Source: Scytolyngbya sp. HA4215-MV1
GTDB lineage: Bacteria > Cyanobacteriota > Cyanobacteriia > Leptolyngbyales > Leptolyngbyaceae
Assembly: GCA_019359045.1 (NCBI GenBank)
Contig: JAHHIA010000005.1
Coordinates: forward strand, 62,001-126,000
Length of the DNA: 64,000 nucleotides
Direction of reading: 5' to 3'
This document shows, piece by piece, positions 1 through 64,000 of this stretch (the first letter of the stretch is position 1; the number at the start of each line of letters is the position of its first letter). The translations under genes and the position numbers were made by a program. The notes under the pieces were generated by a model. That model searched no databases and was not told where the DNA came from. It saw only the letters and a program-made list of their open reading frames with translations.

Positions 1-702
1 GATAGGTGTATTGATGCGGGTGATTAACCGCTCAGTGGCTTCAACATAACTGATGACATCCCCCGGTTGGACGAGCGTATCTGGGTTCCAGCGATAGAGA
101 CCGATCGGGGCATGTCCTGTGGCGCGGACATGACTGAGAATGCGGCGATTGGGTGAATTCAATTCGTGCAACTGACGGCGATGACTCCAGGGATGCTCAG
201 CATCGATTTGGACTCTGGCAACCCGCAGAAGCTGCTTTTTAAGCGTAAAAAAGGCTCTGGTTTCCCCTCCCAGGGCTGCCAACGCAAAGCTGGGTACTGG
301 CAATTGGGTGGCTTCAAAGGCGACAAAATTGCCCAGGTGTTCGCTGAGCACCTCATTCAACGTGTCTTGGGCAGAACGCACAATCAACCGTACGTGTGGA
401 TTGAGCGATCGTGCCGCAAAGGCAGCTTCAATATTAATCCGCTCATTACTGGTTACCAACAAAATCGCGCGGCATTGGTGAATCATCGCCTGCACCAAAA
501 TTTTGGGCTGACGACAATCCCCAATCAGCAAATCATCTAGCAAGTCTGGTAGGTCTGGTATTTCCCAATGAGATCGCTCTTCTGCTTCGATCGCATTCAC
601 AGTCACACCAAACTCTTTCAACACCGAGACACAATACTGTCCCAGGCTCCCCAGTCCGCAAACAATAAAACAAGTCGTATCCTGTACTTCGTGGTGACTC
701 AT
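1..702 (-). CDS. TrkA-N (RCK) domain NAD-binding protein, partial
   Basis: The frame is open from an ATG at 702 to the left window edge, giving 234 codons of a longer gene. An in-frame TAG four codons before the ATG supports the start. Residues 16-22 read GLGSLGQ, the glycine turn of a Rossmann fold, and the following region (AILLVTSNERINIEAAF) looks like a TrkA-N/RCK domain. The last visible part (PIGLYRWNPDTLVQPGDVI) resembles a TrkA-C fold. Such proteins bind NAD(H) or nucleotides and gate K+ channels or transporters from the cytoplasm. No membrane segment lies in the visible part, so any pore is further on or in another gene. The family call is good; the transport role is inferred. Confidence 0.75.
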   Translation of the reverse strand, partial: MSHHEVQDTTCFIVCGLGSLGQYCVSVLKEFGVTVNAIEAEERSHWEIPDLPDLLDDLLIGDCRQPKILVQAMIHQCRAILLVTSNERINIEAAFAARSLNPHVRLIVRSAQDTLNEVLSEHLGNFVAFEATQLPVPSFALAALGGETRAFFTLKKQLLRVARVQIDAEHPWSHRRQLHELNSPNRRILSHVRATGHAPIGLYRWNPDTLVQPGDVISYVEATERLITRINTPI

Positions 703-1524
703 ACCGCGATTCTACTCGCACCGTGACTCCCTCATTTGGTAGATATTCCAAGGGGATGCAGCCATTTATCCGGATCAGATGCAATCGATCGAGGATGAAG
801 TAGAGTCAAATTTTCAATTTTGATACTCAGACAAAATTCAAGATTAGCTCCGAAAATCTGCTGAAATAAAAAAAGCACGGTAATTTATAACACCTCGTAT
901 CAGGAGATTGTAGATGATTGTTTCATAATGCAAGACTTTAAAAAAGTTGGAGAAACTTGCGTAAACTTCCAAGATCTGATGAATATCGTAATAGAGATGT
1001 GTGTTGGGTGATGAGGCACGGGTTATCGATCTTCGATCATCGCAGTTGTCCATCACCCGTTTCTACTCATATTCACATCTTTACACCGAAAGAGAGTGCA
1101 GCGCCTTTGAAGGCAAATTGTGAGGATTTTCACCCAACGCTGCCTGCCTACTGGCATTTGGAGATGCGCACGCGCTAAGCTAGATTTTTCTTGACCTCCT
1201 CGCCCCAATCCATCTCATCCTGGTAGGTTTGCAAATGCGTCATAGACATTCGGCAAGCTTAATTCAATGGGCTTGCCATCTTCTATTTGAATTGCAAAAC
1301 TCACCCCTGCCCCCGTTGATTCACTGTTCAAAACATCGCAGCAAAATTCCCCCCAACGGGGCTGGTGATAGGAGATCGGCATGTGAGAACATCGCTAGAT
1401 TGATAGGTAACACTGCCCAATCCGAAGGCTGATGACTGTAAGAACTTTTTGCTGGATGCTTGCCAGACGCTTATGGAGCACTTGACCCGAGATCGCACAA
1501 TGATATCTCCCCCAGGGGACTGGT
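703..1524. other. Intergenic region with one gene relic
   Basis: This stretch separates the divergent TrkA-N gene and the histidine kinase. Apart from the frameshifted small gene at 1175-1382 (minus strand), I see no convincing gene, RNA or terminator. The kinase start at 1525 is preceded by a weak purine stretch (aggggac). Confidence 0.5.
1175..1382 (-). pseudogene. Small frameshifted reading frame, unknown family
   Basis: From an ATG at 1382 the minus strand codes about 53 residues with protein-like composition (e.g. FAIQIEDGKPIELSLPNVY), then hits TGA. Shifting by one base at about position 1222 continues with DEMDWGEEVKKNLA and a stop at 1175. Joined, this gives a roughly 69-residue acidic protein, the size of an antitoxin or small regulator, but I do not recognise the family. 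There is no good ribosome-binding site before the ATG. It may be a decayed gene or a sequencing slip, or the shorter 54-codon frame may be real. Confidence 0.35.
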
Positions 1525-4500
1525 ATGAACCCCCGAGACTCCACTTCTAAATCTGATATGGACAGTGCGATTGAGTGTACAACGCCATTGGTGCATGAAT
1601 CTTCGTTTCGGGCACTTTTCGAAGCAGCCCTGGATGCCATGCTGGTGGTCGATGATTGCGGCAACTATCGAGACATCAATGTGGCAGCTTGTGAGTTATT
1701 CGGCTTGCCCAAAGCAAAATTACTCCAGCAGAAAATCGCAGATTTTGTCGTATCAGAATTGGAATTTAATCAATCCTGGCAACATTTTTTACAAACTGAG
1801 CAAATGCGGGGGGAATTTCATCTGCGGCGAGTAGATGGTTGTCTGCGTACAGTCGAATTTTCTGCAACAGCAAATTTTTCTCCCGGTTGCCACCTCTTGA
1901 TTTTGCGCGATGTGACCGATCGCAAGCCTCTAGAAACTCAGGTACTCAAGTCCGAAGTCAAGCTAAACAGCGTCTTGAGCCACATTCACGGCACTGTTGC
2001 TTGCTTTCACGTATTTGATGATGGGAGATCGGAGCAAGATTACTTGTCTCCCGGACATGAAGTGATCTTTGGATTCACCGCCGAAGAATTTAAAGCCGAC
2101 AAACAGCTTTGGCAGAGCCGTGTGCTCCCAGAAGATTGGGAAACTGTCATTTTGCCCTTGTATGAATTGATTTTTGCCGAACAAACTAGTACGGTTGAAT
2201 ACCGCTTTCGCCATAAAGATGGCAGGATTCGTTGGATTTCAGACACTTTTACCTCTTATCGAGATACCGCAAAGAATTGTTGGATTGTGACGGTGATTGG
2301 CTTTGATATTACCGATCGCAAACAAGCAGAGCTGAAAGCTCAACAAACTGCTCTTTCTGAGCAACAAATGTTTCAACGTGAGCGACTCATTTCCGCCATT
2401 ACTCAAAATATTCGTCAGTCACTCGATCTAGACTACATTCTCACCACCACCGTGGAAGAGGTGCAGCAGTTTCTTCAAGTCGATCGGGTTGTGATCTACC
2501 GTTTTAATCCAGATTGGACTGGAAAAATCATTGCAGAAGCCGTTGAAGAAGAAGAATTCTCGATTCTCAATCGAGAAATTCATGACCCTTGTTTCTACGA
2601 AACGATGCTGCCTGCCTATCGCCAGGGGCGCATCCACACTATCAATGATGTCCAGACTGCTGAATTGTCCCCTTGTTATCTAACGTTGCTGTCGCGGTTG
2701 CGAGTCCGGGCCTCGCTCATGATCCCCATTCTGATCCGACAAAACTTGTGGGGGTTGATGATCGCTCATCAGTGTATTTCTCCCAGACAATGGCAAGAGG
2801 GAAACTGGCAAATTTTGCTCCAGCTGAGCACTCAATTGGCGATCGGCATTCACCAAGCTGAGCTATACCAGCAAACCCAGCAACAAGCTCAAAAAGAATA
2901 TGCTTTGAACCAGATGATTCAGGTGATCCGCAATTCGTTGGATCTCACCACCATTTTTTCTGCGGTCACTTCGGAACTGGGTCAGCTATTACAGATCGAT
3001 CGCGCCGAAATTTTACAATTTCTGCCCGAACAAAACCGTTGGCTCAACATTGCCAGCTATCGCCAAACCCCCGATCTGCCCGACACCTTGGGATTGACCG
3101 TTCCTGCCACCGGCATGCCCTTTACTAAACAGCTCAAGCGCTTGGAAGTTGTGCGGGTGAATGGTCAGCCCCCATCCACAACGATGCTTGCCCCGTTTCC
3201 TCAAACCCCTGCCAGTGCCTGGTTGCTTATTCCTATCCAAATGGGAGACGGGGTTTGGGGCAGCTTGAGTCTCAGCCACAGTGAGCGCTTCTGGCAGTGG
3301 CAAGATTGGGAAGTGGAACTGGCGCAAGCGGTAACCAATCAACTCTCGATCGCCATCCAGCAATCAGAACTGTATCAAGCGGTGCAACGACTCAATAATG
3401 ATTTGGAGCGCCAAGTCGAAGATCGCACCGCCCAATTGCGTCAAGTCTTAGATTTTGAAGAACTGCTCAAACGCATCACGGATAACGTAAGAGACAGCCT
3501 GGACGAAAACCAAATTTTGCAAACGGTGGTGCGTGAACTCGCACTTGGACTGGAGCTAAGCGGCTGTGATGTTGCTATTTATGAACCCAGTCGCCATACT
3601 TTTGTCATTCGCTACGAATATTTGTGCGATCGCAATTTGCTATCCGGACAGGGGCAAATCTCTGCGACCACCGCCACCGCCGATCTCTTTACCCAACTCT
3701 CTCAAGGCATTTCTGCTCAGTTCTGTTTCATTGCACCGGACCCCATCCGCAGTGCTCACCGCAAATATGCGATTCTGACCTGTCCAATCAAGAGCGAGCA
3801 TGATTTCCTGGGCACTTTATGGCTATTTCGTCAGCGGCAAGATACCTTTAGTCCGGCGGAAATGCGTTTAATCCAACAGGTGGCAAATCAATGCGCGATC
3901 GCCCTACGTCAGTCGCGTTTGTATCAAGCAGCCCAAGCCCAAGTCGAAGAATTGGGCAAACTCAACCACATGAAAGACCACTTTCTCAGTACGGTCTCTC
4001 ACGAATTACGCACTCCCATGTCTAGCATCAAAATGGCAACAGAAATGCTGGGCATTATTTTGCGCCAAAGCAATGCCAACAACACTCAGGTGAATGATCC
4101 AAAAGTGCTAACGCCTGAAACCTACCAACGGCTCGATCGCTACTTCAACATTTTGCAGAAAGAATGCGATCGCGAAATCGAACTGATCACCAACCTGCTC
4201 GATCTTTCTCGCTTAGATACCGAAGTAGAACCCCTCAAACCCTGCAAAATCAACTTACTGATCTGGCTACCCGAAATCATTCAACCCTTTGTTGAACAAG
4301 CACGCAACCAGGGACAGCACCTCCGCCTGCAATTGCCTAAGCGGTTACCCGATCTCACTACCGATCCAACCTATCTCGAACGCATCCTCTCCGAGCTTTT
4401 AACCAATGCTTGTAAATACACCCCAACTGGAGAAACTATCACCCTCTCCGCGCAACTCATCAACCCTCAAAGACATCCCAGCGCAAGTCCCTACTCTGCA

Positions 4501-4755
4501 CTCACACTCCGCATTCTCAACACAGGTATCGAAATCCCAGCTCAGGAACTCCCCCGCATTTTCGACAAATTCCACCGGGTTGTCAGCAGCGATCCCTGGA
4601 AGCATAGCGGGACGGGACTAGGATTGGCACTGGTCAAAAAACTGTCCGATCTCTTGGGTTGCACAATTCAGGTCGAGAGTCAGGCAGGACAGACGGAGTT
4701 TACGTTGCAGTTTGAGATGGAGGAGAAGGGAAGGGGTAGAGGCGTGAAAGAGTAG
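1525..4755 (+). CDS. PAS-GAF sensor histidine kinase with DXCF cyanobacteriochrome GAF
   Basis: A 1076-residue soluble kinase. Order: PAS (about 27-135), PAS_3-type (about 145-270), phytochrome-like GAF (about 300-455), a second GAF (about 470-620), coiled coil, a third GAF (about 650-800), HisKA with phospho-acceptor H826 in VSHELRTP, and HATPase (NACKYTP; GTGLGLALVKKL). No receiver domain or transmembrane segment is present, so it should act in the cytosol on a separate response regulator. The first GAF carries DPCF (C356) and SPCY (C384), exactly 28 residues apart, the spacing of the second and canonical chromophore cysteines of DXCF cyanobacteriochromes. It is probably a blue/green or blue/teal light sensor. 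The residue after the canonical Cys is Tyr where His is more common. Confidence 0.88.
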   Translation: MNPRDSTSKSDMDSAIECTTPLVHESSFRALFEAALDAMLVVDDCGNYRDINVAACELFGLPKAKLLQQKIADFVVSELEFNQSWQHFLQTEQMRGEFHLRRVDGCLRTVEFSATANFSPGCHLLILRDVTDRKPLETQVLKSEVKLNSVLSHIHGTVACFHVFDDGRSEQDYLSPGHEVIFGFTAEEFKADKQLWQSRVLPEDWETVILPLYELIFAEQTSTVEYRFRHKDGRIRWISDTFTSYRDTAKNCWIVTVIGFDITDRKQAELKAQQTALSEQQMFQRERLISAITQNIRQSLDLDYILTTTVEEVQQFLQVDRVVIYRFNPDWTGKIIAEAVEEEEFSILNREIHDPCFYETMLPAYRQGRIHTINDVQTAELSPCYLTLLSRLRVRASLMIPILIRQNLWGLMIAHQCISPRQWQEGNWQILLQLSTQLAIGIHQAELYQQTQQQAQKEYALNQMIQVIRNSLDLTTIFSAVTSELGQLLQIDRAEILQFLPEQNRWLNIASYRQTPDLPDTLGLTVPATGMPFTKQLKRLEVVRVNGQPPSTTMLAPFPQTPASAWLLIPIQMGDGVWGSLSLSHSERFWQWQDWEVELAQAVTNQLSIAIQQSELYQAVQRLNNDLERQVEDRTAQLRQVLDFEELLKRITDNVRDSLDENQILQTVVRELALGLELSGCDVAIYEPSRHTFVIRYEYLCDRNLLSGQGQISATTATADLFTQLSQGISAQFCFIAPDPIRSAHRKYAILTCPIKSEHDFLGTLWLFRQRQDTFSPAEMRLIQQVANQCAIALRQSRLYQAAQAQVEELGKLNHMKDHFLSTVSHELRTPMSSIKMATEMLGIILRQSNANNTQVNDPKVLTPETYQRLDRYFNILQKECDREIELITNLLDLSRLDTEVEPLKPCKINLLIWLPEIIQPFVEQARNQGQHLRLQLPKRLPDLTTDPTYLERILSELLTNACKYTPTGETITLSAQLINPQRHPSASPYSALTLRILNTGIEIPAQELPRIFDKFHRVVSSDPWKHSGTGLGLALVKKLSDLLGCTIQVESQAGQTEFTLQFEMEEKGRGRGVKE

Positions 4756-5477
4756 GGAGCCAGGGAAAAAGATAAGCTTTTCATTCAGGGACAGACAATC
4801 AAATATTAAGTTCTGTAATGCATTGCATAACTGCGATCGTTCTCTCTGAGAACTCTGTATGAGGTTTGCGACGCAAGAGAGTCAGATAAAGAATGGATAA
4901 CTTTTAGACAAGTTGCCATTCGATATCACAGGGTAGCATTTGCGACTCCTGGTGCAACCCTCTCCTACATGCACGGCTCAGGCGATCGCAGGGGCGATCG
5001 CCTTTTTTGTTCAGTGGAACTGTTTTTGAAACATCCGAAATTTTACGGGATTCTTTATCAGTTCTTCATCAAGTTCTCTGGCATCTACAATATATTTTTG
5101 ACACAATAAACAAAGAACGCCCATCGCTGAGCGTTCCTAGGTTCCTTCTCCCTTCCGCGCTTGGTGGAGGGGTTTTTGCTTATTAGAAGCGTAATGTTCA
5201 AACCATTCTCAATGTTGCAAAACTGTGTCACTTTTTGAACTGACCACTCCAGATTGACTGATTAATTCACTCTTGGTTGACGGCTTAGCTAGGTGAACTG
5301 TCTGCTCGCTTCATCCTGCATATCTTCCTTACAAGCTTCTAGGAGGGCAATTTCACACTCGCTCAGGACAGAATTTTCTAATCTGCCTGAATCAATACAG
5401 TATTGTAGATTACCGTGTTCTACGATCGCCTACGGACATTCTCAGGGAACTGCTAAACCCTTGGCAGGGATGTTGTT
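4756..5477. other. Intergenic region
   Basis: This holds the terminator at 4981-5008. A second hairpin at 5115-5137 (GAACGC/GCGTTC) is followed by T-rich sequence only on the minus strand. A 47-codon open stretch on the minus strand (5289-5429) has coding-like composition but no start codon. The DNA between the kinase stop and the terminator (about 4800-4980) could carry a small RNA; I see no known motif in it. Confidence 0.45.
4981..5008 (+). terminator. Intrinsic terminator built from two HIP1 sites
   Basis: GGCGATCGC (4981-4989), loop AGGG, GCGATCGCC (4994-5002), then six T (5003-5008): a perfect 9-bp GC-rich stem with a T-run on the plus strand. It lies 225 bp after the kinase stop and would end that transcript or a small RNA in between. 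Confidence 0.8.
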
Positions 5478-7622
5478 ATGCGATCGCTCAACCATCTCAG
5501 TATCAAATCAAAGCTCATTGTCATGCTGCTGGCAGTCAGCAGTTGTTCCATTTTGGTGACTGCTTATCTAGGCTATCGCAGTGGGCAGTTGAACCTCACC
5601 AATCGAGTTTTCAGCCAGCTCACCAGCGTCCGCGCCTCTAAAGCCTATCAAATTGAATCTTACTTCAAGAACATTCAAAACCACACCCAAACCTTGAGTG
5701 AAGATCCGTCGGTTGTTGCTGCAATGCAAGAATTTGCAGCCGCTTACCACCAGCTTCAATCTGCGGAAGTCCCTAACTCGTTTGACAAAAAGATTGCCGC
5801 CTACTACCACAACGAATTCTTGCCTCGATTGGCAAAGGTCGAAGAGGGTTCCCCCATCCTGCAATCCTATACGCCTAAAGCCACGGCTTCGCGCTATTTG
5901 CAATATCACTACATCGCAGATAATCCCAATCTGGTCGGCAAAAAGCATCTCTTAAACACCGCCCCAGACAATAGCGAATATAGTCGCCTACACGCCCACT
6001 ACCATCCAATTTTCCGCAAAATTATTGAAAAATTTGGCTACTATGACATGTTTTTGATCGATCCACAAGGAACGATCGTCTATACGGTATTTAAGGAAAC
6101 CGACTTTGCCAGCAACCTCGACAGCGGTCCCTACAAAGACAGCAATCTGGCAAGACTCAGCAATCTTGTCAAAGAATCAAAGGAAAAAGATTTTTCCCAA
6201 GTTGTTGATTTTGCTGCCTATGCGCCATCTTATGGTGCACCTGCTGCGTTTATTGCCGCACCGATCTTCAAACAATCTGAACTGATTGGGGTGTTGGCGT
6301 TTCAATTGCCAGTGGATGAAATCAACAATGTGATGACGGGCAATCGCAATTGGGAAAGCGATGGTCTGGGTAAAACGGGCGAAAGCTATCTGGTGGGTCG
6401 AGATTCGCTCATGCGATCGGTCTCTCGATTTTTGGTGCAAGATCCCAAAGGCTATATGGAAGCGTTGCGATCGCTGGGCGTGAAAGAAACCGACATCAAC
6501 CGGATTAACCAATACAAGACCTCCATTCTGCAACAGCATGTGCGAACTAGAGCCGTGGAAGAGTCTCTGGCAGGGCAACAAGGCACTCGAATCATTCAAG
6601 ATTACCGAGGGATTCCGGTACTCAGTTCCTACGCGCCCCTCCAAATTGACGGACTGGATTGGGTGATTTTGTCCGAAATGGATCTCTCGGAGGCGTATGC
6701 CCCGATTTATTCGTTCCAGCATCAGATTCTGGTTTATGCCACCTTGCTCATGCTCCTGGTGACCCTGTTGGCAATGGCAATGGCGTATTTGTTTGTGAAA
6801 CCGATTAATCAGCTCATTGACAGCGCACGGAAAGTCGCAGCTGGAGAACTAACGGCGATCGTTCCCCTGGAAGCGGAAGATGAGTTTGGCGATCTGGCAA
6901 AATCCTTTAATGCAATGGTGCGCAGCTTACGGACGCAAACAAATCTTGTAGAAGAGAAAAATCGAGAAAACGAGCAATTGTTATTGAGCGTGTTTCCAGC
7001 CGCGATCGCCAAACGCTTGAAACGAGGCGAGAAAGACATCGCCGAAGATGTATCGAATGTAGCAGTGCTTTTTTCGGAACTAACTGGATTTTCCAAACTC
7101 TCTGCATCGCTTACTGCCTATGAAATTGTGGCAATTTTGAATGATTTAGTTACGGCGTTTGATGAAGCCACCGAACGCTATGGCATGGAAAAAATTAAAA
7201 CGATCGGAGACAGCTATCTAGCGGTCTGCGGGCTATCAGTGCCCTATCTGGATCACGACAAACGGGCGATCGATTTTGCCCTAGAGATGCTGACCATTAT
7301 TCGTCGCTTCAATCATGAACGCGATTTTCAACTGAATATTCGGATTGGGATTAATTCGGGTGATGTGGTTGCCGGAATCGTCGGTCGAAACAAGTTTATC
7401 TACGATGTCTGGGGCGATACGATTAATGTTGCCAATGCGTTGCGATCGGTTTGTCCACCCGGCTCCATTCTAGTAGCCCAAACGATTCACCATCGTCTGC
7501 AAGACCTCTACGAGTTTGAGGCAATGGGAGAAATGCTGGCAAATGGTAAAACGAAGTTAAACGCATGGCGACTAAAAAGTACTCAGTTAACGGTACAGGC
7601 TGAGGGATTAGGGATTTCATGA
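5478..7622 (+). CDS. Membrane-bound class III adenylate/guanylate cyclase-like protein (dCache-HAMP-cyclase)
   Basis: 714 residues: TM segment about 13-33, periplasmic Cache-type sensor about 40-400, second TM about 415-440, HAMP about 440-492, and cyclase homology domain about 520-690. This is a transmembrane receptor meant to turn an external ligand into a cyclic nucleotide. Seen in the catalytic domain: the first metal-binding Asp is Glu (FSELTGF, E534), the second Asp and the purine-selecting Lys are kept (EKIKTIGDSY), VWGDTINVAN is present, but the transition-state Arg is Ala (A654). Activity is therefore doubtful or altered. The stop codon overlaps the start of the cyclic-nucleotide-binding MscS channel (ATGA), so the two are translationally coupled. 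Start ATG 5478 is followed directly by the TM segment. Confidence 0.87.
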   Translation: MRSLNHLSIKSKLIVMLLAVSSCSILVTAYLGYRSGQLNLTNRVFSQLTSVRASKAYQIESYFKNIQNHTQTLSEDPSVVAAMQEFAAAYHQLQSAEVPNSFDKKIAAYYHNEFLPRLAKVEEGSPILQSYTPKATASRYLQYHYIADNPNLVGKKHLLNTAPDNSEYSRLHAHYHPIFRKIIEKFGYYDMFLIDPQGTIVYTVFKETDFASNLDSGPYKDSNLARLSNLVKESKEKDFSQVVDFAAYAPSYGAPAAFIAAPIFKQSELIGVLAFQLPVDEINNVMTGNRNWESDGLGKTGESYLVGRDSLMRSVSRFLVQDPKGYMEALRSLGVKETDINRINQYKTSILQQHVRTRAVEESLAGQQGTRIIQDYRGIPVLSSYAPLQIDGLDWVILSEMDLSEAYAPIYSFQHQILVYATLLMLLVTLLAMAMAYLFVKPINQLIDSARKVAAGELTAIVPLEAEDEFGDLAKSFNAMVRSLRTQTNLVEEKNRENEQLLLSVFPAAIAKRLKRGEKDIAEDVSNVAVLFSELTGFSKLSASLTAYEIVAILNDLVTAFDEATERYGMEKIKTIGDSYLAVCGLSVPYLDHDKRAIDFALEMLTIIRRFNHERDFQLNIRIGINSGDVVAGIVGRNKFIYDVWGDTINVANALRSVCPPGSILVAQTIHHRLQDLYEFEAMGEMLANGKTKLNAWRLKSTQLTVQAEGLGIS

Positions 7623-9103
7623 GTAGTGCCATGGTGCAAAACAGCTTATTGGGTTGGGCGATCGTATTAGTCATCGGATTTCCGTTTCTGGTGATTGTGT
7701 TGGGTGAATCTATTCACTACCTGAAACGACGTGGTAAACCCCTGGCAGCGACCTTGCGCCTGGTACGCAACCTGATTTTGCCTGTTCTGGTCTTTCTGCT
7801 ATTCATGCAGCATGTCCTCAAGCTGGATACCGATGGTCGATGGATTAAGAGTGTTGAGACCTTGTTGTGGGTTTGCCTCATCCATGCTGCCCTTTCCCTG
7901 TTTAATGTCATTTTGTTTGAGCAGGCAAAAGCAGACACCTGGCGTTCCAGAGTGCCTAAATTGCTGATTGATCTGGCTCGGTTGTTTTTGATTCTGCTGG
8001 GAACGGCGATCGTGCTCGCGACTGTGTGGAATGCCGATTTAGCAGGATTGGCAACAGCTTTGGGCGTCAGTTCCATTGTCATTGGTTTGGCCCTGCAAGA
8101 CACATTGGGTAGCGTCACCTCTGGAATTGCGCTGTTGTTTGAGCGCCCCTTTTCGGTAGGCGATTGGCTCCGGATTGGCGAAACCGTAGGTCAAGTGACA
8201 GATATCAACTGGCGAGCCGTGCGTCTACAAACCTTGGAACGGGAAATGGTGGTGATTCCCCATAAGGTAATTGGTGGCGAAACCATCCGTAATTTCAGTC
8301 AACCGCAACGGCTCCATGCCGAACGAATTCGACTGGGCTTTTCTTATAACGATCCGCCTAACTTGGCAAAGCAAGTGTTGAAAAATACGGCGATCGCCAC
8401 TCAAGGCATTTTGACCCATCCAGAACCGCAGATTTTTACGCTGTCTTACGATGATTCTGCAGTCACTTACGAGGTGAAATTTTTTATCCAGGATTATGGG
8501 GATCTGGAAGAAATCCGCGATCGTTTCATGACGCGCGTCTGGTATGCCGCCCAACGCAACAACCTGTCAATTCCCTTTCCCATTCGCACGCTCTACCATT
8601 TTCACGGTCCTACCTCTCAAGCCCAGGACATTTCCAAAAAAGTTGCCGAAAGCCTGCAATCGATTCCAGCCTTCGTCCCTTTGGATAAGGAACAGGAAAA
8701 CGGGCAAAGTTTTTCTCAGGGAATCGTACTTCAGCATTTTGGGGCAGGAGAGAAGGTCGTGCATCAGGGCGATGCTGGTAAGGCTTTGTATATCATCGTT
8801 TCGGGGCAAGCTATCCTTTCGGTGACCGATGAATTGCTCCGCGAACATGAAGTGCTGCCCCTCAAGGCGGGGGAGTTTTTTGGCGAAATGGCACTCTTTT
8901 CGGGAGAACTGAGTCCCGTATCGGTCACGGCGGCGAACGATCTGGAAGTGATGATGATTGCTTCTAACGTGGTCAATCAAATGATTGAACGACAGCCCAG
9001 CTTTGCTCGCGAGATTAGTCAAATTCTAGAAATCCGGCGCAGAGCCATCCAGTCCATAAAACAGACTCCGATGCAACCGAATCTGCAAATTGATATCAAC
9101 TAG
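7619..9103 (+). CDS. MscS-family channel with C-terminal cyclic-nucleotide-binding domain (bCNG type)
   Basis: 494 residues. Several N-terminal TM helices lead into the MscS pore and beta domain (LGVSSIVIGLALQDTLG, FERPFSVGDWL), then a CNMP-binding domain (about 365-475: VVHQGDAGKALYIIVSG, FFGEMALFSGE). This is the architecture of bacterial cyclic-nucleotide-gated channels, inner-membrane MscS relatives gated by ligand rather than strongly by tension. The ATG overlaps the cyclase stop by four bases, pointing to a matched signal/receptor pair. Odd point: the phosphate-binding cassette normally has Arg after GE-(P/L), but here the position is Ser (S432, GELSPVSVTA), so ordinary cAMP/cGMP binding may be lost or changed. 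Confidence 0.88.
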   Translation: MSSAMVQNSLLGWAIVLVIGFPFLVIVLGESIHYLKRRGKPLAATLRLVRNLILPVLVFLLFMQHVLKLDTDGRWIKSVETLLWVCLIHAALSLFNVILFEQAKADTWRSRVPKLLIDLARLFLILLGTAIVLATVWNADLAGLATALGVSSIVIGLALQDTLGSVTSGIALLFERPFSVGDWLRIGETVGQVTDINWRAVRLQTLEREMVVIPHKVIGGETIRNFSQPQRLHAERIRLGFSYNDPPNLAKQVLKNTAIATQGILTHPEPQIFTLSYDDSAVTYEVKFFIQDYGDLEEIRDRFMTRVWYAAQRNNLSIPFPIRTLYHFHGPTSQAQDISKKVAESLQSIPAFVPLDKEQENGQSFSQGIVLQHFGAGEKVVHQGDAGKALYIIVSGQAILSVTDELLREHEVLPLKAGEFFGEMALFSGELSPVSVTAANDLEVMMIASNVVNQMIERQPSFAREISQILEIRRRAIQSIKQTPMQPNLQIDIN

Positions 9104-9419
9104 CTGCTGCGGTTAGGCATAGCGCAGGCGAAACCAAGCTCTTGTTGTATTCCTCTAAGGAACGAGAATCAAATCAGTTCGGGCATTCGGTATGGGTGGG
9201 CTTATCGAATTCCTCATTCCGTTAGTGATGTACTGTCAAACTCACCCGTACTCGGACAGCAGGTTGCTATTACACGAATTCCACAGTCTCGCAGCACTGA
9301 AGCAACGGCTCCAAAAAGCTGTGGCTGTGCAGTCTGACCAACGCATCTAACTCGTGATTTGCGCTCATCTCCTACATCGTATGAAGAATGGCTGAAGGAC
9401 GTGCACCTATAGGGACTCT
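9104..9419. other. Intergenic region between converging genes
   Basis: This gap lies between the channel gene (plus) and the CHASE4 kinase (minus). A 52-codon plus-strand frame (9192-9350) is open, but it has no clear ribosome-binding site or recognisable motif, so I do not call it. No hairpin with a T-run was found. Confidence 0.4.
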
Positions 9420-11621
9420 TTAGGTGTATCGATGCAGCAATAACCACTGTTGCAAAAGATCGCCCAAATCTTCCATGCGGAATGGCTTACTGAGATAGTC
9501 ATCCATCCCAACCGCTAAGCACTTTTCTCGATCTCCCGACATCGCATGAGCCGTGATACCAATGACAATCGTTCGATGCTTCGGGTCTTGCTGTTGCCGT
9601 AAGCGACGGGTAGTCTCATAGCCATCTAAAACTGGCATCTGGCAATCCATAATCACCAGCTCATAGGTTTTTTGAGCCAGTCGATCGAGGGCTTCCTGCC
9701 CATTGCTAACCAAGTCACACTGATAGCCCAAGCGCTGTAGCATTTGTTCCATCAAAATTTGGTTATCTTCAACATCCTCAACTACCAAAATTTGAGGTGA
9801 TACAGGCGCAGTAGGAACCGGCGTATGCGTGTCGTCAGCAGCGCTAGACGCTAGTGACCGAAACGGTTCGAGCACGACGGTAAACCAAAAAGTAGATCCC
9901 TGCCCCAAAGCACTTTCAACCCCAATTTCGCCTTTCATCAAATGCACAATTTTTCGACAAATTGAAAGACCCAACCCTGTGCCCTGATAGAGGCGGGTAA
10001 AAGATGAATCTACTTGAGTAAAAGATTCAAAAATGCGCGCTTGATCTGGAGGGGCAATGCCAATCCCCGTGTCTTGAACTGTAAACCGTAGTTTGATGCC
10101 CAGCTCGTCGCCTGCCTCCGGCGAATCGATCCAAAGGGATATTTTCCCAATCTCTGTAAATTTGATGGCATTGCTGATGAGATTGGTCAGAACTTGTTGG
10201 AGTCGGTCAAAAGATCCGATAAAGGAAGCAGGAAGGGTTGGGTCGATCGCAGCGGTAAACAATAACCCTTTGTCGGCAGCTTGTTGTTGAAAAAGGTAGA
10301 TGAGGCTACCAGTCAAATCTTCTAAAGCAAAGGGTTGGGCAGTAATTTTGAGAATTCCAACTTCTAATTTAGATAAATCTAAAATGTCGTTAATAATCGT
10401 CAGCAAACTATTGCCATTGCGGCTAATCTTCTCAACATATTCTTCTTGCTCATCTGAAAGCTCCGTACAGGTGAGAATGTCTGCATAACCTAAAACAGCA
10501 GTCATGGGAGTACGAAGTTCATGACTCATATTGGCAAGAAATTCGCTCTTCGCCTGATTCGCGACCTCTGCGGCTTCTTTACTAGCCTGCAATACAATCG
10601 TTTGTTCACGTAACTCAGCTGTACGTTGCTCCACTAAGTGTTCTAATTTCTCATTTAGCTCACTCAGTTGTTGACGATCTCGCTCGATCACCATGGACTG
10701 TACCAACCGTCTCAACAGCACATAGATGGCAATTCCACAAACTAGACCAACCAACAAAAGTGATGCCCCTAAATAACGCAGGCTAAACAGCCCTTGCTGG
10801 TAAACCGTTCTGGCTGTATCCACTCGCACAATTAGAGCTGGCTGATTGAACACATCGCGTAACAAAAGATAGCCTGCAACCCGATTGGCGGAAAGGGGCT
10901 GAATAAAATGTTCGCTGGGGAGATCGCGTAAAGAGATCGCTGCCCTTTGCACATCTTCAGGTAACGATGCTTTTTGAATCGGATAAAGGGCGATCGATGA
11001 CTGCGTAAGCTGTTCTAGCCGCTTGATCGCCATCTGATCCAAGTAACGCCCCAGGAACAGGGTGCCACGACTAGGACCCTTGATTTCGCTAGTTAAGATC
11101 GGGCTGGAAGCAATTAATAAGGCACCTTCAGGTAACATGAGTAGCCCATGACTACCGTTATCATTCACAAAATATCGAACGAATGCTTGATCCAGCTTTC
11201 CACCATGATTGAGCGCTTCAGGAAAGGGCTTCTCTTGCTGAGTCTGAAAATCAAAGTTTTTTTTGAAGACAACCTGAGACGATGCATTGACGAGTGCCAC
11301 GATATTAAGTTGCAAATTAGTCAAAGGAATATCAGTCCAGGTCAATTTAATATAATTTGCATTCTGCGTTTTTATGAAATTGTAAGTATCATCCCAATGA
11401 GCATACTCATAGATTTTGGATTGAAGTTGATTTAAATCGTTGGTTATCGTACCTTCTACTCGTTGAAGATTGAGTTGCACCAGTTGACGTTCCGCTTGAG
11501 CAAAATTGTGTAGAAGAATCTTTGCTGCAACTAAATACAAAAATCCTGTAATGCCAAAAATGGTGAGTAAGCCTGTGAGTGGTAATCGTAGCGAGGTTAG
11601 CTTGACCATACAACTAGTCAT
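9420..11621 (-). CDS. CHASE4 hybrid sensor histidine kinase with receiver domain
   Basis: 733 residues. TM about 12-35, periplasmic CHASE4 domain (diagnostic [13 protein letters not shown] near its start), second TM about 280-302, coiled coil, HisKA with H367 (MSHELRTPM), HATPase ([24 protein letters not shown]), and a C-terminal receiver with phospho-acceptor D659 ([13 protein letters not shown]) and the KPF lysine. It senses an extracytoplasmic signal and relays phosphate internally. No output domain is fused, so a phosphotransfer protein or second regulator must act downstream. It has its own transcription unit. A second in-frame Met (residue 5) is an alternative start. Confidence 0.9.
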
Positions 11622-11973
11622 TTGTTGATGAATACCAGCGCGGTAAAACTCCAGCTTAGTTCTGGTTCTAACTCAATTTGTGTTGGCGTAGGGGCGCGGC
11701 ATCTGGTGCGAAATCTTTGCTTAGCCTGAAAATCGTTGTCTAAATGCACGCCCCTACAGGGTTGGACAGCTCCAACACAAAATCCATCAGAAGCAGGCTT
11801 CATTTGCTAACGCATAAACACAAATATACGAATCGTTAAGGGCTGTAGCAGCGAAACAGGACTAAAATTTTGCCAATTCCCTGGAACTTTTACACGATCG
11901 AAGGCTGGATGCACCCGTAGTATTTTAGCTCAAGCAAGTTAAAGAATCGGGTTCCGACAAAGGGCAACCTTTC
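11622..11973. other. Intergenic region with a GTAGGGGCG-ended repeat
   Basis: This gap between two minus-strand genes contains the short inverted-ended repeat at 11688-11757. The remainder shows no gene or terminator that I can support. Confidence 0.45.
11688..11757. repeat. Short palindromic repeat with GTAGGGGCG ends
   Basis: A 70-bp element starts GTAGGGGCG and ends with its complement CGCCCCTAC; the arms continue imperfectly (GCAT on both sides). The same kind of ends occur at 58602-58676. Such GTAGGGGC-ended intergenic elements are common non-coding repeats in filamentous cyanobacteria. Confidence 0.6.
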
Positions 11974-12759
11974 TTACGTCCAGCCATTTGCAGAACAGGC
12001 TGAGTGACGAATTTGAGGTGTCAGCGTCGATAAACACCAGTAATTTTTGCCATCAAAGACGACACCGCTGGTAATGTATTGCAACTCAGAAATCGATCGC
12101 CAGGGTTTATTGCCCAGTTCATCATAATATCGATACCGTTGTCCCCGAACTTCTAACCCCTGATCGGTGCCTCCCAGAGAATAAAAACCATCGACAATTT
12201 TGTTTGTTGAGTCTGGTTGAGTTGTACCTGTTTTTTTCTCGACCCACCAATTCCGAACAAAACGGTTGATGTTTGCAGAACCTCCGGTGGTTGCAACGAC
12301 GGACAGCAAGGTTCCTTTTGCATCAACAAACTCAAATAGACAGGGTCCTTCTCCGGTGCCAGCACAATCTTTAATCTCCCGATAGCCTAAGTCAAATAGC
12401 TCTCTGACTGAACGGTCTCGGAGGTTTGGCGGGTCACCTTGTAAATTGGGCTGCCACCCTTGTCGAAGTAACCGTTGCCTTGCTTCTCTGTATGCCATCC
12501 CGTTTCGCAAAGGTAATCTTCCAGGTACGCCGGCAACCACCACTTCCTTGTGAATAATGTGAGTTGATGGTCTTTTACTTTGATTGCCGAGTAGAGTGTT
12601 ATTGGGAGCGTTGCTCATGAAGCCATTCTGACTTTGAACAGACTGCTGTCTACCCTCGATCGCTAGACTGGTCATTCCCGAACTGATTAGCCCCACTAAA
12701 CTGGTTAGAACACTCATCATCACGATCGAAAAACGAGTTTCTACTTTATTCCACACCAT
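11974..12759 (-). CDS. Secreted hypothetical protein
   Basis: 261 residues. A hydrophobic stretch at about 13-33 (VMMSVLTSLVGLISSGMTSLA) looks like a signal peptide or anchor. The mature part has an arrangement seen in cyanobacterial secreted proteins: a segment like YREARQRLLRQGWQPN, then a Cys pair (DCAGTGEGPCLFEF) and a short Gly/Thr-rich strand, likely a small disulphide-containing domain. The C-terminal third is rich in Tyr and Gly with two further Cys. I know no function for it. It stands alone, divergent from the Gly/Cys-rich gene at 12939. Confidence 0.75.
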   Translation of the reverse strand: MVWNKVETRFSIVMMSVLTSLVGLISSGMTSLAIEGRQQSVQSQNGFMSNAPNNTLLGNQSKRPSTHIIHKEVVVAGVPGRLPLRNGMAYREARQRLLRQGWQPNLQGDPPNLRDRSVRELFDLGYREIKDCAGTGEGPCLFEFVDAKGTLLSVVATTGGSANINRFVRNWWVEKKTGTTQPDSTNKIVDGFYSLGGTDQGLEVRGQRYRYYDELGNKPWRSISELQYITSGVVFDGKNYWCLSTLTPQIRHSACSANGWT

Positions 12760-12938
12760 ACGCTCAAACCTGATTCGGAATCGTAAAATCTGTCTTCAAG
12801 GCACTCAACCAATTGGCAGCTTGGATGCAACGCAACCCCTACGGGCTACTATTATAACGACCCGACCATTGGCAGCAATACATGCTGTGGAATGAGCGAT
12901 CGCATCAAGACCTTAAAAGAAGACTCAAGGAGTCACGC

Positions 12939-13187
12939 ATGAGTGGTGGATGTGGCGGTAGCGGCGGTTGTGGCGGTAGCGGCGGTGGGGTTGGTAGTGG
13001 TGGCACATCACCTAAAGCGAGCTATTACCTTCGCCCTGAGAGTAGCAGACCCAGTAACTTTGTGGCAAACCTGGGGATTTTTTTTCTCATTATCCTGGGG
13101 ATTAAACTGTTCATGATTGGTTGTGGACAGTTTATCTCACCGTCTACAAATTCGACCCACACGGTTCAACCATCGCAGTCTAGATGA
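12939..13187 (+). CDS. Small Gly/Cys-rich membrane protein
   Basis: 82 residues from ATG 12939, chosen because AAGGAG lies seven bases upstream; a longer in-frame start at 12882 lacks such a site. The N-terminus repeats a Gly/Ser/Cys unit (SGGCGGSGGCGGSGGG), followed by a short polar linker, one TM helix (about 45-65, LGIFFLIILGIKLFMIG) and a Ser/Thr-rich tail with one Cys. Family and function are unknown. Cys-Gly repeats could bind metal or be modified, but no modifying enzyme is adjacent. It overlaps the stop of the opposing 13180-13398 gene by eight bases. Confidence 0.6.
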   Translation: MSGGCGGSGGCGGSGGGVGSGGTSPKASYYLRPESSRPSNFVANLGIFFLIILGIKLFMIGCGQFISPSTNSTHTVQPSQSR

Positions 13188-13398
13188 AACGTAACCGCAC
13201 TGATGAGATTAGCGATCGTGCTTTCTCAAAAGTATTCGTAGCATAAATGTCTATCCAATCATAAGGTGCGTTTGCTTGATAGAAGTGGACGCTATCGATA
13301 TCGAATTTCAGGCTTTCGCTTAGCTTTTCCGCCAAAAACGCTCTAGAGGCGCTAGGAGGAGCAAGAAGTTCTTCTGTCAGTTGCCCAATCGCTTGCAT
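13180..13398 (-). CDS. Addiction-module component-like protein with divergent C-terminus
   Basis: 72 residues. The first 33 or so (IGQLTEELLAPPSASRAFLA, then KLSESLKFDID) match the N-terminus of the short 'putative addiction module component' proteins that pair with a RelE/ParE-type toxin. After that point the usual Trp-containing, basic RRR-DEVRNG part is missing and unrelated sequence follows. I found no restoring frame, so the gene is probably damaged by replacement or deletion. No toxin gene is next to it. Start ATG 13398 (GAGG five bases upstream) is preferred over a GTG at 13407. Confidence 0.55.
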   Translation of the reverse strand: MQAIGQLTEELLAPPSASRAFLAEKLSESLKFDIDSVHFYQANAPYDWIDIYATNTFEKARSLISSVRLRFI

Positions 13399-13569
13399 AA
13401 CCCTCACAGAATCTTCAATGCCCCTATTTCAACCTATCCTGTCTTTTCAGCAGAGTCGAGTTCTTTACCTGCATCTTGACGATCGAGCTAACCCTGAAGC
13501 TTTGCCTGATACTGCGCTGAAGAACCGACAGAGCGTATTCTGGTGTTTGTTGGTTTACGAGGGGTTGTG

Positions 13570-15237
13570 ATGGGAATGGGTATTGAAAAAAAGCTGGGTA
13601 AATCGCCCTTCCGTTTATTTGGGATATCTGCCATCTGCGCGATCGTCCCCTTTGGCTGCACTCCAGCGACCAATCTAGGTACATCCTCCAGCCCCAGCAG
13701 CCTTGCTCCCAACCAATCCGGCGTGCTGGTCTACGGTTCTGGCGGGTCGCCTGTCAATCTGGAACCGGGCAACATCACCGATGGCAATTCCATCATTGTG
13801 CAAGACCAGATCTACAACCGCCTGATTGAAATCAAACCGGGTACCACCGATTTAGTACCGGGACTGGCAGCCGAGTGGTCTGTTTCTACGGATGGCAAAA
13901 CCTGGACGTTTAAACTGCGGCAGGGGGTAAAGTTTCACGATGGCACCGACTTCAATGCCGAAGCTGTTAAGTTCAACATTGAACGTTGGTGGGACCCTAA
14001 CCAGCCCCAGGGCTATCGCAACGAGGGCAAGATTTATGAAATCTGGCAACAGATGTTTGGCGGCTACAAAGGCGACCCCAATTCCCTGTTGCAAGATGTG
14101 AAAGTAGTGGATACCTCAACGATTCAGTTGAGGCTAAAGCAACCCTTTGCTGCCTTTCCTGCCGCGATCGCCTCTGGTTTCTACGGCATCGCCAGTCCAA
14201 CGGCGATCAAAAAAGCCGGAGCTAACTACGGCAAACCGGGTTCTCTGGCAATCGGAACCGGAGCTTTTGTGTTCAAAGAATGGCGCACCGGCGATCGGGT
14301 CGTCCTGGAAAAGAACCCCCACTACTGGCGAACTGGACTGCCCAAAACCAACCAACTCGTGATCCGCTTCATCACCGATCCTGCTGCCCGACTGGCACAA
14401 CTGCGAGCTGGACAAATCGACTTCACGGTAGACCTGGCGCCCGACCAGATCAAAGAATTGCAGGCAGACCCTAATCTAGAGTCTGTGCCCCGTCCTTCTT
14501 TCAACGTGGGTTATCTAGCGCTCAATCCCAGCTATGCGCCCCTAGCGAAACCGGAAGTGCGACAGGCGATCGCCCAGGCACTTAACCAGCAAGCCATTGT
14601 CAAAGCTTTTTGGGGCAACCTAGGGCAAAATGACGCTCACTTTCTCCCACCCTCTCTGAGTTGGGCAACCACCCTCAGTCTGCAACCCTACAGCTTCAAT
14701 CCCCCTCAGGCAAAACAACTGCTGGCAAAAGCAGGCTATCCCAACGGCTTCCCTCTAGAACTCTGGTACATGCCCGTTTCTCGCCCCTACTACCCCACCC
14801 CCAAACCCATTGCCGAGTCCTTTGCCGCAGATCTGAGTGCGATCGGCATCCGCGTTACCCTCAAAACCAAAGACTGGGCAGCCTACCTGGAAGATCGTCG
14901 CAAAGCCCCCGGCTATCAAGCCTTTATGATGGGCTGGACAGGCGACTTTGGCGATCCTGACAGTTTCCTTTATGCTCACTTTGGCCCCGGTGGCACCAGC
15001 GACATTGGTAACTGGAAAAACGATCGGGTCTTCCAACTGCTTAATCAGGCGAGAGCAACCAGCGACCAGACGGCTCGAGGAAAGCTCTACGCTGAAGTCG
15101 ATGAGCTTCTGCATCAACAGGCTTTGCGATTGCCGATCGTCCATGCCCAACCCCTCGGTGCCAAACGCAAGAACATTACCGGATGGGTGCCCAGCCCGCT
15201 AGGCACAGAACCGTTTGAATCCGTTGAGAAAAAATAA
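13570..15237 (+). CDS. Peptide/nickel-type ABC transporter substrate-binding lipoprotein (SBP family 5)
   Basis: 555 residues. Start ATG 13570 has AGGGG five bases upstream; an earlier in-frame start at 13543 would spoil the signal peptide. The N-terminus is a lipoprotein signal with lipobox VPFGC (C30). Family 5 hallmarks follow: LVPGLAAEWSVSTDGKTWTF, LRQGVKFHDGTDFNAEAVKF, EPELLCSK-like core replaced by GAFVFKEW, and the typical IGIRVTLKTKDWAAYL region. It would capture oligopeptides or similar solutes in the periplasm for the permeases at 15341 and 17669. No ATPase gene is present in the window, so one must be encoded elsewhere. Confidence 0.9.
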   Translation: MGMGIEKKLGKSPFRLFGISAICAIVPFGCTPATNLGTSSSPSSLAPNQSGVLVYGSGGSPVNLEPGNITDGNSIIVQDQIYNRLIEIKPGTTDLVPGLAAEWSVSTDGKTWTFKLRQGVKFHDGTDFNAEAVKFNIERWWDPNQPQGYRNEGKIYEIWQQMFGGYKGDPNSLLQDVKVVDTSTIQLRLKQPFAAFPAAIASGFYGIASPTAIKKAGANYGKPGSLAIGTGAFVFKEWRTGDRVVLEKNPHYWRTGLPKTNQLVIRFITDPAARLAQLRAGQIDFTVDLAPDQIKELQADPNLESVPRPSFNVGYLALNPSYAPLAKPEVRQAIAQALNQQAIVKAFWGNLGQNDAHFLPPSLSWATTLSLQPYSFNPPQAKQLLAKAGYPNGFPLELWYMPVSRPYYPTPKPIAESFAADLSAIGIRVTLKTKDWAAYLEDRRKAPGYQAFMMGWTGDFGDPDSFLYAHFGPGGTSDIGNWKNDRVFQLLNQARATSDQTARGKLYAEVDELLHQQALRLPIVHAQPLGAKRKNITGWVPSPLGTEPFESVEKK

Positions 15238-15340
15238 GCTACCCTAGCTGAATCAATAGTAGTTTGAAAAGAGGCAAACCTCCGCAACCATTCCCAAGCA
15301 AAGCCTGGGAACAAGAAAAATCAAAAATCAAAAATCTTTC

Positions 15341-16348
15341 ATGTGGATCTACCTCACTAAACGTTTGCTCAGCCTGCTGCCTGTGCTTTTAGGTATTACC
15401 CTTTTAGTTTTTGCCTTTTTGCATCTGATACCGGGTGATCCGGCAGTGGTATTGTCGGGAGAGCGGGCAACGCCAGAACAGTTGGCAAGTTTGCGAACCC
15501 AATTGGGATTAGACCAACCGCTGCCTTTGCAATATTTGGCTTTTTTAGGAAATCTACTCCGATTCAATTTGGGTAATAGCATTATTAGCGGTATTCCGAT
15601 CGCCCATGAAATCCAGACTCGATTGCCCGCTTCGTTTGAGTTAACGGTGAGTGCCATGCTGGTGGCGCTGGTGTTGGGTATTCCGGCGGGAGTGTTAGCC
15701 GCTGTACAAAAAAATCGCTGGCTCGATAATCTCACCATGAGTAGCTCATTGATTGGAGTTTCGTTGCCTGTGTATTGGCTGGGATTGTTGCTGGTATATT
15801 TATTTGCTGTGAATCTACATTGGTTGCCGCCCAGTGGCAGACTCAGTGTGGAAGCTGGGTTTAACTTTCAGCCAATCACTGGTTTTTATGTCCTCGATGC
15901 CTTGCTACGGTTGGATTGGCGGACTTTAGCAGATGTTCTAGTGCATCTGGTTTTGCCAGCGCTGACCCTGGGCACTATTCCCTTGGCAATCATTGCTCGC
16001 ATCACTCGTAGTGCCATGCTAGAAGTGCTGTCTCAAGACTATATCCGTACCGCCAGAGCCAAAGGAGTGCCAGAATTTCGGGTGTTTTTTCAACATGCGT
16101 TGAAGAATGCTCTGTTGCCCGTCAGCACGGTAACAGGGTTACAGTTTGGTTCTTTGTTGGGCAGTGCCATTCTTACCGAGACTATCTTTGCTTGGCCCGG
16201 TATTGGTTCCTGGATATACGATGGCATTCTGGCGCGCGATTATCCAGTTGTGCAAGGTGGTGTGATTTTTGTGTCGATCGCCTTTGTACTGATCAATTTG
16301 CTCGTTGATCTTTCCTATGCGCTTCTTGATCCCAGAATCCAATATTAG
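15341..16348 (+). CDS. ABC transporter permease, DppB/NikB type
   Basis: 335 residues with about six TM helices. The N-terminal signature (LTKRLLSLLPVLLGITLLVF, HLIPGDPA) is typical of DppB/OppB permeases, and the EAA-like loop (YIRTARAKGVPEFRVFFQHA) near residue 230 contacts the ATPase. It lies about 100 bp after the binding protein gene and is most likely cotranscribed. The partner permease (17669) is separated from it by an inverted PEP-CTERM gene. A strong hairpin after it works as a terminator only for the opposing strand. Confidence 0.92.
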   Translation: MWIYLTKRLLSLLPVLLGITLLVFAFLHLIPGDPAVVLSGERATPEQLASLRTQLGLDQPLPLQYLAFLGNLLRFNLGNSIISGIPIAHEIQTRLPASFELTVSAMLVALVLGIPAGVLAAVQKNRWLDNLTMSSSLIGVSLPVYWLGLLLVYLFAVNLHWLPPSGRLSVEAGFNFQPITGFYVLDALLRLDWRTLADVLVHLVLPALTLGTIPLAIIARITRSAMLEVLSQDYIRTARAKGVPEFRVFFQHALKNALLPVSTVTGLQFGSLLGSAILTETIFAWPGIGSWIYDGILARDYPVVQGGVIFVSIAFVLINLLVDLSYALLDPRIQY

Positions 16349-16407
16349 GGAGGGATTGCTAAGAAAATCAGTCCGTGGAGCTATCCACACACACGCACCA
16401 TGTCATC

Positions 16408-16438
16408 TAAAAGAAACCCCCAGCATGGCGACTGGGGG
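16408..16438 (-). terminator. Intrinsic terminator for the PEP-CTERM gene
   Basis: On the minus strand CCCCCAG, an eight-base loop, CTGGGGG and then TTTCTTTT. It lies 55 bp beyond the stop of the 16493-17341 gene. On the plus strand no T-run follows, so it should act mainly on the minus strand. Confidence 0.7.
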
Positions 16439-16492
16439 CAGGTTGGGAGTGAATTTGGTTTTTAAGACGAGAAAGGTAATACGACCAGCAGG

Positions 16493-17341
16493 CTAGGCTG
16501 CGCTTTCGCTAGCAGCTTTGCGCTTACGGCGTACCGCAGTCATACCTAGACCCACCAGTGCCAAGCCCGCCATAGTGGTCGGTTCGGGAACAGATTGGGT
16601 GGAGGCTGCGATCGCGACCCCGTCATTGCCACACTCCAGGAAGAGATTGGAAAGGAAGGAACCCTGAGGCAACAAAGATTTGCTAAAGCTAAATCCAAAG
16701 GTTTGAGTGCCTTGAGCAGAACCAAAGTTAAGACCGGCTGCGGTCAGATTGCTGGCGAGAAGCGGTGTGATATTACCAATTTTGGTGCCAGAGGCTATCG
16801 AAGTTTGGATGCTCCCGCCACCGAAATAGTTCAGAGCAGCTGTTTGCGTAGGTAGAGCAGCGCCAACACTATTAGCTTTACCATAGCCAGCGTTGTAGTA
16901 TTGTTGTAAGCTGCTGTATCCAGAGTTGATGGTCGCAACACTGGTTGTTTTGACATTGGAATAGACGCCAGCCGCGAGAGAAGAATTGGTATTAGACCCG
17001 AAGTGAATCCCAAATAGACTTCCTTGAGCTGCGTTAAAGCTGTTGCCAGTGAAGTTTAAGAACAAATCTCCCCAACTGATGATGCCATCTAATGCATGAC
17101 TATAAGCAGTACCAGTCACCGGCATTCCACCCGTCAGCGCCACCACGATCTGATCGTTTTGAATGCTCATAGCAATGCCTTTGATTTCAAAGCCATTCCC
17201 ACCAGACCCATCATTTGCGGCGTCAATGCTATAAGTCCAGCCCGAATTGAGCGAGGTCGCATTTGCTTTGGAGGTAAAGACTGGAGCGAAACCTAAGATC
17301 AGTGCGCCACTGAGACATAGAGCAAGTTTCGAGAATTTCAT
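16493..17341 (-). CDS. PEP-CTERM surface protein, XDD3-like
   Basis: 282 residues. A signal peptide (1-28, cleavage near KANATS) is followed by a mature domain starting GWTYSIDAANDG, with MPVTGTAYSHALDGIISWGD. It ends in the PEP-CTERM sorting tail: VPEPTTMAGLALVGLGM plus a basic RRKRK. The domain start and VALTGG-type strands resemble the XDD3 family of exosortase-dependent surface proteins of cyanobacteria. Exosortase would cleave the tail and attach or release the protein at the cell surface, often with exopolysaccharide. The gene is in opposite orientation between two parts of an ABC importer, suggesting insertion. No exosortase gene is in the window. Confidence 0.85.
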   Translation of the reverse strand: MKFSKLALCLSGALILGFAPVFTSKANATSLNSGWTYSIDAANDGSGGNGFEIKGIAMSIQNDQIVVALTGGMPVTGTAYSHALDGIISWGDLFLNFTGNSFNAAQGSLFGIHFGSNTNSSLAAGVYSNVKTTSVATINSGYSSLQQYYNAGYGKANSVGAALPTQTAALNYFGGGSIQTSIASGTKIGNITPLLASNLTAAGLNFGSAQGTQTFGFSFSKSLLPQGSFLSNLFLECGNDGVAIAASTQSVPEPTTMAGLALVGLGMTAVRRKRKAASESAA

Positions 17342-17668
17342 CGGATGTACCTACTAAGTGAGGAAGGAGTCGTGAGTGATACACCAATCTTTCCCTATCC
17401 TAAGCGGCGGTATTCAGGGAATGATGACGGTTTGGCAAAGTTTGCCCAATCTCTGAAAAAGCTTCTGTAAAGAGGTTTGAGGACTTATCTTGGCTTTAAA
17501 TTGGAATCAATCACCAATGAATTTGTTATTTGGCGACTGAGATTTATCGGATAAGTTTTGTATTTTTAATACATTAATAATCTCTGCAATACGGAGAACT
17601 ATGATCAACCATGCCCAGCAACAGTGGAGATTAAGTATCGGTGATTTGCCGTACACTCAAGTCAACCG
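17342..17668. other. Divergent promoter region
   Basis: This 327-bp gap separates the PEP-CTERM gene (minus) from the DppC-type permease (plus) and must hold promoters for both. A near-palindrome TTGGCAAAG-TTTGCCCAA (about 17431-17449) is a candidate operator. I see no other gene. Confidence 0.4.
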
Positions 17669-18577
17669 ATGGGCAGCAGTATGTTTTCAGCAAACGATCG
17701 TAATTTTCGGTTTGAACCGTGGGTAATTTTACGCCAGATTGGGCAAAATCGAGCTTTGCAGCGTTTTTGGCGATCGCTGTCTGGCAAAGTCGGGCTATTT
17801 TTGACCCTTACCTTGCTCCTCCTGGCATTACTGGCTCCCGTTTTGCATCCTTACGATCCAGCCACCGATCGCGACTATTTAGCACGGCTCAGTTCCCCCA
17901 GCCTTAAGCACTGGTTTGGGACTGATAGCCTAGGGCGAGATGTGTTTACACTGGTCTGGTATGGCATCCGCACATCGCTGAGTGTGGGCTTTGTTTCAGT
18001 ATTAGTGGGATTGGTGATCGGAGCCATATTGGGCTTGATGGCAGGATACTTTCGAGGGTATTGGGAAGCTCTGATCGGTTGGTTGACCAATATTCTGCTG
18101 GCGTTTCCGTCAATTTTGTTGGCGATCGCCATTGTCACCGTGACAGGACCCACTCTGCAAAGCGTGATGGTCGCAGTGGGTGTGGTGCAGATTCCCATCT
18201 TCATCCGTCTAACACGCGGGATGGTGTTGTCGCTACGAGAGCAAGAATTTGTTCAAGCCGCACGAGCGTTAGGCGCAAGCGATCGGCGAATTATTTTTCA
18301 ACACATTCTGCCAGGGAGCCTTGCGCCGTTGGTAGTGCAAGCAACTTTATCGATCGGCATTGCCACCTTAGAAGCCGCAGGTTTGGGTTTTCTGGGTCTG
18401 GGCACCCAACCCCCAACTCCAGAACTGGGCACTATGCTGGCAGATGCCTTTAAGGGCGGTTATGCCCTCACCTCACCCTGGACGACGATCTTTCCCGGTT
18501 TACTGATTACCTTGATTGTGTTGGCGTTTAACCTGTTGGGCGATGGCTTACGGGATGGGCTGGACACACGCGCCTGA
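17669..18577 (+). CDS. ABC transporter permease, DppC/NikC type
   Basis: 302 residues, about six TM helices. The family-typical N-terminus (HPYDPATDRDYLARLSSPS, HWFGTDSLGRDVF) and EAA loop (FVQAARALGASDRRIIFQHI) are clear. It pairs with the DppB-type permease at 15341, from which it is now separated by 1.3 kb containing an inverted gene, so it probably has its own promoter. Start ATG 17669; a second Met four codons later is possible. Confidence 0.9.
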   Translation: MGSSMFSANDRNFRFEPWVILRQIGQNRALQRFWRSLSGKVGLFLTLTLLLLALLAPVLHPYDPATDRDYLARLSSPSLKHWFGTDSLGRDVFTLVWYGIRTSLSVGFVSVLVGLVIGAILGLMAGYFRGYWEALIGWLTNILLAFPSILLAIAIVTVTGPTLQSVMVAVGVVQIPIFIRLTRGMVLSLREQEFVQAARALGASDRRIIFQHILPGSLAPLVVQATLSIGIATLEAAGLGFLGLGTQPPTPELGTMLADAFKGGYALTSPWTTIFPGLLITLIVLAFNLLGDGLRDGLDTRA

Positions 18578-18598
18578 GAGAGCGAGAGGGGTGCAAGG

Positions 18599-21500
18599 TC
18601 AAAGGGGCCAAAGATTCGTTTGCTTATTAGTACTGGCATTCCTGGCTTCAGCAAGGGCGGATTCTAGCTCTTTCAGGGCTTGCAACACTCGTTGGCGGTT
18701 CACTTTATCTTTCTGATCGGTAAAAAGTCTTTCTGCTTGCTTGAGATCGGCAGCGGCTCTGACCTTATCACCACTGCGGAAGTAGGCGAGCCCTCGGTAA
18801 AAATGGGACATGGCATCTTGATCATTAAGCCCGATAGCTTCGGTGTAATCTTCGATCGCGCCGACTCGATTGCCAACTTGCATGCGTGCCATCCCACGAT
18901 AAAAATATGCTAGGGCAAAGTTGGGCTGATGGCGAATCGCCTGGCTGAAGTCGGAAATGCAACCCAGCTTATCGCCCAGGTCGGTACGAGCCGCCGCACG
19001 GTTAAAGTAGGCGATCGCGTTTTCAGGATTGATTTGCAGAGCATTGTTGAAATCTACAATGGCACCGTTTTGATCACCAAGTTCATAGCGCGATAGCCCC
19101 CGATTATTGAATGCCACATCATCATCAGAATCAAGCCGGAGAACTTGAGTATAGTCTGCGATCGCCCCTTGTTTATCGCCTAGATCGTAGCGAGTAGTGC
19201 CTCGATTGAAGTAAATATCGGCATTGTTGGGATCGGGCGTGGCATCATCAAACCGTGTAATTAAGCTGTGAATCACTTCAAGCTCATCGGTTTTTAATCC
19301 AGCCAGGTTTTGTGGAAAAACATGACTCGCGATCGGCATGGGATGAACGCCCAAGCCAGCAAAGGAGCGATCGCAGACCACAAAGTTTTCATGAGTGCCC
19401 AAAATTTTGAACCGAAACTGCTGAGGATGCCGCTTTTTGAGATGTGCCAACTGTCTCAGCAAACTTTGCAAAAATCCTCTTTCGATCCCACTATCCAATC
19501 GGGGTTGATATAAACAGCGAGGGACGCGAATGCGGCTGGCATCGGCTAAATGCCCCCAGCCAATGTCAATACGCACACCGCGATCGAGGACTTCGCTAAA
19601 TTTTTGGATTAAGGCATCATCGATCGTGTCAGGGGTGGGATAGGGACTCACGATAATAACCCGTTCCTGGCTATTCTCCAGCGCTTCCTCCAACACGCAC
19701 CGACCATTAATATCTACGGGAGCGTCACTTGATACAGCCTCCAAATCTGGGACATCGTCAGCTAAAGCAGTCACGAATTGTACTTCGTCGGATAAATCTT
19801 CAGCGGCGATCGCGGTCGTAGCTTGAAACCGATTCTCTAGTTCAGCTAGCTCTTCAGTAAAGTCGGCTAGAGTGTTGCCCGTCATTTCTGACGAAGATTG
19901 AGAGGACACAAAGGCATCCTCATCCGGAAACACCAGAGACTCTCGTTCTGACGCCAACGTTCGTTCGGGTTCTGAGTCTGGTTCTGACTCAGACACTTGT
20001 TCCGACTCTACTAATTCTGACTCTTGTTGTACTACGGTTGCTTTGTCGATCCCAAAGCTCACTAGTTCAGGTTCTGACTGTGGCTCTCGTTCTGACTCTG
20101 ACTCTCGTTCGGGGACAACGGTTGACTCCTCCAAAAAGAGTGTGGTTGAAGTCTCAACCAAGGGCTGTAACTCCACCTCAGCCTCAGAGACAGTCTCAGA
20201 ACTAACCTCAGGCGTAGGCTCCGCTTCACTCATAAACTCCGTTGCATCAGGAAACGGAACTTCGATCACGGTGTCCAGCGCACTCCACTCACCAAACAAA
20301 GCGGAAGTCTCCAACGCTGGTTCCAGCGCAGGCACAGCGCCTTCGTCAGAACGTTCTGTCTCAGCAGCAGTCGCAGGCAATTCCGACACAACCTCAAAAG
20401 TCTCACCAGGAGACACTTCAGACACCAGCACTGCTTCACTCATAGGCGCTGATGCCTCAAACAACGGCACCTCGATTGCAGGAGCAAGCACACTCCATTC
20501 ACCAAACAAGGAGGGAGCCGCCAATTCTGGTTCTGGTGCAACCTCTGCGTGAGAAAATTCCGAAGCCGCTGGAGACTCTTCTTCTGCAAAGGGGGAAGGA
20601 ACTTCTTCTGTGGCAAAGGGAATTCTGTCTACCCAAACAGGCAAAGTATCTGGAACAGCCCGATCGGGAGCCTGCTGCTGAGACTGCGATACCCCCAAAT
20701 TGCTCTCTGCCCATTCCACTCGGGTTGCCAAAGCATTAAGTTGCTGTTCCAACGTGTCTGTCGCGCTTTGGTTAACCAAGCTTCGCAATGTGTTTTGTTC
20801 TTGCTCCAGAATTTGGGTGGTTTGTTGAACATTTACAACCTGTTGGCGCACCTCATCCAATTGCGCCGCAACCACTTGCTCAAACTCATTCATCAGCGTT
20901 GCCAGATCGGGCATGACAAAGGCGTTTGTCCCACTCTGGGTCATATCCGTTTCAGCCACCAGGTCTTCGATCGTAGCAATCCCTGAAAGATCAACCACGT
21001 CAACCATCTGAGACGATCGCGCGCTCCACTCTGCGGGAGGTTGCAGTTCCAACCCAGTGAACGATTGCTGGCTCCATTCTGCTAAACGCCGTTGCACCGT
21101 CTCTTCTGCCACTTGCTGGCTCAACGCTTGCAACTGTTGCAGCACCGTTTCACCGATCGGTTGCTGTCCCCACTCAGCCAAGTATTGCTGTACCGTTTCT
21201 AGAGCGACCTGCTGGCTCAGTGATTGCAGCCGTTGCACCACCAAATCACTCACCGATTGTTGACTCAGTTCCTCAAGCCGTTGTTCAACCTTCGCTTCAA
21301 TTTGAGTCTGTAATCGGCTCAATTCATCCGTGGTTTGTTCCAGTCGGACTGCAAACGTCTCGATTGGTTGCTGCCAAAGGGGCGCAGCGGTAACCTCCGG
21401 CAGATATTCCAGCCTGCTTTGCAGGTGACCCTGTTCAGTTGCCAGACTTTGGGTTACCTGGCGGATATCCACCAATTGTTGCTCGATGACCCCAACCTGC

Positions 21501-22588
21501 ACAGCAACCGCTTGCTCAACCGCACGATGCAACGTTGCCATATCCGTGGCAGGGGGAAGCTGCTTCATTTGTTGTTGCAGAGTCGCTAGTCCCTTGGCTA
21601 GCTTCGCCAGAGAGCTTTTTACCTCTTCATTGACCTGCGGTTCAGACTGGAAAGCCACCGCGCCCGTTAGCCAATTGAGCGCTTCTTCTTTAACATTGAG
21701 TTTGACCGACAAACTATCGAGCTGTTTCCGAAAGACAGTGCTTGCCAACCTGACCACAGTCACGGCTTGCTCTAGAGATGTTTGCTGCTGGTGGATTTTT
21801 TCCAAGTCAGCCAACAGACGTGCCAGTTCTCGTCGGGGAACCAGATCGGTCACGATACTCAACAAAGATTCGACATCCTTCCTGAGCGAACTCGCATCAA
21901 AAGCCTGAGGTAAATTGCTCAGCCTTCGATTAAGATGATCAATTTGGTCTTGTAGGGTTCTAGGATTGATCAGTTTTTGTTCATCTTCCAAATCTTGAAG
22001 GCTTTCTTGAACCTCACTGACCGTCACTTGCAAGTTAAAAACATCTTCCGAAACTTGGGCAAATAACGCTTCTAGCGCTTCTACTCGGCTGGGACTGATC
22101 TGTCGCCGCAAATCACTATGCAGTTGGGCAAACAAGGCTTCCAGTTTATTGTTGCGTTCCTGAAGTCCCTGGATACCATCTTGCAGCGCTGCCAGGTTGT
22201 ACTCTTTAAGCGGAGCCGTTTGTGCAGCAATTTCTCGCCGCAGGTGGTTTACCCTTTCCGTGAGTTGCGTAATTATTCCTTGATTCGCCTGAATCAGCGT
22301 AATTTTCAGGGTATCTAGTGCTTTATCCGTAGGTAAAAGTTCAAGTTTATGGTTGAGAATTTCAACTTCGTTGGCAATGCGTTGATCGAGTTGGGCGATC
22401 GCGGGGGGAATGTCTTGTTCAATTCGCTGCTGCAGGCGGCGACGATTTGCCAGATTCAGCACCATCAAAAACGACAAGGGAGCCGCAGAATATAAAACCT
22501 GCTGGGATGCCGCAGAAGCCACTGATCCAACCCCCGACCCAAAAAGCATCAGATACTCTGCAATATCTAACCAGTTACGGTTTTTCAC
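18599..22588 (-). CDS. Large coiled-coil protein with PLD-like domain and TPR repeats
   Basis: 1329 residues. A hydrophobic N-terminal segment (about 12-45) anchors it. Long Gln-rich coiled coil follows to about 650, with repeats such as LSQQVA-ETVQ..LAEW. Next comes an acidic, low-complexity Ser/Glu/Pro region (about 660-930) with two copies of an LFGEWS....IEVP unit (near 693 and 763). Then a phospholipase-D-like domain (about 960-1090: VIIVSPYPT, RGVRIDIGWGH, THENFVVCD) in which the HxK lysine is Asn, and finally six or so TPRs (about 1120-1300, AYFNRAAARTDLGDK type). It looks like a membrane-tethered scaffold; the PLD fold may be non-catalytic. It is convergent with the DppC gene, 21 bp away. 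Confidence 0.8.
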   Translation of the reverse strand: MKNRNWLDIAEYLMLFGSGVGSVASAASQQVLYSAAPLSFLMVLNLANRRRLQQRIEQDIPPAIAQLDQRIANEVEILNHKLELLPTDKALDTLKITLIQANQGIITQLTERVNHLRREIAAQTAPLKEYNLAALQDGIQGLQERNNKLEALFAQLHSDLRRQISPSRVEALEALFAQVSEDVFNLQVTVSEVQESLQDLEDEQKLINPRTLQDQIDHLNRRLSNLPQAFDASSLRKDVESLLSIVTDLVPRRELARLLADLEKIHQQQTSLEQAVTVVRLASTVFRKQLDSLSVKLNVKEEALNWLTGAVAFQSEPQVNEEVKSSLAKLAKGLATLQQQMKQLPPATDMATLHRAVEQAVAVQVGVIEQQLVDIRQVTQSLATEQGHLQSRLEYLPEVTAAPLWQQPIETFAVRLEQTTDELSRLQTQIEAKVEQRLEELSQQSVSDLVVQRLQSLSQQVALETVQQYLAEWGQQPIGETVLQQLQALSQQVAEETVQRRLAEWSQQSFTGLELQPPAEWSARSSQMVDVVDLSGIATIEDLVAETDMTQSGTNAFVMPDLATLMNEFEQVVAAQLDEVRQQVVNVQQTTQILEQEQNTLRSLVNQSATDTLEQQLNALATRVEWAESNLGVSQSQQQAPDRAVPDTLPVWVDRIPFATEEVPSPFAEEESPAASEFSHAEVAPEPELAAPSLFGEWSVLAPAIEVPLFEASAPMSEAVLVSEVSPGETFEVVSELPATAAETERSDEGAVPALEPALETSALFGEWSALDTVIEVPFPDATEFMSEAEPTPEVSSETVSEAEVELQPLVETSTTLFLEESTVVPERESESEREPQSEPELVSFGIDKATVVQQESELVESEQVSESEPDSEPERTLASERESLVFPDEDAFVSSQSSSEMTGNTLADFTEELAELENRFQATTAIAAEDLSDEVQFVTALADDVPDLEAVSSDAPVDINGRCVLEEALENSQERVIIVSPYPTPDTIDDALIQKFSEVLDRGVRIDIGWGHLADASRIRVPRCLYQPRLDSGIERGFLQSLLRQLAHLKKRHPQQFRFKILGTHENFVVCDRSFAGLGVHPMPIASHVFPQNLAGLKTDELEVIHSLITRFDDATPDPNNADIYFNRGTTRYDLGDKQGAIADYTQVLRLDSDDDVAFNNRGLSRYELGDQNGAIVDFNNALQINPENAIAYFNRAAARTDLGDKLGCISDFSQAIRHQPNFALAYFYRGMARMQVGNRVGAIEDYTEAIGLNDQDAMSHFYRGLAYFRSGDKVRAAADLKQAERLFTDQKDKVNRQRVLQALKELESALAEARNASTNKQTNLWPL

Positions 22589-22952
22589 AGCCCCTCTAAC
22601 CTATCAAATTGGATAATTTTACTGAAGAAAGAAAATTTCTTGCTTTCTATCGCAATTCTCGTTTGGGTGCAGTCTATCTGTGAGGGGGCAAAGCATGAAG
22701 CCGCCCCAGTCTGATGGATTTCACACCATTCAAAAAGACGATAGATTCGGATTGAGGCGCAATTCCAATGGTGGCAAATAGCGCTTTCAACAAGGCTAGA
22801 AACAGCCATCTTTCGATCAGCACTAACTTCTTCATTGGCTTTGCTTGTACATCAGGAAACCTCAAGACATTCGTCCATCGAGATCGCCCCAACAGACATA
22901 AAGGCGACCCATTGATCGCCTTTACACCAAAATTTTGATAGACCACTCAGTT
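22589..22952. other. Intergenic region
   Basis: The region between two minus-strand genes contains the hairpin at 22900-22923. A 90-codon minus-strand frame (22674-22946) is open but has no recognisable domain, so I leave it uncalled; an inner ATG would give a 53-residue basic peptide. Confidence 0.4.
22900..22923 (-). terminator. Hairpin downstream of the 78-residue gene
   Basis: A perfect 8-bp stem AAAGGCGA/TCGCCTTT with an eight-base loop lies 30 bp after the stop of the 22953-23189 gene. The T-tract is short, so it is a weak terminator candidate. Confidence 0.4.
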
Positions 22953-23189
22953 TCAGCGCCATCGGAGCGGTGTCCCATCGCGATCGGTCAATTCCCGAAA
23001 CAGGAGACCATCCACAATGACACCACTATCCAACTGCACAGAAACCATCAAGCCCGCTGAGAACTGCCACACTTGCGCAATCACACCCTCTGCAGCAAGA
23101 TTTTGCCCAATTAAAGGATGAGTATTTTCTGGCAAGAGGCGCACTTCGTATCCAACAGCAGGATGGCTTTGGAAAGGACGAGCAGGCAT
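22953..23189 (-). CDS. Small conserved-looking hypothetical protein
   Basis: 78 residues. The sequence (VRLLPENTHPLIGQNLAAEG, VSVQLDSGVIVDG, LFRELTDRDGTPLRWR) suggests an all-beta, SH3-like small fold. It is cytoplasmic, with no signal or TM segment. I do not know its function. It is a single gene followed by a hairpin. Confidence 0.55.
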   Translation of the reverse strand: MPARPFQSHPAVGYEVRLLPENTHPLIGQNLAAEGVIAQVWQFSAGLMVSVQLDSGVIVDGLLFRELTDRDGTPLRWR

Positions 23190-24153
23190 GTTGCAACTGA
23201 ATTAAGGGGGGACATTCTCAAAGATCTACGAATTTAAGTAAAATCCGGATGCTCTGAAGGGTTTGCCGTTTCTTCATAAAGACGGCGATTCGTAGCCCAA
23301 TAGACGATTTTTGAAATTGATCCGCTTTTTAGTCAATTGCAAAATTAATTTTGATAAATAAATTTTTAGTTGTTGATTAAGTCCTGCTTTGCAAGCATTT
23401 CAAAACTTTTTAATGAGTAAAAAATTGTCCGGTCTCAATTGAATTAAATTATAATTTAGAGACGAAATTTTAAGGTGTGCAATTTGCTTTTTTTGTCAAC
23501 TACCTATATATTAAGAAACACCGAGGATTTCGCACTTCATTATGATTTTTCTATGAAGTTTCTGTGTAATTTCTATAAAGACTCGGCAAAATACTGGAAG
23601 AGATCTTCGCAGTTATGCGACAGTTCACTATGAAGTAAAACAGTGAATACTGGGACAAACTAAGATTCTGTTTCAGACTCTCATAAGCCCCCCGATTGCT
23701 TTGTTCAAATCGGAATACGCAGACAGTTAAACTCCGTACAAATTTCTAGCCAGAAAGCAAAATGAGAAAGGTTGGGTTTTTACCATCCTGAGCATCCTCC
23801 AGGACTTCGATTCGTACTTCTACTCAGCTGATTCATTCCTGAATAGTTACTTTTGGGGAGTACTGGGCTAGGAAAACGGATGATCTCGATTCGAAAATTC
23901 ACCTTCTGCCTGGCTTGGATTGGTCATAGAGTCCGTTCGTTCCAGATTAGATGGGTTCAGGTTGCACTGGATAGGATTTCCTCATCGATTTGTATGGAAC
24001 GCTCTCTGGTGTATTGCTTCGAGTGGATAGAGTTGCTCTCATTCGAGGTGGAGGTTCAGTCGGCTTTCAAGAAGGTTTTGCGGTTACCTTCTCTGAGTGC
24101 AAAGGCAATCTTTTGCGAGTCCTGATTCAGTTGTTGGTTAGGTTTCTGGTCTG
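23190..24153. other. Long AT-rich region upstream of the polysaccharide locus
   Basis: Nearly 1 kb without a convincing gene. The first 500 bases are AT-rich and the rest mixed. A 90-codon frame at 23853-24125 has a Cys/Trp-rich composition typical of chance. It probably contains the promoter and leader of the WecG/TagA gene at 24154. I see no ops/JUMPstart element, tRNA or terminator. Confidence 0.4.
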
Positions 24154-24936
24154 ATGAACAGAGTCAAAATACTCAATATCACTATCGACGATTGCACAGC
24201 AACCGAGTTGTTAGGGCAAGTTGATCGTGGTGTTATCTTTACGCCAAATGTCGATCATTTGGTGAAATTGCAAACTGATCGAGAGTTTATTCAAGCCTAT
24301 TCGATCGCTGATTACCGGGTTTGCGATAGCAAAATTCTCTTTTACATTTCTAAGTTTTTAGGTTCACCTTTAAAAGAAAAAATTTCAGGCTCGGATCTTT
24401 TTCCGGCATTTTATGAGCATCACAAAAATAGTGAGCATATCCGGATTTTTTTGCTCGGTGCTCAAGAAGGTGTTGCCGCGAGGGCACAAGAGATCATTAA
24501 TGCCAAAGTGGGTCGAAAGATGGTGGTGGGCACCTATTCACCTTCTCTGGGGTTTGAAAATGATGAAGCCGAATGTCGTAAGATTGTTGCCCTAATCAAT
24601 CAATCGGGCGCAACAGTTCTGGCAGTGGGCGTTGGCGCACCCAAGCAAGAAAAGTGGATTTGTAAGTACAAAGATCGATTACCCAATATCAATATTTTTT
24701 TGGCGATCGGGGCAACAATCGATTTTGAAGCCGGACACAAACCCAGAGCACCTAAATGGATCAGTGAGTTGGGGTTGGAGTGGTTTTTTAGACTGCTTTC
24801 TGAACCTAGACGGCTCTGGAAACGATATCTGGTGGATGACACCCATTTTTTCTGGTTGGTGTTGAAACAAAAGTACAACTTCTACCAGCCACCGACAGTG
24901 ATGTATGAGTTTGAGGAAGTTATTAATATTGATTAG
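24154..24936 (+). CDS. WecG/TagA/CpsF family glycosyltransferase (GT26)
   Basis: 260 residues. Family motifs: TPNVDHLVKLQ near residue 30, YRVCDSKIL (the position of the catalytic Asp), FLLGAQEGVAARA, AVGVGAPKQEKWI and GATIDFEAGHKPRAP. These enzymes transfer N-acetylmannosamine-type sugars from UDP donors to a polyprenyl-pyrophosphate-linked acceptor at the inner face of the membrane. It would add an early sugar of the repeat unit made by the adjacent locus. It converges with the GT39-like gene, with a 51-bp gap. Start ATG 24154. Confidence 0.9.
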   Translation: MNRVKILNITIDDCTATELLGQVDRGVIFTPNVDHLVKLQTDREFIQAYSIADYRVCDSKILFYISKFLGSPLKEKISGSDLFPAFYEHHKNSEHIRIFLLGAQEGVAARAQEIINAKVGRKMVVGTYSPSLGFENDEAECRKIVALINQSGATVLAVGVGAPKQEKWICKYKDRLPNINIFLAIGATIDFEAGHKPRAPKWISELGLEWFFRLLSEPRRLWKRYLVDDTHFFWLVLKQKYNFYQPPTVMYEFEEVINID

Positions 24937-24987
24937 ACTCTCTCATCAGTCGATAGGTTGCTCAGATCTACCAACAAATCTCACTGA

Positions 24988-26679
24988 CTACTGAAAAGGA
25001 TTGGTTGCCATATCGGCAGGAACCGGATTGGGCATTTGTCCAGGTTTTTGTAGAAATACGAGCAGCGGCAACCGTTCAAACCGACCTACGGTAAAAAGGA
25101 TGGGCTTATCAAACCGGGGATTGGCTTCTAAGCGCTGCACAAACTCCGGATTGTGCCGATTGTTGATAGATTGGCGATCGAGCACAGTCCCGATGTAGGT
25201 AGGGGCAACGAGCACCACATTACTGGCATCCACAAACCGCATCACCTGCGCCCAATCAATTTCACCTTTATGCTCTTGCCAGAGCCAATGGATTCGGACG
25301 GGTTCGTTGGCTTGCACCCAGGGGCGAGCAATTTGGGGCACATTTAGCATGAGATGGCTACCCAAATAGGAAATGACGGGGTCTTTGAGCTGCCTTTGGT
25401 CGCACAGGGCTTTGAGTTGCGACCAATCCCATTGCTCAATGCGCTGCATTGTCACGCTTGGGTCACCCCACAGCCAATTTTGTGACGCTGCGTCGCCTTT
25501 TTGGTAAGTGCCATCACTGGCGGACGGACTAACCATTACCGTCAGTTGGAAGCCCAGGAGCGCAACGGCGGCAGCGGACAGCCAGCGAGAGGTCGTCCAA
25601 CCGGTGAGGGCTGCCAAAATCCCGATCGCCACTGCCAGTGGTAAAAGGGCAGGCGCAAGCAAGCGGGGATTATGATTGGTGCCAAACGCGCCCAAAATTA
25701 ACATGGGTAGTGATCCGGCAAAGCCCAGGGCGATCGCAGCCCATTGATTGGAGGTCAGATTGACCCGATGGCGAAGGCTTTGCACGATTACCCCCAGCAA
25801 AATTGCCAGGGTGAGCAACGCCAAGGTTTGCCCCAACATCGTTTGCACGAAGACACCGCACCATTTCCAAAGCGTCTCGATCGAGCCTTTGGGACCCAGC
25901 GAATGGGGCGTGTAACCGCCAGAACGAAAGGCTTTGGCAAAACTTTGACTAAAGTTAAGCACCCACCAGGGCGACATGACGACGATCGCCAATCCCACCG
26001 CTTTGAGCAAGGATTTCAGCGTGTGTCCGGTTGTGATTTGGTAGTAGCTCAATGCCCAAGTCAGTAAGAGGATGGGGGTCGCAATTAAAACGATCGGGGG
26101 TTTTGACCAGGCTCCCAACCCCAGCGCCAAACCAATGCCCACCCATCCCCAGCGCGAAGGTTGCTCGCGTTGCCAATCTGCTAGGAGAAAATACATTAAG
26201 CCCGCGATCGCCAAGTATAGGGGGTAATCGACATAAAATCGCAGGTTGGGCGCAACAATAATTGGGCAAGTGATGAGAAACAGGGCAGCAAACGCTCCCG
26301 CCGCCGATCCCGCAATGCAACGAGCAGCGAGAAAGGTCAGCCCCACCGTGAGCCACAAGCAAGCGAAAGAAATGATTCGTAATCGTTGGGGGCTCACTCC
26401 CAAGGGCAAGGTGAAGGGCAATACCAAAATACGGAAGGCGGAAGGACGCGAGCGATCAGACCCCAGGATGCTTTTTGCTAAACCGAACAAACCCTCCTGG
26501 CGAAAACTCCAGACATCTTTATAGGCGTTATTGATATAGCGGGCTTCATCCCAATTGGTGCCAAAGGGATGGTCAAAAATCCAGAAGAGGGCAGCGATCG
26601 TCACTCCCACCAGTGCGACCAGCGCAAACCCTAGCCAGAAAGCAGTGCCAAAGGCTTTGGATGGTGATTTCAATTCCAT
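24988..26679 (-). CDS. GT39/ArnT-like membrane glycosyltransferase
   Basis: 563 residues with about ten to twelve TM helices. The first periplasmic loop has TNWDEARYINNAY, carrying the acidic residues typical of GT-C transferases that use polyprenyl-phosphate sugars. A soluble C-terminal part of about 150 residues follows. It likely adds a sugar outside the inner membrane using the lipid donor made by the DPM1-like enzyme at 31892. ATG 26679 is chosen (GAGGGC upstream); a longer frame to 26787 would run 65 bp into the preceding gene. It is the last gene of the minus-strand cluster. Confidence 0.82.
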   Translation of the reverse strand: MELKSPSKAFGTAFWLGFALVALVGVTIAALFWIFDHPFGTNWDEARYINNAYKDVWSFRQEGLFGLAKSILGSDRSRPSAFRILVLPFTLPLGVSPQRLRIISFACLWLTVGLTFLAARCIAGSAAGAFAALFLITCPIIVAPNLRFYVDYPLYLAIAGLMYFLLADWQREQPSRWGWVGIGLALGLGAWSKPPIVLIATPILLLTWALSYYQITTGHTLKSLLKAVGLAIVVMSPWWVLNFSQSFAKAFRSGGYTPHSLGPKGSIETLWKWCGVFVQTMLGQTLALLTLAILLGVIVQSLRHRVNLTSNQWAAIALGFAGSLPMLILGAFGTNHNPRLLAPALLPLAVAIGILAALTGWTTSRWLSAAAVALLGFQLTVMVSPSASDGTYQKGDAASQNWLWGDPSVTMQRIEQWDWSQLKALCDQRQLKDPVISYLGSHLMLNVPQIARPWVQANEPVRIHWLWQEHKGEIDWAQVMRFVDASNVVLVAPTYIGTVLDRQSINNRHNPEFVQRLEANPRFDKPILFTVGRFERLPLLVFLQKPGQMPNPVPADMATNPFQ

Positions 26680-26722
26680 AGTTGCCCTCTCATCCAATGT
26701 TGACCCAGGCAAGCGCCGGGAG

Positions 26723-29005
26723 TCAGAGATTCCCTGTGTGCCGATAATAAACGCCTCTGCCCCCCGTCCCCACAAACACCAACCCATATTCTTGTTGGCT
26801 GGCTTCCATCACCAGAGGACGGTCGCCAATCGGGGTCTTGGCATCATTGATTTTGATCCAGGTTTTGCCCCGATCGAGCGATCGAAAGATTCCGTCTCCT
26901 TTCCCCGTAATCCTGCCATATAGGTAAAGCGCAGGGATAGTGCTCTCAGCAGGAGGCTTGCCCAACGCAAACAAAAAGGCATGTTCCACCGTCTTCACCG
27001 GAGCAAAGGTTTTCCCAGCATCGGTAGAGTGAAAAAAGCCTTCTTCGTTCATGCCAATCCAGACTTCATGCTCCACTCCCGGCGATGCTTTGACCACCGC
27101 CCAATTTGCCTGGGGCAGGGAATCGTTGACCACCCGAAAAGAAGCGCCGTGATCCTCACTGCGATAGAATTTCTCATTTTCATAGAAATAAAAAGTCTTG
27201 CCATCGACACGATCGGCTGCCAGCACAGGCGAGACATAGCGCGGCTCCTTGCCAGGTTTGGGTAACCCGACCACTGGCTGCCAGGTTTTACCCCGATTCA
27301 AGGTCGAGATTGCCTGTCGATCGCGCAGCGTCACCACGATGCGATTAGGCTCAGTTGCTGACATTGCCACCCGGGTAGGCTCAGCATCTTTAGGAAACGT
27401 TGGCACTTGCCGCCAGCTACGCCCACCATCTTGAGATGTGGCAGCAAATTTGTAATCGCCCTGACTGCGAACACCAATCCGCACCATATTTTGCGATTGC
27501 TGCTGGCTATAGTCCATGCCCTTGGTCAATTGATAGCCGCGCTGAGCACCTTGCAACCCCAATTTGTGTTCGGGAAATACATCTAAACCCTGCCCATGGT
27601 AGAACCCTTCCACATCATAGAGACCACTAATCAGTAGCGCCCCTTGCGGCGGAGAAGCCAGGGCACCTACCACCACTTCTTCGTGCCCCTTGGCATAGTT
27701 TGTCCAGACCACTGGGGTTGCCGAAGCGCGATCTGTGCGCCAAACGCCCGTCCATTCGGTCAACCAGACCCGTTCCGGCACCTGCGGATCAAACGCCATT
27801 GCCGCAATCCAGGGTTGCGTAAACAGCGGTGGTCGATTCCACCAGGGAACTGTGTCGTTGAGCTTTCGGTTTTGGGCTTGCCAGATCGCTCCCCCGTCCA
27901 GCGATTGGTAAATTTTGCTTTTGGGCGTTTCTGCCAAGCTGACCCAAATCTGGTCGGGATTGGCAGGATTCACCGCCAGTCCGTCATAGCCTGTTTTAAA
28001 TTTTTGCGGGGTAATGTCACGCCACTTGCCTGCCGAATAGCAACTTACCTGGGGATTGTCGCTGGCGGTCGCATACAGCACCCCATTGCTGGCAACAGTC
28101 AGTCGGTGCACCTGACTGGGACTCTCTTTTAGCTTGTGCCAGGTCACCCCTGCATCCAACGATTGATAAACGGCATCCTCATAAGCGCTGGCATAGACCA
28201 CCCCTGCGGTTTTGGGATCAAAGGCAATGGCAAGAATGCCAATGTCTTGACGGGAGTGGGCGACAAATGATTTAACTGATTTCCAGGTTTTGCCCGCATC
28301 AGCCGATCGCCATAACTCTTTTTGTCGAGAGCCAAATAAAACAATTTGCGAGTCAAACGGGTTCACTGCCAACCGTTCTCCTGCCCAGCGCTTTTCCTCC
28401 GCACCCCCGATCGGCAATTCTAAATCAAGTGGAGTCCAGGTATTACCCCGATCGCTGGACTTAAACAATCGCCCTTTTTCCCATAGATATTTGCCTGCCG
28501 CCATATAGACCACATCGGGATCGTTGGGATCGAGCGCCAGCGATTCTGTCCCGTAATAGTTTTTCTGATCGATGGTGAAGCGCTCCGTCAGGGGTATCCA
28601 GCTTTCATCCGTTGGATTCCAGCGATACGCTCCTCCCACATCAGTTCTCATATAAACCAGGTCTTTTTGATGTGGGTGAAGATAAATTCCCGTGACATAT
28701 CCACCGCCGCCGATCGCTACCGTTGCCCAATCTTTTGCCCCGCGCCGCCAGTGCTGTGCCGTTGGCTTCACTGCTGGCGCCACCCATTGTCCAGCGTCAG
28801 AATTGGCAACTTTGTACACCTGCTGGAGCGCCAGCACCAGTACCAGGACGATCGTCCCCCATCGGAGCAACCGTCCAATCCCGCGCCCCTGCGGTAACTG
28901 AGACCGCATCACGATGCCAGCAACCCAATAAACCAGCCCCCAGCTCCCAGCCAGCCACAGCACTGAAGGGAGCAAGCGTTGAGCGAGTTCTAGTAAGGAA
29001 ATCAT
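26723..29005 (-). CDS. Membrane-anchored BNR/sortilin-like beta-propeller protein
   Basis: 760 residues. Two N-terminal hydrophobic segments (about 10-33 and 48-62) precede about 650 extracytoplasmic residues made of repeated BNR/Asp-box motifs (SSDRGNTW, SADAGKTW, SLDAGVTW, SQDGGRSW, SEDHGASF, STDAGKTF, SLDRGKTW). This is the layout of VPS10/sortilin-like ten-bladed propellers, here without catalytic signatures. It may bind or process glycan at the cell surface. It sits 44 bp before the GT39-like gene and 5 bp after a GT2 gene in the same operon, so a role in the polysaccharide pathway is inferred. It could also be a glycoside-hydrolase-fold protein. Confidence 0.82.
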   Translation of the reverse strand: MISLLELAQRLLPSVLWLAGSWGLVYWVAGIVMRSQLPQGRGIGRLLRWGTIVLVLVLALQQVYKVANSDAGQWVAPAVKPTAQHWRRGAKDWATVAIGGGGYVTGIYLHPHQKDLVYMRTDVGGAYRWNPTDESWIPLTERFTIDQKNYYGTESLALDPNDPDVVYMAAGKYLWEKGRLFKSSDRGNTWTPLDLELPIGGAEEKRWAGERLAVNPFDSQIVLFGSRQKELWRSADAGKTWKSVKSFVAHSRQDIGILAIAFDPKTAGVVYASAYEDAVYQSLDAGVTWHKLKESPSQVHRLTVASNGVLYATASDNPQVSCYSAGKWRDITPQKFKTGYDGLAVNPANPDQIWVSLAETPKSKIYQSLDGGAIWQAQNRKLNDTVPWWNRPPLFTQPWIAAMAFDPQVPERVWLTEWTGVWRTDRASATPVVWTNYAKGHEEVVVGALASPPQGALLISGLYDVEGFYHGQGLDVFPEHKLGLQGAQRGYQLTKGMDYSQQQSQNMVRIGVRSQGDYKFAATSQDGGRSWRQVPTFPKDAEPTRVAMSATEPNRIVVTLRDRQAISTLNRGKTWQPVVGLPKPGKEPRYVSPVLAADRVDGKTFYFYENEKFYRSEDHGASFRVVNDSLPQANWAVVKASPGVEHEVWIGMNEEGFFHSTDAGKTFAPVKTVEHAFLFALGKPPAESTIPALYLYGRITGKGDGIFRSLDRGKTWIKINDAKTPIGDRPLVMEASQQEYGLVFVGTGGRGVYYRHTGNL

Positions 29006-29010
29006 GCGCG

Positions 29011-30033
29011 CTATTTACCCCCTGCGCCCGCGATCTTCCGACGTTGGGTTGCGCCTGTGACTTTGAGTGCCATGGCTTCGGTTTGCTGGTACAACGATCG
29101 CGGCAAGAAACAGAGCAAGTAAGCAGCGGCTCCAGTTAACGCCGTCCGGCGTGGCTCTTGCAGCAGAATGCGCCAGTCCAACGCCAAAGCGCGATGGAAA
29201 AACTGGACGGCAGTGCCCCCATCTCGCAAGGTGACTGCCCGCCGCGCCAGGTAGCGCAAGTAGTAAGCTTTGGCAGTTTTGCCCCAACGATCGACCACGG
29301 CGGGGGCATAGGTATGGGCTTTTTCAATTACCGCAAACCAGGAAGCAGAATGCTTTGCCAGGTTGGCAGAAATGCCGCTGGCATTGACGCGATAGAGGGT
29401 TAACGCTTCGGGAATACCTTCAATTTGCCAATCAGTCTGCAAGCCAATTCGCAGCCAGCAATCTACATCTTGTGCCCCTTGCAGCCGTTCATCCCAGTAA
29501 AAATCTTCCACTGAGCCATGGAGATTGTCTTGGAATTTGACCGCTTCAAAGGCTTCTCGTCGGATCACAGGGGCAGAACCATTGCCGATCGGGTTGCGGC
29601 AGAGCAAATTTTCAGGGGTGATTCCAGTCAACCGAGGCATTTGGTAGATGCCCAGGGGTTGGCTGTCTTCATCAATAAACGCCGATCGGCTAAAGCTGAT
29701 CCCCACCTGGGGAGAACGAGCCAGATGTTCGACATGCTTTTCCAGCTTTTCAGGTCGCCACAGATCATCCCCATCCAAAAAAGCGTAGTAATCGCCTGTG
29801 GCGGCACGCATCCCCTGGTTCCGAGCGGCACAAGCGCCCCGGTTGGCTTGCCGGATTAGCCGAATGCGTGGATCGCTAAACTGCTGACAAATTTCGACGC
29901 TGCGATCGGGTGAGCCATCATCCACCAGCAATAGCTCAAAATTGTCGTAAGTTTGGTCCAGCACCGACTGAACCGTCGCAGCAATATACTGCTCAACCCG
30001 ATAAACCGGAACAATGACCGAAACTTTTTTCAA
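29011..30033 (-). CDS. GT2 family glycosyltransferase
   Basis: 340 residues from a TTG at 30033, chosen because AGGGAGGAG lies seven bases upstream and the protein then starts LKKVSVIVPVY, exactly like its paralogue at 33084 (MKKVSVIIPVY). GT-A features: VDDGSPDRS near residue 40 and the DxD-type FLDGDDLW near residue 90, which bind the nucleotide-sugar and metal. It is cytosolic, with an amphipathic C-terminus. The two paralogues match over their full length, including the YQQTEAM....G..QRRKI ends, so they arose by duplication. It should add one sugar to the lipid-linked repeat unit. Confidence 0.9.
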   Translation of the reverse strand: MKKVSVIVPVYRVEQYIAATVQSVLDQTYDNFELLLVDDGSPDRSVEICQQFSDPRIRLIRQANRGACAARNQGMRAATGDYYAFLDGDDLWRPEKLEKHVEHLARSPQVGISFSRSAFIDEDSQPLGIYQMPRLTGITPENLLCRNPIGNGSAPVIRREAFEAVKFQDNLHGSVEDFYWDERLQGAQDVDCWLRIGLQTDWQIEGIPEALTLYRVNASGISANLAKHSASWFAVIEKAHTYAPAVVDRWGKTAKAYYLRYLARRAVTLRDGGTAVQFFHRALALDWRILLQEPRRTALTGAAAYLLCFLPRSLYQQTEAMALKVTGATQRRKIAGAGGK

Positions 30034-30111
30034 AATGTAGCTCCTCCCTACCATGCCAAGTGACTGGATGTTGGATTCTCAATTTTGAATCAATGGGTAA
30101 TCTCATCAGCC

Positions 30112-31884
30112 TTAGGGATGATGCAGTGAAACAGGCTTACTCACCAGACAGGGCGCAGACAAAACGACCAGTGTTTGCTCATGAAAAACGGTGCAGCGAT
30201 CGACGCTGCTGGCTAGTGCCGGATGTATCCCTTGTTGCAGGCGGACAATACTCTGCGTCGCTGTGGGTTGATATTGCATCAACCAGCCATTTTTTTCGAT
30301 GTACTGAGGTTGAAAAGCATGGGTAGAGAGCAACCAAAAATCGATCTGATATTTTTGAATCACCTGATTGACCAGCCGTTGATCAGGATTGTACTGCGCT
30401 TCCAATAAATCAAGGACACGCTGACGAATTTCGCGATAGTATCCCTTATGATACGGAATCGCATATTCCTGTGCGACCAGCACCGATCGTTGGGCAAAAG
30501 TCGGCAGGTTGTTGGCTTCGTTATCCAGCGACGCAATCACCATATCTTTGGGCTGTTGTGCCAGGAATTGATAGAGGGCTGGGAACTGTCCCACCTTGTA
30601 GTTGAGGTCAGGAAAAGATCTACCAATCAGAGGGCGAAAGGCAGGATAGGCAATCACCCAAGACACCACCAGCACCAGCCCAGCCACAGCCATAGTCCGA
30701 GGTAGAACGGACGATCGCTGCCGTATCCAGGTCATGCTCACATTGATCAACGCGACTAGGACGATCGCGCCGGCGATCGCCGCCAAAATTCGCAAATTGT
30801 ATTGAGTATAGCGACTGGGCAGATAAAGCTTAAACAACACACCATGGGCAAGAAAAAAGAGTCCTAGGGAGACGAGCAAAACTTGCAATAGCAGGCTGCC
30901 TCGCTCGCGGAGCGATCGCATCAGCGGAAATTGCCGAGGAAACCCTAACAACACTGGCAACAGCAAGCTCAACCAAAGTTGGGGGGGCTTGAGCCAATAG
31001 GGCAAAAACCGCACCCAGTCATAGGGCAGCAGCCCGCCGCGCTGCCCCGTCAGCCAGTATTGAATCTTGCTGGTCACAAAAAATTCTGCTCGTCCCGCAG
31101 GCAAAAACTCTGGCATGGTGCGTGCCTCTGCCACACTGACTGTGGGACCAAAGGTCGAAGACTCTAGCAGTGTGGGCAACAGAACCAAAATTGTGACCAG
31201 TAGACCGCTCAAACAAAAGAGATAATCCCGGCGCTGCCGAGAAAACTGGAGCTTGCCCTCCTGCCAACACAGCAACCGGATGACTAAAATTCCTGCGGAT
31301 GTGAGCAAACCAGGCGGATAGATCAAGCCTTGCAGGGCGATCGCCACCAGACAAGGCAACAATGCCCCCCGCAATAAATAATAGAGAAACGCCAGAAACA
31401 GCGGATACACAAACGATCGAGCCGTACTGGAAACTAAATCTTCATAACTCCATAGACTTTGGTTCAAAAATAAAGCGCCCCAAAACCCTACCCAGGGCAC
31501 AGGCACCAACTCTATACAAATGCCAAAGCAATAAACCGTTGACAGCAACCCCAACCCGATCGGCAATAACTTACTCAAAAAAATCGGATCAATGCCTACC
31601 ATTGCTGTCAGGCGATAAATCGCCGTATACCCCCAGGGGGCTGCTGACTGATAATAATCCGCAATCCAATCATGCTGAAAGAGCTGCGCGTCCAGAAATC
31701 GCCGCATCCAAAAAACATGCTGCCGAGCATCATCCTGCACCACATACTCACCCGAGAACGCCTGCCGAAGCTGCAAGATGCCACAAACCAGACAAACCAC
31801 CAGGCTTAAAATTAAACAAAACCGCATCCAGCTACGCGACGACTGCGGCAAAAAAAAGGCTACCAGGGAAGGATGACCAGACAT
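30112..31884 (-). CDS. Polytopic membrane protein, GT-C-like, function unknown
   Basis: 590 residues with about eleven TM helices and a soluble C-terminal tail of about 150 residues. The first loop has acidic residues (EYVVQDDARQHVFWMRRF) in the place where GT-C glycosyltransferases carry theirs, and the tail (DMVIASLDNEANNLPTFAQR) resembles the substrate-side domain of such proteins. It may be a transferase using polyprenyl-phosphate sugars, but no family-defining motif is clear. ATG 31884 follows the preceding stop by seven bases; a TTG at 31908 would overlap that gene. It is part of the minus-strand operon. Confidence 0.75.
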   Translation of the reverse strand: MSGHPSLVAFFLPQSSRSWMRFCLILSLVVCLVCGILQLRQAFSGEYVVQDDARQHVFWMRRFLDAQLFQHDWIADYYQSAAPWGYTAIYRLTAMVGIDPIFLSKLLPIGLGLLSTVYCFGICIELVPVPWVGFWGALFLNQSLWSYEDLVSSTARSFVYPLFLAFLYYLLRGALLPCLVAIALQGLIYPPGLLTSAGILVIRLLCWQEGKLQFSRQRRDYLFCLSGLLVTILVLLPTLLESSTFGPTVSVAEARTMPEFLPAGRAEFFVTSKIQYWLTGQRGGLLPYDWVRFLPYWLKPPQLWLSLLLPVLLGFPRQFPLMRSLRERGSLLLQVLLVSLGLFFLAHGVLFKLYLPSRYTQYNLRILAAIAGAIVLVALINVSMTWIRQRSSVLPRTMAVAGLVLVVSWVIAYPAFRPLIGRSFPDLNYKVGQFPALYQFLAQQPKDMVIASLDNEANNLPTFAQRSVLVAQEYAIPYHKGYYREIRQRVLDLLEAQYNPDQRLVNQVIQKYQIDFWLLSTHAFQPQYIEKNGWLMQYQPTATQSIVRLQQGIHPALASSVDRCTVFHEQTLVVLSAPCLVSKPVSLHHP

Positions 31885-31891
31885 ATTTATA

Positions 31892-32770
31892 TCAAGTTCG
31901 CTTATCAATCATGTCTGCCAGCAACGCAAACATGCCAATCTGAGTCGCTGTAACTAGCAAAATCAATGTTCGTTCGGTTAAGTCACGTCGAATAAAGACA
32001 TCCTGAGACAGCGTAATTAAGAAACCCACAAAGAATACCATTGAAATGGGTAAAAACACTCTTAATGGTGAAAAATAAACTCCTACCCGCAAAATCAGTT
32101 GAATGAAGCGCAAGGTATCGCGAATCGGCTTAATTTTGCTTTGTCCAACCCGATGGTGAAAGTCGATCGGTTCATAACGAACCTTGTAATGATTAATCAA
32201 CATTGCCAGCGTAATCGTCGTCGTAAAACTAAACGTATCGGGCAAAATATTGAGAAATCGCTCAACCACATCCTTACGAAAGACTCGCATCCCACTGTTG
32301 AGATCAGGAATGCGACTATGAGAAATCCACTCAGCAAACCGCACCAAAAACCATTTAGGAATGCGACGCAAGGTGGGATACCGCACAGTGGCTCCAACCC
32401 GCGCCCCAACTACCATATCAGCACTCGCCGCCAAACTCACCAATTCAGGAATTCGCTCATTGGGATACGTCCCATCTGCATCTGTAATGACAATCAGGGG
32501 ATGGCGAGCACGTCGAATTCCCGTCTTCAGTGCAGCCCCATAGCCCCGATTGACATCATGCTCTACCAAAACTGTATCCACTCGGGTTCGCAAAATTTTC
32601 CCCGTTCCATCGGTAGAGCCATCATTGACCGCGATAATTTCATAAACACAGCCTTCCGCCTTCAGGGTTTGATGCAACTGATCCAAGGTTTGTGCAATTG
32701 CCTGTTCTTCATTGTAAACAGGCAAAATCAGTGAAAAAGGTAGATAGCAAGATTCCGCATTCTGCGTCAT
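31892..32770 (-). CDS. DPM1/GtrB-like polyprenyl-phosphate glycosyltransferase (GT2)
   Basis: 292 residues. An N-terminal GT-A domain (VNDGSTDGT, TDADGTYP, SGMRVFRKDV) is followed by RVGQSKIKPIRDTLRF, a signature of dolichol/undecaprenyl-phosphate transferases, and two C-terminal TM helices. It loads a sugar onto undecaprenyl phosphate at the inner face; GT-C enzymes such as the GT39-like protein then use it outside. ATG 32770 is preferred; an upstream TTG frame to 32836 adds 22 residues without homology-like character. The next gene starts seven bases after its stop. Confidence 0.88.
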   Translation of the reverse strand: MTQNAESCYLPFSLILPVYNEEQAIAQTLDQLHQTLKAEGCVYEIIAVNDGSTDGTGKILRTRVDTVLVEHDVNRGYGAALKTGIRRARHPLIVITDADGTYPNERIPELVSLAASADMVVGARVGATVRYPTLRRIPKWFLVRFAEWISHSRIPDLNSGMRVFRKDVVERFLNILPDTFSFTTTITLAMLINHYKVRYEPIDFHHRVGQSKIKPIRDTLRFIQLILRVGVYFSPLRVFLPISMVFFVGFLITLSQDVFIRRDLTERTLILLVTATQIGMFALLADMIDKRT

Positions 32771-33083
32771 GGCAACACTTTGGGTTTCCAGAGAGTCTTC
32801 TTTAATGTTTCGCCCCTGTACCTGGCAACAACTCAATCACAAAATTCACAGAATCCAGAGAATTTGACATATCACACCTTACAAAGAACCGCTATACGCC
32901 AATTGATAGACTCTTTTGCGTAGGTCATGGATTAACCAGCCATGGGTGAATCAGATGAGCCAGTCGATACAAGTGGCTAAACCGATCCATTTTGAGGATG
33001 CATTTTGAGAAAGAGACTGCCTTAGTTTTACAACCTTATTCGGCATCGCCCATAGTTCAAATATTTTAAAAGTTCTAAAAGGT
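32771..33083. other. Gap inside the polysaccharide cluster
   Basis: 313 bp between two minus-strand genes that are otherwise tightly packed. I see no gene, clear terminator or repeat. It likely carries an internal promoter for the genes from 32770 leftwards. Confidence 0.4.
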
Positions 33084-34097
33084 TTAGTTTTGCATAATTT
33101 GCCGCTTTTGGGCAGACCCTATCACCTTCGTTGTCATGGCTTCCACTTGCTGGTAGAAAGCAAGCGGCAAGAGCTTGAGCAAATAAGCCGCTAATCCAAC
33201 GCGCAAGGTTCGCTTGGGTTCCTCCAATAAAATCTGCCAATGGGTTTTGAGGGAACGATGCCAGAGGTCAACTGCCATCTCACCTTCCTGGAGACGAACC
33301 GCACTTCGAGCCAAATAGCGCAACCGATAGGCTTTCGACACCCCCTCCCACTGAACAATGAGGTCAGGGGCGTAGGAACGGGTTTTTTCTAAGACCTGCT
33401 CCCAGGCAGCAAACTGCTTGAGCAAACTAGCAGATAAGCCTCCTGCGTTGACTCGATAGAGAGTAAGGGCTTCTGGAATCCCTGCAATTTGCCAGGAGGT
33501 TTGAATGGCAATACGGAGCCAGCATTCAATGTCTTCTGCACGACGGAACCGATCGTCAAAATAAAAATCTTCCACCTGCCCATATACATTGTCTCGAAAC
33601 CGGATTGCATCTAGAGTTTCTCGTCGTACTACCGCCGCAGAGCCATTCCCCACTGGATTGGAACGAAATAACGACTGAACCGTAATATCAGTCAACTGAG
33701 GCATCAGGTAAGTGCCCAACAAAGCTCCATGGCTGTCAATGAATGCCGATCGACTAAAACTGACCCCTACCTGCGGATACTGCTCCAGATGCGCCACATG
33801 CTTTTCCAGCTTTTCGGGTCGCCACAGATCATCCCCATCCAAAAACGCCAGATATGCGCCCGTTGCCTGCCGGATACCAGCATTTCTCGCACCCGCTAAC
33901 CCACGATTTTTTTGGTTTAAGATTTTAATACGTGGATCAGTAAATTGACGACAGATTTCGATACTTCGATCGGGAGATTCATCATCTACAATCAATAATT
34001 CAAAATTTTGATACGTTTGAGCCAAAACTGATTGAATCGCCTCAGCAATATACAATTCAACGCCATAAACCGGGATGATGACTGAAACTTTTTTCAT
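33084..34097 (-). CDS. GT2 family glycosyltransferase (paralogue of 29011-30033)
   Basis: 337 residues starting MKKVSVIIPVYGVE. The GT-A motifs are VDDESPDRS and FLDGDDLW, followed by the EDFYFDDRFRRAEDIECWLRI stretch shared with the 29011 paralogue. In the first motif Glu replaces the usual Gly (DDES for DDGS), a small deviation. It is a cytosolic enzyme adding a sugar to the repeat unit. It begins six bases after the flippase stop, so the two are cotranscribed. Confidence 0.9.
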   Translation of the reverse strand: MKKVSVIIPVYGVELYIAEAIQSVLAQTYQNFELLIVDDESPDRSIEICRQFTDPRIKILNQKNRGLAGARNAGIRQATGAYLAFLDGDDLWRPEKLEKHVAHLEQYPQVGVSFSRSAFIDSHGALLGTYLMPQLTDITVQSLFRSNPVGNGSAAVVRRETLDAIRFRDNVYGQVEDFYFDDRFRRAEDIECWLRIAIQTSWQIAGIPEALTLYRVNAGGLSASLLKQFAAWEQVLEKTRSYAPDLIVQWEGVSKAYRLRYLARSAVRLQEGEMAVDLWHRSLKTHWQILLEEPKRTLRVGLAAYLLKLLPLAFYQQVEAMTTKVIGSAQKRQIMQN

Positions 34098-34103
34098 CGA
34101 TTG

Positions 34104-35399
34104 TCATCCCCCAATTTGAGCAATAGATTTATTCTTGCCAAAGACATACCAGGTTGCCCAGAGCGTGAAAGTCGGCGCAAAAACGAGATTGCTGATCAGT
34201 ACAGAAGCTGCCACCCCTACGATCCCCCAATGAATGCCAATAAAGAGACCGCTTGCAAATAATGCCGTAAATCCCATATTCCAATACATCGCTAAATGAG
34301 GCTTATCCACTGCGGTTAAAAGGGATGAAACCACCATCACCAGGGCAGATGGAATGGCACAAGAGCAGATCAAAATCAGAACGGGAATACCAGGAACCCA
34401 TTCTCGACCAAAAACAAGAGGAACATAAAAAGGGGCTAATGTAGTTTGTAACAGAATAATTGGAGTCATGATCAGCCCAACCACTGCCAGACTTTTGAAA
34501 TAGCGTTTTCTGAACCTAGACCATTCTTCTCTCGCTTCACAAATATAGGGATAAAGCGCGGTACTGATCATCTGAACAATTTCCAGACTGATCCCCAAGC
34601 CTGAGTTAAAGGCAAAGTAGTACAAACCCAGCGCTTTTAAGCCCAGGAATCGACCCACTAAGAGATAATCCAAATTATTTCTCAGCGTCCCTAAAACACT
34701 AATTAATAAAATATTCCAACCAAAGTTAAAAATTTCTCCCCAACGTTTAGTCGTGAATTTGCCCGAAGGTCGCCAGCTATGATAGCGCAGGGCAATAATG
34801 GCACTGACTGGCGTAGAAAGCACTTTAGGCAGGACGATCGCCCATAAACCAAAACCCCGAATTGCCAGAAAATAAGCCAGCACAACGGTCAAAATATTGG
34901 CAATCGAAAGTTGGAGGGCATTTGCCAGCGCTGTAACTTTAAGTCGATTCTCTCTCTGAATGAGCGTCTCCTGAATTCTGCCCCAAGGGCTAATTAAATA
35001 AACAATTGCCAATACACAAATCGGCAAAACCAAATGAGGATCATGGTAGAAATGAGAAACTGGAAAGGCAGCAATACATTGAGCAATAAATAAACCTGAA
35101 AAAATCACCCAGTTCAATGAATAAGCGCCTTCACACAGTTCATCTAAATCTGCTTCATCTGCTTGAATCAGTTTGGAGCCAATACCAAATCGGGTAAAGA
35201 TTTGAGTAAAATCGTAAACAGTTAGCACCAATGCTGCTAAACCAAAATCATAACGGCTCAGATAACGAGCTAGGGCGATCGTTGCTGCCAATCGAGAAAC
35301 TCGGATAATGAGTTTTGAAATTCCTAACCAACCCAGATTGCGAACAAAAGTGCTATCTAGCTTAGTTTTAACCCAATCTATTTGCTTTGCTAAAAACAT
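34104..35399 (-). CDS. Wzx-type oligosaccharide flippase
   Basis: 431 residues, about twelve TM helices. It starts with a short amphipathic region, then SRLAATIALARYLSRYDFGLAALVLTVYDF, the N-terminus typical of the Wzx/MOP lipopolysaccharide flippases, with RENRLKVTALANALQ as the conserved loop. It moves the undecaprenyl-pyrophosphate-linked repeat unit to the periplasmic face for the Wzy polymerase. It lies between GT2 genes in one operon, 21 bp after the previous stop. Confidence 0.9.
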   Translation of the reverse strand: MFLAKQIDWVKTKLDSTFVRNLGWLGISKLIIRVSRLAATIALARYLSRYDFGLAALVLTVYDFTQIFTRFGIGSKLIQADEADLDELCEGAYSLNWVIFSGLFIAQCIAAFPVSHFYHDPHLVLPICVLAIVYLISPWGRIQETLIQRENRLKVTALANALQLSIANILTVVLAYFLAIRGFGLWAIVLPKVLSTPVSAIIALRYHSWRPSGKFTTKRWGEIFNFGWNILLISVLGTLRNNLDYLLVGRFLGLKALGLYYFAFNSGLGISLEIVQMISTALYPYICEAREEWSRFRKRYFKSLAVVGLIMTPIILLQTTLAPFYVPLVFGREWVPGIPVLILICSCAIPSALVMVVSSLLTAVDKPHLAMYWNMGFTALFASGLFIGIHWGIVGVAASVLISNLVFAPTFTLWATWYVFGKNKSIAQIGG

Positions 35400-35420
35400 G
35401 CTAATGTCCCAATCAGCCCC

Positions 35421-36473
35421 TCAATCATGATTCATCAACAACAAAAATTTATTAGAAAAAATTGGGAGCGAACGACTGAGTAATTGCATTAATTTAATGG
35501 AAATCTTATAAGAAAAAATACGGGCTAATAGCACTTCAAAGATAATCCGCTGCATCTCTAAACTGAACAGAAATTTTGGATAGCATTGAATCGCTTTCCA
35601 AAGCTTTTCAGAAGCATATTCAATATCACGGTCGTTATGAGTATGCAGTAAACAGGTCTTGGTTAAATACCGATAAGTATTACCCAAGCTCTTGCTCTTC
35701 AAAGGTCTTAATTCTACAGGTGCAGCCTGATAAGCCTTTTCAATAATCGCAAGCGAGCTTTTTTCCATGACATCAATCTTGGAAGATTGTGATTGAAACG
35801 TTTGTCTATAAAGAATTTGATATTGAGGAACTAGTACAAACGGACAAACGGCTGCCAAGCGAATCGCATAATCCCAATCTTCTGCGGGCCTCACATCGTG
35901 ATCAAAGCCCCCGATCGCTTCAACAAACTGACGACGAATCAGCATATTTGATCCGTTCGCCGTAAAGTTACTGACTAAAATCTGAGCGTAAACATTATCT
36001 TCGAAAAAAACCGGCTCTTGAGCATAAAGGGGACGAGCTTCAAGATCAATGAACTGCGTCCAACTGTAGGCAACGCCTGCTTCGGGATGAGTTTCTAGGG
36101 CGTTGAGTTGTTTTTCCAATTTATCGGTAGTCCACAAATCATCCGCATCCAGAAAACTGATCAATTCCCCTGTAGAATGAGAAATCCCTCGATTTCGAGC
36201 GACCGCAACACCCCCATTGGCATAGGAATATACCCTTAACCGAGGATCTTGGATCTGTTCCAAAATTTCGATCGTTTGATCCTTCGAACCATCATCAACG
36301 ACAATGACTTCAAAGTTTGAAAAACTCTGGTCTAAGACTGAATGAATGGTCTCTTTAATGAAAGCTTCAGCATTATAGGCAGGAATGATAATGGATACGG
36401 CAGGAATGGAATCAATTTTCAATTTTTTCCTCAAAACTTTAAAAATTTTGAAAATCCAGCTCAAAATTAGCAA
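35421..36473 (-). CDS. GT2 family glycosyltransferase
   Basis: 350 residues. There is no ATG near the N-terminus; a TTG at 36473 with AAGGAG about ten bases upstream is the best start and adds a short basic leader before VSIIIPAYNAEAF. GT-A motifs: VDDGSKDQT, FLDADDLW, and the acceptor-side EDWDYAIRLA. It is closely related to the neighbouring 36513 gene (both have AGVAYSWT-FID, NGSN and LYRQ/RR blocks), indicating tandem duplication. It acts in the cytosol on the lipid-linked glycan. Confidence 0.87.
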   Translation of the reverse strand: MLILSWIFKIFKVLRKKLKIDSIPAVSIIIPAYNAEAFIKETIHSVLDQSFSNFEVIVVDDGSKDQTIEILEQIQDPRLRVYSYANGGVAVARNRGISHSTGELISFLDADDLWTTDKLEKQLNALETHPEAGVAYSWTQFIDLEARPLYAQEPVFFEDNVYAQILVSNFTANGSNMLIRRQFVEAIGGFDHDVRPAEDWDYAIRLAAVCPFVLVPQYQILYRQTFQSQSSKIDVMEKSSLAIIEKAYQAAPVELRPLKSKSLGNTYRYLTKTCLLHTHNDRDIEYASEKLWKAIQCYPKFLFSLEMQRIIFEVLLARIFSYKISIKLMQLLSRSLPIFSNKFLLLMNHD

Positions 36474-36512
36474 AAATTTCGATCTCCTTCAACTTTTTTT
36501 GATTGATTTCAT

Positions 36513-37475
36513 TCAATTTGCTCGGATAACCGAAACTCCTTTTCGAAACATATCTGCCATATAGCGCACTGTTTTATAGCTCAAAAGACTCAGTAAAACT
36601 AATTTTAATAACAAGTACTGATTTTTTTGATCTAATAAAGCTTTCGGATAAAGCTGAATCGCTTTTGCCAGTTTACTCCGGGCTTGTTTGACTCCGTCTT
36701 TATTGCACTCGTGTTCCAAACAAATTTTAGTAATAAAAATGTAGATATTCGATAAGCTCTGATTCTTTAAGTATTGAAACTCCTGAGGCGCCGATTGGAA
36801 GGCTCTTTCAGCTACAAGCAGGTTATATTTTTCCATAACTGTCACCTTAGAAGTCATCGAACTCGCAGATCGACGATAAAGAATTTGGTGCTTGGGAACT
36901 AGAACGAATGGATACTGAGATGCTAGGCGTAAGTAGTATTCCCAATCTTCCGTTGATCGTAAGCTTGGATCGAATTCCCCAACCGCCTTAACGCATTCCT
37001 GCCGTACCAAAATGTTGGAACCATTTGCAATAAAGCACTTGAGCAACAAATCATGATAAACATTTCCTTCATACCAAATCGGATCGTTATAGTGAAAGAC
37101 GGTGCTCTGTTCATCGATAAATGCCGTCCAACTATAAGCAACTCCTGCATCGGGATGCTCCTGCAACGCCTTTAATTGCAGTTCCAGCTTGTCAGGGGTC
37201 CACAAATCATCTGCATCAATGAAACTGATAAACTCGCCTGTCGATCGCTGAATACCCCGATTGCGCGCAACTGGCAAACCACCATTTTCATAAGAAAAAA
37301 CCTTGAGCCGGGTATCTTCGACTGTATCCAGGCGTTGGAGGGTCTGATCAGTCGAGCCGTCGTTAATGACGATCAGTTCAAAATCTGAAAACGTTTGAGC
37401 CTGAATCGATCGAATCGTTTCTAAAATTGTGCGCTCAGCATTATACGCAGGAACAACGATAGATACGCTTGGCAT
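36513..37475 (-). CDS. GT2 family glycosyltransferase, first gene of the minus-strand operon
   Basis: 320 residues from MPSVSIVVPAYNAERT. GT-A motifs: INDGSTDQT and FIDADDLWTPDK; the second half has EDWEYYLRLAS and YRRSASSMTSKV. It is a tandem paralogue of the 35421-36473 protein. Its divergent neighbour across 208 bp is the GT10 gene, so the operon promoter should lie in 37476-37683. Confidence 0.9.
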   Translation of the reverse strand: MPSVSIVVPAYNAERTILETIRSIQAQTFSDFELIVINDGSTDQTLQRLDTVEDTRLKVFSYENGGLPVARNRGIQRSTGEFISFIDADDLWTPDKLELQLKALQEHPDAGVAYSWTAFIDEQSTVFHYNDPIWYEGNVYHDLLLKCFIANGSNILVRQECVKAVGEFDPSLRSTEDWEYYLRLASQYPFVLVPKHQILYRRSASSMTSKVTVMEKYNLLVAERAFQSAPQEFQYLKNQSLSNIYIFITKICLEHECNKDGVKQARSKLAKAIQLYPKALLDQKNQYLLLKLVLLSLLSYKTVRYMADMFRKGVSVIRAN

Positions 37476-37683
37476 GGAACCTACCCCTGACGCTAAGACA
37501 ATTTCTCTTTGATCTTTGAGCTTAATCTACCGGGACGACTCAATTTTCCCGTCTAGCTCGCCACTTCATCAAGGACCTGAGCAACCTACCTTAGACATTA
37601 TCATAGAGCCATTTTTTTTTCTGTAATTAACCCATCTGAAGCCCAGTGCGAATCGGATATGATTAAGCCTGATAAAAAATGGA

Positions 37684-38652
37684 ATGCTGGACTTCATGAT
37701 CAAAGTTTTTGTAGGAAAAGCCTTAGAATATACGCCATTCACAATCCGGTGGCAGATCGAGGAGCTCGAGCGACAAGGCATCGAAATTACAAATGCTTCT
37801 GAGGCAGACTTAATCATCTCTGGCACTTTCAAAAGAGTTCTGCCGTTCGTATTCAGATACGGTAACCGCAAAAAATACCTGATTTGGACCGCAGAACCCC
37901 GCTACGACACCCACTTTACCAGCCAACCTAAATATCTTTTCTTGCCCCAAATACACATCATGAATGTGTATACGGGCACCTATACCAATAACTACATTTG
38001 GGTACCCGATAAACCCCTAGAATCATTACAAGAATTTTCAAAATTTGAGCATAAAAAAATTGTTGCTTTAATGACATATAAAGGTGCTGATCGCTGGCAA
38101 TTTGAACATCAAGGAGTCAATTTAGACCTTGCCCGACTCCGTACCGAAATTGCCTTAGCCGGTCATCAAAGAGGATTGGTCGATATCTATGGCAGAAATT
38201 GGCCCAATGATATCGCTATTAGCGAATCGAGGGATAAGGATTGGCGTTTATCGAAGCCCGCAATTTTACACCAATATCATTTCAATCTTGCCTTTGAAAA
38301 CACCCTTTGGCCCTACTATTGCACCGAAAAAATTTGGGATGCAATCCAGGAAGGATGCCTGCCTATCTACTACGGCAAAGGTTCCACCATTTATGACAAT
38401 TTCCCAAGTCATAGCTTTTTAGACTATTGCGACTTTCAAAACGCAGAGGCTCTGTTTGATTACATCCAGAATATGACGCCTGATGAATACCTAGAGCGGA
38501 TGAATCGATGTATTGATGCCTTCAATCAGGCAGTCGAAAAACGGCAGGAAATTCGACCTCAGCATGAGTTAATAGATCGCACGGTTCAAAAAATTCAAGC
38601 GATCGTTTTTGGTGAATCTTACAAAGAAGACTCAGTAGGCGAGGCATGTTGA
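37684..38652 (+). CDS. GT10 family (fucosyltransferase-like) glycosyltransferase
   Basis: 322 residues. The C-terminal half shows the GT10 donor-binding motif: FNLAFENTLWPYYCTEKIWD, followed by EGCLPIYYG. Characterised members transfer L-fucose from GDP-fucose to N-acetylglucosamine, although bacterial homologues vary in donor. It is cytosolic with no signal. The start could also be the Met four codons later (37696, MIKVFVG). It ends 34 bp inside the convergent polymerase gene, an unusually long tail-to-tail overlap. Confidence 0.85.
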   Translation: MLDFMIKVFVGKALEYTPFTIRWQIEELERQGIEITNASEADLIISGTFKRVLPFVFRYGNRKKYLIWTAEPRYDTHFTSQPKYLFLPQIHIMNVYTGTYTNNYIWVPDKPLESLQEFSKFEHKKIVALMTYKGADRWQFEHQGVNLDLARLRTEIALAGHQRGLVDIYGRNWPNDIAISESRDKDWRLSKPAILHQYHFNLAFENTLWPYYCTEKIWDAIQEGCLPIYYGKGSTIYDNFPSHSFLDYCDFQNAEALFDYIQNMTPDEYLERMNRCIDAFNQAVEKRQEIRPQHELIDRTVQKIQAIVFGESYKEDSVGEAC

Positions 38653-39947
38653 TTGAGCACTGCGTCAGCGTGCAGTAGGGCAGGTTGGGGTAACACACTA
38701 GGAATAGTTTCTTTCAGAGCAATTCCAACCATTACCATACCGGGCCAAAAAAGATAGATTTGTCCTTCCAAATTTTCACTGAACCCATAGATGGCAAAAA
38801 TCACCATCAGCGCTAACCCAATCCGCGCCGTTGGATTGTGGTGCAATTTCAGCAAACAGTCGATCGCCGTGCAAATCATTGGAATCACAATTGCCAACAA
38901 ACCAACCAGCCCGTGGACAAACAAAACCCCATGCCACATGCCATGAGAGCCAATCGATTTCCCTGCAAAAAATCGACCCACGGTACGATCGCCCATCCCA
39001 TGTCCCCAGATCGGCGCTTCATCCCACCAACGACGTAGCGATTCGCGCCGAATTCGACCTCTTATCTTAGTTGAAGCGGCTCGTGCCTTCTGCTGACTAA
39101 TGGAGTAATCTTGTATCCAATAAATTATTTGATAACTAAAAACACTAGTAATAAAGCTAGTCGCAGCCGCAGTCAATTGCACGAGTGGACGACGAACATT
39201 TGCTAGAAACCAGATCAGAGCAGGCACCACAAACATGCAGATTTTACCCGTTCGTGAAAAGGAATACCAAATCATCAATATCGAAGCAATAATGCCAATC
39301 CACCGCCACTTAGTCTGTTTTTCGTAACAAGTTAACCAGAAATAAACATTGCCAACCACCCCTAGGGAAGGAGCAAACGGCGTGAATAATTGTAGGCGAA
39401 ATTCGCGATCGTATTCATCGAAAGCATATAGCAAAACATCCGATGCACTGCTTCCCCCGGCAAATTTGGCAAAGGGCGTATTGTAGAGGTGCCCATTGAT
39501 TCCCAAATGATACGCAAGATTGCCAACAATGACGTAAATCAGGCTTTGTAAACAGAGAATACAGGCTGCTCGATAAATTAGTTGAGACCGAATCCGAAGA
39601 CATCCAACTAAAGGAAATATAGCAAATAATCCCCAGGTTCTTGGAAATTGGTCAAAGCTCGATTTGAGCAGTTGTCGAGTCCCTAATTCAAAATCGAGGT
39701 GCCCGATGATGAGAGCAATCAATGTGACTGTCATGCTAAAAATCCAGACCCAAACCCCCCAAGGAATGAAGATTTGCTCTGCGGCAGGTGTATCATCCGT
39801 CTGTTGCCAAATTCGGCGAAAAACATAGACTGCCAGGCACCAACCGAGCACAGGATAAGCAATATATTGAATTCCTAAAAAGTAAACAAGATAGGTACCT
39901 ATAATCGCGTACCAAATGATGGTTTCCTCAAAGTTTTGTGGTTTCAT
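38619..39947 (-). CDS. O-antigen polymerase/ligase-like membrane protein (Wzy_C)
   Basis: 442 residues, about eleven TM helices. The large periplasmic loop carries RIRRESLRRWWDEAPIWGHG and then SHGMWHGVLFVHGLVGLL, the Gly-x-Gly and His arrangement of Wzy_C proteins. It is the likely polymerase joining repeat units outside the membrane. ATG 39947 is preferred (20-bp overlap with the methyltransferase gene); an upstream Met at 40022 would overlap by 95 bp. Confidence 0.82.
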   Translation of the reverse strand: MKPQNFEETIIWYAIIGTYLVYFLGIQYIAYPVLGWCLAVYVFRRIWQQTDDTPAAEQIFIPWGVWVWIFSMTVTLIALIIGHLDFELGTRQLLKSSFDQFPRTWGLFAIFPLVGCLRIRSQLIYRAACILCLQSLIYVIVGNLAYHLGINGHLYNTPFAKFAGGSSASDVLLYAFDEYDREFRLQLFTPFAPSLGVVGNVYFWLTCYEKQTKWRWIGIIASILMIWYSFSRTGKICMFVVPALIWFLANVRRPLVQLTAAATSFITSVFSYQIIYWIQDYSISQQKARAASTKIRGRIRRESLRRWWDEAPIWGHGMGDRTVGRFFAGKSIGSHGMWHGVLFVHGLVGLLAIVIPMICTAIDCLLKLHHNPTARIGLALMVIFAIYGFSENLEGQIYLFWPGMVMVGIALKETIPSVLPQPALLHADAVLNQHASPTESSL

Positions 39948-40629
39948 CCAGATTTTCCCAGCCGTCATAGACAATGAAAGATTTAGTGAATCCAAAAACT
40001 TTTTCTTCAAAAAGTTTTGCATTTGGAAAGAGATCGGTCAGTTCTTGTTTACTCAAAAGTTGGATGGATTGAACAAAGGAAATTGCTTCTTGCTTATCCG
40101 CTATTTTCTTACACCAACCCAAATCAAAATTCATGACCAACCAAACCTGAATTGCCAGTGGTAAGAATTGAAAAAATGGAAAGAGGAGATGAGGTTCGAT
40201 CGGGAAATAACGATTTGGGGTTTGCAAGAAATAGCGCTTACCAATTCTGCAAACTTCATTCGCCATCCGCCTCTGAGCTTCGTAATCTCCCACATGCTCA
40301 ATGACCGAATTGGAAAAAACTACATCAAATTCGCGATCCTGAAATTCTTGCATATTCGTCGCATCCCCCACCATGCTTTTGACCTGGGGATGAGTGGTTT
40401 GAATCTTTTTTTGATTCAAGATCAAAATATTGATTTCGCTTGTTTGTCCCTGAGAAAACCATTCTCTTTCCCAAATTCCAACCGTTCCTCCCACGTCAAT
40501 CAGATTAATCGGAGTTGGCACAGATGCCATTAATGACGTAAATAACCCAAACCGTTTTTTTCGCAACTGAACCGAAAGAGAATCTGATTCACGCTCATCT
40601 GCAAGTTTGGTGATGCGCTTTAATAGCAT
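39928..40629 (-). CDS. Class I SAM-dependent methyltransferase
   Basis: 233 residues. Motif I is INLIDVGGTVGIWE (SAM-binding glycine loop), then DATNMQEFQDREFDVVFSNSVIEHV as motifs II-IV. It likely methylates a sugar or lipid-linked intermediate, as suggested by its overlap with the polymerase gene. It is cytosolic with an amphipathic middle section (HLLFPFFQFLPLAIQVWLV). Confidence 0.87.
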   Translation of the reverse strand: MLLKRITKLADERESDSLSVQLRKKRFGLFTSLMASVPTPINLIDVGGTVGIWEREWFSQGQTSEINILILNQKKIQTTHPQVKSMVGDATNMQEFQDREFDVVFSNSVIEHVGDYEAQRRMANEVCRIGKRYFLQTPNRYFPIEPHLLFPFFQFLPLAIQVWLVMNFDLGWCKKIADKQEAISFVQSIQLLSKQELTDLFPNAKLFEEKVFGFTKSFIVYDGWENLDETTKL

Positions 40630-41104
40630 TCTGAATCCTCCTTAGGGTGTCTGAGTGTTTACGAGATCGAGAAAGAAATATATTGGGGTTTGATGGAAAG
40701 AGGCATGCCCGGCGAGGGCGACATCTTTTAACGACGTGAAGCATGAATACACTGTGCTTAGCACGCCTCAAAATTGACATAAGGAGTTTTGGCTCACTGC
40801 AATCATCGCATGGATTATTCGTGGGTCAGTAGATGCTCGGTCAAGGAAGAACACTGCCAGTTCGTCAAGTTCCTGATTTGAAGCTTCATCTATGTGAAAC
40901 AACGGTTAAGCCCTGAGACCCCGTAGTGATTAGCAGATTCTTAAATTAGTATTCAATCCTTGATAATTTATCTGATAGATTTTTAATTAGAGAATGCATC
41001 CTGACCAGATTTGCTAAGATAAACGACCTGCGATCGCTTCAGATAATTTCTAAAAAAATCCCTTTACTAAAAAATCGAGCCTTAGAAAAATTTTGGATCG
41101 TCTT
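40630..41104. other. Divergent intergenic region
   Basis: The gap between the methyltransferase (minus) and acyltransferase (plus) genes should hold both promoters. The last 150 bases are AT-rich. I see no gene, repeat or terminator. Confidence 0.4.
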
Positions 41105-42241
41105 ATGCCTCCTGCTGATTCTCAAAACTCCATTCAATCTAGAGATCTGCGATTTGACATCCTCAAAGTTTTGGGATTGTTTTGTATTATTCTGGCTCAT
41201 GTCCATCCCCCTTCTATTATTTTTCAGCTTCGCAATTTTGATGTCCCTTTGATGGTGATCATTTCTGGCTCCGTCTTTTATTTATCTTTTCGTAAAAAAG
41301 ATCTTCCATTCAGGCGTTATTTCCAAAAAAGAGTCATTAGATTGGTTGCACCAGTCTGGATCTTTTTAATCATGTTCTTTGTCCTCATCGGTGTTTTATT
41401 TGCAGCAGTAAAGGAACCCTATCCATTCGCTTGCTCCACAATTTTTGAAACTTTTCTGCTGAGTGGAGGCGTTGAGTCTGCGAATGGCTCGGCAGGCTTT
41501 GTTTACATCATTCGTGTTTTTGTTTTAACTGCACTCGTTTCACCCTACATTCTGAGTCTTTACAAAAAGCTCAATCATGAGACCCTGTTTCTCGCTTTAC
41601 TCACTATTTTCTATATTTTTTATGAATTGCTCCTCAAGTTCATCGATACAATTCAATTCAGCTTGCCTGGTTTAGAAAATCTGCTAAAAAACTATTTGCT
41701 TCTCTCAATTCCCTATGGATGTTTGATTGGTTTAGGTATTGTTTTTACTCAGGCTAAAAAAGAATTTTTAGTTAAGATTGCCCTATTTTCTCTAGGCATC
41801 TTCCTAGCCTGCATGGGATATTTCTTGCAAACATCGGGAAAGCTTCTCACAACTCAAATTGCCAAGTATCCGCCCACTCTTTATTACCTCTCCTATGCAA
41901 TCTTTGTCTCAACCCTAACCTATCTCATCGTTGATCACGTTTTAGAGAAATATGGGAATCATTTTTTAGCAAAATTCGAGCGTTGGATTCACATGATTGT
42001 GTTTATTAGCCAGTCGTCCCTTTGGATTTATCTATGGCAAAGCTTTTGGGTGATTTTTTGGGGACTTGTGCCTGCTCATTATGTACCTTGGGCAAATCAC
42101 TTTGTTGTGTTTTTTGTGGGAGTTGCTTCCCTATCCATCTTGACGACCTATTGGCAGAAAAGATTTTTTACCAAGATGATACAAACCACCTCTTTGGGTC
42201 AGAAATATCCCCAGATTGCAACCATTTTGTTTTTGCAATAA
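41105..42241 (+). CDS. Acyltransferase 3 family membrane protein
   Basis: 378 residues, about ten TM helices. It opens with RDLRFDILKVLGLFCIILAH, with the conserved His of family 3 acyltransferases in the first helix, then RYFQKRVIRLVAPVWIF. Such enzymes O-acetylate or O-succinylate polysaccharide residues in the membrane. ATG 41105 is preferred over an in-frame TTG at 41093. It is a single-gene unit inside the polysaccharide locus, facing the chain-length gene. Confidence 0.87.
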   Translation: MPPADSQNSIQSRDLRFDILKVLGLFCIILAHVHPPSIIFQLRNFDVPLMVIISGSVFYLSFRKKDLPFRRYFQKRVIRLVAPVWIFLIMFFVLIGVLFAAVKEPYPFACSTIFETFLLSGGVESANGSAGFVYIIRVFVLTALVSPYILSLYKKLNHETLFLALLTIFYIFYELLLKFIDTIQFSLPGLENLLKNYLLLSIPYGCLIGLGIVFTQAKKEFLVKIALFSLGIFLACMGYFLQTSGKLLTTQIAKYPPTLYYLSYAIFVSTLTYLIVDHVLEKYGNHFLAKFERWIHMIVFISQSSLWIYLWQSFWVIFWGLVPAHYVPWANHFVVFFVGVASLSILTTYWQKRFFTKMIQTTSLGQKYPQIATILFLQ

Positions 42242-42333
42242 ACCTTGACAGAGAACCCTTACAAAGTCTCGAATGGAGTCACCGACTACTCACCTTGCCA
42301 ATAAACGATTAATCGTGCATAAATCCGGTGTTT

Positions 42334-43842
42334 TTAGTGTTGTTGGCTACTCAAGTCAAGCAGTTCTGGTTTCGTTTCGCTAGGCAAGGCTGGCGCGTCA
42401 GAAACGTAAGTGGGTGCCACTTCTGGGGCGGGCTGGGGCGAAGTCATGCGAGTCAACTTAGACATCCATTGTTTTCGGGTCCAGGCTGAAATTAATGCGC
42501 TGGTGATAAAGAAAGAGCAAAGCGTTGCGCCTAGTAGAATCAGTTTTTTGTTTGGGTCGCTGGGGCTATCGGGTTGAGTCGGTTCTTCTAAAATCTGAAT
42601 GGCGGGATAGGAACCAAAAGCATCCAACTTACCCACATCAAATCGAGCAATGGTTGAAGAAAAGACCGTCTCGGCGACTTGCATATCTCGTGTCAGGGCA
42701 TCTAGCGTTGCCCCTTGTTTTGCCAATACAGCCAGCCGAGCTTGTAGTTGATTGATTTGGTGTTCTAGCTCTTGGGCTTGGGCACTGAAACCTTGTCGAT
42801 CGACCTGTTCGCGTACCAGGGTCTTAAACAAATCTTCTCTCGCTGAGGCGACTGCGCCACCCCCCAGATTGAGGCGGGCAAGTACCACTTGGCTCACAGG
42901 ACGCCCGATCAAGGTTTGGCTTCTACGTAACAGGGCAGATTCTGCCGCCTCGCGCGTTGCTTTTTCTCGAACCACCAGAGGGTGATTGGGTCCAAATTTG
43001 GAGTTGAGTTCGACTAGACGGTTACTCGAATCACTAAAGCTAGCTAAATATTGTTGAAATAATGGATCGGCTTTTAAGATAAACGCTTCAGATGCCTGGT
43101 TAGGAGACACATCCAGGCTAGAAGACAATTGAGAGAAGCGGGCATTGGATTGACTCTGAGCCGCCAGAGTTTCAATTTGGGTTCGGCGTAGCCCTTCAAT
43201 ATTGTTGGAAAGTTGCACGATTTGATCATTGGCAACTAGCCCCGATCGCGCTTTGTAATCTGATAATCGAGCTTGAGCCAGATCTAATTTTTTCTTGGCA
43301 CTCTCTATCACAGTTTGCATAGCGGATTCTCGTCGGTTCGCTTCCTGAAGCCGCAGATCATTCAAGCGAGCTTGAAACGCATCGGTCACAGCGATCGCCT
43401 TTTTGCGGGCGAGTTCACCGGTTTCACCCGTGATTGAGAGCGACATCACGGTTGAATTGTCTACAATTTCAACGCGTGGCTTGCCAACTTTCAGGTTTGG
43501 CTCATTCAGCCGCGCCGTTGCCGCTGCCTGCACCGAATCGCTAGAAATAATCATCTTATAAATTTCGCGGGGATCAAACGAATTGCTGTTGGCAAAGGGT
43601 GCGCGCGATTGTTCTGTCGCCGAACCGAGACCCGGTAAATTGACGTTCGTTGTGTTGCCTCCGGTTGGAATCGTGAGCGTCCATTCACTCGTATAAATGG
43701 GAGTTTTTGCTTTCAAGAAAATCAAAGCAAATGCCCAAACCAGCACATTTGCAGCAACGCCCAAAACGACGTAACGCAAGATGCGCCCCGAATCAATGGA
43801 TGATTTTGGCTCAGATTTTAGGGCTGTGGGATACTCAGTCAT
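42334..43842 (-). CDS. Wzc/GumC-type polysaccharide chain-length protein without kinase domain
   Basis: 502 residues. TM helix about 22-43, a long periplasmic coiled-coil part (Gln/Ala-rich, about 120-420) and a second TM about 440-462 after the Pro-rich EEPTQPDSPSDPNKKLI motif of Wzz/Wzc proteins. It ends in a short cytosolic tail with no Walker A or tyrosine cluster, so any tyrosine kinase must be separate. It controls polymer length and links the polymerase to the Wza-type exit protein encoded just upstream. ATG 43842 is chosen over a TTG at 43899. Confidence 0.88.
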   Translation of the reverse strand: MTEYPTALKSEPKSSIDSGRILRYVVLGVAANVLVWAFALIFLKAKTPIYTSEWTLTIPTGGNTTNVNLPGLGSATEQSRAPFANSNSFDPREIYKMIISSDSVQAAATARLNEPNLKVGKPRVEIVDNSTVMSLSITGETGELARKKAIAVTDAFQARLNDLRLQEANRRESAMQTVIESAKKKLDLAQARLSDYKARSGLVANDQIVQLSNNIEGLRRTQIETLAAQSQSNARFSQLSSSLDVSPNQASEAFILKADPLFQQYLASFSDSSNRLVELNSKFGPNHPLVVREKATREAAESALLRRSQTLIGRPVSQVVLARLNLGGGAVASAREDLFKTLVREQVDRQGFSAQAQELEHQINQLQARLAVLAKQGATLDALTRDMQVAETVFSSTIARFDVGKLDAFGSYPAIQILEEPTQPDSPSDPNKKLILLGATLCSFFITSALISAWTRKQWMSKLTRMTSPQPAPEVAPTYVSDAPALPSETKPELLDLSSQQH

Positions 43843-43945
43843 TGTTTTGAGGCAAACATTGGATAGAAAAAGAGCGACACTCTTATTGCGAAAGCGCAAT
43901 CCCCCAGATGAGACGCTAGAGTGCTAGAAAAATTTTTTAGAAGCT

Positions 43946-45031
43946 CTAATTATTATTTTGAAACAACCTTTGAATGAGGAAGAAGGGTGCAAAAACATCA
44001 CTGACAAAGCGCAATACCCCCGATGCAGTTGAAACTTTTGAATCGTAGCAAACTACCCCATCTTGGGGCATCAGAAAAGGATTGTCTCCACTACTCGCAG
44101 AACTTCTCAGCAAGCTTTCTACTTTACGATCCGAAACCCGGGTTTGCCCAGTCAGGCGATCGGTTTGTACCAGCGTAACCCGCCGCTTGCTATTGGTAAT
44201 ATTGTTACCTCCAGCGCAGTTGGCTGCGACTACTGCTTGAGATAATCGCGTGCCATAAGGAAAGGTCAAAACCTCTGAACCCCGACGCGAGGGTTCAGTT
44301 AGATTTGAGAGAATAACCGGCACTTCTTGAGGGGTCAATTGCGAGGGACGAACCAAGGCATTGGTGGGACTGTCTAATTGGGGCACAATCACTTGATCTT
44401 CTGCAATCAGGGGAACCTCCTGAACTGGCTCCCCGGTAAACACCCCAGACAGATCAATTACTTGCTCTTGTCCACCTCGAACCAGGCGAATGTGCTGAAC
44501 ATCAGCATTAGGCTTTAGCCCACCGGCTCCCCGAATTGCAGCAGCCAGAAATCGCTCTGAAGGTGCTTCACCGGTCGTATTTAACAGCTGCTCGGAACGA
44601 GGACGAGGGCGAGAATCTTTGTCTGAATCAGGCAGCGCATTAACCAGCACTCGACCTGGATTGAAGACTTCTCCAGCCACAGTAACTTGAACCGGTGCCC
44701 ATTGAAGCACTTGGACACTGATTTGAAGTTGGTCAGTCCGAAAAAAACCTTTGCTAATCAACGCATTGGCAAGCCTTTTCTCCACTTCCGGCGTTTCTAG
44801 CCCTTGCGCTGCAATGGGATCTAAAAAGGGAAAGAGCAGATTGCCATCCAGGTTAATTTCGTAGACCCCGCTCAGCCTCAGTCGCTCTGGCTCTGGCAAT
44901 GCATCATCCATGGGAACGAAGATGCGGAGTCGATCGCCGGGAGAAAGGGGTAACGCCCAACCGGGTGACGATAAGAGGCTCGTTGCCAAGAGTGTTATCA
45001 GTGCCGCTGTTACAGATCGGATCGAAAACAT
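43946..45031 (-). CDS. Wza-like polysaccharide export protein
   Basis: 361 residues. Signal peptide 1-26 (LLSSPGWA), then a Poly_export domain (LSPGDRLRIFVP, YEINLDGNLLFPFL) and SLBB-type repeats (VTVAGEVFNPGRV; EVLTFPYGTRLSQAVVAANCAGG). It forms the outer-membrane or periplasmic exit for exopolysaccharide. No lipobox Cys is seen. It comes first in a two-gene unit with the Wzc-type gene 100 bp downstream. Confidence 0.9.
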   Translation of the reverse strand: MFSIRSVTAALITLLATSLLSSPGWALPLSPGDRLRIFVPMDDALPEPERLRLSGVYEINLDGNLLFPFLDPIAAQGLETPEVEKRLANALISKGFFRTDQLQISVQVLQWAPVQVTVAGEVFNPGRVLVNALPDSDKDSRPRPRSEQLLNTTGEAPSERFLAAAIRGAGGLKPNADVQHIRLVRGGQEQVIDLSGVFTGEPVQEVPLIAEDQVIVPQLDSPTNALVRPSQLTPQEVPVILSNLTEPSRRGSEVLTFPYGTRLSQAVVAANCAGGNNITNSKRRVTLVQTDRLTGQTRVSDRKVESLLRSSASSGDNPFLMPQDGVVCYDSKVSTASGVLRFVSDVFAPFFLIQRLFQNNN

Positions 45032-45951
45032 AGCAAACCGAATTTAAAAAAACATCTAGCAAAAATAACATCTAACAAAAATATCAAACCTGCTGGTAGT
45101 CCATACAGCAAATCAATTTTTTAGTCAGTACATGAATAGGTCTTCTCCTTAAGACTTAAGTATGTTATCATACCGCATTTTTTCAACAATGGACTTAGTC
45201 TATCAGTGTCTTCGGCGAGGCGATACCTAGAAAAAAAGTTGAGTTTATAGACGAATTTTTGCCCTTTTGAGTTTCCATTGAATGGTGAAATGGACAAAGA
45301 TGAAACCATTCACCCAAGTCAGAATAATAATGAGGAAACAACCTCAATACGTCTTCTCTAAGACTAGCCCATCCCGGGATGGCGCTGATTATCGAGGAAT
45401 GCTATGAATCTTAGATGTCAAACTTTTGTATCTTGTATTAACTCCCTTCAATTTAAGTTGGAATATTGACGTAATGGGTCATGAATTGACTCATTAAAAG
45501 TTTATCAGTAAATATTTAGAGAATACCTATCACAATTCTCATTAGGTTATGAACAGGTGAGTAGCTTAAGCCCCCTTATTACCGAAAATTTTTTATTCAC
45601 CTTTTATGGAGCATAGCTATCCTAACTCAGGACTCAATTCCCTTATTTTCAGCCCTAAGATTGATCTTTTATGGACTGTTTTAAGCTAAACGTCAGCGCT
45701 TTTTTCTGATGAGTATGAACTCTTTCTGATGGGTTTGTTTGGGTTCTATCAAAAAGCGCGAGATCGCCCAGTCGTTAGGACTTCAAAGCCGAAAATCTAA
45801 CCAGGGGCTTAAGCTCCTGATCCAGACCTGGATGACGAAGGCGATCGCACTAAGTCAACCTTAAATTGCACCCATGCGACCGATTAATTGGCAGGGATCG
45901 AAATTCTGCGGCATCCTCAGGTGCCTGTCCATTTGGCGATCGCTCAAACCT
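45032..45951. other. Long AT-rich intergenic region
   Basis: About 920 bp upstream of the Wza-like gene (its promoter side) and behind the phosphodiesterase gene. A 38-codon plus-strand stretch (45748-45864) reads like a helix-turn-helix tail (EIAQSLGLQSRKSNQGLKLL), but no upstream part or start was found. I see no terminator or RNA motif. Confidence 0.4.
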
Positions 45952-47628
45952 CTAGACAACCAGTTCTGGCGTAGCTGGCTCCAAAATTGGCTTCCCTTCC
46001 ATGTAAGCGGGTGGAGTTGCACCCATCAGCGTCAAAATAGTGGGCGCAAGATCGAGGGAATGTCCAATTGGAATCGATGGAGCCGCTTTAATGCCCTCTC
46101 CCTGGGCAATCAAAAAGCCCCTCGGTAAATGGCTACCCGTGCGATTGTGTGGAATCGGACCAATACGTCCCTGGTTGAGAGTATCAACCACATCCGTAGA
46201 ATCGTCTTCCTGCCAGTTAATCACCAAATCAGCATTGGGGAGTTTGGGATCGCGATCAAGCAGATTTTGCCGGGTACGGGTAATTTTCTTGACCATGGGT
46301 TTCCCTGTCCGGGCATCGGTCATCTGATAGAGTAACTGGGTTAGTTCTTCACAAACTGCATCGTATTCTTCAGGCAAGACAATGCCTTGTGCCTCGCGTC
46401 CTTTCAAATTAATGCGAATATAGCCGTCGGCAAAGCTGGGCAAAGCAAACGCCTTCATCTGCGACCAAAAAGGCTGATACCAAGCAGCGGTTTGATAAAA
46501 CACGCTACTACCTTCGGCACGCAGTTGGAATGGCGAGACCAAATCAGGCTTGGGGGCTCCGCCCAACAGCTTTTGCACCAGGTTGAAGGCTTTGACCGGC
46601 AACCTGGTACGGAGGGCACGCAGAATAGGGTTAGGGTCGTATTTGAGCCGCCACAGATGACCGAGCCAATCCCAAGTGAAGTCGGTCAGGGGTGCACCCG
46701 GTGGGGTCCCGACTGGGGTGCCTTTCGCCAAACCATATTTGCCGGGGAAACTGTAGCGATAGAGTAGCTCTGGCAAAAACACCATACTGGGCAGATCCAT
46801 GACGTTGTGCCCCATGCCATGTCCAGAGAAGACGACAAAACGCGCATGTTGGGGGGCTTGGTCGATGATTTTTCCGATCGCCTGGTCGATCGCCATAAAG
46901 ACTTCCAAAAGTGGATCGGTCTCAAAGCCTGCCGAGAGCGTTTTGTGCAGAGGATGGTCGGGCTGGCTGAGATGCCAAAACACATGACCCACGGAATGAG
47001 TTTCGCCAAAAATGGTCAAAAATAAATCCCATTGCTCTCGCTGCAAAAGATCTAAACAAACGGATAAGCGGCGGGAAATGCCCGTCAAAGCAGCATCTCG
47101 CAACTCTCTTAAACGAGGCATGTTGCGCGTATCGGCATGGTCATTGTTGAGCAAGGGGTGTGCCCCATGCTTGTCTACAAGTTCTTGATAGAGCGCGGCG
47201 GGACGAGAATGGCTGGGGCTGAGCGCAGAGTGGGTACCCCAGGCAAGCACCTGAAGACCATTGACGCGATCGGATAGTTTCGAGTGGGGCATATCAAACA
47301 CTGCCACCCGATAGTCATCCCCGAGTGCGTAGAAAGGTGCATACTCGGAAAAATCATAAGACCGCTCAGACGCTCCGTTATCCCAAACGGTGTAGTCCTG
47401 CTCATTAAACTGAACAGTTGTCCAATGTCCAGTTTTGCTAGGAGAACAACCCGTCAAGAACGTCGTCCAGGGAGTTTCTGCCTTGTAGTACTCAATGTTG
47501 TTCAGGCGAGTGTAAACGCCCTGCTGGCGCAACCGACTCAAGGTTGGTAAATGCCCCGCTGCCATCCACCGTTCAATTAGGGTGGGGTCAGCTGCATCTA
47601 AACCAATTGCAATGACGGGAGTTTTCAT
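45952..47628 (-). CDS. Alkaline phosphatase superfamily / type I phosphodiesterase-like protein
   Basis: 558 residues. The metal site begins with IGLDAADPTLIERW (first Asp), the nucleophile region is AETPWTTFLTG, and later FGETHSVGHVFW and VVFSGHGMGHN supply the Asp/His set, although the usual SDHG is SGHG, i.e. one metal ligand is changed to Gly. C-terminal SHLPRGFLIAQGEG and DLAPTILTLMG are typical of the superfamily. Substrate is unknown (nucleotide, phosphodiester or glycan-phosphate). No signal peptide, so cytosolic. ATG 47628 is chosen; an in-frame GTG lies ten codons upstream. Confidence 0.82.
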   Translation of the reverse strand: MKTPVIAIGLDAADPTLIERWMAAGHLPTLSRLRQQGVYTRLNNIEYYKAETPWTTFLTGCSPSKTGHWTTVQFNEQDYTVWDNGASERSYDFSEYAPFYALGDDYRVAVFDMPHSKLSDRVNGLQVLAWGTHSALSPSHSRPAALYQELVDKHGAHPLLNNDHADTRNMPRLRELRDAALTGISRRLSVCLDLLQREQWDLFLTIFGETHSVGHVFWHLSQPDHPLHKTLSAGFETDPLLEVFMAIDQAIGKIIDQAPQHARFVVFSGHGMGHNVMDLPSMVFLPELLYRYSFPGKYGLAKGTPVGTPPGAPLTDFTWDWLGHLWRLKYDPNPILRALRTRLPVKAFNLVQKLLGGAPKPDLVSPFQLRAEGSSVFYQTAAWYQPFWSQMKAFALPSFADGYIRINLKGREAQGIVLPEEYDAVCEELTQLLYQMTDARTGKPMVKKITRTRQNLLDRDPKLPNADLVINWQEDDSTDVVDTLNQGRIGPIPHNRTGSHLPRGFLIAQGEGIKAAPSIPIGHSLDLAPTILTLMGATPPAYMEGKPILEPATPELVV

Positions 47629-47742
47629 AAGGCTCTGTGATTGCGAGGACCGTACCACTACGCTATTACGCTGACGAGATAAGAATGTGAAGGTTTCCCG
47701 AAAAAAAGCAGAATTTTCATAAACTTTCGATGAAGCTACTGG

Positions 47743-50739
47743 CTATTTACTTGCAGATTGGGACTGTAAAAGCTGCTGGATTCGTTGCTGTATCGGAATA
47801 GGAAGCGAATCCCAAATTTCTTGGGCTTGCTGATCAGTCCAATCCGTGGATTCACTCAACTTCATCAATGCTTGATCCAATTCAATTATTTTTGCGGTAA
47901 GGAGTTTGTCGTCTTCAAACAAAGTCTCTGGGGTACTGTGGGCTATAGAGGAATGGGATTGCCCGTCCCCACCCCGATCGAGATCAGGTTTAAACAAGGG
48001 GGTGAGTACCGACGGACGGACGGGTGGGTTTGGGGAAAGGGGAGAGACTGATGAATGGGCTTGAGTACGGTGGTTTTGGCGGTAAGTGATGACTTGTTTG
48101 GCAAACGCCCAGGTATCTGGATCAATGCGACACAGTTTGCGTTGTTGTCCGCGTGCCCCCTGCCAACGGGTCAGAAGTTTGAGTCCCAATTGGTCTAATA
48201 AAACGCCGAGAATCCAACGGTTGGAAGCATTTGCAGGAATGGTGAGATTGAGAATGGCTTTGATGTCGTAACGGCAGACGCGGCACAGTTCACCCAAGGG
48301 TTCCAGGTCTTCGTTGGAGAATTCTCGATCGGGATCGAGATAGCGCAAGAGTCCCAACCGTTCGCGCACTGCTCGTTTAAGGGAATAGTGTCGCCAGTCT
48401 GTCAAGAGTGGATAGTTCTCTCGTTCTTTGAGGTCGCGCAGTTTAGCGACTTCGGGGTTGGCTAGCAGGTCATCCAGTGCCGCGATCGCTCGGATCAATC
48501 GTCCCCGATTGTCCTGTTTCACCAGGTCTGGGGTCACACTCATGCCATAGCTTTGCTGAATACGGCGTTTTTCTAGTTGTTGACGTTCAGCTTCAGTCAG
48601 GCGATCTTTAAACTCCAACAATTCGGCTTCAAAGCTGGAAAGATCTGCTGCCTGGGCGATCGCTTGGGCTTCGGTTTCTCGAACTCGCTGGGAAGTGGTC
48701 TTAATTTCTTCGCGTAGAGTGAGATCGACCCGGTCGCCCAGCCGTACCAGCACATGCCCCTCTTCCTGCAATAGCTCTGCCAACGACTCGCGCAGACTGT
48801 TGAGGGAGGCATTTTTGCGGGCGCGTTGTTCGCACCAGAGTTTAAGGAAATGGTCGTTGAGGGCATAGCGATCGCCCGTTTGCGGATCAATCTGTAACAA
48901 CAATCCCGTCGCTTCATTGCAATCCAACAGGGCTTGCTGTAAGCGTTTGGGGTTGCTTTCGCGATAACCGCCGCGCCGATGGTTGCAAACCCAAACCGCC
49001 ATTGGCACTGTTGGACGTACCCGAAACAAGCCCTGAGACAGTTCTGTGGCAGACAGATTACCGCCATGGATAATGCCGTAAACGCAGGTGAAATGATCGA
49101 CATCAATGGAAACGCCTGTACCCAGTGTGGGAGTCGTAATCAGCACATCCACATCGAGCACTTGTTGGTTGATTTGTTGTACGAAGCGAACGTTGGTTTC
49201 TTCGCCGGAATTGTCCCCATGAATGACGTGAATGTGCTTGTCGGGAAAGGCTTCCGACAGTTGTAGGTAGAGCCGTTTGGCTTCGTGTTTGGAATCAGTA
49301 AATAGATAAGGACGATCGCCGGCTGCAATCTGTTCTTTTAACTGGGCAATCAGCGCACTGGCATCCGTGCCTTCAAACCAGCGAATGGTACGTCCGCCGT
49401 TCTGGTATTCATTGACTAGTACAAAAGGCTGTTCTAAGTGTGTGCAAGAGGGGGCAGTGTCGAGCGCCACACCATGATTGCGAATGGTGCTGAGATAGTC
49501 CAATGCCACGTCGGACAGATCGGCATCGGCAACGACGACTCGGTTGCCCGATCGAATAAAGTACTCGAACACTGCCAGCACCTTATCTCGAAAGGCTTTG
49601 CAGGTATCACTGGCAGCCAAATGTTCTAACGCCTGCTCCACTTCGTCAATAATCACCAGGTCGTAACGATTGCCGATCGTATTGAGTTTGTAGAGGCTAT
49701 CCAGGGTAATCGCCAGCTTGGAGACCCGCTCGATATGAACTCCTTCTGCCGAATAGAGCCAGAGTCCCAACCGTTCAGCCAGGTTGCGTAACAATGCCAC
49801 CCGATGTCCAATCAGCAGCACTCGCGGTGCTTGACTAACCAATCGCTTCAGCGATTCGGTTTTGCCTGTGCCCTTGGCAGAGCGAATGCCAATCAGGGTT
49901 TCGGGCAAAGGAGGATATTCGCCTAAGTAACGTTGGTTCAGCACTAGGGCGGGTTCGTGGGTCAGTGAGTTTTTGAGTTGGGCACGAAAACTGCTGAACG
50001 CCTGTGCAGACTCGTATTGCGCCTGAAACGCCGCCGACCCTTGCGCCAAAATGAAATCATCTACGCCCTTTTCGGGTCCGGGCAGATGGATGACCTGCAC
50101 CGTACAGCCTGCTTCCTCAAACAATCTGCCGGTTTTGAGAATTGCCAGATTGACGTTGCGAAGTGTGGCAGGTTTGGTTTCGTAGTCAAAACAGAAGTAG
50201 ATGGGACGATCGGTTTGGGCAAACGGTAACAGTTCGGGAATCAACCGTTCTGGGTGTTTGCGGCGTCCGTTGAAAATACCGGGCAGGGCGATCGCGGCAT
50301 ACCCCAAAGACAACAAAGCCCCTGCCTTCTTCGCCCCTTCAACCAGGACGATCGGCACCTGCACATCTGCCTGCACCCGCTGCCAAAACTGAGCATCGGG
50401 CATTGCCAGGAAAAACGCTCGCGTGACATCTCCTTTGGGATGTTCGTACTTAAGTGTTTTGCCTTCAGAGTCTTGCCGGGGTGTGTCGGGTTTGAAACAG
50501 CCCCACCCCATGTGCTCCCAATTTGCCAGAGGGTCGAGTCCTCGACAGCGCCACCCACTTTGAAACGGTCCCCGTTGCCAACGGTGATGGGTGTGCCAGT
50601 TCAGAAAGCTATCGATTTCTGTGGCATCGTCCAGACTTTCCAGATTCAATTGAATAATGGCAGGATCGATCGCGCTCGCTTGCCACTCCTGAAAATGGGT
50701 TGGGGCGATCGTCCGAATCGAACTGAAGAGATAGCTCAT
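47743..50739 (-). CDS. Plasmid replication protein, CyRepA1-like (DUF3854 + helicase)
   Basis: 998 residues. The N-terminal third (WGCFKPDTPRQDSEGKTLKY, VEGAKKAGALLSLGY, YFCFDYE, KGVDDFI) is a DUF3854 TOPRIM-like primase fold. The middle is a helicase-type ATPase: Walker A SAKGTGKTESL near residue 290, VIIDEVEQALEHL, TTPTLGTGVSIDV and QGLFRVRP. The tail is coiled and Gln-rich. This combination characterises CyRepA1 replication initiators of cyanobacterial plasmids. ATG 50739 is preferred; an in-frame GTG at 50754 is possible. Ten iterons lie 250-560 bp upstream. The leader carries a promoter, hairpins and an opposing RNA gene, a full replication-control module. No parA/parB gene is in the window. 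Confidence 0.85.
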   Translation of the reverse strand: MSYLFSSIRTIAPTHFQEWQASAIDPAIIQLNLESLDDATEIDSFLNWHTHHRWQRGPFQSGWRCRGLDPLANWEHMGWGCFKPDTPRQDSEGKTLKYEHPKGDVTRAFFLAMPDAQFWQRVQADVQVPIVLVEGAKKAGALLSLGYAAIALPGIFNGRRKHPERLIPELLPFAQTDRPIYFCFDYETKPATLRNVNLAILKTGRLFEEAGCTVQVIHLPGPEKGVDDFILAQGSAAFQAQYESAQAFSSFRAQLKNSLTHEPALVLNQRYLGEYPPLPETLIGIRSAKGTGKTESLKRLVSQAPRVLLIGHRVALLRNLAERLGLWLYSAEGVHIERVSKLAITLDSLYKLNTIGNRYDLVIIDEVEQALEHLAASDTCKAFRDKVLAVFEYFIRSGNRVVVADADLSDVALDYLSTIRNHGVALDTAPSCTHLEQPFVLVNEYQNGGRTIRWFEGTDASALIAQLKEQIAAGDRPYLFTDSKHEAKRLYLQLSEAFPDKHIHVIHGDNSGEETNVRFVQQINQQVLDVDVLITTPTLGTGVSIDVDHFTCVYGIIHGGNLSATELSQGLFRVRPTVPMAVWVCNHRRGGYRESNPKRLQQALLDCNEATGLLLQIDPQTGDRYALNDHFLKLWCEQRARKNASLNSLRESLAELLQEEGHVLVRLGDRVDLTLREEIKTTSQRVRETEAQAIAQAADLSSFEAELLEFKDRLTEAERQQLEKRRIQQSYGMSVTPDLVKQDNRGRLIRAIAALDDLLANPEVAKLRDLKERENYPLLTDWRHYSLKRAVRERLGLLRYLDPDREFSNEDLEPLGELCRVCRYDIKAILNLTIPANASNRWILGVLLDQLGLKLLTRWQGARGQQRKLCRIDPDTWAFAKQVITYRQNHRTQAHSSVSPLSPNPPVRPSVLTPLFKPDLDRGGDGQSHSSIAHSTPETLFEDDKLLTAKIIELDQALMKLSESTDWTDQQAQEIWDSLPIPIQQRIQQLLQSQSASK

Positions 50740-50827
50740 CTGGACTGACCCCACTTGCTTGGGAAGAAGATGGGGAGCCAGTACCCAGAATAAAATTGAC
50801 GAGGCTCTAGCGTTGAGCCGTCGGAGT

Positions 50828-50836
50828 TGCTAGAAT
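50828..50836 (+). promoter_or_regulatory. Extended -10 promoter for the antisense RNA
   Basis: TGC-TAGAAT: a TGn extension directly before a -10 hexamer with five of six consensus bases. A fitting -35 is absent, as allowed for extended -10 promoters. It reads against the rep leader and would start RNA near 50843. Confidence 0.45.
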
Positions 50837-50842
50837 TTTTGC

Positions 50843-50927
50843 ACATAGAAATCCTGTCCCCTCGCACAAGGGGGCTACGATATCAACCAACCTCTGGTAA
50901 GCCGTGGAAAGTTCGCCAGAGGTTTTT
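50843..50927 (+). ncRNA. Candidate antisense RNA to the rep leader
   Basis: An RNA of about 85 nt is predicted between the extended -10 promoter and the terminator. It would contain two hairpins: CCCCT/AGGGG (50858-50873, six-base loop) and the 9-bp stem at 50889-50924. The rep mRNA, read on the minus strand from about 50935, includes the complement of the whole RNA, so it could pair with the leader and limit initiator synthesis as CopA-type RNAs do. It is inferred from sequence layout only. Confidence 0.5.
50889..50927 (+). terminator. Intrinsic terminator inside the rep leader, opposite strand
   Basis: AACCTCTGG (50889-50897), 18-base loop, CCAGAGGTT (50916-50924) and a T-run (50923-50927). 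No plus-strand gene precedes it, so it must end a short non-coding transcript. Confidence 0.65.
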
Positions 50928-50941
50928 AATTGGATGATGAG

Positions 50942-50970
50942 AGGCTAACACCGAACCGCGATCGTTTCAA
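50942..50970 (-). promoter_or_regulatory. Probable rep promoter
   Basis: On the minus strand TTGAAA (50965-50970), a 17-bp spacer and TAGCCT (50942-50947). It sits directly between the iteron array and the antisense RNA region and would give a leader of about 195 nt before the ATG at 50739. The -10 is imperfect. Confidence 0.4.
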
Positions 50971-50986
50971 GAGGCTGAAATTGCCC

Positions 50987-51300
50987 ATACGCGGGAGTTA
51001 CAGGCAGTCTATACGCGGGAGTTACAGGCAAAATCATACGCGGGAGTTACAGGCGATCGCTGAACTCATACGCGGGAGTTACAGGTGAAACTATACGCCG
51101 GAGTTACAGGTCAAGCTTGCGAAGGGCAGCAAAATCAGCCCTGGAAAAATTGATCGCAGCAAACCTATACGCGGGAGTTACAGGTGAAACTATACGCCGG
51201 AGTTACAGGCGATCGTCGAACTCATACGCGGGAGTTACAGGTGAAACCATACGCCGGAGTTACAGGTAAGACCCTCAAAATCGTACGCCGGAGTTACAGG
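50987..51300 (+). repeat. Iteron array, ten direct 18-bp repeats (candidate replication origin)
   Basis: Consensus ATACGCSGGAGTTACAGG. Copies start at 50987, 51011, 51036, 51068, 51093, 51167, 51192, 51224, 51249 and 51283, all in one direction. Six have GCGGG and four (51093, 51192, 51249, 51283) GCCGG; the last begins with G. Spacings are 24, 25, 32, 25, 74, 25, 32, 25 and 34 bp, so a 25-32-25 block occurs twice, including flanking words such as GGCGATCG and GGTGAAAC. The array lies upstream of the CyRepA1-like gene and is the expected binding site of its product. Confidence 0.85.
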
Positions 51301-51382
51301 TGAATGTTGCGTTTTGTAAATATCTGTGGCGTCGCTCGTCCTGAGGCGCTCGATTGGGACTTTGGACTTGGACCACTCCCTA

Positions 51383-52276
51383 TCACCGAATTTGCTCACC
51401 CAATGCCAGCGATCTCACTTCACGGTTACGACGCAGCACGATTTGTCCTTGGGCAATCTCTGCCAAAATCCAGCCGCTGGAACCGATGCTTTCGCCCAAG
51501 CGATAGCGCTGAGTCACACCGTTGAGTTCAAACAAGGCAGCGGAGCGATCGCCCAGCTCTAGCGCACCAACCAGCTTATAGGAAACCCCTGCTGAATCTT
51601 GCTGGGCCTCAGACGGTTTTACGGGGGAGAATTTGGGTGTGGCGGGTTGGGTGGCGGTTCCAGTTGGTGGAAAAGGGGTATCACGAACCGCTCGCAGTCG
51701 CGCAATGGAACGGTTGTCAGAAGCCTGGGCAATTTCAGCGCGATCGGATGCGAGTTGGGTATCTCGATCAGGGACAGATCCGTTCTTTTGGTACACCGCA
51801 ATGTAGAGTGATTTAGTCCCCTGGGTGCCCGATCGAAACCAGGGCTTGGCTGTACTTTCTGGGATTTCTGTGGTCGAAAATGTAGAGCGGTTCTGACTCA
51901 CAGAATTGAGATCGAACGTATTCGAAAAAGGTGCTTCTCTCAACTGAGTTGGTTGGGGCATCGGTGATAGCAATGCCAAATTATCTACCAAACTCTGGCT
52001 GGGCGAAAACTCGACCAGGTCGTGGGTTTCTGGGGTGAGGTTTGCGGCTGGACTTGTCAACTTTGTAGATGTAGCAAGGTGTTGCTGGGCGTGGACAAAG
52101 TCTGGCTCAGTTGCGGTTGAGTGAGCGATCGCAGCGGGTATTTCTCCTCGGTTCTCTGTCAACAAAAAGCCATTGATCGCCACAGAAACGCAGCAGATGC
52201 CAAACAGAACCTGATTGACCGGAGGGTTGGCTACGCGGGGAAAATCCACTGTCCTTTCGCTGACAGATTGAGACAT
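51383..52276 (-). CDS. Membrane-anchored hypothetical protein with GspC/PilP-like C-terminus
   Basis: 297 residues. One TM helix (about 23-40, VLFGICCVSVAINGFLL), a long disordered Ser/Thr/Pro-rich periplasmic linker, then a small beta domain (about 230-297): YKLVGALELGDRSAALFELN, RYRLGESIGSSGWILAEI, IVLRRNREVRSL. That last domain follows the pattern of the homology region of GspC/PilP proteins of type II secretion and type IV pili (bias toward 'value of a setting, sensed by a loop'). No other secretion gene is nearby, so function is unknown. The gene ends 83 bp from the iteron array. Confidence 0.72.
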   Translation of the reverse strand: MSQSVSERTVDFPRVANPPVNQVLFGICCVSVAINGFLLTENRGEIPAAIAHSTATEPDFVHAQQHLATSTKLTSPAANLTPETHDLVEFSPSQSLVDNLALLSPMPQPTQLREAPFSNTFDLNSVSQNRSTFSTTEIPESTAKPWFRSGTQGTKSLYIAVYQKNGSVPDRDTQLASDRAEIAQASDNRSIARLRAVRDTPFPPTGTATQPATPKFSPVKPSEAQQDSAGVSYKLVGALELGDRSAALFELNGVTQRYRLGESIGSSGWILAEIAQGQIVLRRNREVRSLALGEQIR

Positions 52277-52335
52277 AAGCTGTAAAAGAACCCTAGAGTA
52301 AAGTCTGGGAAGCGGATCAAAGTTTAAGCAAGGAC

Positions 52336-52397
52336 TTTAGACCCTCAGTAGTGAGCCACATGCTTTTCAGCCTATGGCTCACTACCGAGGGTCTAAA
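52336..52397. repeat. Long palindromic element
   Basis: Two 23-bp arms (52336-52358 starting TTTAGACCCTC; 52375-52397 ending GAGGGTCTAAA) differ at one position and flank a 16-base loop. No T-run follows on either strand. It lies between two minus-strand genes and may be a short mobile palindrome or a transcription barrier after the pentapeptide gene. Confidence 0.65.
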
Positions 52398-52422
52398 TAT
52401 CCAATAAAAGAATGGAGTCAGC

Positions 52423-53091
52423 TTAGTTGCTCTGACGGGGACCACTCGTGCCTAAGGGACGATCGGCGAGATCGGCTTTTTGCTTCTGCCCAGAAGCGCA
52501 ATATTCATTCGAGATACTGCCATCCGGCAAAATGGTATTGCACAATAATGTTCCTCTCAGTACATCATCATCCAGCCCAGCATTTTTCAAAGTGGCATTG
52601 CTGAGATTCGCGTTGAGTAAACTGGCATTGGGTAAATCTGCACCTGCCAGATCGGCACTTTTCAGGTTCGTTCTGCCCAGATTCGCTCCTCGCAAATTGG
52701 CACCACGGAGATTAGCACCGCGTAAATCCGCATGCCAAAGATTTGTGCCTTCGAGGTTTGCGCCTTCGAGATTGGCATTAATCAGGTTGGCTCCCCAAAG
52801 ATCAGCCTGACGCAAATCTGCTTTACGCAAATCTGCTTCCCTGAGGTCGGCATAAGCCAGATCGGCGCTTTTCAATACGGCACTGGTGAGAATGGCATTT
52901 CTAAAGTTGGCACGTCTGAGAAAAGCGCCTGCCAAACTTGCCCCCGTTAACTGGATGCCACTGAGGTTGCAGGCATGACATTGTCGAGTTGCCATCAATT
53001 GGCTGAGCTGGGCGGCATTTTCTGCCAGGGTTGGCGATGCGAACGATAACGGAATCAAAAACAGGAGAAAGGTTAAATGTCTAAGCTTCAT
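52423..53091 (-). CDS. Exported pentapeptide-repeat protein
   Basis: 222 residues. Signal peptide 1-23 (FLLFLIPLSFASPTLA), then about 27 tandem pentapeptides of the A(D/N)Lxx type (ADLRE, ADLRK, ANLEG, ANLRG) from residue 50 to 190, forming a right-handed quadrilateral beta-helix. Two Cys (CHAC) precede the helix and two more follow it, possibly disulphide caps. It is probably periplasmic or thylakoid-lumenal; no biochemical role is known for most such proteins. Single gene. Confidence 0.85.
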   Translation of the reverse strand: MKLRHLTFLLFLIPLSFASPTLAENAAQLSQLMATRQCHACNLSGIQLTGASLAGAFLRRANFRNAILTSAVLKSADLAYADLREADLRKADLRQADLWGANLINANLEGANLEGTNLWHADLRGANLRGANLRGANLGRTNLKSADLAGADLPNASLLNANLSNATLKNAGLDDDVLRGTLLCNTILPDGSISNEYCASGQKQKADLADRPLGTSGPRQSN

Positions 53092-53204
53092 ACGTCAACC
53101 AAACAGAGCAACGGGAGCGATGGGGTGTTCCCTGACGATGCTCTATCTTTCGGTTAGGTTTTTCATTATCCGGAAATAGAGAACGATCGCCGCCAAAGAT
53201 TGGC

Positions 53205-53489
53205 TCAAAGACTCCAGCTACATAGATCCGTGAACTCCAGCCACATCTGCTTCACCTCTGGCTCGAATTCTTCAAAGTAAATTTCGTGAAACCATTGATG
53301 CAGATCTGCATCAACTCTCGCAAGATGGCGATTAATCAATGCAAAAACCTTTGCAGTGACCATGGGGTCTTTTTGCCGCTCCAGCACGTTAATCCAGTAT
53401 TTAACCTTATCCAAATCTTTGGTCTTAATGATTTGAACCAGTTTCCAACTCACATCTTCCAAAGAAAATTGCTTCACAAATCGCCTCAT
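53205..53489 (-). CDS. Small helical hypothetical protein
   Basis: 94 residues, mainly alpha-helical with many charged and aromatic residues (EDVSWKLVQIIKTKDLDKVK, HQWFHEIYFEEFEPEVKQMW). It has no signal or TM segment and no family I recognise. The composition and lack of rare patterns suggest a real gene. It is followed by the pentapeptide gene in the same direction, 114 bp away. Confidence 0.55.
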   Translation of the reverse strand: MRRFVKQFSLEDVSWKLVQIIKTKDLDKVKYWINVLERQKDPMVTAKVFALINRHLARVDADLHQWFHEIYFEEFEPEVKQMWLEFTDLCSWSL

Positions 53490-53876
53490 TTACCGTTGCA
53501 TCAGGGTTGACATACGCATGTAGATGCATCCCAAACCAGTTCAGTTTGGGCATTGGGGGCGATCGCCAAAAAGGGACTTCCTACGAGCATCCGTTCTGCT
53601 ACACCAAAACGGGTGCTCGATCGTGACCGAGAAGTCCCAAAAAAAAGAAATATCCGGGGGCAAGACACGAGTCAACCAAGCCTCCTTCAAACCAACAGTA
53701 ATGACTTCTGAAGGAAAGAATCTATGCAAGGTTTGACTCAACCACTACTGTTTACAACATGGGAGGTTGGAATCCGGAGAAATGAGGAGAATAGCCGATA
53801 CCAAATTTTTCCTTTCCTCCTTTGGAATTTTGTATCCGATCGTCGATGATGAAGCTGTACTTTTCCGGGTGAATGC
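53490..53876. other. Divergent intergenic region with structured element
   Basis: The gap between the 94-residue gene (minus) and the amylase gene (plus). It contains the nested hairpins at 53530-53638. No gene is seen. Confidence 0.45.
53530..53638 (+). other. Nested inverted repeats, possible structured leader RNA
   Basis: CCCAAAC/GTTTGGG (53530-53550, seven-base loop) is followed by an outer stem GGGACTTC/GAAGTCCC (53573-53580 and 53631-53638). That stem encloses a 12-bp stem CGAGCATCCGTT/AACGGGTGCTCG, whose one mismatch is a U-G pair only in plus-strand RNA. It lies 240 bp before the amylase start. I do not recognise the motif; a small mobile palindrome is the alternative. Confidence 0.45.
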
Positions 53877-55358
53877 ATGTCAGACATCAATGGCACTATG
53901 ATGCAAGCGTTTCATTGGTATATCCCCAGTGATGGGACTCATTGGGAGAAGTTAAAGCAGCATGCCAATGAACTTGCAAAAGCGGGATTTACGGCACTGT
54001 GGTTACCTCCTGCCGTCAAAGCCAGTGCAGGTGAAACCGATGTTGGCTATGGTGTTTACGACCTATTTGATCTAGGAGAATTTCACCAGAAAAATAAGCT
54101 ACCGGGACAGGTACGAACGAAATATGGCACCAAAGCGCAATATTTGGCAGCGATTAGCGCGATCCAATCGGCTGGCATGGATGTGTATGCAGATGTGGTG
54201 TTTAATCATCGCGATGGTGGAGATGAGGTAGAACGCATTCGAGCCATTCCCTTTGCACGCGAGAATCGAGACATGCCGATCGGTGGAGTTCAAGAGATTG
54301 AAGCCTATACTCACTTTACGTTTCCGGGTCGAGGTACGAAGTATTCCAGCATGGAGTGGAATCACTTTCACTTTGACTCGGTGAATCACAATATGTTGAA
54401 TCCAGGCGATGACATTGTGTATTTATTTGAAGGACAAAGTTTTGAAAAATTTGTTGATTTAGAAAAGGGAAATTATGATTTTTTGTTAGGGTGCGATCTG
54501 GATATGGATAATCTACAGGTTCAGGGAGAACTTAAGTATTGGGGTGAGTGGATTTTGAAAATAACAGGAGTGAATGGATTCCGTTTAGATGCTGTTAAAC
54601 ATATTCCAAGTTGGTTTTTTGTTCAATGGCTAGACTTTATTCGAGCTTATGCAAAACAAAATCTATTTTGTGTGGGTGAATATTGGTCAAATAATATTAC
54701 ATCATTACACTGTTATTTAGAGGCAACGGGTGGGCGCATGTCGCTTTTTGATGTGCCGCTGCATCAAAATTTTCATATTGCTAGTCGGAGCGGGGGTAAT
54801 TATGATATGCGGCGTATTTTGGATGGAACTTTGATGCAGCAAAATCCATTACTAGCCGTGACCTTTGTTGATAATCATGATTCTCAGCCGCTCCAGGCAT
54901 TGGAATCGTGGGTAGAAGGCTGGTTTAAGCCGCTTGCCTATGCTCTGATCTTGCTGCGACGGGAGGGGTATCCCTGTGTCTTTTATGGCGACTATTATGG
55001 GGCTCACTATGTCGATCGCAACATTCCGATCAATCTCCTTCCTCACCAATGGATGATTGATAAATTACTCTATGCACGTCGCCATTACGCTTATGGACCT
55101 CAGTATGACTATTTTGATCACTGGAATACGATCGGCTGGACTCGCCTAGGTGATGCAGAACATCCAAAAGCTATGGCTGTGATCCTGAGCGATGGTCCGG
55201 AGGGAAGTAAATGGATGGAAGTAGGAAAACCCAATGCAACTTTTTGTGATTTGACCGACCACTTCAAAACCTCTGTACAGACTAATGAATATGGGTGGGG
55301 CGAATTTCGGTGTCGTGGCGGATCGGTCTCCGTTTGGGTAGAAGATGGATACGTATGA
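53877..55358 (+). CDS. Cytoplasmic alpha-amylase (GH13)
   Basis: 493 residues. Starts NGTMMQAFHWYIPSDG, as in the GH13_5 cytoplasmic/secreted alpha-amylases. Catalytic set: nucleophile D238 (GFRLDAVKHI), acid/base E268 (VGEYWS) and D335 (FVDNHDSQP). VYADVVFNHRDGGDE is conserved region I. It hydrolyses alpha-1,4 links in glycogen or maltodextrin. No signal peptide is present. The 5' half of the gene is ordinary, the middle is AT-rich (about 54400-54800), a mild composition change. Confidence 0.92.
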   Translation: MSDINGTMMQAFHWYIPSDGTHWEKLKQHANELAKAGFTALWLPPAVKASAGETDVGYGVYDLFDLGEFHQKNKLPGQVRTKYGTKAQYLAAISAIQSAGMDVYADVVFNHRDGGDEVERIRAIPFARENRDMPIGGVQEIEAYTHFTFPGRGTKYSSMEWNHFHFDSVNHNMLNPGDDIVYLFEGQSFEKFVDLEKGNYDFLLGCDLDMDNLQVQGELKYWGEWILKITGVNGFRLDAVKHIPSWFFVQWLDFIRAYAKQNLFCVGEYWSNNITSLHCYLEATGGRMSLFDVPLHQNFHIASRSGGNYDMRRILDGTLMQQNPLLAVTFVDNHDSQPLQALESWVEGWFKPLAYALILLRREGYPCVFYGDYYGAHYVDRNIPINLLPHQWMIDKLLYARRHYAYGPQYDYFDHWNTIGWTRLGDAEHPKAMAVILSDGPEGSKWMEVGKPNATFCDLTDHFKTSVQTNEYGWGEFRCRGGSVSVWVEDGYV

Positions 55359-55500
55359 CAATGATCACCGCATCCGTAGCTGGATATCACTTAAACCAAA
55401 CTTCAGTGATCACACGGCTTTGCAGAAGGGGGGTTTAGAATGATGCTATAGAGAACCAAGAGAACCAATCCTGTTAATCGTCACTTCCTGGAGCTTCATT

Positions 55501-55587
55501 ATGACTACTACCAATCTTGATCGCACTCTATTTGTTGAATCTGGTCTGTCTATCCTCGCCTTCCTTTTATTGATTATCTTGCTTTAG
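55501..55587 (+). CDS. 28-residue single-pass membrane microprotein
   Basis: ATG 55501, preceded by GGAG eight bases upstream, opens a 28-residue frame: a short polar N-terminus (MTTTNLDRTLFVES) and one helix of 14 hydrophobic residues (GLSILAFLLLIILL), then stop. Size and shape match the small subunits that cyanobacteria add to photosynthetic or respiratory membrane complexes, but I cannot match it to a named one. A terminator lies 250 bp downstream, so it would have its own short transcript. A -10-like TATAGA is present 50 bp upstream. Confidence 0.5.
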   Translation: MTTTNLDRTLFVESGLSILAFLLLIILL

Positions 55588-55840
55588 GTTTGTCTTTCTT
55601 TTCAATTTGTTTGATCGTCACAGATTACAACAGATTCGCGATTCATGTAGTACACGCTAATATCGTCACTCTCTCAACTCCAAAAAATTTAGTTTTTCCA
55701 CCTCAATCGCAGTAAAGGCGAAGCTATTCGGTTAGGAATCTCCCCAGTTCGCCATTTCGATGACTCGCTACGATCGAGATGGCAGCACAAAACGATGGAA
55801 CAATTTTAGCCAGCTTAACCCCAACCACAACAAGCAGAAT

Positions 55841-55879
55841 GATTTGAATAGCGCTCAGCGTTGTTCAAATCTTTTTTTT
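55841..55879 (+). terminator. Intrinsic terminator
   Basis: GATTTGAA (55841-55848), 15-base loop with an inner AGCGCT-type pairing, TTCAAATC (55864-55871) and eight T (55872-55879). It separates the microprotein unit from the riboswitch-controlled operon. Confidence 0.8.
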
Positions 55880-55984
55880 GCTTCTTAAATTAGATTTTTG
55901 CTTGGATGGATTACTTCTTTTGTCAAGTTATGCTACATTGCTAAAAACTTATTCAAGTAAGTCACGCTTAATTTGGGTTCAATT

Positions 55985-56175
55985 GTGCTAGCCTCAAAAC
56001 TTTTGGGTGTGAGTGGCACAGTTTGCCTAAAACGGGGGAACCAACTTTTGGGGCGTATTTGGGGATCAGTTGCAGAAGAGCAAAACAGTTTTTGTTTCGC
56101 CTCTGCTGGTTCCAGAAAGAGCATCTCTCAGCTCTAGCCCGTCAGCTAACCTCGTCAGCATTGGGAGGAGACTGA
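55985..56175 (+). promoter_or_regulatory. ydaO/yuaA-type (c-di-AMP) riboswitch
   Basis: Three blocks match the ydaO aptamer in order and spacing: CGGGGGAACCA (56033-56043), TTGGGGCG with GGGGATC (56048-56067) and CCGTCAGCTAACCTCG (56139-56154). The last is nearly identical to the Bacillus subtilis ydaO sequence, and GGGAGGAGAC follows as the closing strand. The variable arms form hairpins here: GCAGA...TCTGC and AGAGC...GCTCT. ydaO RNAs bind cyclic di-AMP and usually switch genes off. The boundaries are approximate. I see no terminator after it, so control may be at translation or through an unseen alternative fold. It lies about 80 bp upstream of the NrtB-like gene. Confidence 0.82.
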
Positions 56176-56257
56176 AGGAGCAGCATTTATCAATGTTGGT
56201 TTCCATCAGTGTCCTGGGTTGGTACGGTTTCAGCGTTTAGTACCTTTCGTTGACACT

Positions 56258-57112
56258 ATGGCAATTCAATTAAACTTTGCCGCGATCGCCATCGCGGGAC
56301 AGGCTGTATGGCGAAAAGCAAAACCCATTGTGGTTCGGGATGTGGTTTTGTTGCCTGCTTTTGGCTTTATTGGGGTTCTCCTGCTCTGGTGGGTAATCGC
56401 CAGCGCTCGATCTGAGCTCATTCCCACACCACCTCAGGCATTGGCTGCCAATTGGGATTACATTCTGCACCCCTTCTATCAAAGGGGTCCCGGTGATCTG
56501 GGGATCGGTTGGTTGCTGCTGGCAAGTCTGCGGCGTGTCTTGTTAGGGTTTGGGTTGGGTGCGATCGTTGCCATCCCAGTCGGCTTCCTGGTTGGGATGT
56601 CCAGATCCGCCATGCTGGCGCTTAATCCTATTATTCAGGTCTTCAAGCCTGTCTCTCCCCTGGCATGGCTCCCCATCGCTCTTGCCATCTTTAACCTGGC
56701 AGATCCTTCCGCGATTTTTGTTATCTTCATCACGTCGCTGTGGCCCACCATTATCAATACAGCTCTGGGGGTGTCCAGTGTCTCGCAAGACTATATTGAC
56801 GTGGCACGAGTGCTGGAAATGCCCCAATGGCGACGCATTACCAAAATCATTTTGCCTGCCAGTTTGCCCTATATTTTCACCGGGCTAAGAATCAGCCTGG
56901 GCATTGCTTGGCTCGTCATCGTTGCTGTAGAAATGTTGACGGGTGGTGTGGGCATTGGCTTCTTTTTGTGGGATGAATGGAGCCGTCTCAATCTCAGCTC
57001 GGTCTTTCTTGGCATTCTGGTGATTGGCGTGACTGGATTAGTGTTGGACTATGGCGTCAGCCAGATTCAAGCTTGGGTCACACATCGGAAAACGGCGAGA
57101 GCGGTGGGGTAG
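56258..57112 (+). CDS. NrtB/SsuC-type ABC transporter permease
   Basis: 284 residues, about six TM helices. The EAA-type loop is DYIDVARVLEMPQWRRITKI, followed by ILPASLPYIFTGLRISLG, and the C-terminus has GFFLWDEWSRLNLSSVFLGI, typical of nitrate/bicarbonate permeases (NrtB/CmpB) and also seen in taurine/sulfonate ones. ATG 56258 is preferred over a GTG-type start at 56219. It is the first gene of the riboswitch-controlled operon; the next starts five bases after its stop. Confidence 0.9.
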   Translation: MAIQLNFAAIAIAGQAVWRKAKPIVVRDVVLLPAFGFIGVLLLWWVIASARSELIPTPPQALAANWDYILHPFYQRGPGDLGIGWLLLASLRRVLLGFGLGAIVAIPVGFLVGMSRSAMLALNPIIQVFKPVSPLAWLPIALAIFNLADPSAIFVIFITSLWPTIINTALGVSSVSQDYIDVARVLEMPQWRRITKIILPASLPYIFTGLRISLGIAWLVIVAVEMLTGGVGIGFFLWDEWSRLNLSSVFLGILVIGVTGLVLDYGVSQIQAWVTHRKTARAVG

Positions 57113-57117
57113 AGAAA

Positions 57118-58506
57118 ATGAATCGACGTGATTTTCTCATTAGCGCCAGTGCATCGGCTACGGGCGCGGTGCTTTCGGCTTGTGCGATCGATGCGAATCG
57201 GGCACCGAAACAATTTTCGGCGGCAGCGCCGGCGATCGAGCCTGTGGTGAAACCGGAGAGCTTGGAGAAGCCGAATCTGACGATCGGCTATGTGCCGGTA
57301 AATGACTGTGCTCCGTTTGCGATCGCCTGGGAGAAAGGCCTTTTCCGCAAATATGGGTTGAATGTCAAGCTAAGTCGAGAGGCCAGTTGGGCAACCTCAC
57401 GCGATGGCATCATTTTTGGTCGGTTGGATGCTTCGCCGGTGGTATCGGGGGCGGTGACCAATGCGCGAATTGGGGCAGAGGGTGCTCGTCATGCCCCTCT
57501 GTGTGCAGCGATGACCATTCATCGACATGGCAATGCCCTAACCATGAATCGGGCAATGTGGGAAGCGGGACTGCGTCCCTGGCACGAATACAACGGGGAT
57601 CTGGCGCGGTTTGGGCAAGATTTTCGCCGCTATTTTGACCATTTACCTGCCGAAAAACGGGTTTTGGCAGTTGTGCTGAGTTCTGCCATTTATGAGTACT
57701 TTGTACGCTATCTGATTGCGGCGACGGGGGTTGACCCTGCCAGGGAGTTTCGTATCATCATTATCCCACCACCACAGATGGTCACGAATGTGCGGATTGG
57801 AGCAATGCAAGCCTATATGGTAGCGGAACCCTGGAATACACGGGCAATTACAGGGAACGAAGGAGTAGGGTTTACCTTTGCTCAGGGGCGGGAGATCTGG
57901 AGCGGACACCCCGATCGCCTATTGGGAGTCATGGAGTCGTTTATTCAAGAAAATCCCAAGACCTATCGATCGTTGGTCAAGGCAATGATTGAAGCCTGTC
58001 AATATTGCAGCAAACCGCAAAATCGGGAAGAGGTGGCAAAAATCATTTCGCAGCGATCGTTTACAGGGGCAAAACCCAAATTTACCCGTCCAGCGATTGT
58101 GGGCGACTACAATTATGGCGGCTTCGATGGCAAGTCGCGCGTTGTCTCCTCGATTGATACCACCCTCTTTTTCGACATTCCCTCCGACATTCCCGAACCA
58201 ACTGGGGCACACTCCACCTTTCTGTGGAAGTCGCAAAGCATTTGGCTCATGACCCAAGCAGCCCGATGGGGACAAATCAAAACCTTTCCCAAAAATGCGG
58301 AAGCACTGGCAAGCAAAGCCTGGAAAACGGATCTTTACCGCAGCATTGCGGCTGAGATGGGCATTTCTTGCCCCCAAGACGATTACAAAGTCGAACCGGC
58401 AGAAGTGTTTATCGACAAAAAACCGTTTGATCCTAGTGATCCAGTCGGTTACTTAAACAGTTTTGAGATCCGAGCCGATCGTCCGACTCCGATTTTCATG
58501 TCTTAG
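57118..58506 (+). CDS. NrtA/CmpA-like substrate-binding lipoprotein
   Basis: 462 residues. The N-terminus MNRRDFLISASAS with lipobox LSAC (C22) combines a twin-arginine motif and a lipoprotein signal, as in cyanobacterial NrtA/CmpA. The fold is CmpA/NrtA: LTIGYVPVNDCAPFAIAWEK, MAHAPLCAAM-like HAPLCAAMTI, GVMESFIQENPKTYRSLV and GHPDRLLGVME. The ligand, nitrate, bicarbonate or another anion, cannot be told from the sequence. It is the middle gene; the ATPase follows after 261 bp containing a repeat. Confidence 0.9.
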   Translation: MNRRDFLISASASATGAVLSACAIDANRAPKQFSAAAPAIEPVVKPESLEKPNLTIGYVPVNDCAPFAIAWEKGLFRKYGLNVKLSREASWATSRDGIIFGRLDASPVVSGAVTNARIGAEGARHAPLCAAMTIHRHGNALTMNRAMWEAGLRPWHEYNGDLARFGQDFRRYFDHLPAEKRVLAVVLSSAIYEYFVRYLIAATGVDPAREFRIIIIPPPQMVTNVRIGAMQAYMVAEPWNTRAITGNEGVGFTFAQGREIWSGHPDRLLGVMESFIQENPKTYRSLVKAMIEACQYCSKPQNREEVAKIISQRSFTGAKPKFTRPAIVGDYNYGGFDGKSRVVSSIDTTLFFDIPSDIPEPTGAHSTFLWKSQSIWLMTQAARWGQIKTFPKNAEALASKAWKTDLYRSIAAEMGISCPQDDYKVEPAEVFIDKKPFDPSDPVGYLNSFEIRADRPTPIFMS

Positions 58507-58601
58507 AGGTTGTTTGAAAAGGTATTGGTTACGACTTGCAAAAGGACTTTTAAAACCTCCTCTTAGGATCTTGCAAATTCAATAACCTCGCTGATTTAGC
58601 T

Positions 58602-58676
58602 GTAGGGGCTTTTAGCATTTCGTGCCGAGTATTGTGCCTTGATCGCCGCTATTTTGTCCAAATGCTAAGCCCCTAC
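58602..58676. repeat. Palindromic repeat with GTAGGGGC ends
   Basis: 75 bp beginning GTAGGGGCTTTTAGCATTT and ending in the matching complement AAATGCTAAGCCCCTAC, with a two-base bulge. It shares the GTAGGGGC ends with 11688-11757. It lies in the 261-bp gap between the binding-protein and ATPase genes and may have been inserted into the operon. Confidence 0.65.
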
Positions 58677-58767
58677 GAAATCTGGTTTTGTTTTGTCTTT
58701 CAGAAAACTCAAAATTGTTGTTCTGCTGCTTATCACACTTTTCCAATCCAGACGCGGAGGCTGAACC

Positions 58768-59601
58768 ATGGTGAAATCAAATGCTCAATTTATGGATGCT
58801 GCGCTGGCATCTGGGGAATCGGACTTTCTCGTAATCGAAAATCTGGTCAAATCCTATGCCAAAGCGGATGGCAGCCGATCGATCATTCTAGAGGATATCA
58901 ATTTAACGGTTGGTGCCAATGAATTTGTTTCCGTGATTGGGCATTCGGGTTGCGGGAAATCCACCCTCCTCAAAATTGTGGCGGGATTGGAACGGGCAAC
59001 CACTGGCTCGGTTTGGCTGGAGGGCAAAGAAGTTCGCAAGCCAGGCGCAGAGCGAATGATGGTGTTTCAACACTATTCCCTCTTGCCCTGGCTAACCGTG
59101 CGCGAAAATATTCGGCTGGCGGTGGATGAAGTGTTGGGAAGCGCGACCCGTTCAGAGAAAATCGGTATTGTCAATGAGCATCTGGCAATGGTGAATTTGA
59201 CGGATGCAGCGGACAAATACCCGGATGAAATTTCGGGCGGCATGAAGCAGCGAGTAGGGATTGCGCGGGCGCTGGCAATTCGCCCTAAGATGCTGCTAAT
59301 GGATGAACCGTTTGGGGCACTAGATGCACTGACGCGCGGTAAGTTGCAGCGTCAGGTGTTGAATATTTGGGAGAACCATCGGCAGGCGGTGATGATGATT
59401 ACCCATGATGTAGACGAGGCGTTGTATATGTCCGATCGCATCATTATGATGACGAATGGACCGTCTGCCCGCATTGGCGAGGATCTCAAAGTGCCGTTTC
59501 CCCATCCTCGTGATCGTCAAGCCATACGCCACAGTTCAGAATATTTTGACCTGCGCAACCATATTTTGAACTTCCTAGATCATTATTTTACTGAGGAATA
59601 A
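58768..59601 (+). CDS. NrtD/SsuB-type ABC transporter ATPase
   Basis: 277 residues. Walker A GHSGCGKSTLLK, Q-loop FQHYSLLPWLTV, signature ISGGMKQRVGIARA, Walker B MLLMDEPFGALDAL, H-loop MMITHDVDEAL. It powers the permease at 56258. The set is complete for a simple importer (permease, binding protein, one ATPase); the regulatory NrtC-type fused ATPase of the classical nrt operon is absent. Confidence 0.92.
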   Translation: MVKSNAQFMDAALASGESDFLVIENLVKSYAKADGSRSIILEDINLTVGANEFVSVIGHSGCGKSTLLKIVAGLERATTGSVWLEGKEVRKPGAERMMVFQHYSLLPWLTVRENIRLAVDEVLGSATRSEKIGIVNEHLAMVNLTDAADKYPDEISGGMKQRVGIARALAIRPKMLLMDEPFGALDALTRGKLQRQVLNIWENHRQAVMMITHDVDEALYMSDRIIMMTNGPSARIGEDLKVPFPHPRDRQAIRHSSEYFDLRNHILNFLDHYFTEE

Positions 59602-59662
59602 ATAATTTTGTTTCAGTTAGCCCTCTGGTAATGGCAGTGATCGTTTGTTGCCAGGATTGGAG

Positions 59663-59697
59663 CAAACAAAACCCCCAACGATCGGTATCGCTGGGGG
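59663..59697 (-). terminator. Intrinsic terminator for the DUF4278 gene
   Basis: On the minus strand an 11-bp stem with one G-U pair (59687-59697 and 59672-59682), loop ACCG, then TTTTGTTTG. It lies 55 bp after the stop at 59752. Confidence 0.75.
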
Positions 59698-59751
59698 AAA
59701 TCCATTAGGAGAGAGAGAAGAATGAAGCGGAGCGTAGGAGTAGAAAATGAG

Positions 59752-59928
59752 TTATTGCCAGCGCCAGTTAATCGCTTGAGGCTTGCGATAGGCAGTGACG
59801 GGAGTCGATGCTTCACCATAGGTCTCGCCGGGAGCCTGAAAACGCCAGTTTAAGGCTTGAGGTTTGCGGTAGAGGCTGGGTTCAGCAGGTGTGTAGGGAA
59901 GAGTTTGACCGCGATAGATGAGTTGCAT
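59752..59928 (-). CDS. DUF4278 domain protein
   Basis: 58 residues from ATG 59928. Starts MQLIYRGQTLPYTPAEPS and carries two copies of YRKPQA(L/I)NWR(F/W), the hallmark of the short cyanobacterial DUF4278 proteins. It is basic, Pro/Tyr/Trp-rich and probably cytosolic; its function is unknown. It stands alone with its own terminator. Confidence 0.75.
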   Translation of the reverse strand: MQLIYRGQTLPYTPAEPSLYRKPQALNWRFQAPGETYGEASTPVTAYRKPQAINWRWQ

Positions 59929-59958
59929 GGCGTTTCCTGAGCGTTTTGGTTTTGTGAC

Positions 59959-60201
59959 TTACATATTGATAATCCCGTGTTTTTCTGATAAATGAAGTGA
60001 TGAAAACTCAGAAACTGTGTGAGTTTCAGCAATGACCTCGATGAGGCAGGTCAATTGATGAAGTGATTGAGATAACGCCACGACCCGACTTGGATCACTC
60101 ACAGCCAGCTTTTCCTTCCAGGTTTGAAAATCAGGCCATAGCAGCGGCAGGCGATCTGCCTCAATTTTGAGATCTTGCCCGTTCTCCTGAGAAATGGGCA
60201 A
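59959..60201 (-). CDS. Small hypothetical protein
   Basis: 80 residues from a TTG at 60201 (no ATG is available in frame; a TGA precedes it). The middle (WPDFQTWKEKLAVSDPSRVV, SLHQLTCLIEVIAETHTVSE) looks like amphipathic helices. It is divergent from the XRE regulator 112 bp away. I cannot name a family and the non-ATG start leaves doubt. Confidence 0.35.
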   Translation of the reverse strand: MPISQENGQDLKIEADRLPLLWPDFQTWKEKLAVSDPSRVVALSQSLHQLTCLIEVIAETHTVSEFSSLHLSEKHGIINM

Positions 60202-60313
60202 CTCCGCTTCAATCTCTGTCTAAGGATAGGGACGAGTGGTATGCCATTTGTCCTATCTTGTGTTCTATGTCGATCGAAGTAGAGTGTGCTAAGAACAAGC
60301 ATTGGATCTTGCC

Positions 60314-60571
60314 ATGTCATTAACGATGCCGTTAGATATCGCCGATTTAATCCGTGAGCTTCGGCAACAGCTCGGTCTTTCTCAGGAAAAGTTGGCTGCT
60401 AAATTGGGAGTTTCGTTCCGCACCGTCAATCGTTGGGAAAATGGGCATGCGGTGCCTTCCTCGCTGGCTTTGAAGCAGGTGGAGGGCTTGCTGCACCAGA
60501 TGATTCATTCACCACAAGCAACAGTTCGCGAATGCGGCAAAACGCTCTTAGCCCAATATTTTCAAAGATGA
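60314..60571 (+). CDS. XRE-family helix-turn-helix regulator
   Basis: 85 residues from ATG 60314 (a longer frame would need TTG 60302). The HTH spans about 11-50: IRELRQQLGLSQEKLAAKLG, then SFRTVNRWENGHAVPS. The C-terminal helix may dimerise. It is 12 bp upstream of the hybrid kinase and shares its transcript, so it may be a regulator tied to the kinase. Confidence 0.85.
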   Translation: MSLTMPLDIADLIRELRQQLGLSQEKLAAKLGVSFRTVNRWENGHAVPSSLALKQVEGLLHQMIHSPQATVRECGKTLLAQYFQR

Positions 60572-60583
60572 GGAGTATAGACG

Positions 60584-63500
60584 GTGACTCAGGATGTGGC
60601 GACATCGACAATTGCTGAAAAACTTTTTACGGGAGGTGGAGAGCTAGGGGCACTGATGCGCTCCTATGACTGGTCGCAAACATCGCTTGGGTTAGTCGAA
60701 AACTGGTCACAAAGCCTGAAAACTGCTGTGCGGATTATGTTGACCTCCCGCCAACCGATGTTTGTTTGGTGGGGGAAAGACCTGATTAACCTCTACAACG
60801 ACGCTTACAAAGCCATTCTCGGTGGCAAACACCCGGAAGCACTCGGACAACCCGCTTCCTACGTCTGGCGCGAAATCTGGGATCAGGTGGGTCCGCGGGC
60901 AGAATCGGCGCTGCTCAAGAATGAGGGCACCTACGACGAAGCCCTGCTGTTGATCATGGAACGCAATGGCTACCCAGAGGAGACTTATTACACGTTCTCC
61001 TATAGCCCAGTTCCGAATGATCAAGGACAGACCAGTGGCATTATTTGTGCTAACAGCGACGATACCCAACGCATTGTAGGTGAGCGTCAGTTGACGCTGC
61101 TGCGGGAATTGGCAGCTAAGACAGTCGATGCTCGCACCTTTGATGAAGCTTGCATGCTGAGCGCGAACTGTCTGGGTACCAATCTTTATGACCTGCCTTT
61201 CGCGATGATTTATTTGGTTGATCCAGAGCACCAGTGTGCTGTTTTAGCGGGAACCAGTGGCGTTGAGCGAGGGCATAGTCTGGCGCCTGAAACAGTCGCA
61301 TTTGAGGATGACTCGGTTTGGCCCTTTGCAGCGGTGCTCACATCGCATCAGGTCTGTCTCATCTCTGATTTAGACAGACAGTTCGATCTGTTGCCCCTGG
61401 GAGGCTGGCAGAGATCGCCCTATCAAGCGGTAGCTGTCCCAATCTCACCCTCCGGGCAAACGGGGAAAGCAGGTATCTTGGTCGCTGGGTTAAATCCCTT
61501 CCGGTTGTTTGACGACAACTACCGGAGATTTATCGATCTCGTTGCGGCTCAAATCGCAGCCAGTATTGCCAATGCCCAGGCTTATGAGGAGGAACGGAAG
61601 CGGGCAGAAGCTCTGGCAGAAATCGATCGGGCGAAGACAGTATTCTTCAGCAACGTTAGTCATGAGTTTCGCACGCCCCTTACATTGATACTGGGACCCT
61701 TGGAAGATACGCTGAACAGTTCTAAGGGGCTTGATCCAGTCGATCGTGAACAATTAGAAACCGTGCATCGGAATTCTCTACGCTTGCTCAAACTGGTCAA
61801 TACCCTTCTAGATTTCTCCCGGATTGAGGCAGGTCGGGTTCAGGCTGTTTATGAGCCGACTGACCTGGCAATGCTCACTGCAGATCTGGCAGGCATGTTT
61901 CGCTCCGCGATTGAGCGTGCCGGCGTCCGCTTGCGCGTGGATTGTCCACCATTGCCCGAACCCGTGTACGTCGATCGGGAAATGTGGGAAAAGATTGTGC
62001 TGAACTTGCTTTCCAATGCTTTCAAATTCACCTTTGAGGGAGAGATTGCCGTTATCTTGCGGTGTCTAGAAAGTGACACCGGGACACAAGGACACGGGGA
62101 CACAGGGAATGCCCTCCGTAGCGTGTCTCCTTGCGTTGTCTTGGAAGTCAGGGACACAGGGATAGGCATTCCCGCGGATGAACTCCCTCACATCTTTGAA
62201 CGCTTCCATCGGGTGCAGGGTGCAAAAGGACGGACTTACGAAGGGTCAGGGATTGGGCTATCGTTCGTGCAAGAATTGGTGCGCTTGCATGGCGGCACTA
62301 TTCAAGTCAGCAGTGTCATCAACCAAGGAACGAGTTTAACCATCTCCCTGCCGACGGGATGTGCCCATCTGCCGTCTGAGCAGATCAACGCAACGCCCAC
62401 CCTGAACTCAACTGCCACAGGAGCCATCCCTTTCGTTGCAGAAGCGTTGCGGTGGCTACCGCAAGAGAGTCCGAGTGTGGAGGAGTGGATGAAGGAAGAG
62501 GAGCCTCCCCCCTCCTCTCTGCCACCGCTTCACCCTTCTATCCCTCCCCGCGCTACTGTGCGGATTCTCTTAGCGGATGACAATGCTGACATGCGGCATT
62601 ATGTGCAGCGTCTGTTGAGCCAACGGTACGAAGTGGAGGCGGTGAGTAATGGGATGGCGGCATTGGCTGCTGTGCGTCAGCGCCTTCCTGATCTGGTATT
62701 GACGGATGTGATGATGCCAGAACTCGATGGATTCGAGTTGCTGCGGCAATTGAGGACTGATCCGCAGACCCAGGAGTTGCCCATTATCCTGCTTTCCGCT
62801 CGAGCTGGTGAAGAGTCTTGCATTGAAGGACTGGAAGCGGGAGCCGATGATTATCTGATCAAGCCCTTCTCTGCGCGTGAACTGTTGGCACGGGTGGAAG
62901 CAAATCTGAAACTAGCTCAGTTGCGGCAAGAAGTGACTCGGCATGAGCAGGTGCAGCGACGAGAAGTGGAGTTAGCGAAGCAGCAACTGGAGTCTGTTTT
63001 ATCAAGTATTAGCGATCAATTTTTGGTTCTAGATCAAGAGTGGCGGTATGTTTACGTTAACGATCGCGTGATTGAAACGCTGGGACTGTCCAGGGAAGCC
63101 CTAATCGGTAGAACTATTTGGGAGATCTTTCCAGGAATTGTGGGCAGTGAGTTTGATACGCAAGTGCGGCGAGCGATCGCAGAGCAAACCCCCGTTCATT
63201 TTGAGTACTTTTATCCAACCTGGAATCGCTGGTTTGAGATTCATGCCTATCCTGCATCAGATGGACTGACCTTTTTAATCACCGAGATTACCGATCGCAA
63301 ACGGGCAGAGGAAGCCTTGCTTGAGAGTGAGGAACGCTTCCGCAACATGGCTGATAACGCTCCCATGATGGTTTGGGTAACTGACCCAATGGGTGACTGC
63401 ACCTACTTAAGCAAAAGCTGGTGTGAGTTCACGGGTCAGACTGAAACAGCGGGACAGGGATCGGGATGGATAGAAGCGGTGCATCCAGACGATCGGAATT

Positions 63501-64000
63501 TTGTCTCTAGCCTTTTTCAGGTCGCGAATGAACACTATGAGCCATTTCAGATAGAGTACCGCTTGCGGCGTAAGGATGGCGAATATCGTTGGGCGATCGA
63601 TGCAGCGGCTCCCTGGTTTGGGGTGGATGGTCAGTTCAAGGGCTATATCGGCTCCGTCATGGACATTAGCGATCGCAGGCAAATCGAAGAAACCCTCCGA
63701 CAACGAGAGACAGAGCTTCGCTTAGTCACCAATGCCGTTCCTGCCTTGATATCTTTTGTCGATGTAGACCAGCGCTACCGCTTCAACAATCGAGGCTATG
63801 AAGAATGGTTTGGACGAAGTGGAACAGCAGTCTATGGCAAACACCTTCAAGAAGTGCTAGGGGAGGCTGGCTATGCCAAAATTCGTCCTTATGTGGAGCA
63901 GGTTTTGACGGGGCAACCCGTTAATTTTGAGAATCAGGTCATGCTCAAGAATGGCGAACTCCGCGATGTGAATATTACCTATGTGCCTCGCTCAAATGAA
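60584..64000 (+). CDS. Hybrid sensor histidine kinase, PAS-GAF-HisKA-HATPase-REC-PAS repeats, partial
   Basis: 1139 codons are visible, open at the right edge. Start GTG 60584 has AGGAG nine bases upstream. Order: PAS-like (about 25-165), GAF (about 175-325), HisKA with H360 (NVSHEFRTPL), HATPase (NLLSNAFKFTF; GSGIGLSFVQELV), receiver with D708 (LTDVMMPELDG; IKPF), and three PAS domains (about 800-900, 910-1035, 1040 on). A HisKA-REC-PAS order suggests a second kinase or output domain beyond the window. An insertion of about 22 residues (about 498-519) in the HATPase comes from a repeat at 62075-62140. It follows the XRE gene by 12 bp. Confidence 0.9.
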   Translation, partial: MTQDVATSTIAEKLFTGGGELGALMRSYDWSQTSLGLVENWSQSLKTAVRIMLTSRQPMFVWWGKDLINLYNDAYKAILGGKHPEALGQPASYVWREIWDQVGPRAESALLKNEGTYDEALLLIMERNGYPEETYYTFSYSPVPNDQGQTSGIICANSDDTQRIVGERQLTLLRELAAKTVDARTFDEACMLSANCLGTNLYDLPFAMIYLVDPEHQCAVLAGTSGVERGHSLAPETVAFEDDSVWPFAAVLTSHQVCLISDLDRQFDLLPLGGWQRSPYQAVAVPISPSGQTGKAGILVAGLNPFRLFDDNYRRFIDLVAAQIAASIANAQAYEEERKRAEALAEIDRAKTVFFSNVSHEFRTPLTLILGPLEDTLNSSKGLDPVDREQLETVHRNSLRLLKLVNTLLDFSRIEAGRVQAVYEPTDLAMLTADLAGMFRSAIERAGVRLRVDCPPLPEPVYVDREMWEKIVLNLLSNAFKFTFEGEIAVILRCLESDTGTQGHGDTGNALRSVSPCVVLEVRDTGIGIPADELPHIFERFHRVQGAKGRTYEGSGIGLSFVQELVRLHGGTIQVSSVINQGTSLTISLPTGCAHLPSEQINATPTLNSTATGAIPFVAEALRWLPQESPSVEEWMKEEEPPPSSLPPLHPSIPPRATVRILLADDNADMRHYVQRLLSQRYEVEAVSNGMAALAAVRQRLPDLVLTDVMMPELDGFELLRQLRTDPQTQELPIILLSARAGEESCIEGLEAGADDYLIKPFSARELLARVEANLKLAQLRQEVTRHEQVQRREVELAKQQLESVLSSISDQFLVLDQEWRYVYVNDRVIETLGLSREALIGRTIWEIFPGIVGSEFDTQVRRAIAEQTPVHFEYFYPTWNRWFEIHAYPASDGLTFLITEITDRKRAEEALLESEERFRNMADNAPMMVWVTDPMGDCTYLSKSWCEFTGQTETAGQGSGWIEAVHPDDRNFVSSLFQVANEHYEPFQIEYRLRRKDGEYRWAIDAAAPWFGVDGQFKGYIGSVMDISDRRQIEETLRQRETELRLVTNAVPALISFVDVDQRYRFNNRGYEEWFGRSGTAVYGKHLQEVLGEAGYAKIRPYVEQVLTGQPVNFENQVMLKNGELRDVNITYVPRSNE
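62075..62140 (+). repeat. In-frame repeat insertion in the HATPase domain
   Basis: GGACAC-type words (GGGACACAAGGACACGGG) and their imperfect complement (CGTGTCTCCTTGCGTTGTC) form an inverted repeat of about 66 bp. It interrupts the expected passage from the GEIAVILR strand to VVLEVRDTGIGIP and adds about 22 residues without shifting the frame. Confidence 0.5.

Follow-up and report, generated by a model that had tools for sequence, protein, structure and literature searches.

A c-di-AMP-class riboswitch aptamer precedes a conserved cyanobacterial ABC importer operon related to nitrate and bicarbonate transporters

The stretch of Scytolyngbya DNA analysed here in its whole length of 64 kb (the window) carries a riboswitch aptamer of the c-di-AMP class directly ahead of a three-gene ABC importer operon, and the same aptamer-operon arrangement recurs in many cyanobacteria. 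The reading that we favour, with moderate confidence, is that the c-di-AMP riboswitch lowers the synthesis of a paralogous ABC importer of another small anion, within a cyanobacterial regulon for ion or osmotic balance. The aptamer class is already known; what appears to be new, as far as we have seen, is the conserved regulon, the placement of the binding protein near nitrate-sensing domains, and a fixed change in its ligand pocket.

The aptamer and its operon

A cmscan of the whole 64 kb window returned RF00379 as the only RNA family above its gathering score, matched over the full model (positions 1-134) at 56005-56175 on the + strand with 57.2 bits against a cut-off of 38 (E 1.2e-10). The segment CCGTCAGCTAACCTCG falls inside this match, and the Infernal search thus bears out the first-pass annotation, which had recognised a ydaO-type riboswitch here. 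As a member of this family, the RNA is predicted to bind c-di-AMP. It is the sole RF00379 match at E 0.001 across the 6.6 Mb genome, which also encodes a diadenylate cyclase (DAC) domain (PF02457, 133.4 bits). The aptamer ends 82 nt before the permease start codon on the same strand, that is, in leader position; alignment with relatives sets this start at the ATG at 56258, while the listed open reading frame begins with the TTG at 56219. Upstream of the aptamer, at 55841-55871, lies a terminator-like hairpin with a T tract, one such element being found against 0.8 expected by chance. The features are as follows.

56005-56175, + strand: c-di-AMP (ydaO/yuaA) riboswitch aptamer (RF00379, 57.2 bits, full model)
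56167-56214, + strand: hairpin GGAGACTGA/TCAGTGTCC, beginning in the 3' flank of the aptamer (RNAalifold, 34 related leaders)
56258-57112, + strand: NrtB-like permease (TIGR01183, ntrB, 235.8 bits, cut-off 209.05)
57118-58506, + strand: binding protein, N-terminus with twin-arginine and lipobox-like motif (Pfam NMT1_2, 218 bits)
58768-59601, + strand: NrtD-like ATPase (TIGR01184, ntrCD, 358.7 bits, cut-off 291.8)

Permease, binding protein and ATPase thus follow the aptamer in this order on one strand. The TIGR01183 match of the permease tells its family, not its substrate, and the ATPase, with 277 amino acids, is without the C-terminal domain that defines NrtC. Two further loci of the NrtA-plus-NrtC type are found elsewhere in the genome, on C31 and C14, which we take, from their pocket residues, to be nrt and cmp, respectively. 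The initial description of an NrtB/NrtA/NrtD-like importer without NrtC is right for the permease, the ATPase and the missing NrtC; the binding protein resembles the C-terminal domains of NrtC and CmpC more than NrtA, and three nitrate-contact residues are replaced in it. The span first proposed, 55985-57112, does hold the aptamer and the permease, but the operon continues to 59601.

Recurrence across cyanobacteria and other aptamer targets

RF00379 is present in 74 of 291 cyanobacterial genomes, with 110 matches, 108 of them above the cut-off, in a search whose stricter filters may have missed weak copies. For 109 of the 110 aptamers the first gene downstream could be classed (sense genes of at least 100 amino acids, longest-ORF calls): 41 precede the ABC operon, 34 a USP-like gene, 25 a CitMHS/ArsB-type transporter, two an ExoD-like gene, two a Na/H exchanger and five a target seen once. 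Counted per genome (n = 74), these are 41 for the ABC operon, 33 for USP and 25 for CitMHS. The USP label derives from one member (PF00582, 33.9 bits), another member having no Pfam match at E 0.001. The ABC operon begins with the permease in 38 of its 41 cases, with the binding protein in two and with the ATPase in one.

Starting from the protein gives a similar picture. The window's binding protein was matched at E 1e-120 or better in 44 of 284 genomes, 42 times with at least 66% identity (two of these matches cover only part of the length), and 37 of the 42 genes have an aptamer less than 2.5 kb upstream on the same strand. Among the five genes without a found aptamer, those in G039 and G008 sit at contig ends and that in G068, likewise at a contig end, has a truncated RF00379 match whose 35.9 bits fall short of the cut-off; at the loci in G048 and G062, the Rfam search returned no aptamer at E 0.1. 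Named genome contigs yielded 218 stretches encoding a relative of the binding protein, of which the best 80 were kept; by title, all are cyanobacterial except for one metagenome-assembled genome titled Tatlockia. A motif scan that recovers 104 of the 110 Rfam matches, with no antisense match in 865,848 bases, was used on these best 80 of 218 loci: the first sense ORF after the aptamer motif is the permease in 73/80 and the binding protein in 1/80. Among the remaining loci, Rfam adds an aptamer for L195, the L140 stretch starts only shortly ahead of the binding-protein gene, in L128 and L184 the aptamer lies farther upstream, beyond an additional ORF, and L183 and L197 gave no aptamer in either motif scan or Rfam search. 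The twin-arginine motif (RRxF) is found in 74/80 and the lipobox-like motif in 73/80 of the binding proteins of these best 80 of 218 loci. The genome and contig sets overlap, giving 110 binding-protein rows with 106 distinct. We argue that the link between aptamer and ABC operon is functional because it is conserved across cyanobacteria.

Decayed-looking, aptamer-led versions of the operon also occur: only a shortened ATPase is left in L056, while in L074 permease and ATPase are shortened and the binding protein is absent.

Within 5 kb on each side of the ABC operon, same-strand neighbours in the best 80 of 218 loci include a USP-like gene in 40/80, a CitMHS gene in 33/80 and an ExoD-like gene in 4/80, and in 27/80 the USP-like gene is itself preceded by a second aptamer. 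In L063, L075, L112 and others, the ABC operon is followed closely by this second c-di-AMP aptamer, with the USP-like gene directly behind it. CitMHS/ArsB-type transporters form the third main target (for example in L045, L056 and L160), which is presumably the family of slr0753, a putative chloride exporter. Minor targets are ExoD-like genes (L013, L021) and Na/H exchangers (L027, L030), with two aptamers each. One genome, G189 (L040, L060, L109), holds four c-di-AMP aptamers, two of which precede what appear, from reading the sequence, to be glycosyltransferase and alpha/beta-hydrolase genes. The window's own genome has no close CitMHS homologue (26% identity and E 3.5e-9 for the best match), so the pairing of ABC operon and CitMHS is one seen in relatives. 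Neither nirA nor cynS was found within 5 kb on either side of the operon in the best 80 of 218 loci (0/80 each), and both queries recovered their positive controls.

Placement and ligand pocket of the binding protein

What, then, does the importer carry? Among PDB sequences, the binding protein matches NrtC and CmpC chains best, at 237-239 bits and within their C-terminal domain, while NrtA (177.3) and CmpA (173.5) score lower. In a tree of 49 proteins, the riboswitch-linked binding proteins (30 full-length rows) form a clade of their own with support 100/100, which is sister (97/92) to the four proteins G116, G133, G195b and G103b; the NrtC/CmpC domains branch next (92/81). NrtA, CmpA and eight CynA are placed elsewhere, and long branches may account for the grouping of NrtA/CmpA with CynA. 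The CynA come from an operon found in 8 of 18 cynS contexts examined, which we take to be CynABD from the adjoining cynS. Hence, the protein labelled NrtA-like at first falls outside both NrtA and CmpA, closer in sequence to NrtC/CmpC C-terminal domains and four further binding proteins. At the G116 (L206) and G195b (L247) loci, a binding protein that is NrtC-domain-like rather than NrtA adjoins nirA. The G133 locus (L207) encodes permease, binding protein, NrtC and NrtD, with no nirA in the stretch read. No aptamer was found by Rfam at E 0.1 at the G116 and G133 loci.

The pocket sets the family apart further. The nitrate contacts of NrtA are Trp102, Gln155, His196, Gly240 and Lys269 (PMC13204499), and the choice of anion is set by positions 196 and 269 (PMC8786288); CmpC His409, the counterpart of NrtA His196, affects activity (PMC11349869). 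We checked the numbering by hand count via the residue spacing in the 2G29 sequence. At these positions, the window family reads W/N/Y/A/R in 30/30 tree rows and in 80/80 of the best 80 of 218 loci, which makes all 110 rows checked (106 distinct). NrtA has W/Q/H/G/K, CmpA W/N/Q/G/E and CynA W/Q/H/P/C (8/8), while NrtC and CmpC domains share W/N/H/G/K (5/5) with G116 and G133; G195b has W/N/G/G/K and G103b W/S/D/S/K. Eight nitrate-type rows (one NrtA, the five domains, G116 and G133, with G195b and G103b left out by choice) share 61 invariant columns, of which 40 are kept in the window family, 10 are switched and fixed at 97% or more, and 11 are variable. The switched-and-fixed class takes three of the four invariant columns in the pocket against seven of the 57 outside it (Fisher p 0.012, with few and dependent columns); with G195b included, column 196 is no longer invariant. 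An AlphaFold model from the binding protein and 30 close relatives reached a mean pLDDT of 51.7 and was set aside, so that the pocket is read from the sequence alignment alone. As we read it, the binding protein is related to nitrate-type proteins and was probably re-tuned to another small anion.

Several identities could be rejected: NrtA by the separate clade (100/100) and by W/N/Y/A/R in place of W102/Q155/H196/G240/K269, CmpA by Tyr and Arg at NrtA positions 196 and 269 instead of Gln and Glu, CynA by its differing pocket and clade and the absence of cynS from all of the best 80 of 218 loci, and SsuA by a TIGR01728 score of 35.3 bits against a cut-off of 163.5.

The strongest competitor holds that this is a nitrate/nitrite importer after all, with a Y/A/R pocket that binds nitrate and a c-di-AMP signal that acts directly on nitrogen uptake. 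The curated models TIGR01183 and TIGR01184, both above their cut-offs, call permease and ATPase nitrate transport, and the family groups first by G116 and G195b, which both adjoin nirA, and then by the NrtC/CmpC domains. Nitrate sensing has been reported for the CmpC domain (Li et al. 2026, cited in PMC13249358). Moreover, G195b has Gly at position 196 and adjoins nirA, so a change at 196 by itself does not exclude nitrate. Against this stand the replacement of three contact residues in all 110 rows, the absence of nirA near the operon in the best 80 of 218 loci, and another NrtA-plus-NrtC locus with an NrtA pocket in the same genome. Taken together, we regard nitrate as an unlikely substrate.

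Less probable still is the import of an organic osmolyte, glycine betaine for example, in line with other c-di-AMP targets: elsewhere, osmoprotectant transporters are among the genes under this riboswitch class (PMC9960051). However, permease and ATPase score far under the cut-offs of betaine/choline models (42 and 32.1 versus 363 and 439; 183.9 versus 326.6), and the binding protein matches NMT1_2 and no betaine-binding model. The first-pass annotation had left the choice between an osmolyte and nitrogen or carbon uptake; neither is clearly favoured by the sequence, and another small anion fits better, as three nitrate contacts are replaced in every member examined.

Mode of regulation, proposed function and known systems

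How could the aptamer act on the operon? The window has no intrinsic terminator between aptamer and permease start. Terminators in related leaders number 0/36 before permease, 0/31 before USP and 1/22 before CitMHS genes, where shuffled sequences lead one to expect 0.2, 0.15 and 0.25 (two permease, three USP and three CitMHS leaders with a gene offset below 20 or above 600 nt were left out). A terminator-based switch as in B. subtilis is therefore rejected, a terminator not being required for class membership. RNAalifold on 34 leaders found nothing conserved besides the hairpin next to the aptamer, which has 11 pairs, six with at least one both-sided change, and a covariation term of only -0.41; the counts are of sequences, not of events. 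In USP leaders, a hairpin of different sequence seems to occupy the equivalent place. In a fold model of 27 of the 34 leaders, mean Shine-Dalgarno access was 0.25 when free, 0.28 with the aptamer helix forced and 0.24 with it blocked, and so was nearly independent of that helix; mostly only three pairs could be forced, and the other seven leaders, including the window's, have no match to a Shine-Dalgarno-like or aptamer motif. The riboswitches of B. subtilis ydaO and C. glutamicum nlpC are both OFF switches, the latter acting on translation without a terminator (PMC9960051). By analogy with these two, OFF is the likeliest direction for the window riboswitch, and since no terminator was found, translational action is the likeliest mode.

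One could object that the window's aptamer has degenerated and lost its response to c-di-AMP. Its 57.2 bits are low among the 110 matches (best 85.3), several consensus positions differ in the alignment, and there is neither a terminator nor clear switching at the ribosome site. We consider such a loss improbable: the full model is matched well above the cut-off, the binding-protein gene and the operon are intact, and C. glutamicum offers a precedent for a c-di-AMP riboswitch that acts on translation without a terminator (PMC9960051).

In the mechanism we propose for a c-di-AMP-controlled small-anion importer, the leader riboswitch would set the expression of the three genes for permease, lipoprotein-like binding protein and ATPase, and at high c-di-AMP it would reduce importer synthesis. 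The importer would be a paralogue of nitrate/bicarbonate transporters lacking the NrtC-type ATPase. PII buries the NrtC domain, and SbtB is modelled to meet the CmpC domain (PMC13249358). The importer has no ATPase of the NrtC type and so no such domain for PII, or perhaps SbtB, to act on, and control by c-di-AMP at the RNA level may replace PII-type control. An anionic ligand is suggested by the shared fold family with planar-oxyanion binders and by Arg in place of the NrtA Lys; on this reading of the sequence, the anion would be small and distinct from nitrate, bicarbonate and cyanate. Together with the USP-like protein and the CitMHS/ArsB transporter, the ABC importer may form the core of a cyanobacterial c-di-AMP riboswitch regulon, whose role, judged by the company of genes, is most likely ion or osmotic balance.

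Bicarbonate or cyanate import by a CmpABCD or CynABD relative is the least probable alternative, for despite the same transporter superfamily and a CynABD that also does without NrtC, the CmpA and CynA pockets differ, both lie in other clades, and cynS is absent from the best 80 of 218 loci.

A bolder version of the small-anion proposal, which we put forward as speculation and think doubtful, is that this ABC importer takes up chloride or another halide, under joint c-di-AMP control with an slr0753-type putative chloride exporter. The changes His to Tyr, Gly to Ala and Lys to Arg all enlarge side chains, which might suit a smaller anion, and the CitMHS/ArsB exporter class is the same-strand neighbour in 33/80 of the best 80 of 218 loci. 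We know of no ABC importer for halides. The gene slr0753 was struck three times in suppressors of the chloride requirement of photosystem II, and its product is thought to be a chloride exporter (PMC9896922). If the halide proposal is true, c-di-AMP would set the anion content of the cell as well as its potassium.

More generally, c-di-AMP is known chiefly as a keeper of potassium and turgor. Its riboswitch targets are transporters in general (PMC3766115), with predictions of K+ transporters for several phyla, cyanobacteria among them (PMC6488665); in the literature available to us, slr0753 is the one cyanobacterial target described as verified (PMC10117731). The arrangement described here points to an unrecognised anion transporter and suggests anion balance alongside potassium balance. 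In the literature searched, we found no paper joining the ydaO or c-di-AMP riboswitch with nitrate, though the target may have been listed before. A conserved regulon of ABC importer, USP-like protein and anion-type transporter would tell what role c-di-AMP plays at the RNA level in cyanobacteria. Furthermore, as the operon partners are labelled nitrate transport even though the nitrate contacts are replaced, label-based counts of cyanobacterial nitrate/bicarbonate importers may be too high.

Finally, we would place the operon among known systems. Closest in regulation is the slr0753 riboswitch of Synechocystis, described as verified (PMC10117731), likewise a cyanobacterial c-di-AMP riboswitch before an anion-transporter gene; slr0753, however, is a single secondary transporter thought to export, whereas the window encodes a three-gene ABC importer. 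With NrtABCD the operon shares NrtB- and NrtD-like parts and a related binding protein, but it has no NrtC, its order is permease, binding protein, ATPase, and its binding protein resembles the C-terminal domain of NrtC more closely than it does NrtA, with Y/A/R replacing H/G/K. CmpABCD (BCT1) belongs to the same superfamily, the CmpC C-terminal domain being among the best PDB matches, yet the window has no CmpC-type ATPase and a pocket different from the W/N/Q/G/E of CmpA. CynABD-cynS, another ABC importer of the superfamily, likewise does without an NrtC-type ATPase, but it falls in another clade, has the pocket W/Q/H/P/C (8/8) and adjoins cynS. Lastly, B. subtilis ydaO/kimA and C. glutamicum nlpC share the riboswitch class, and nlpC the terminator-free action on translation, while the genes they control encode a potassium importer and a cell-wall peptidase (PMC9960051).
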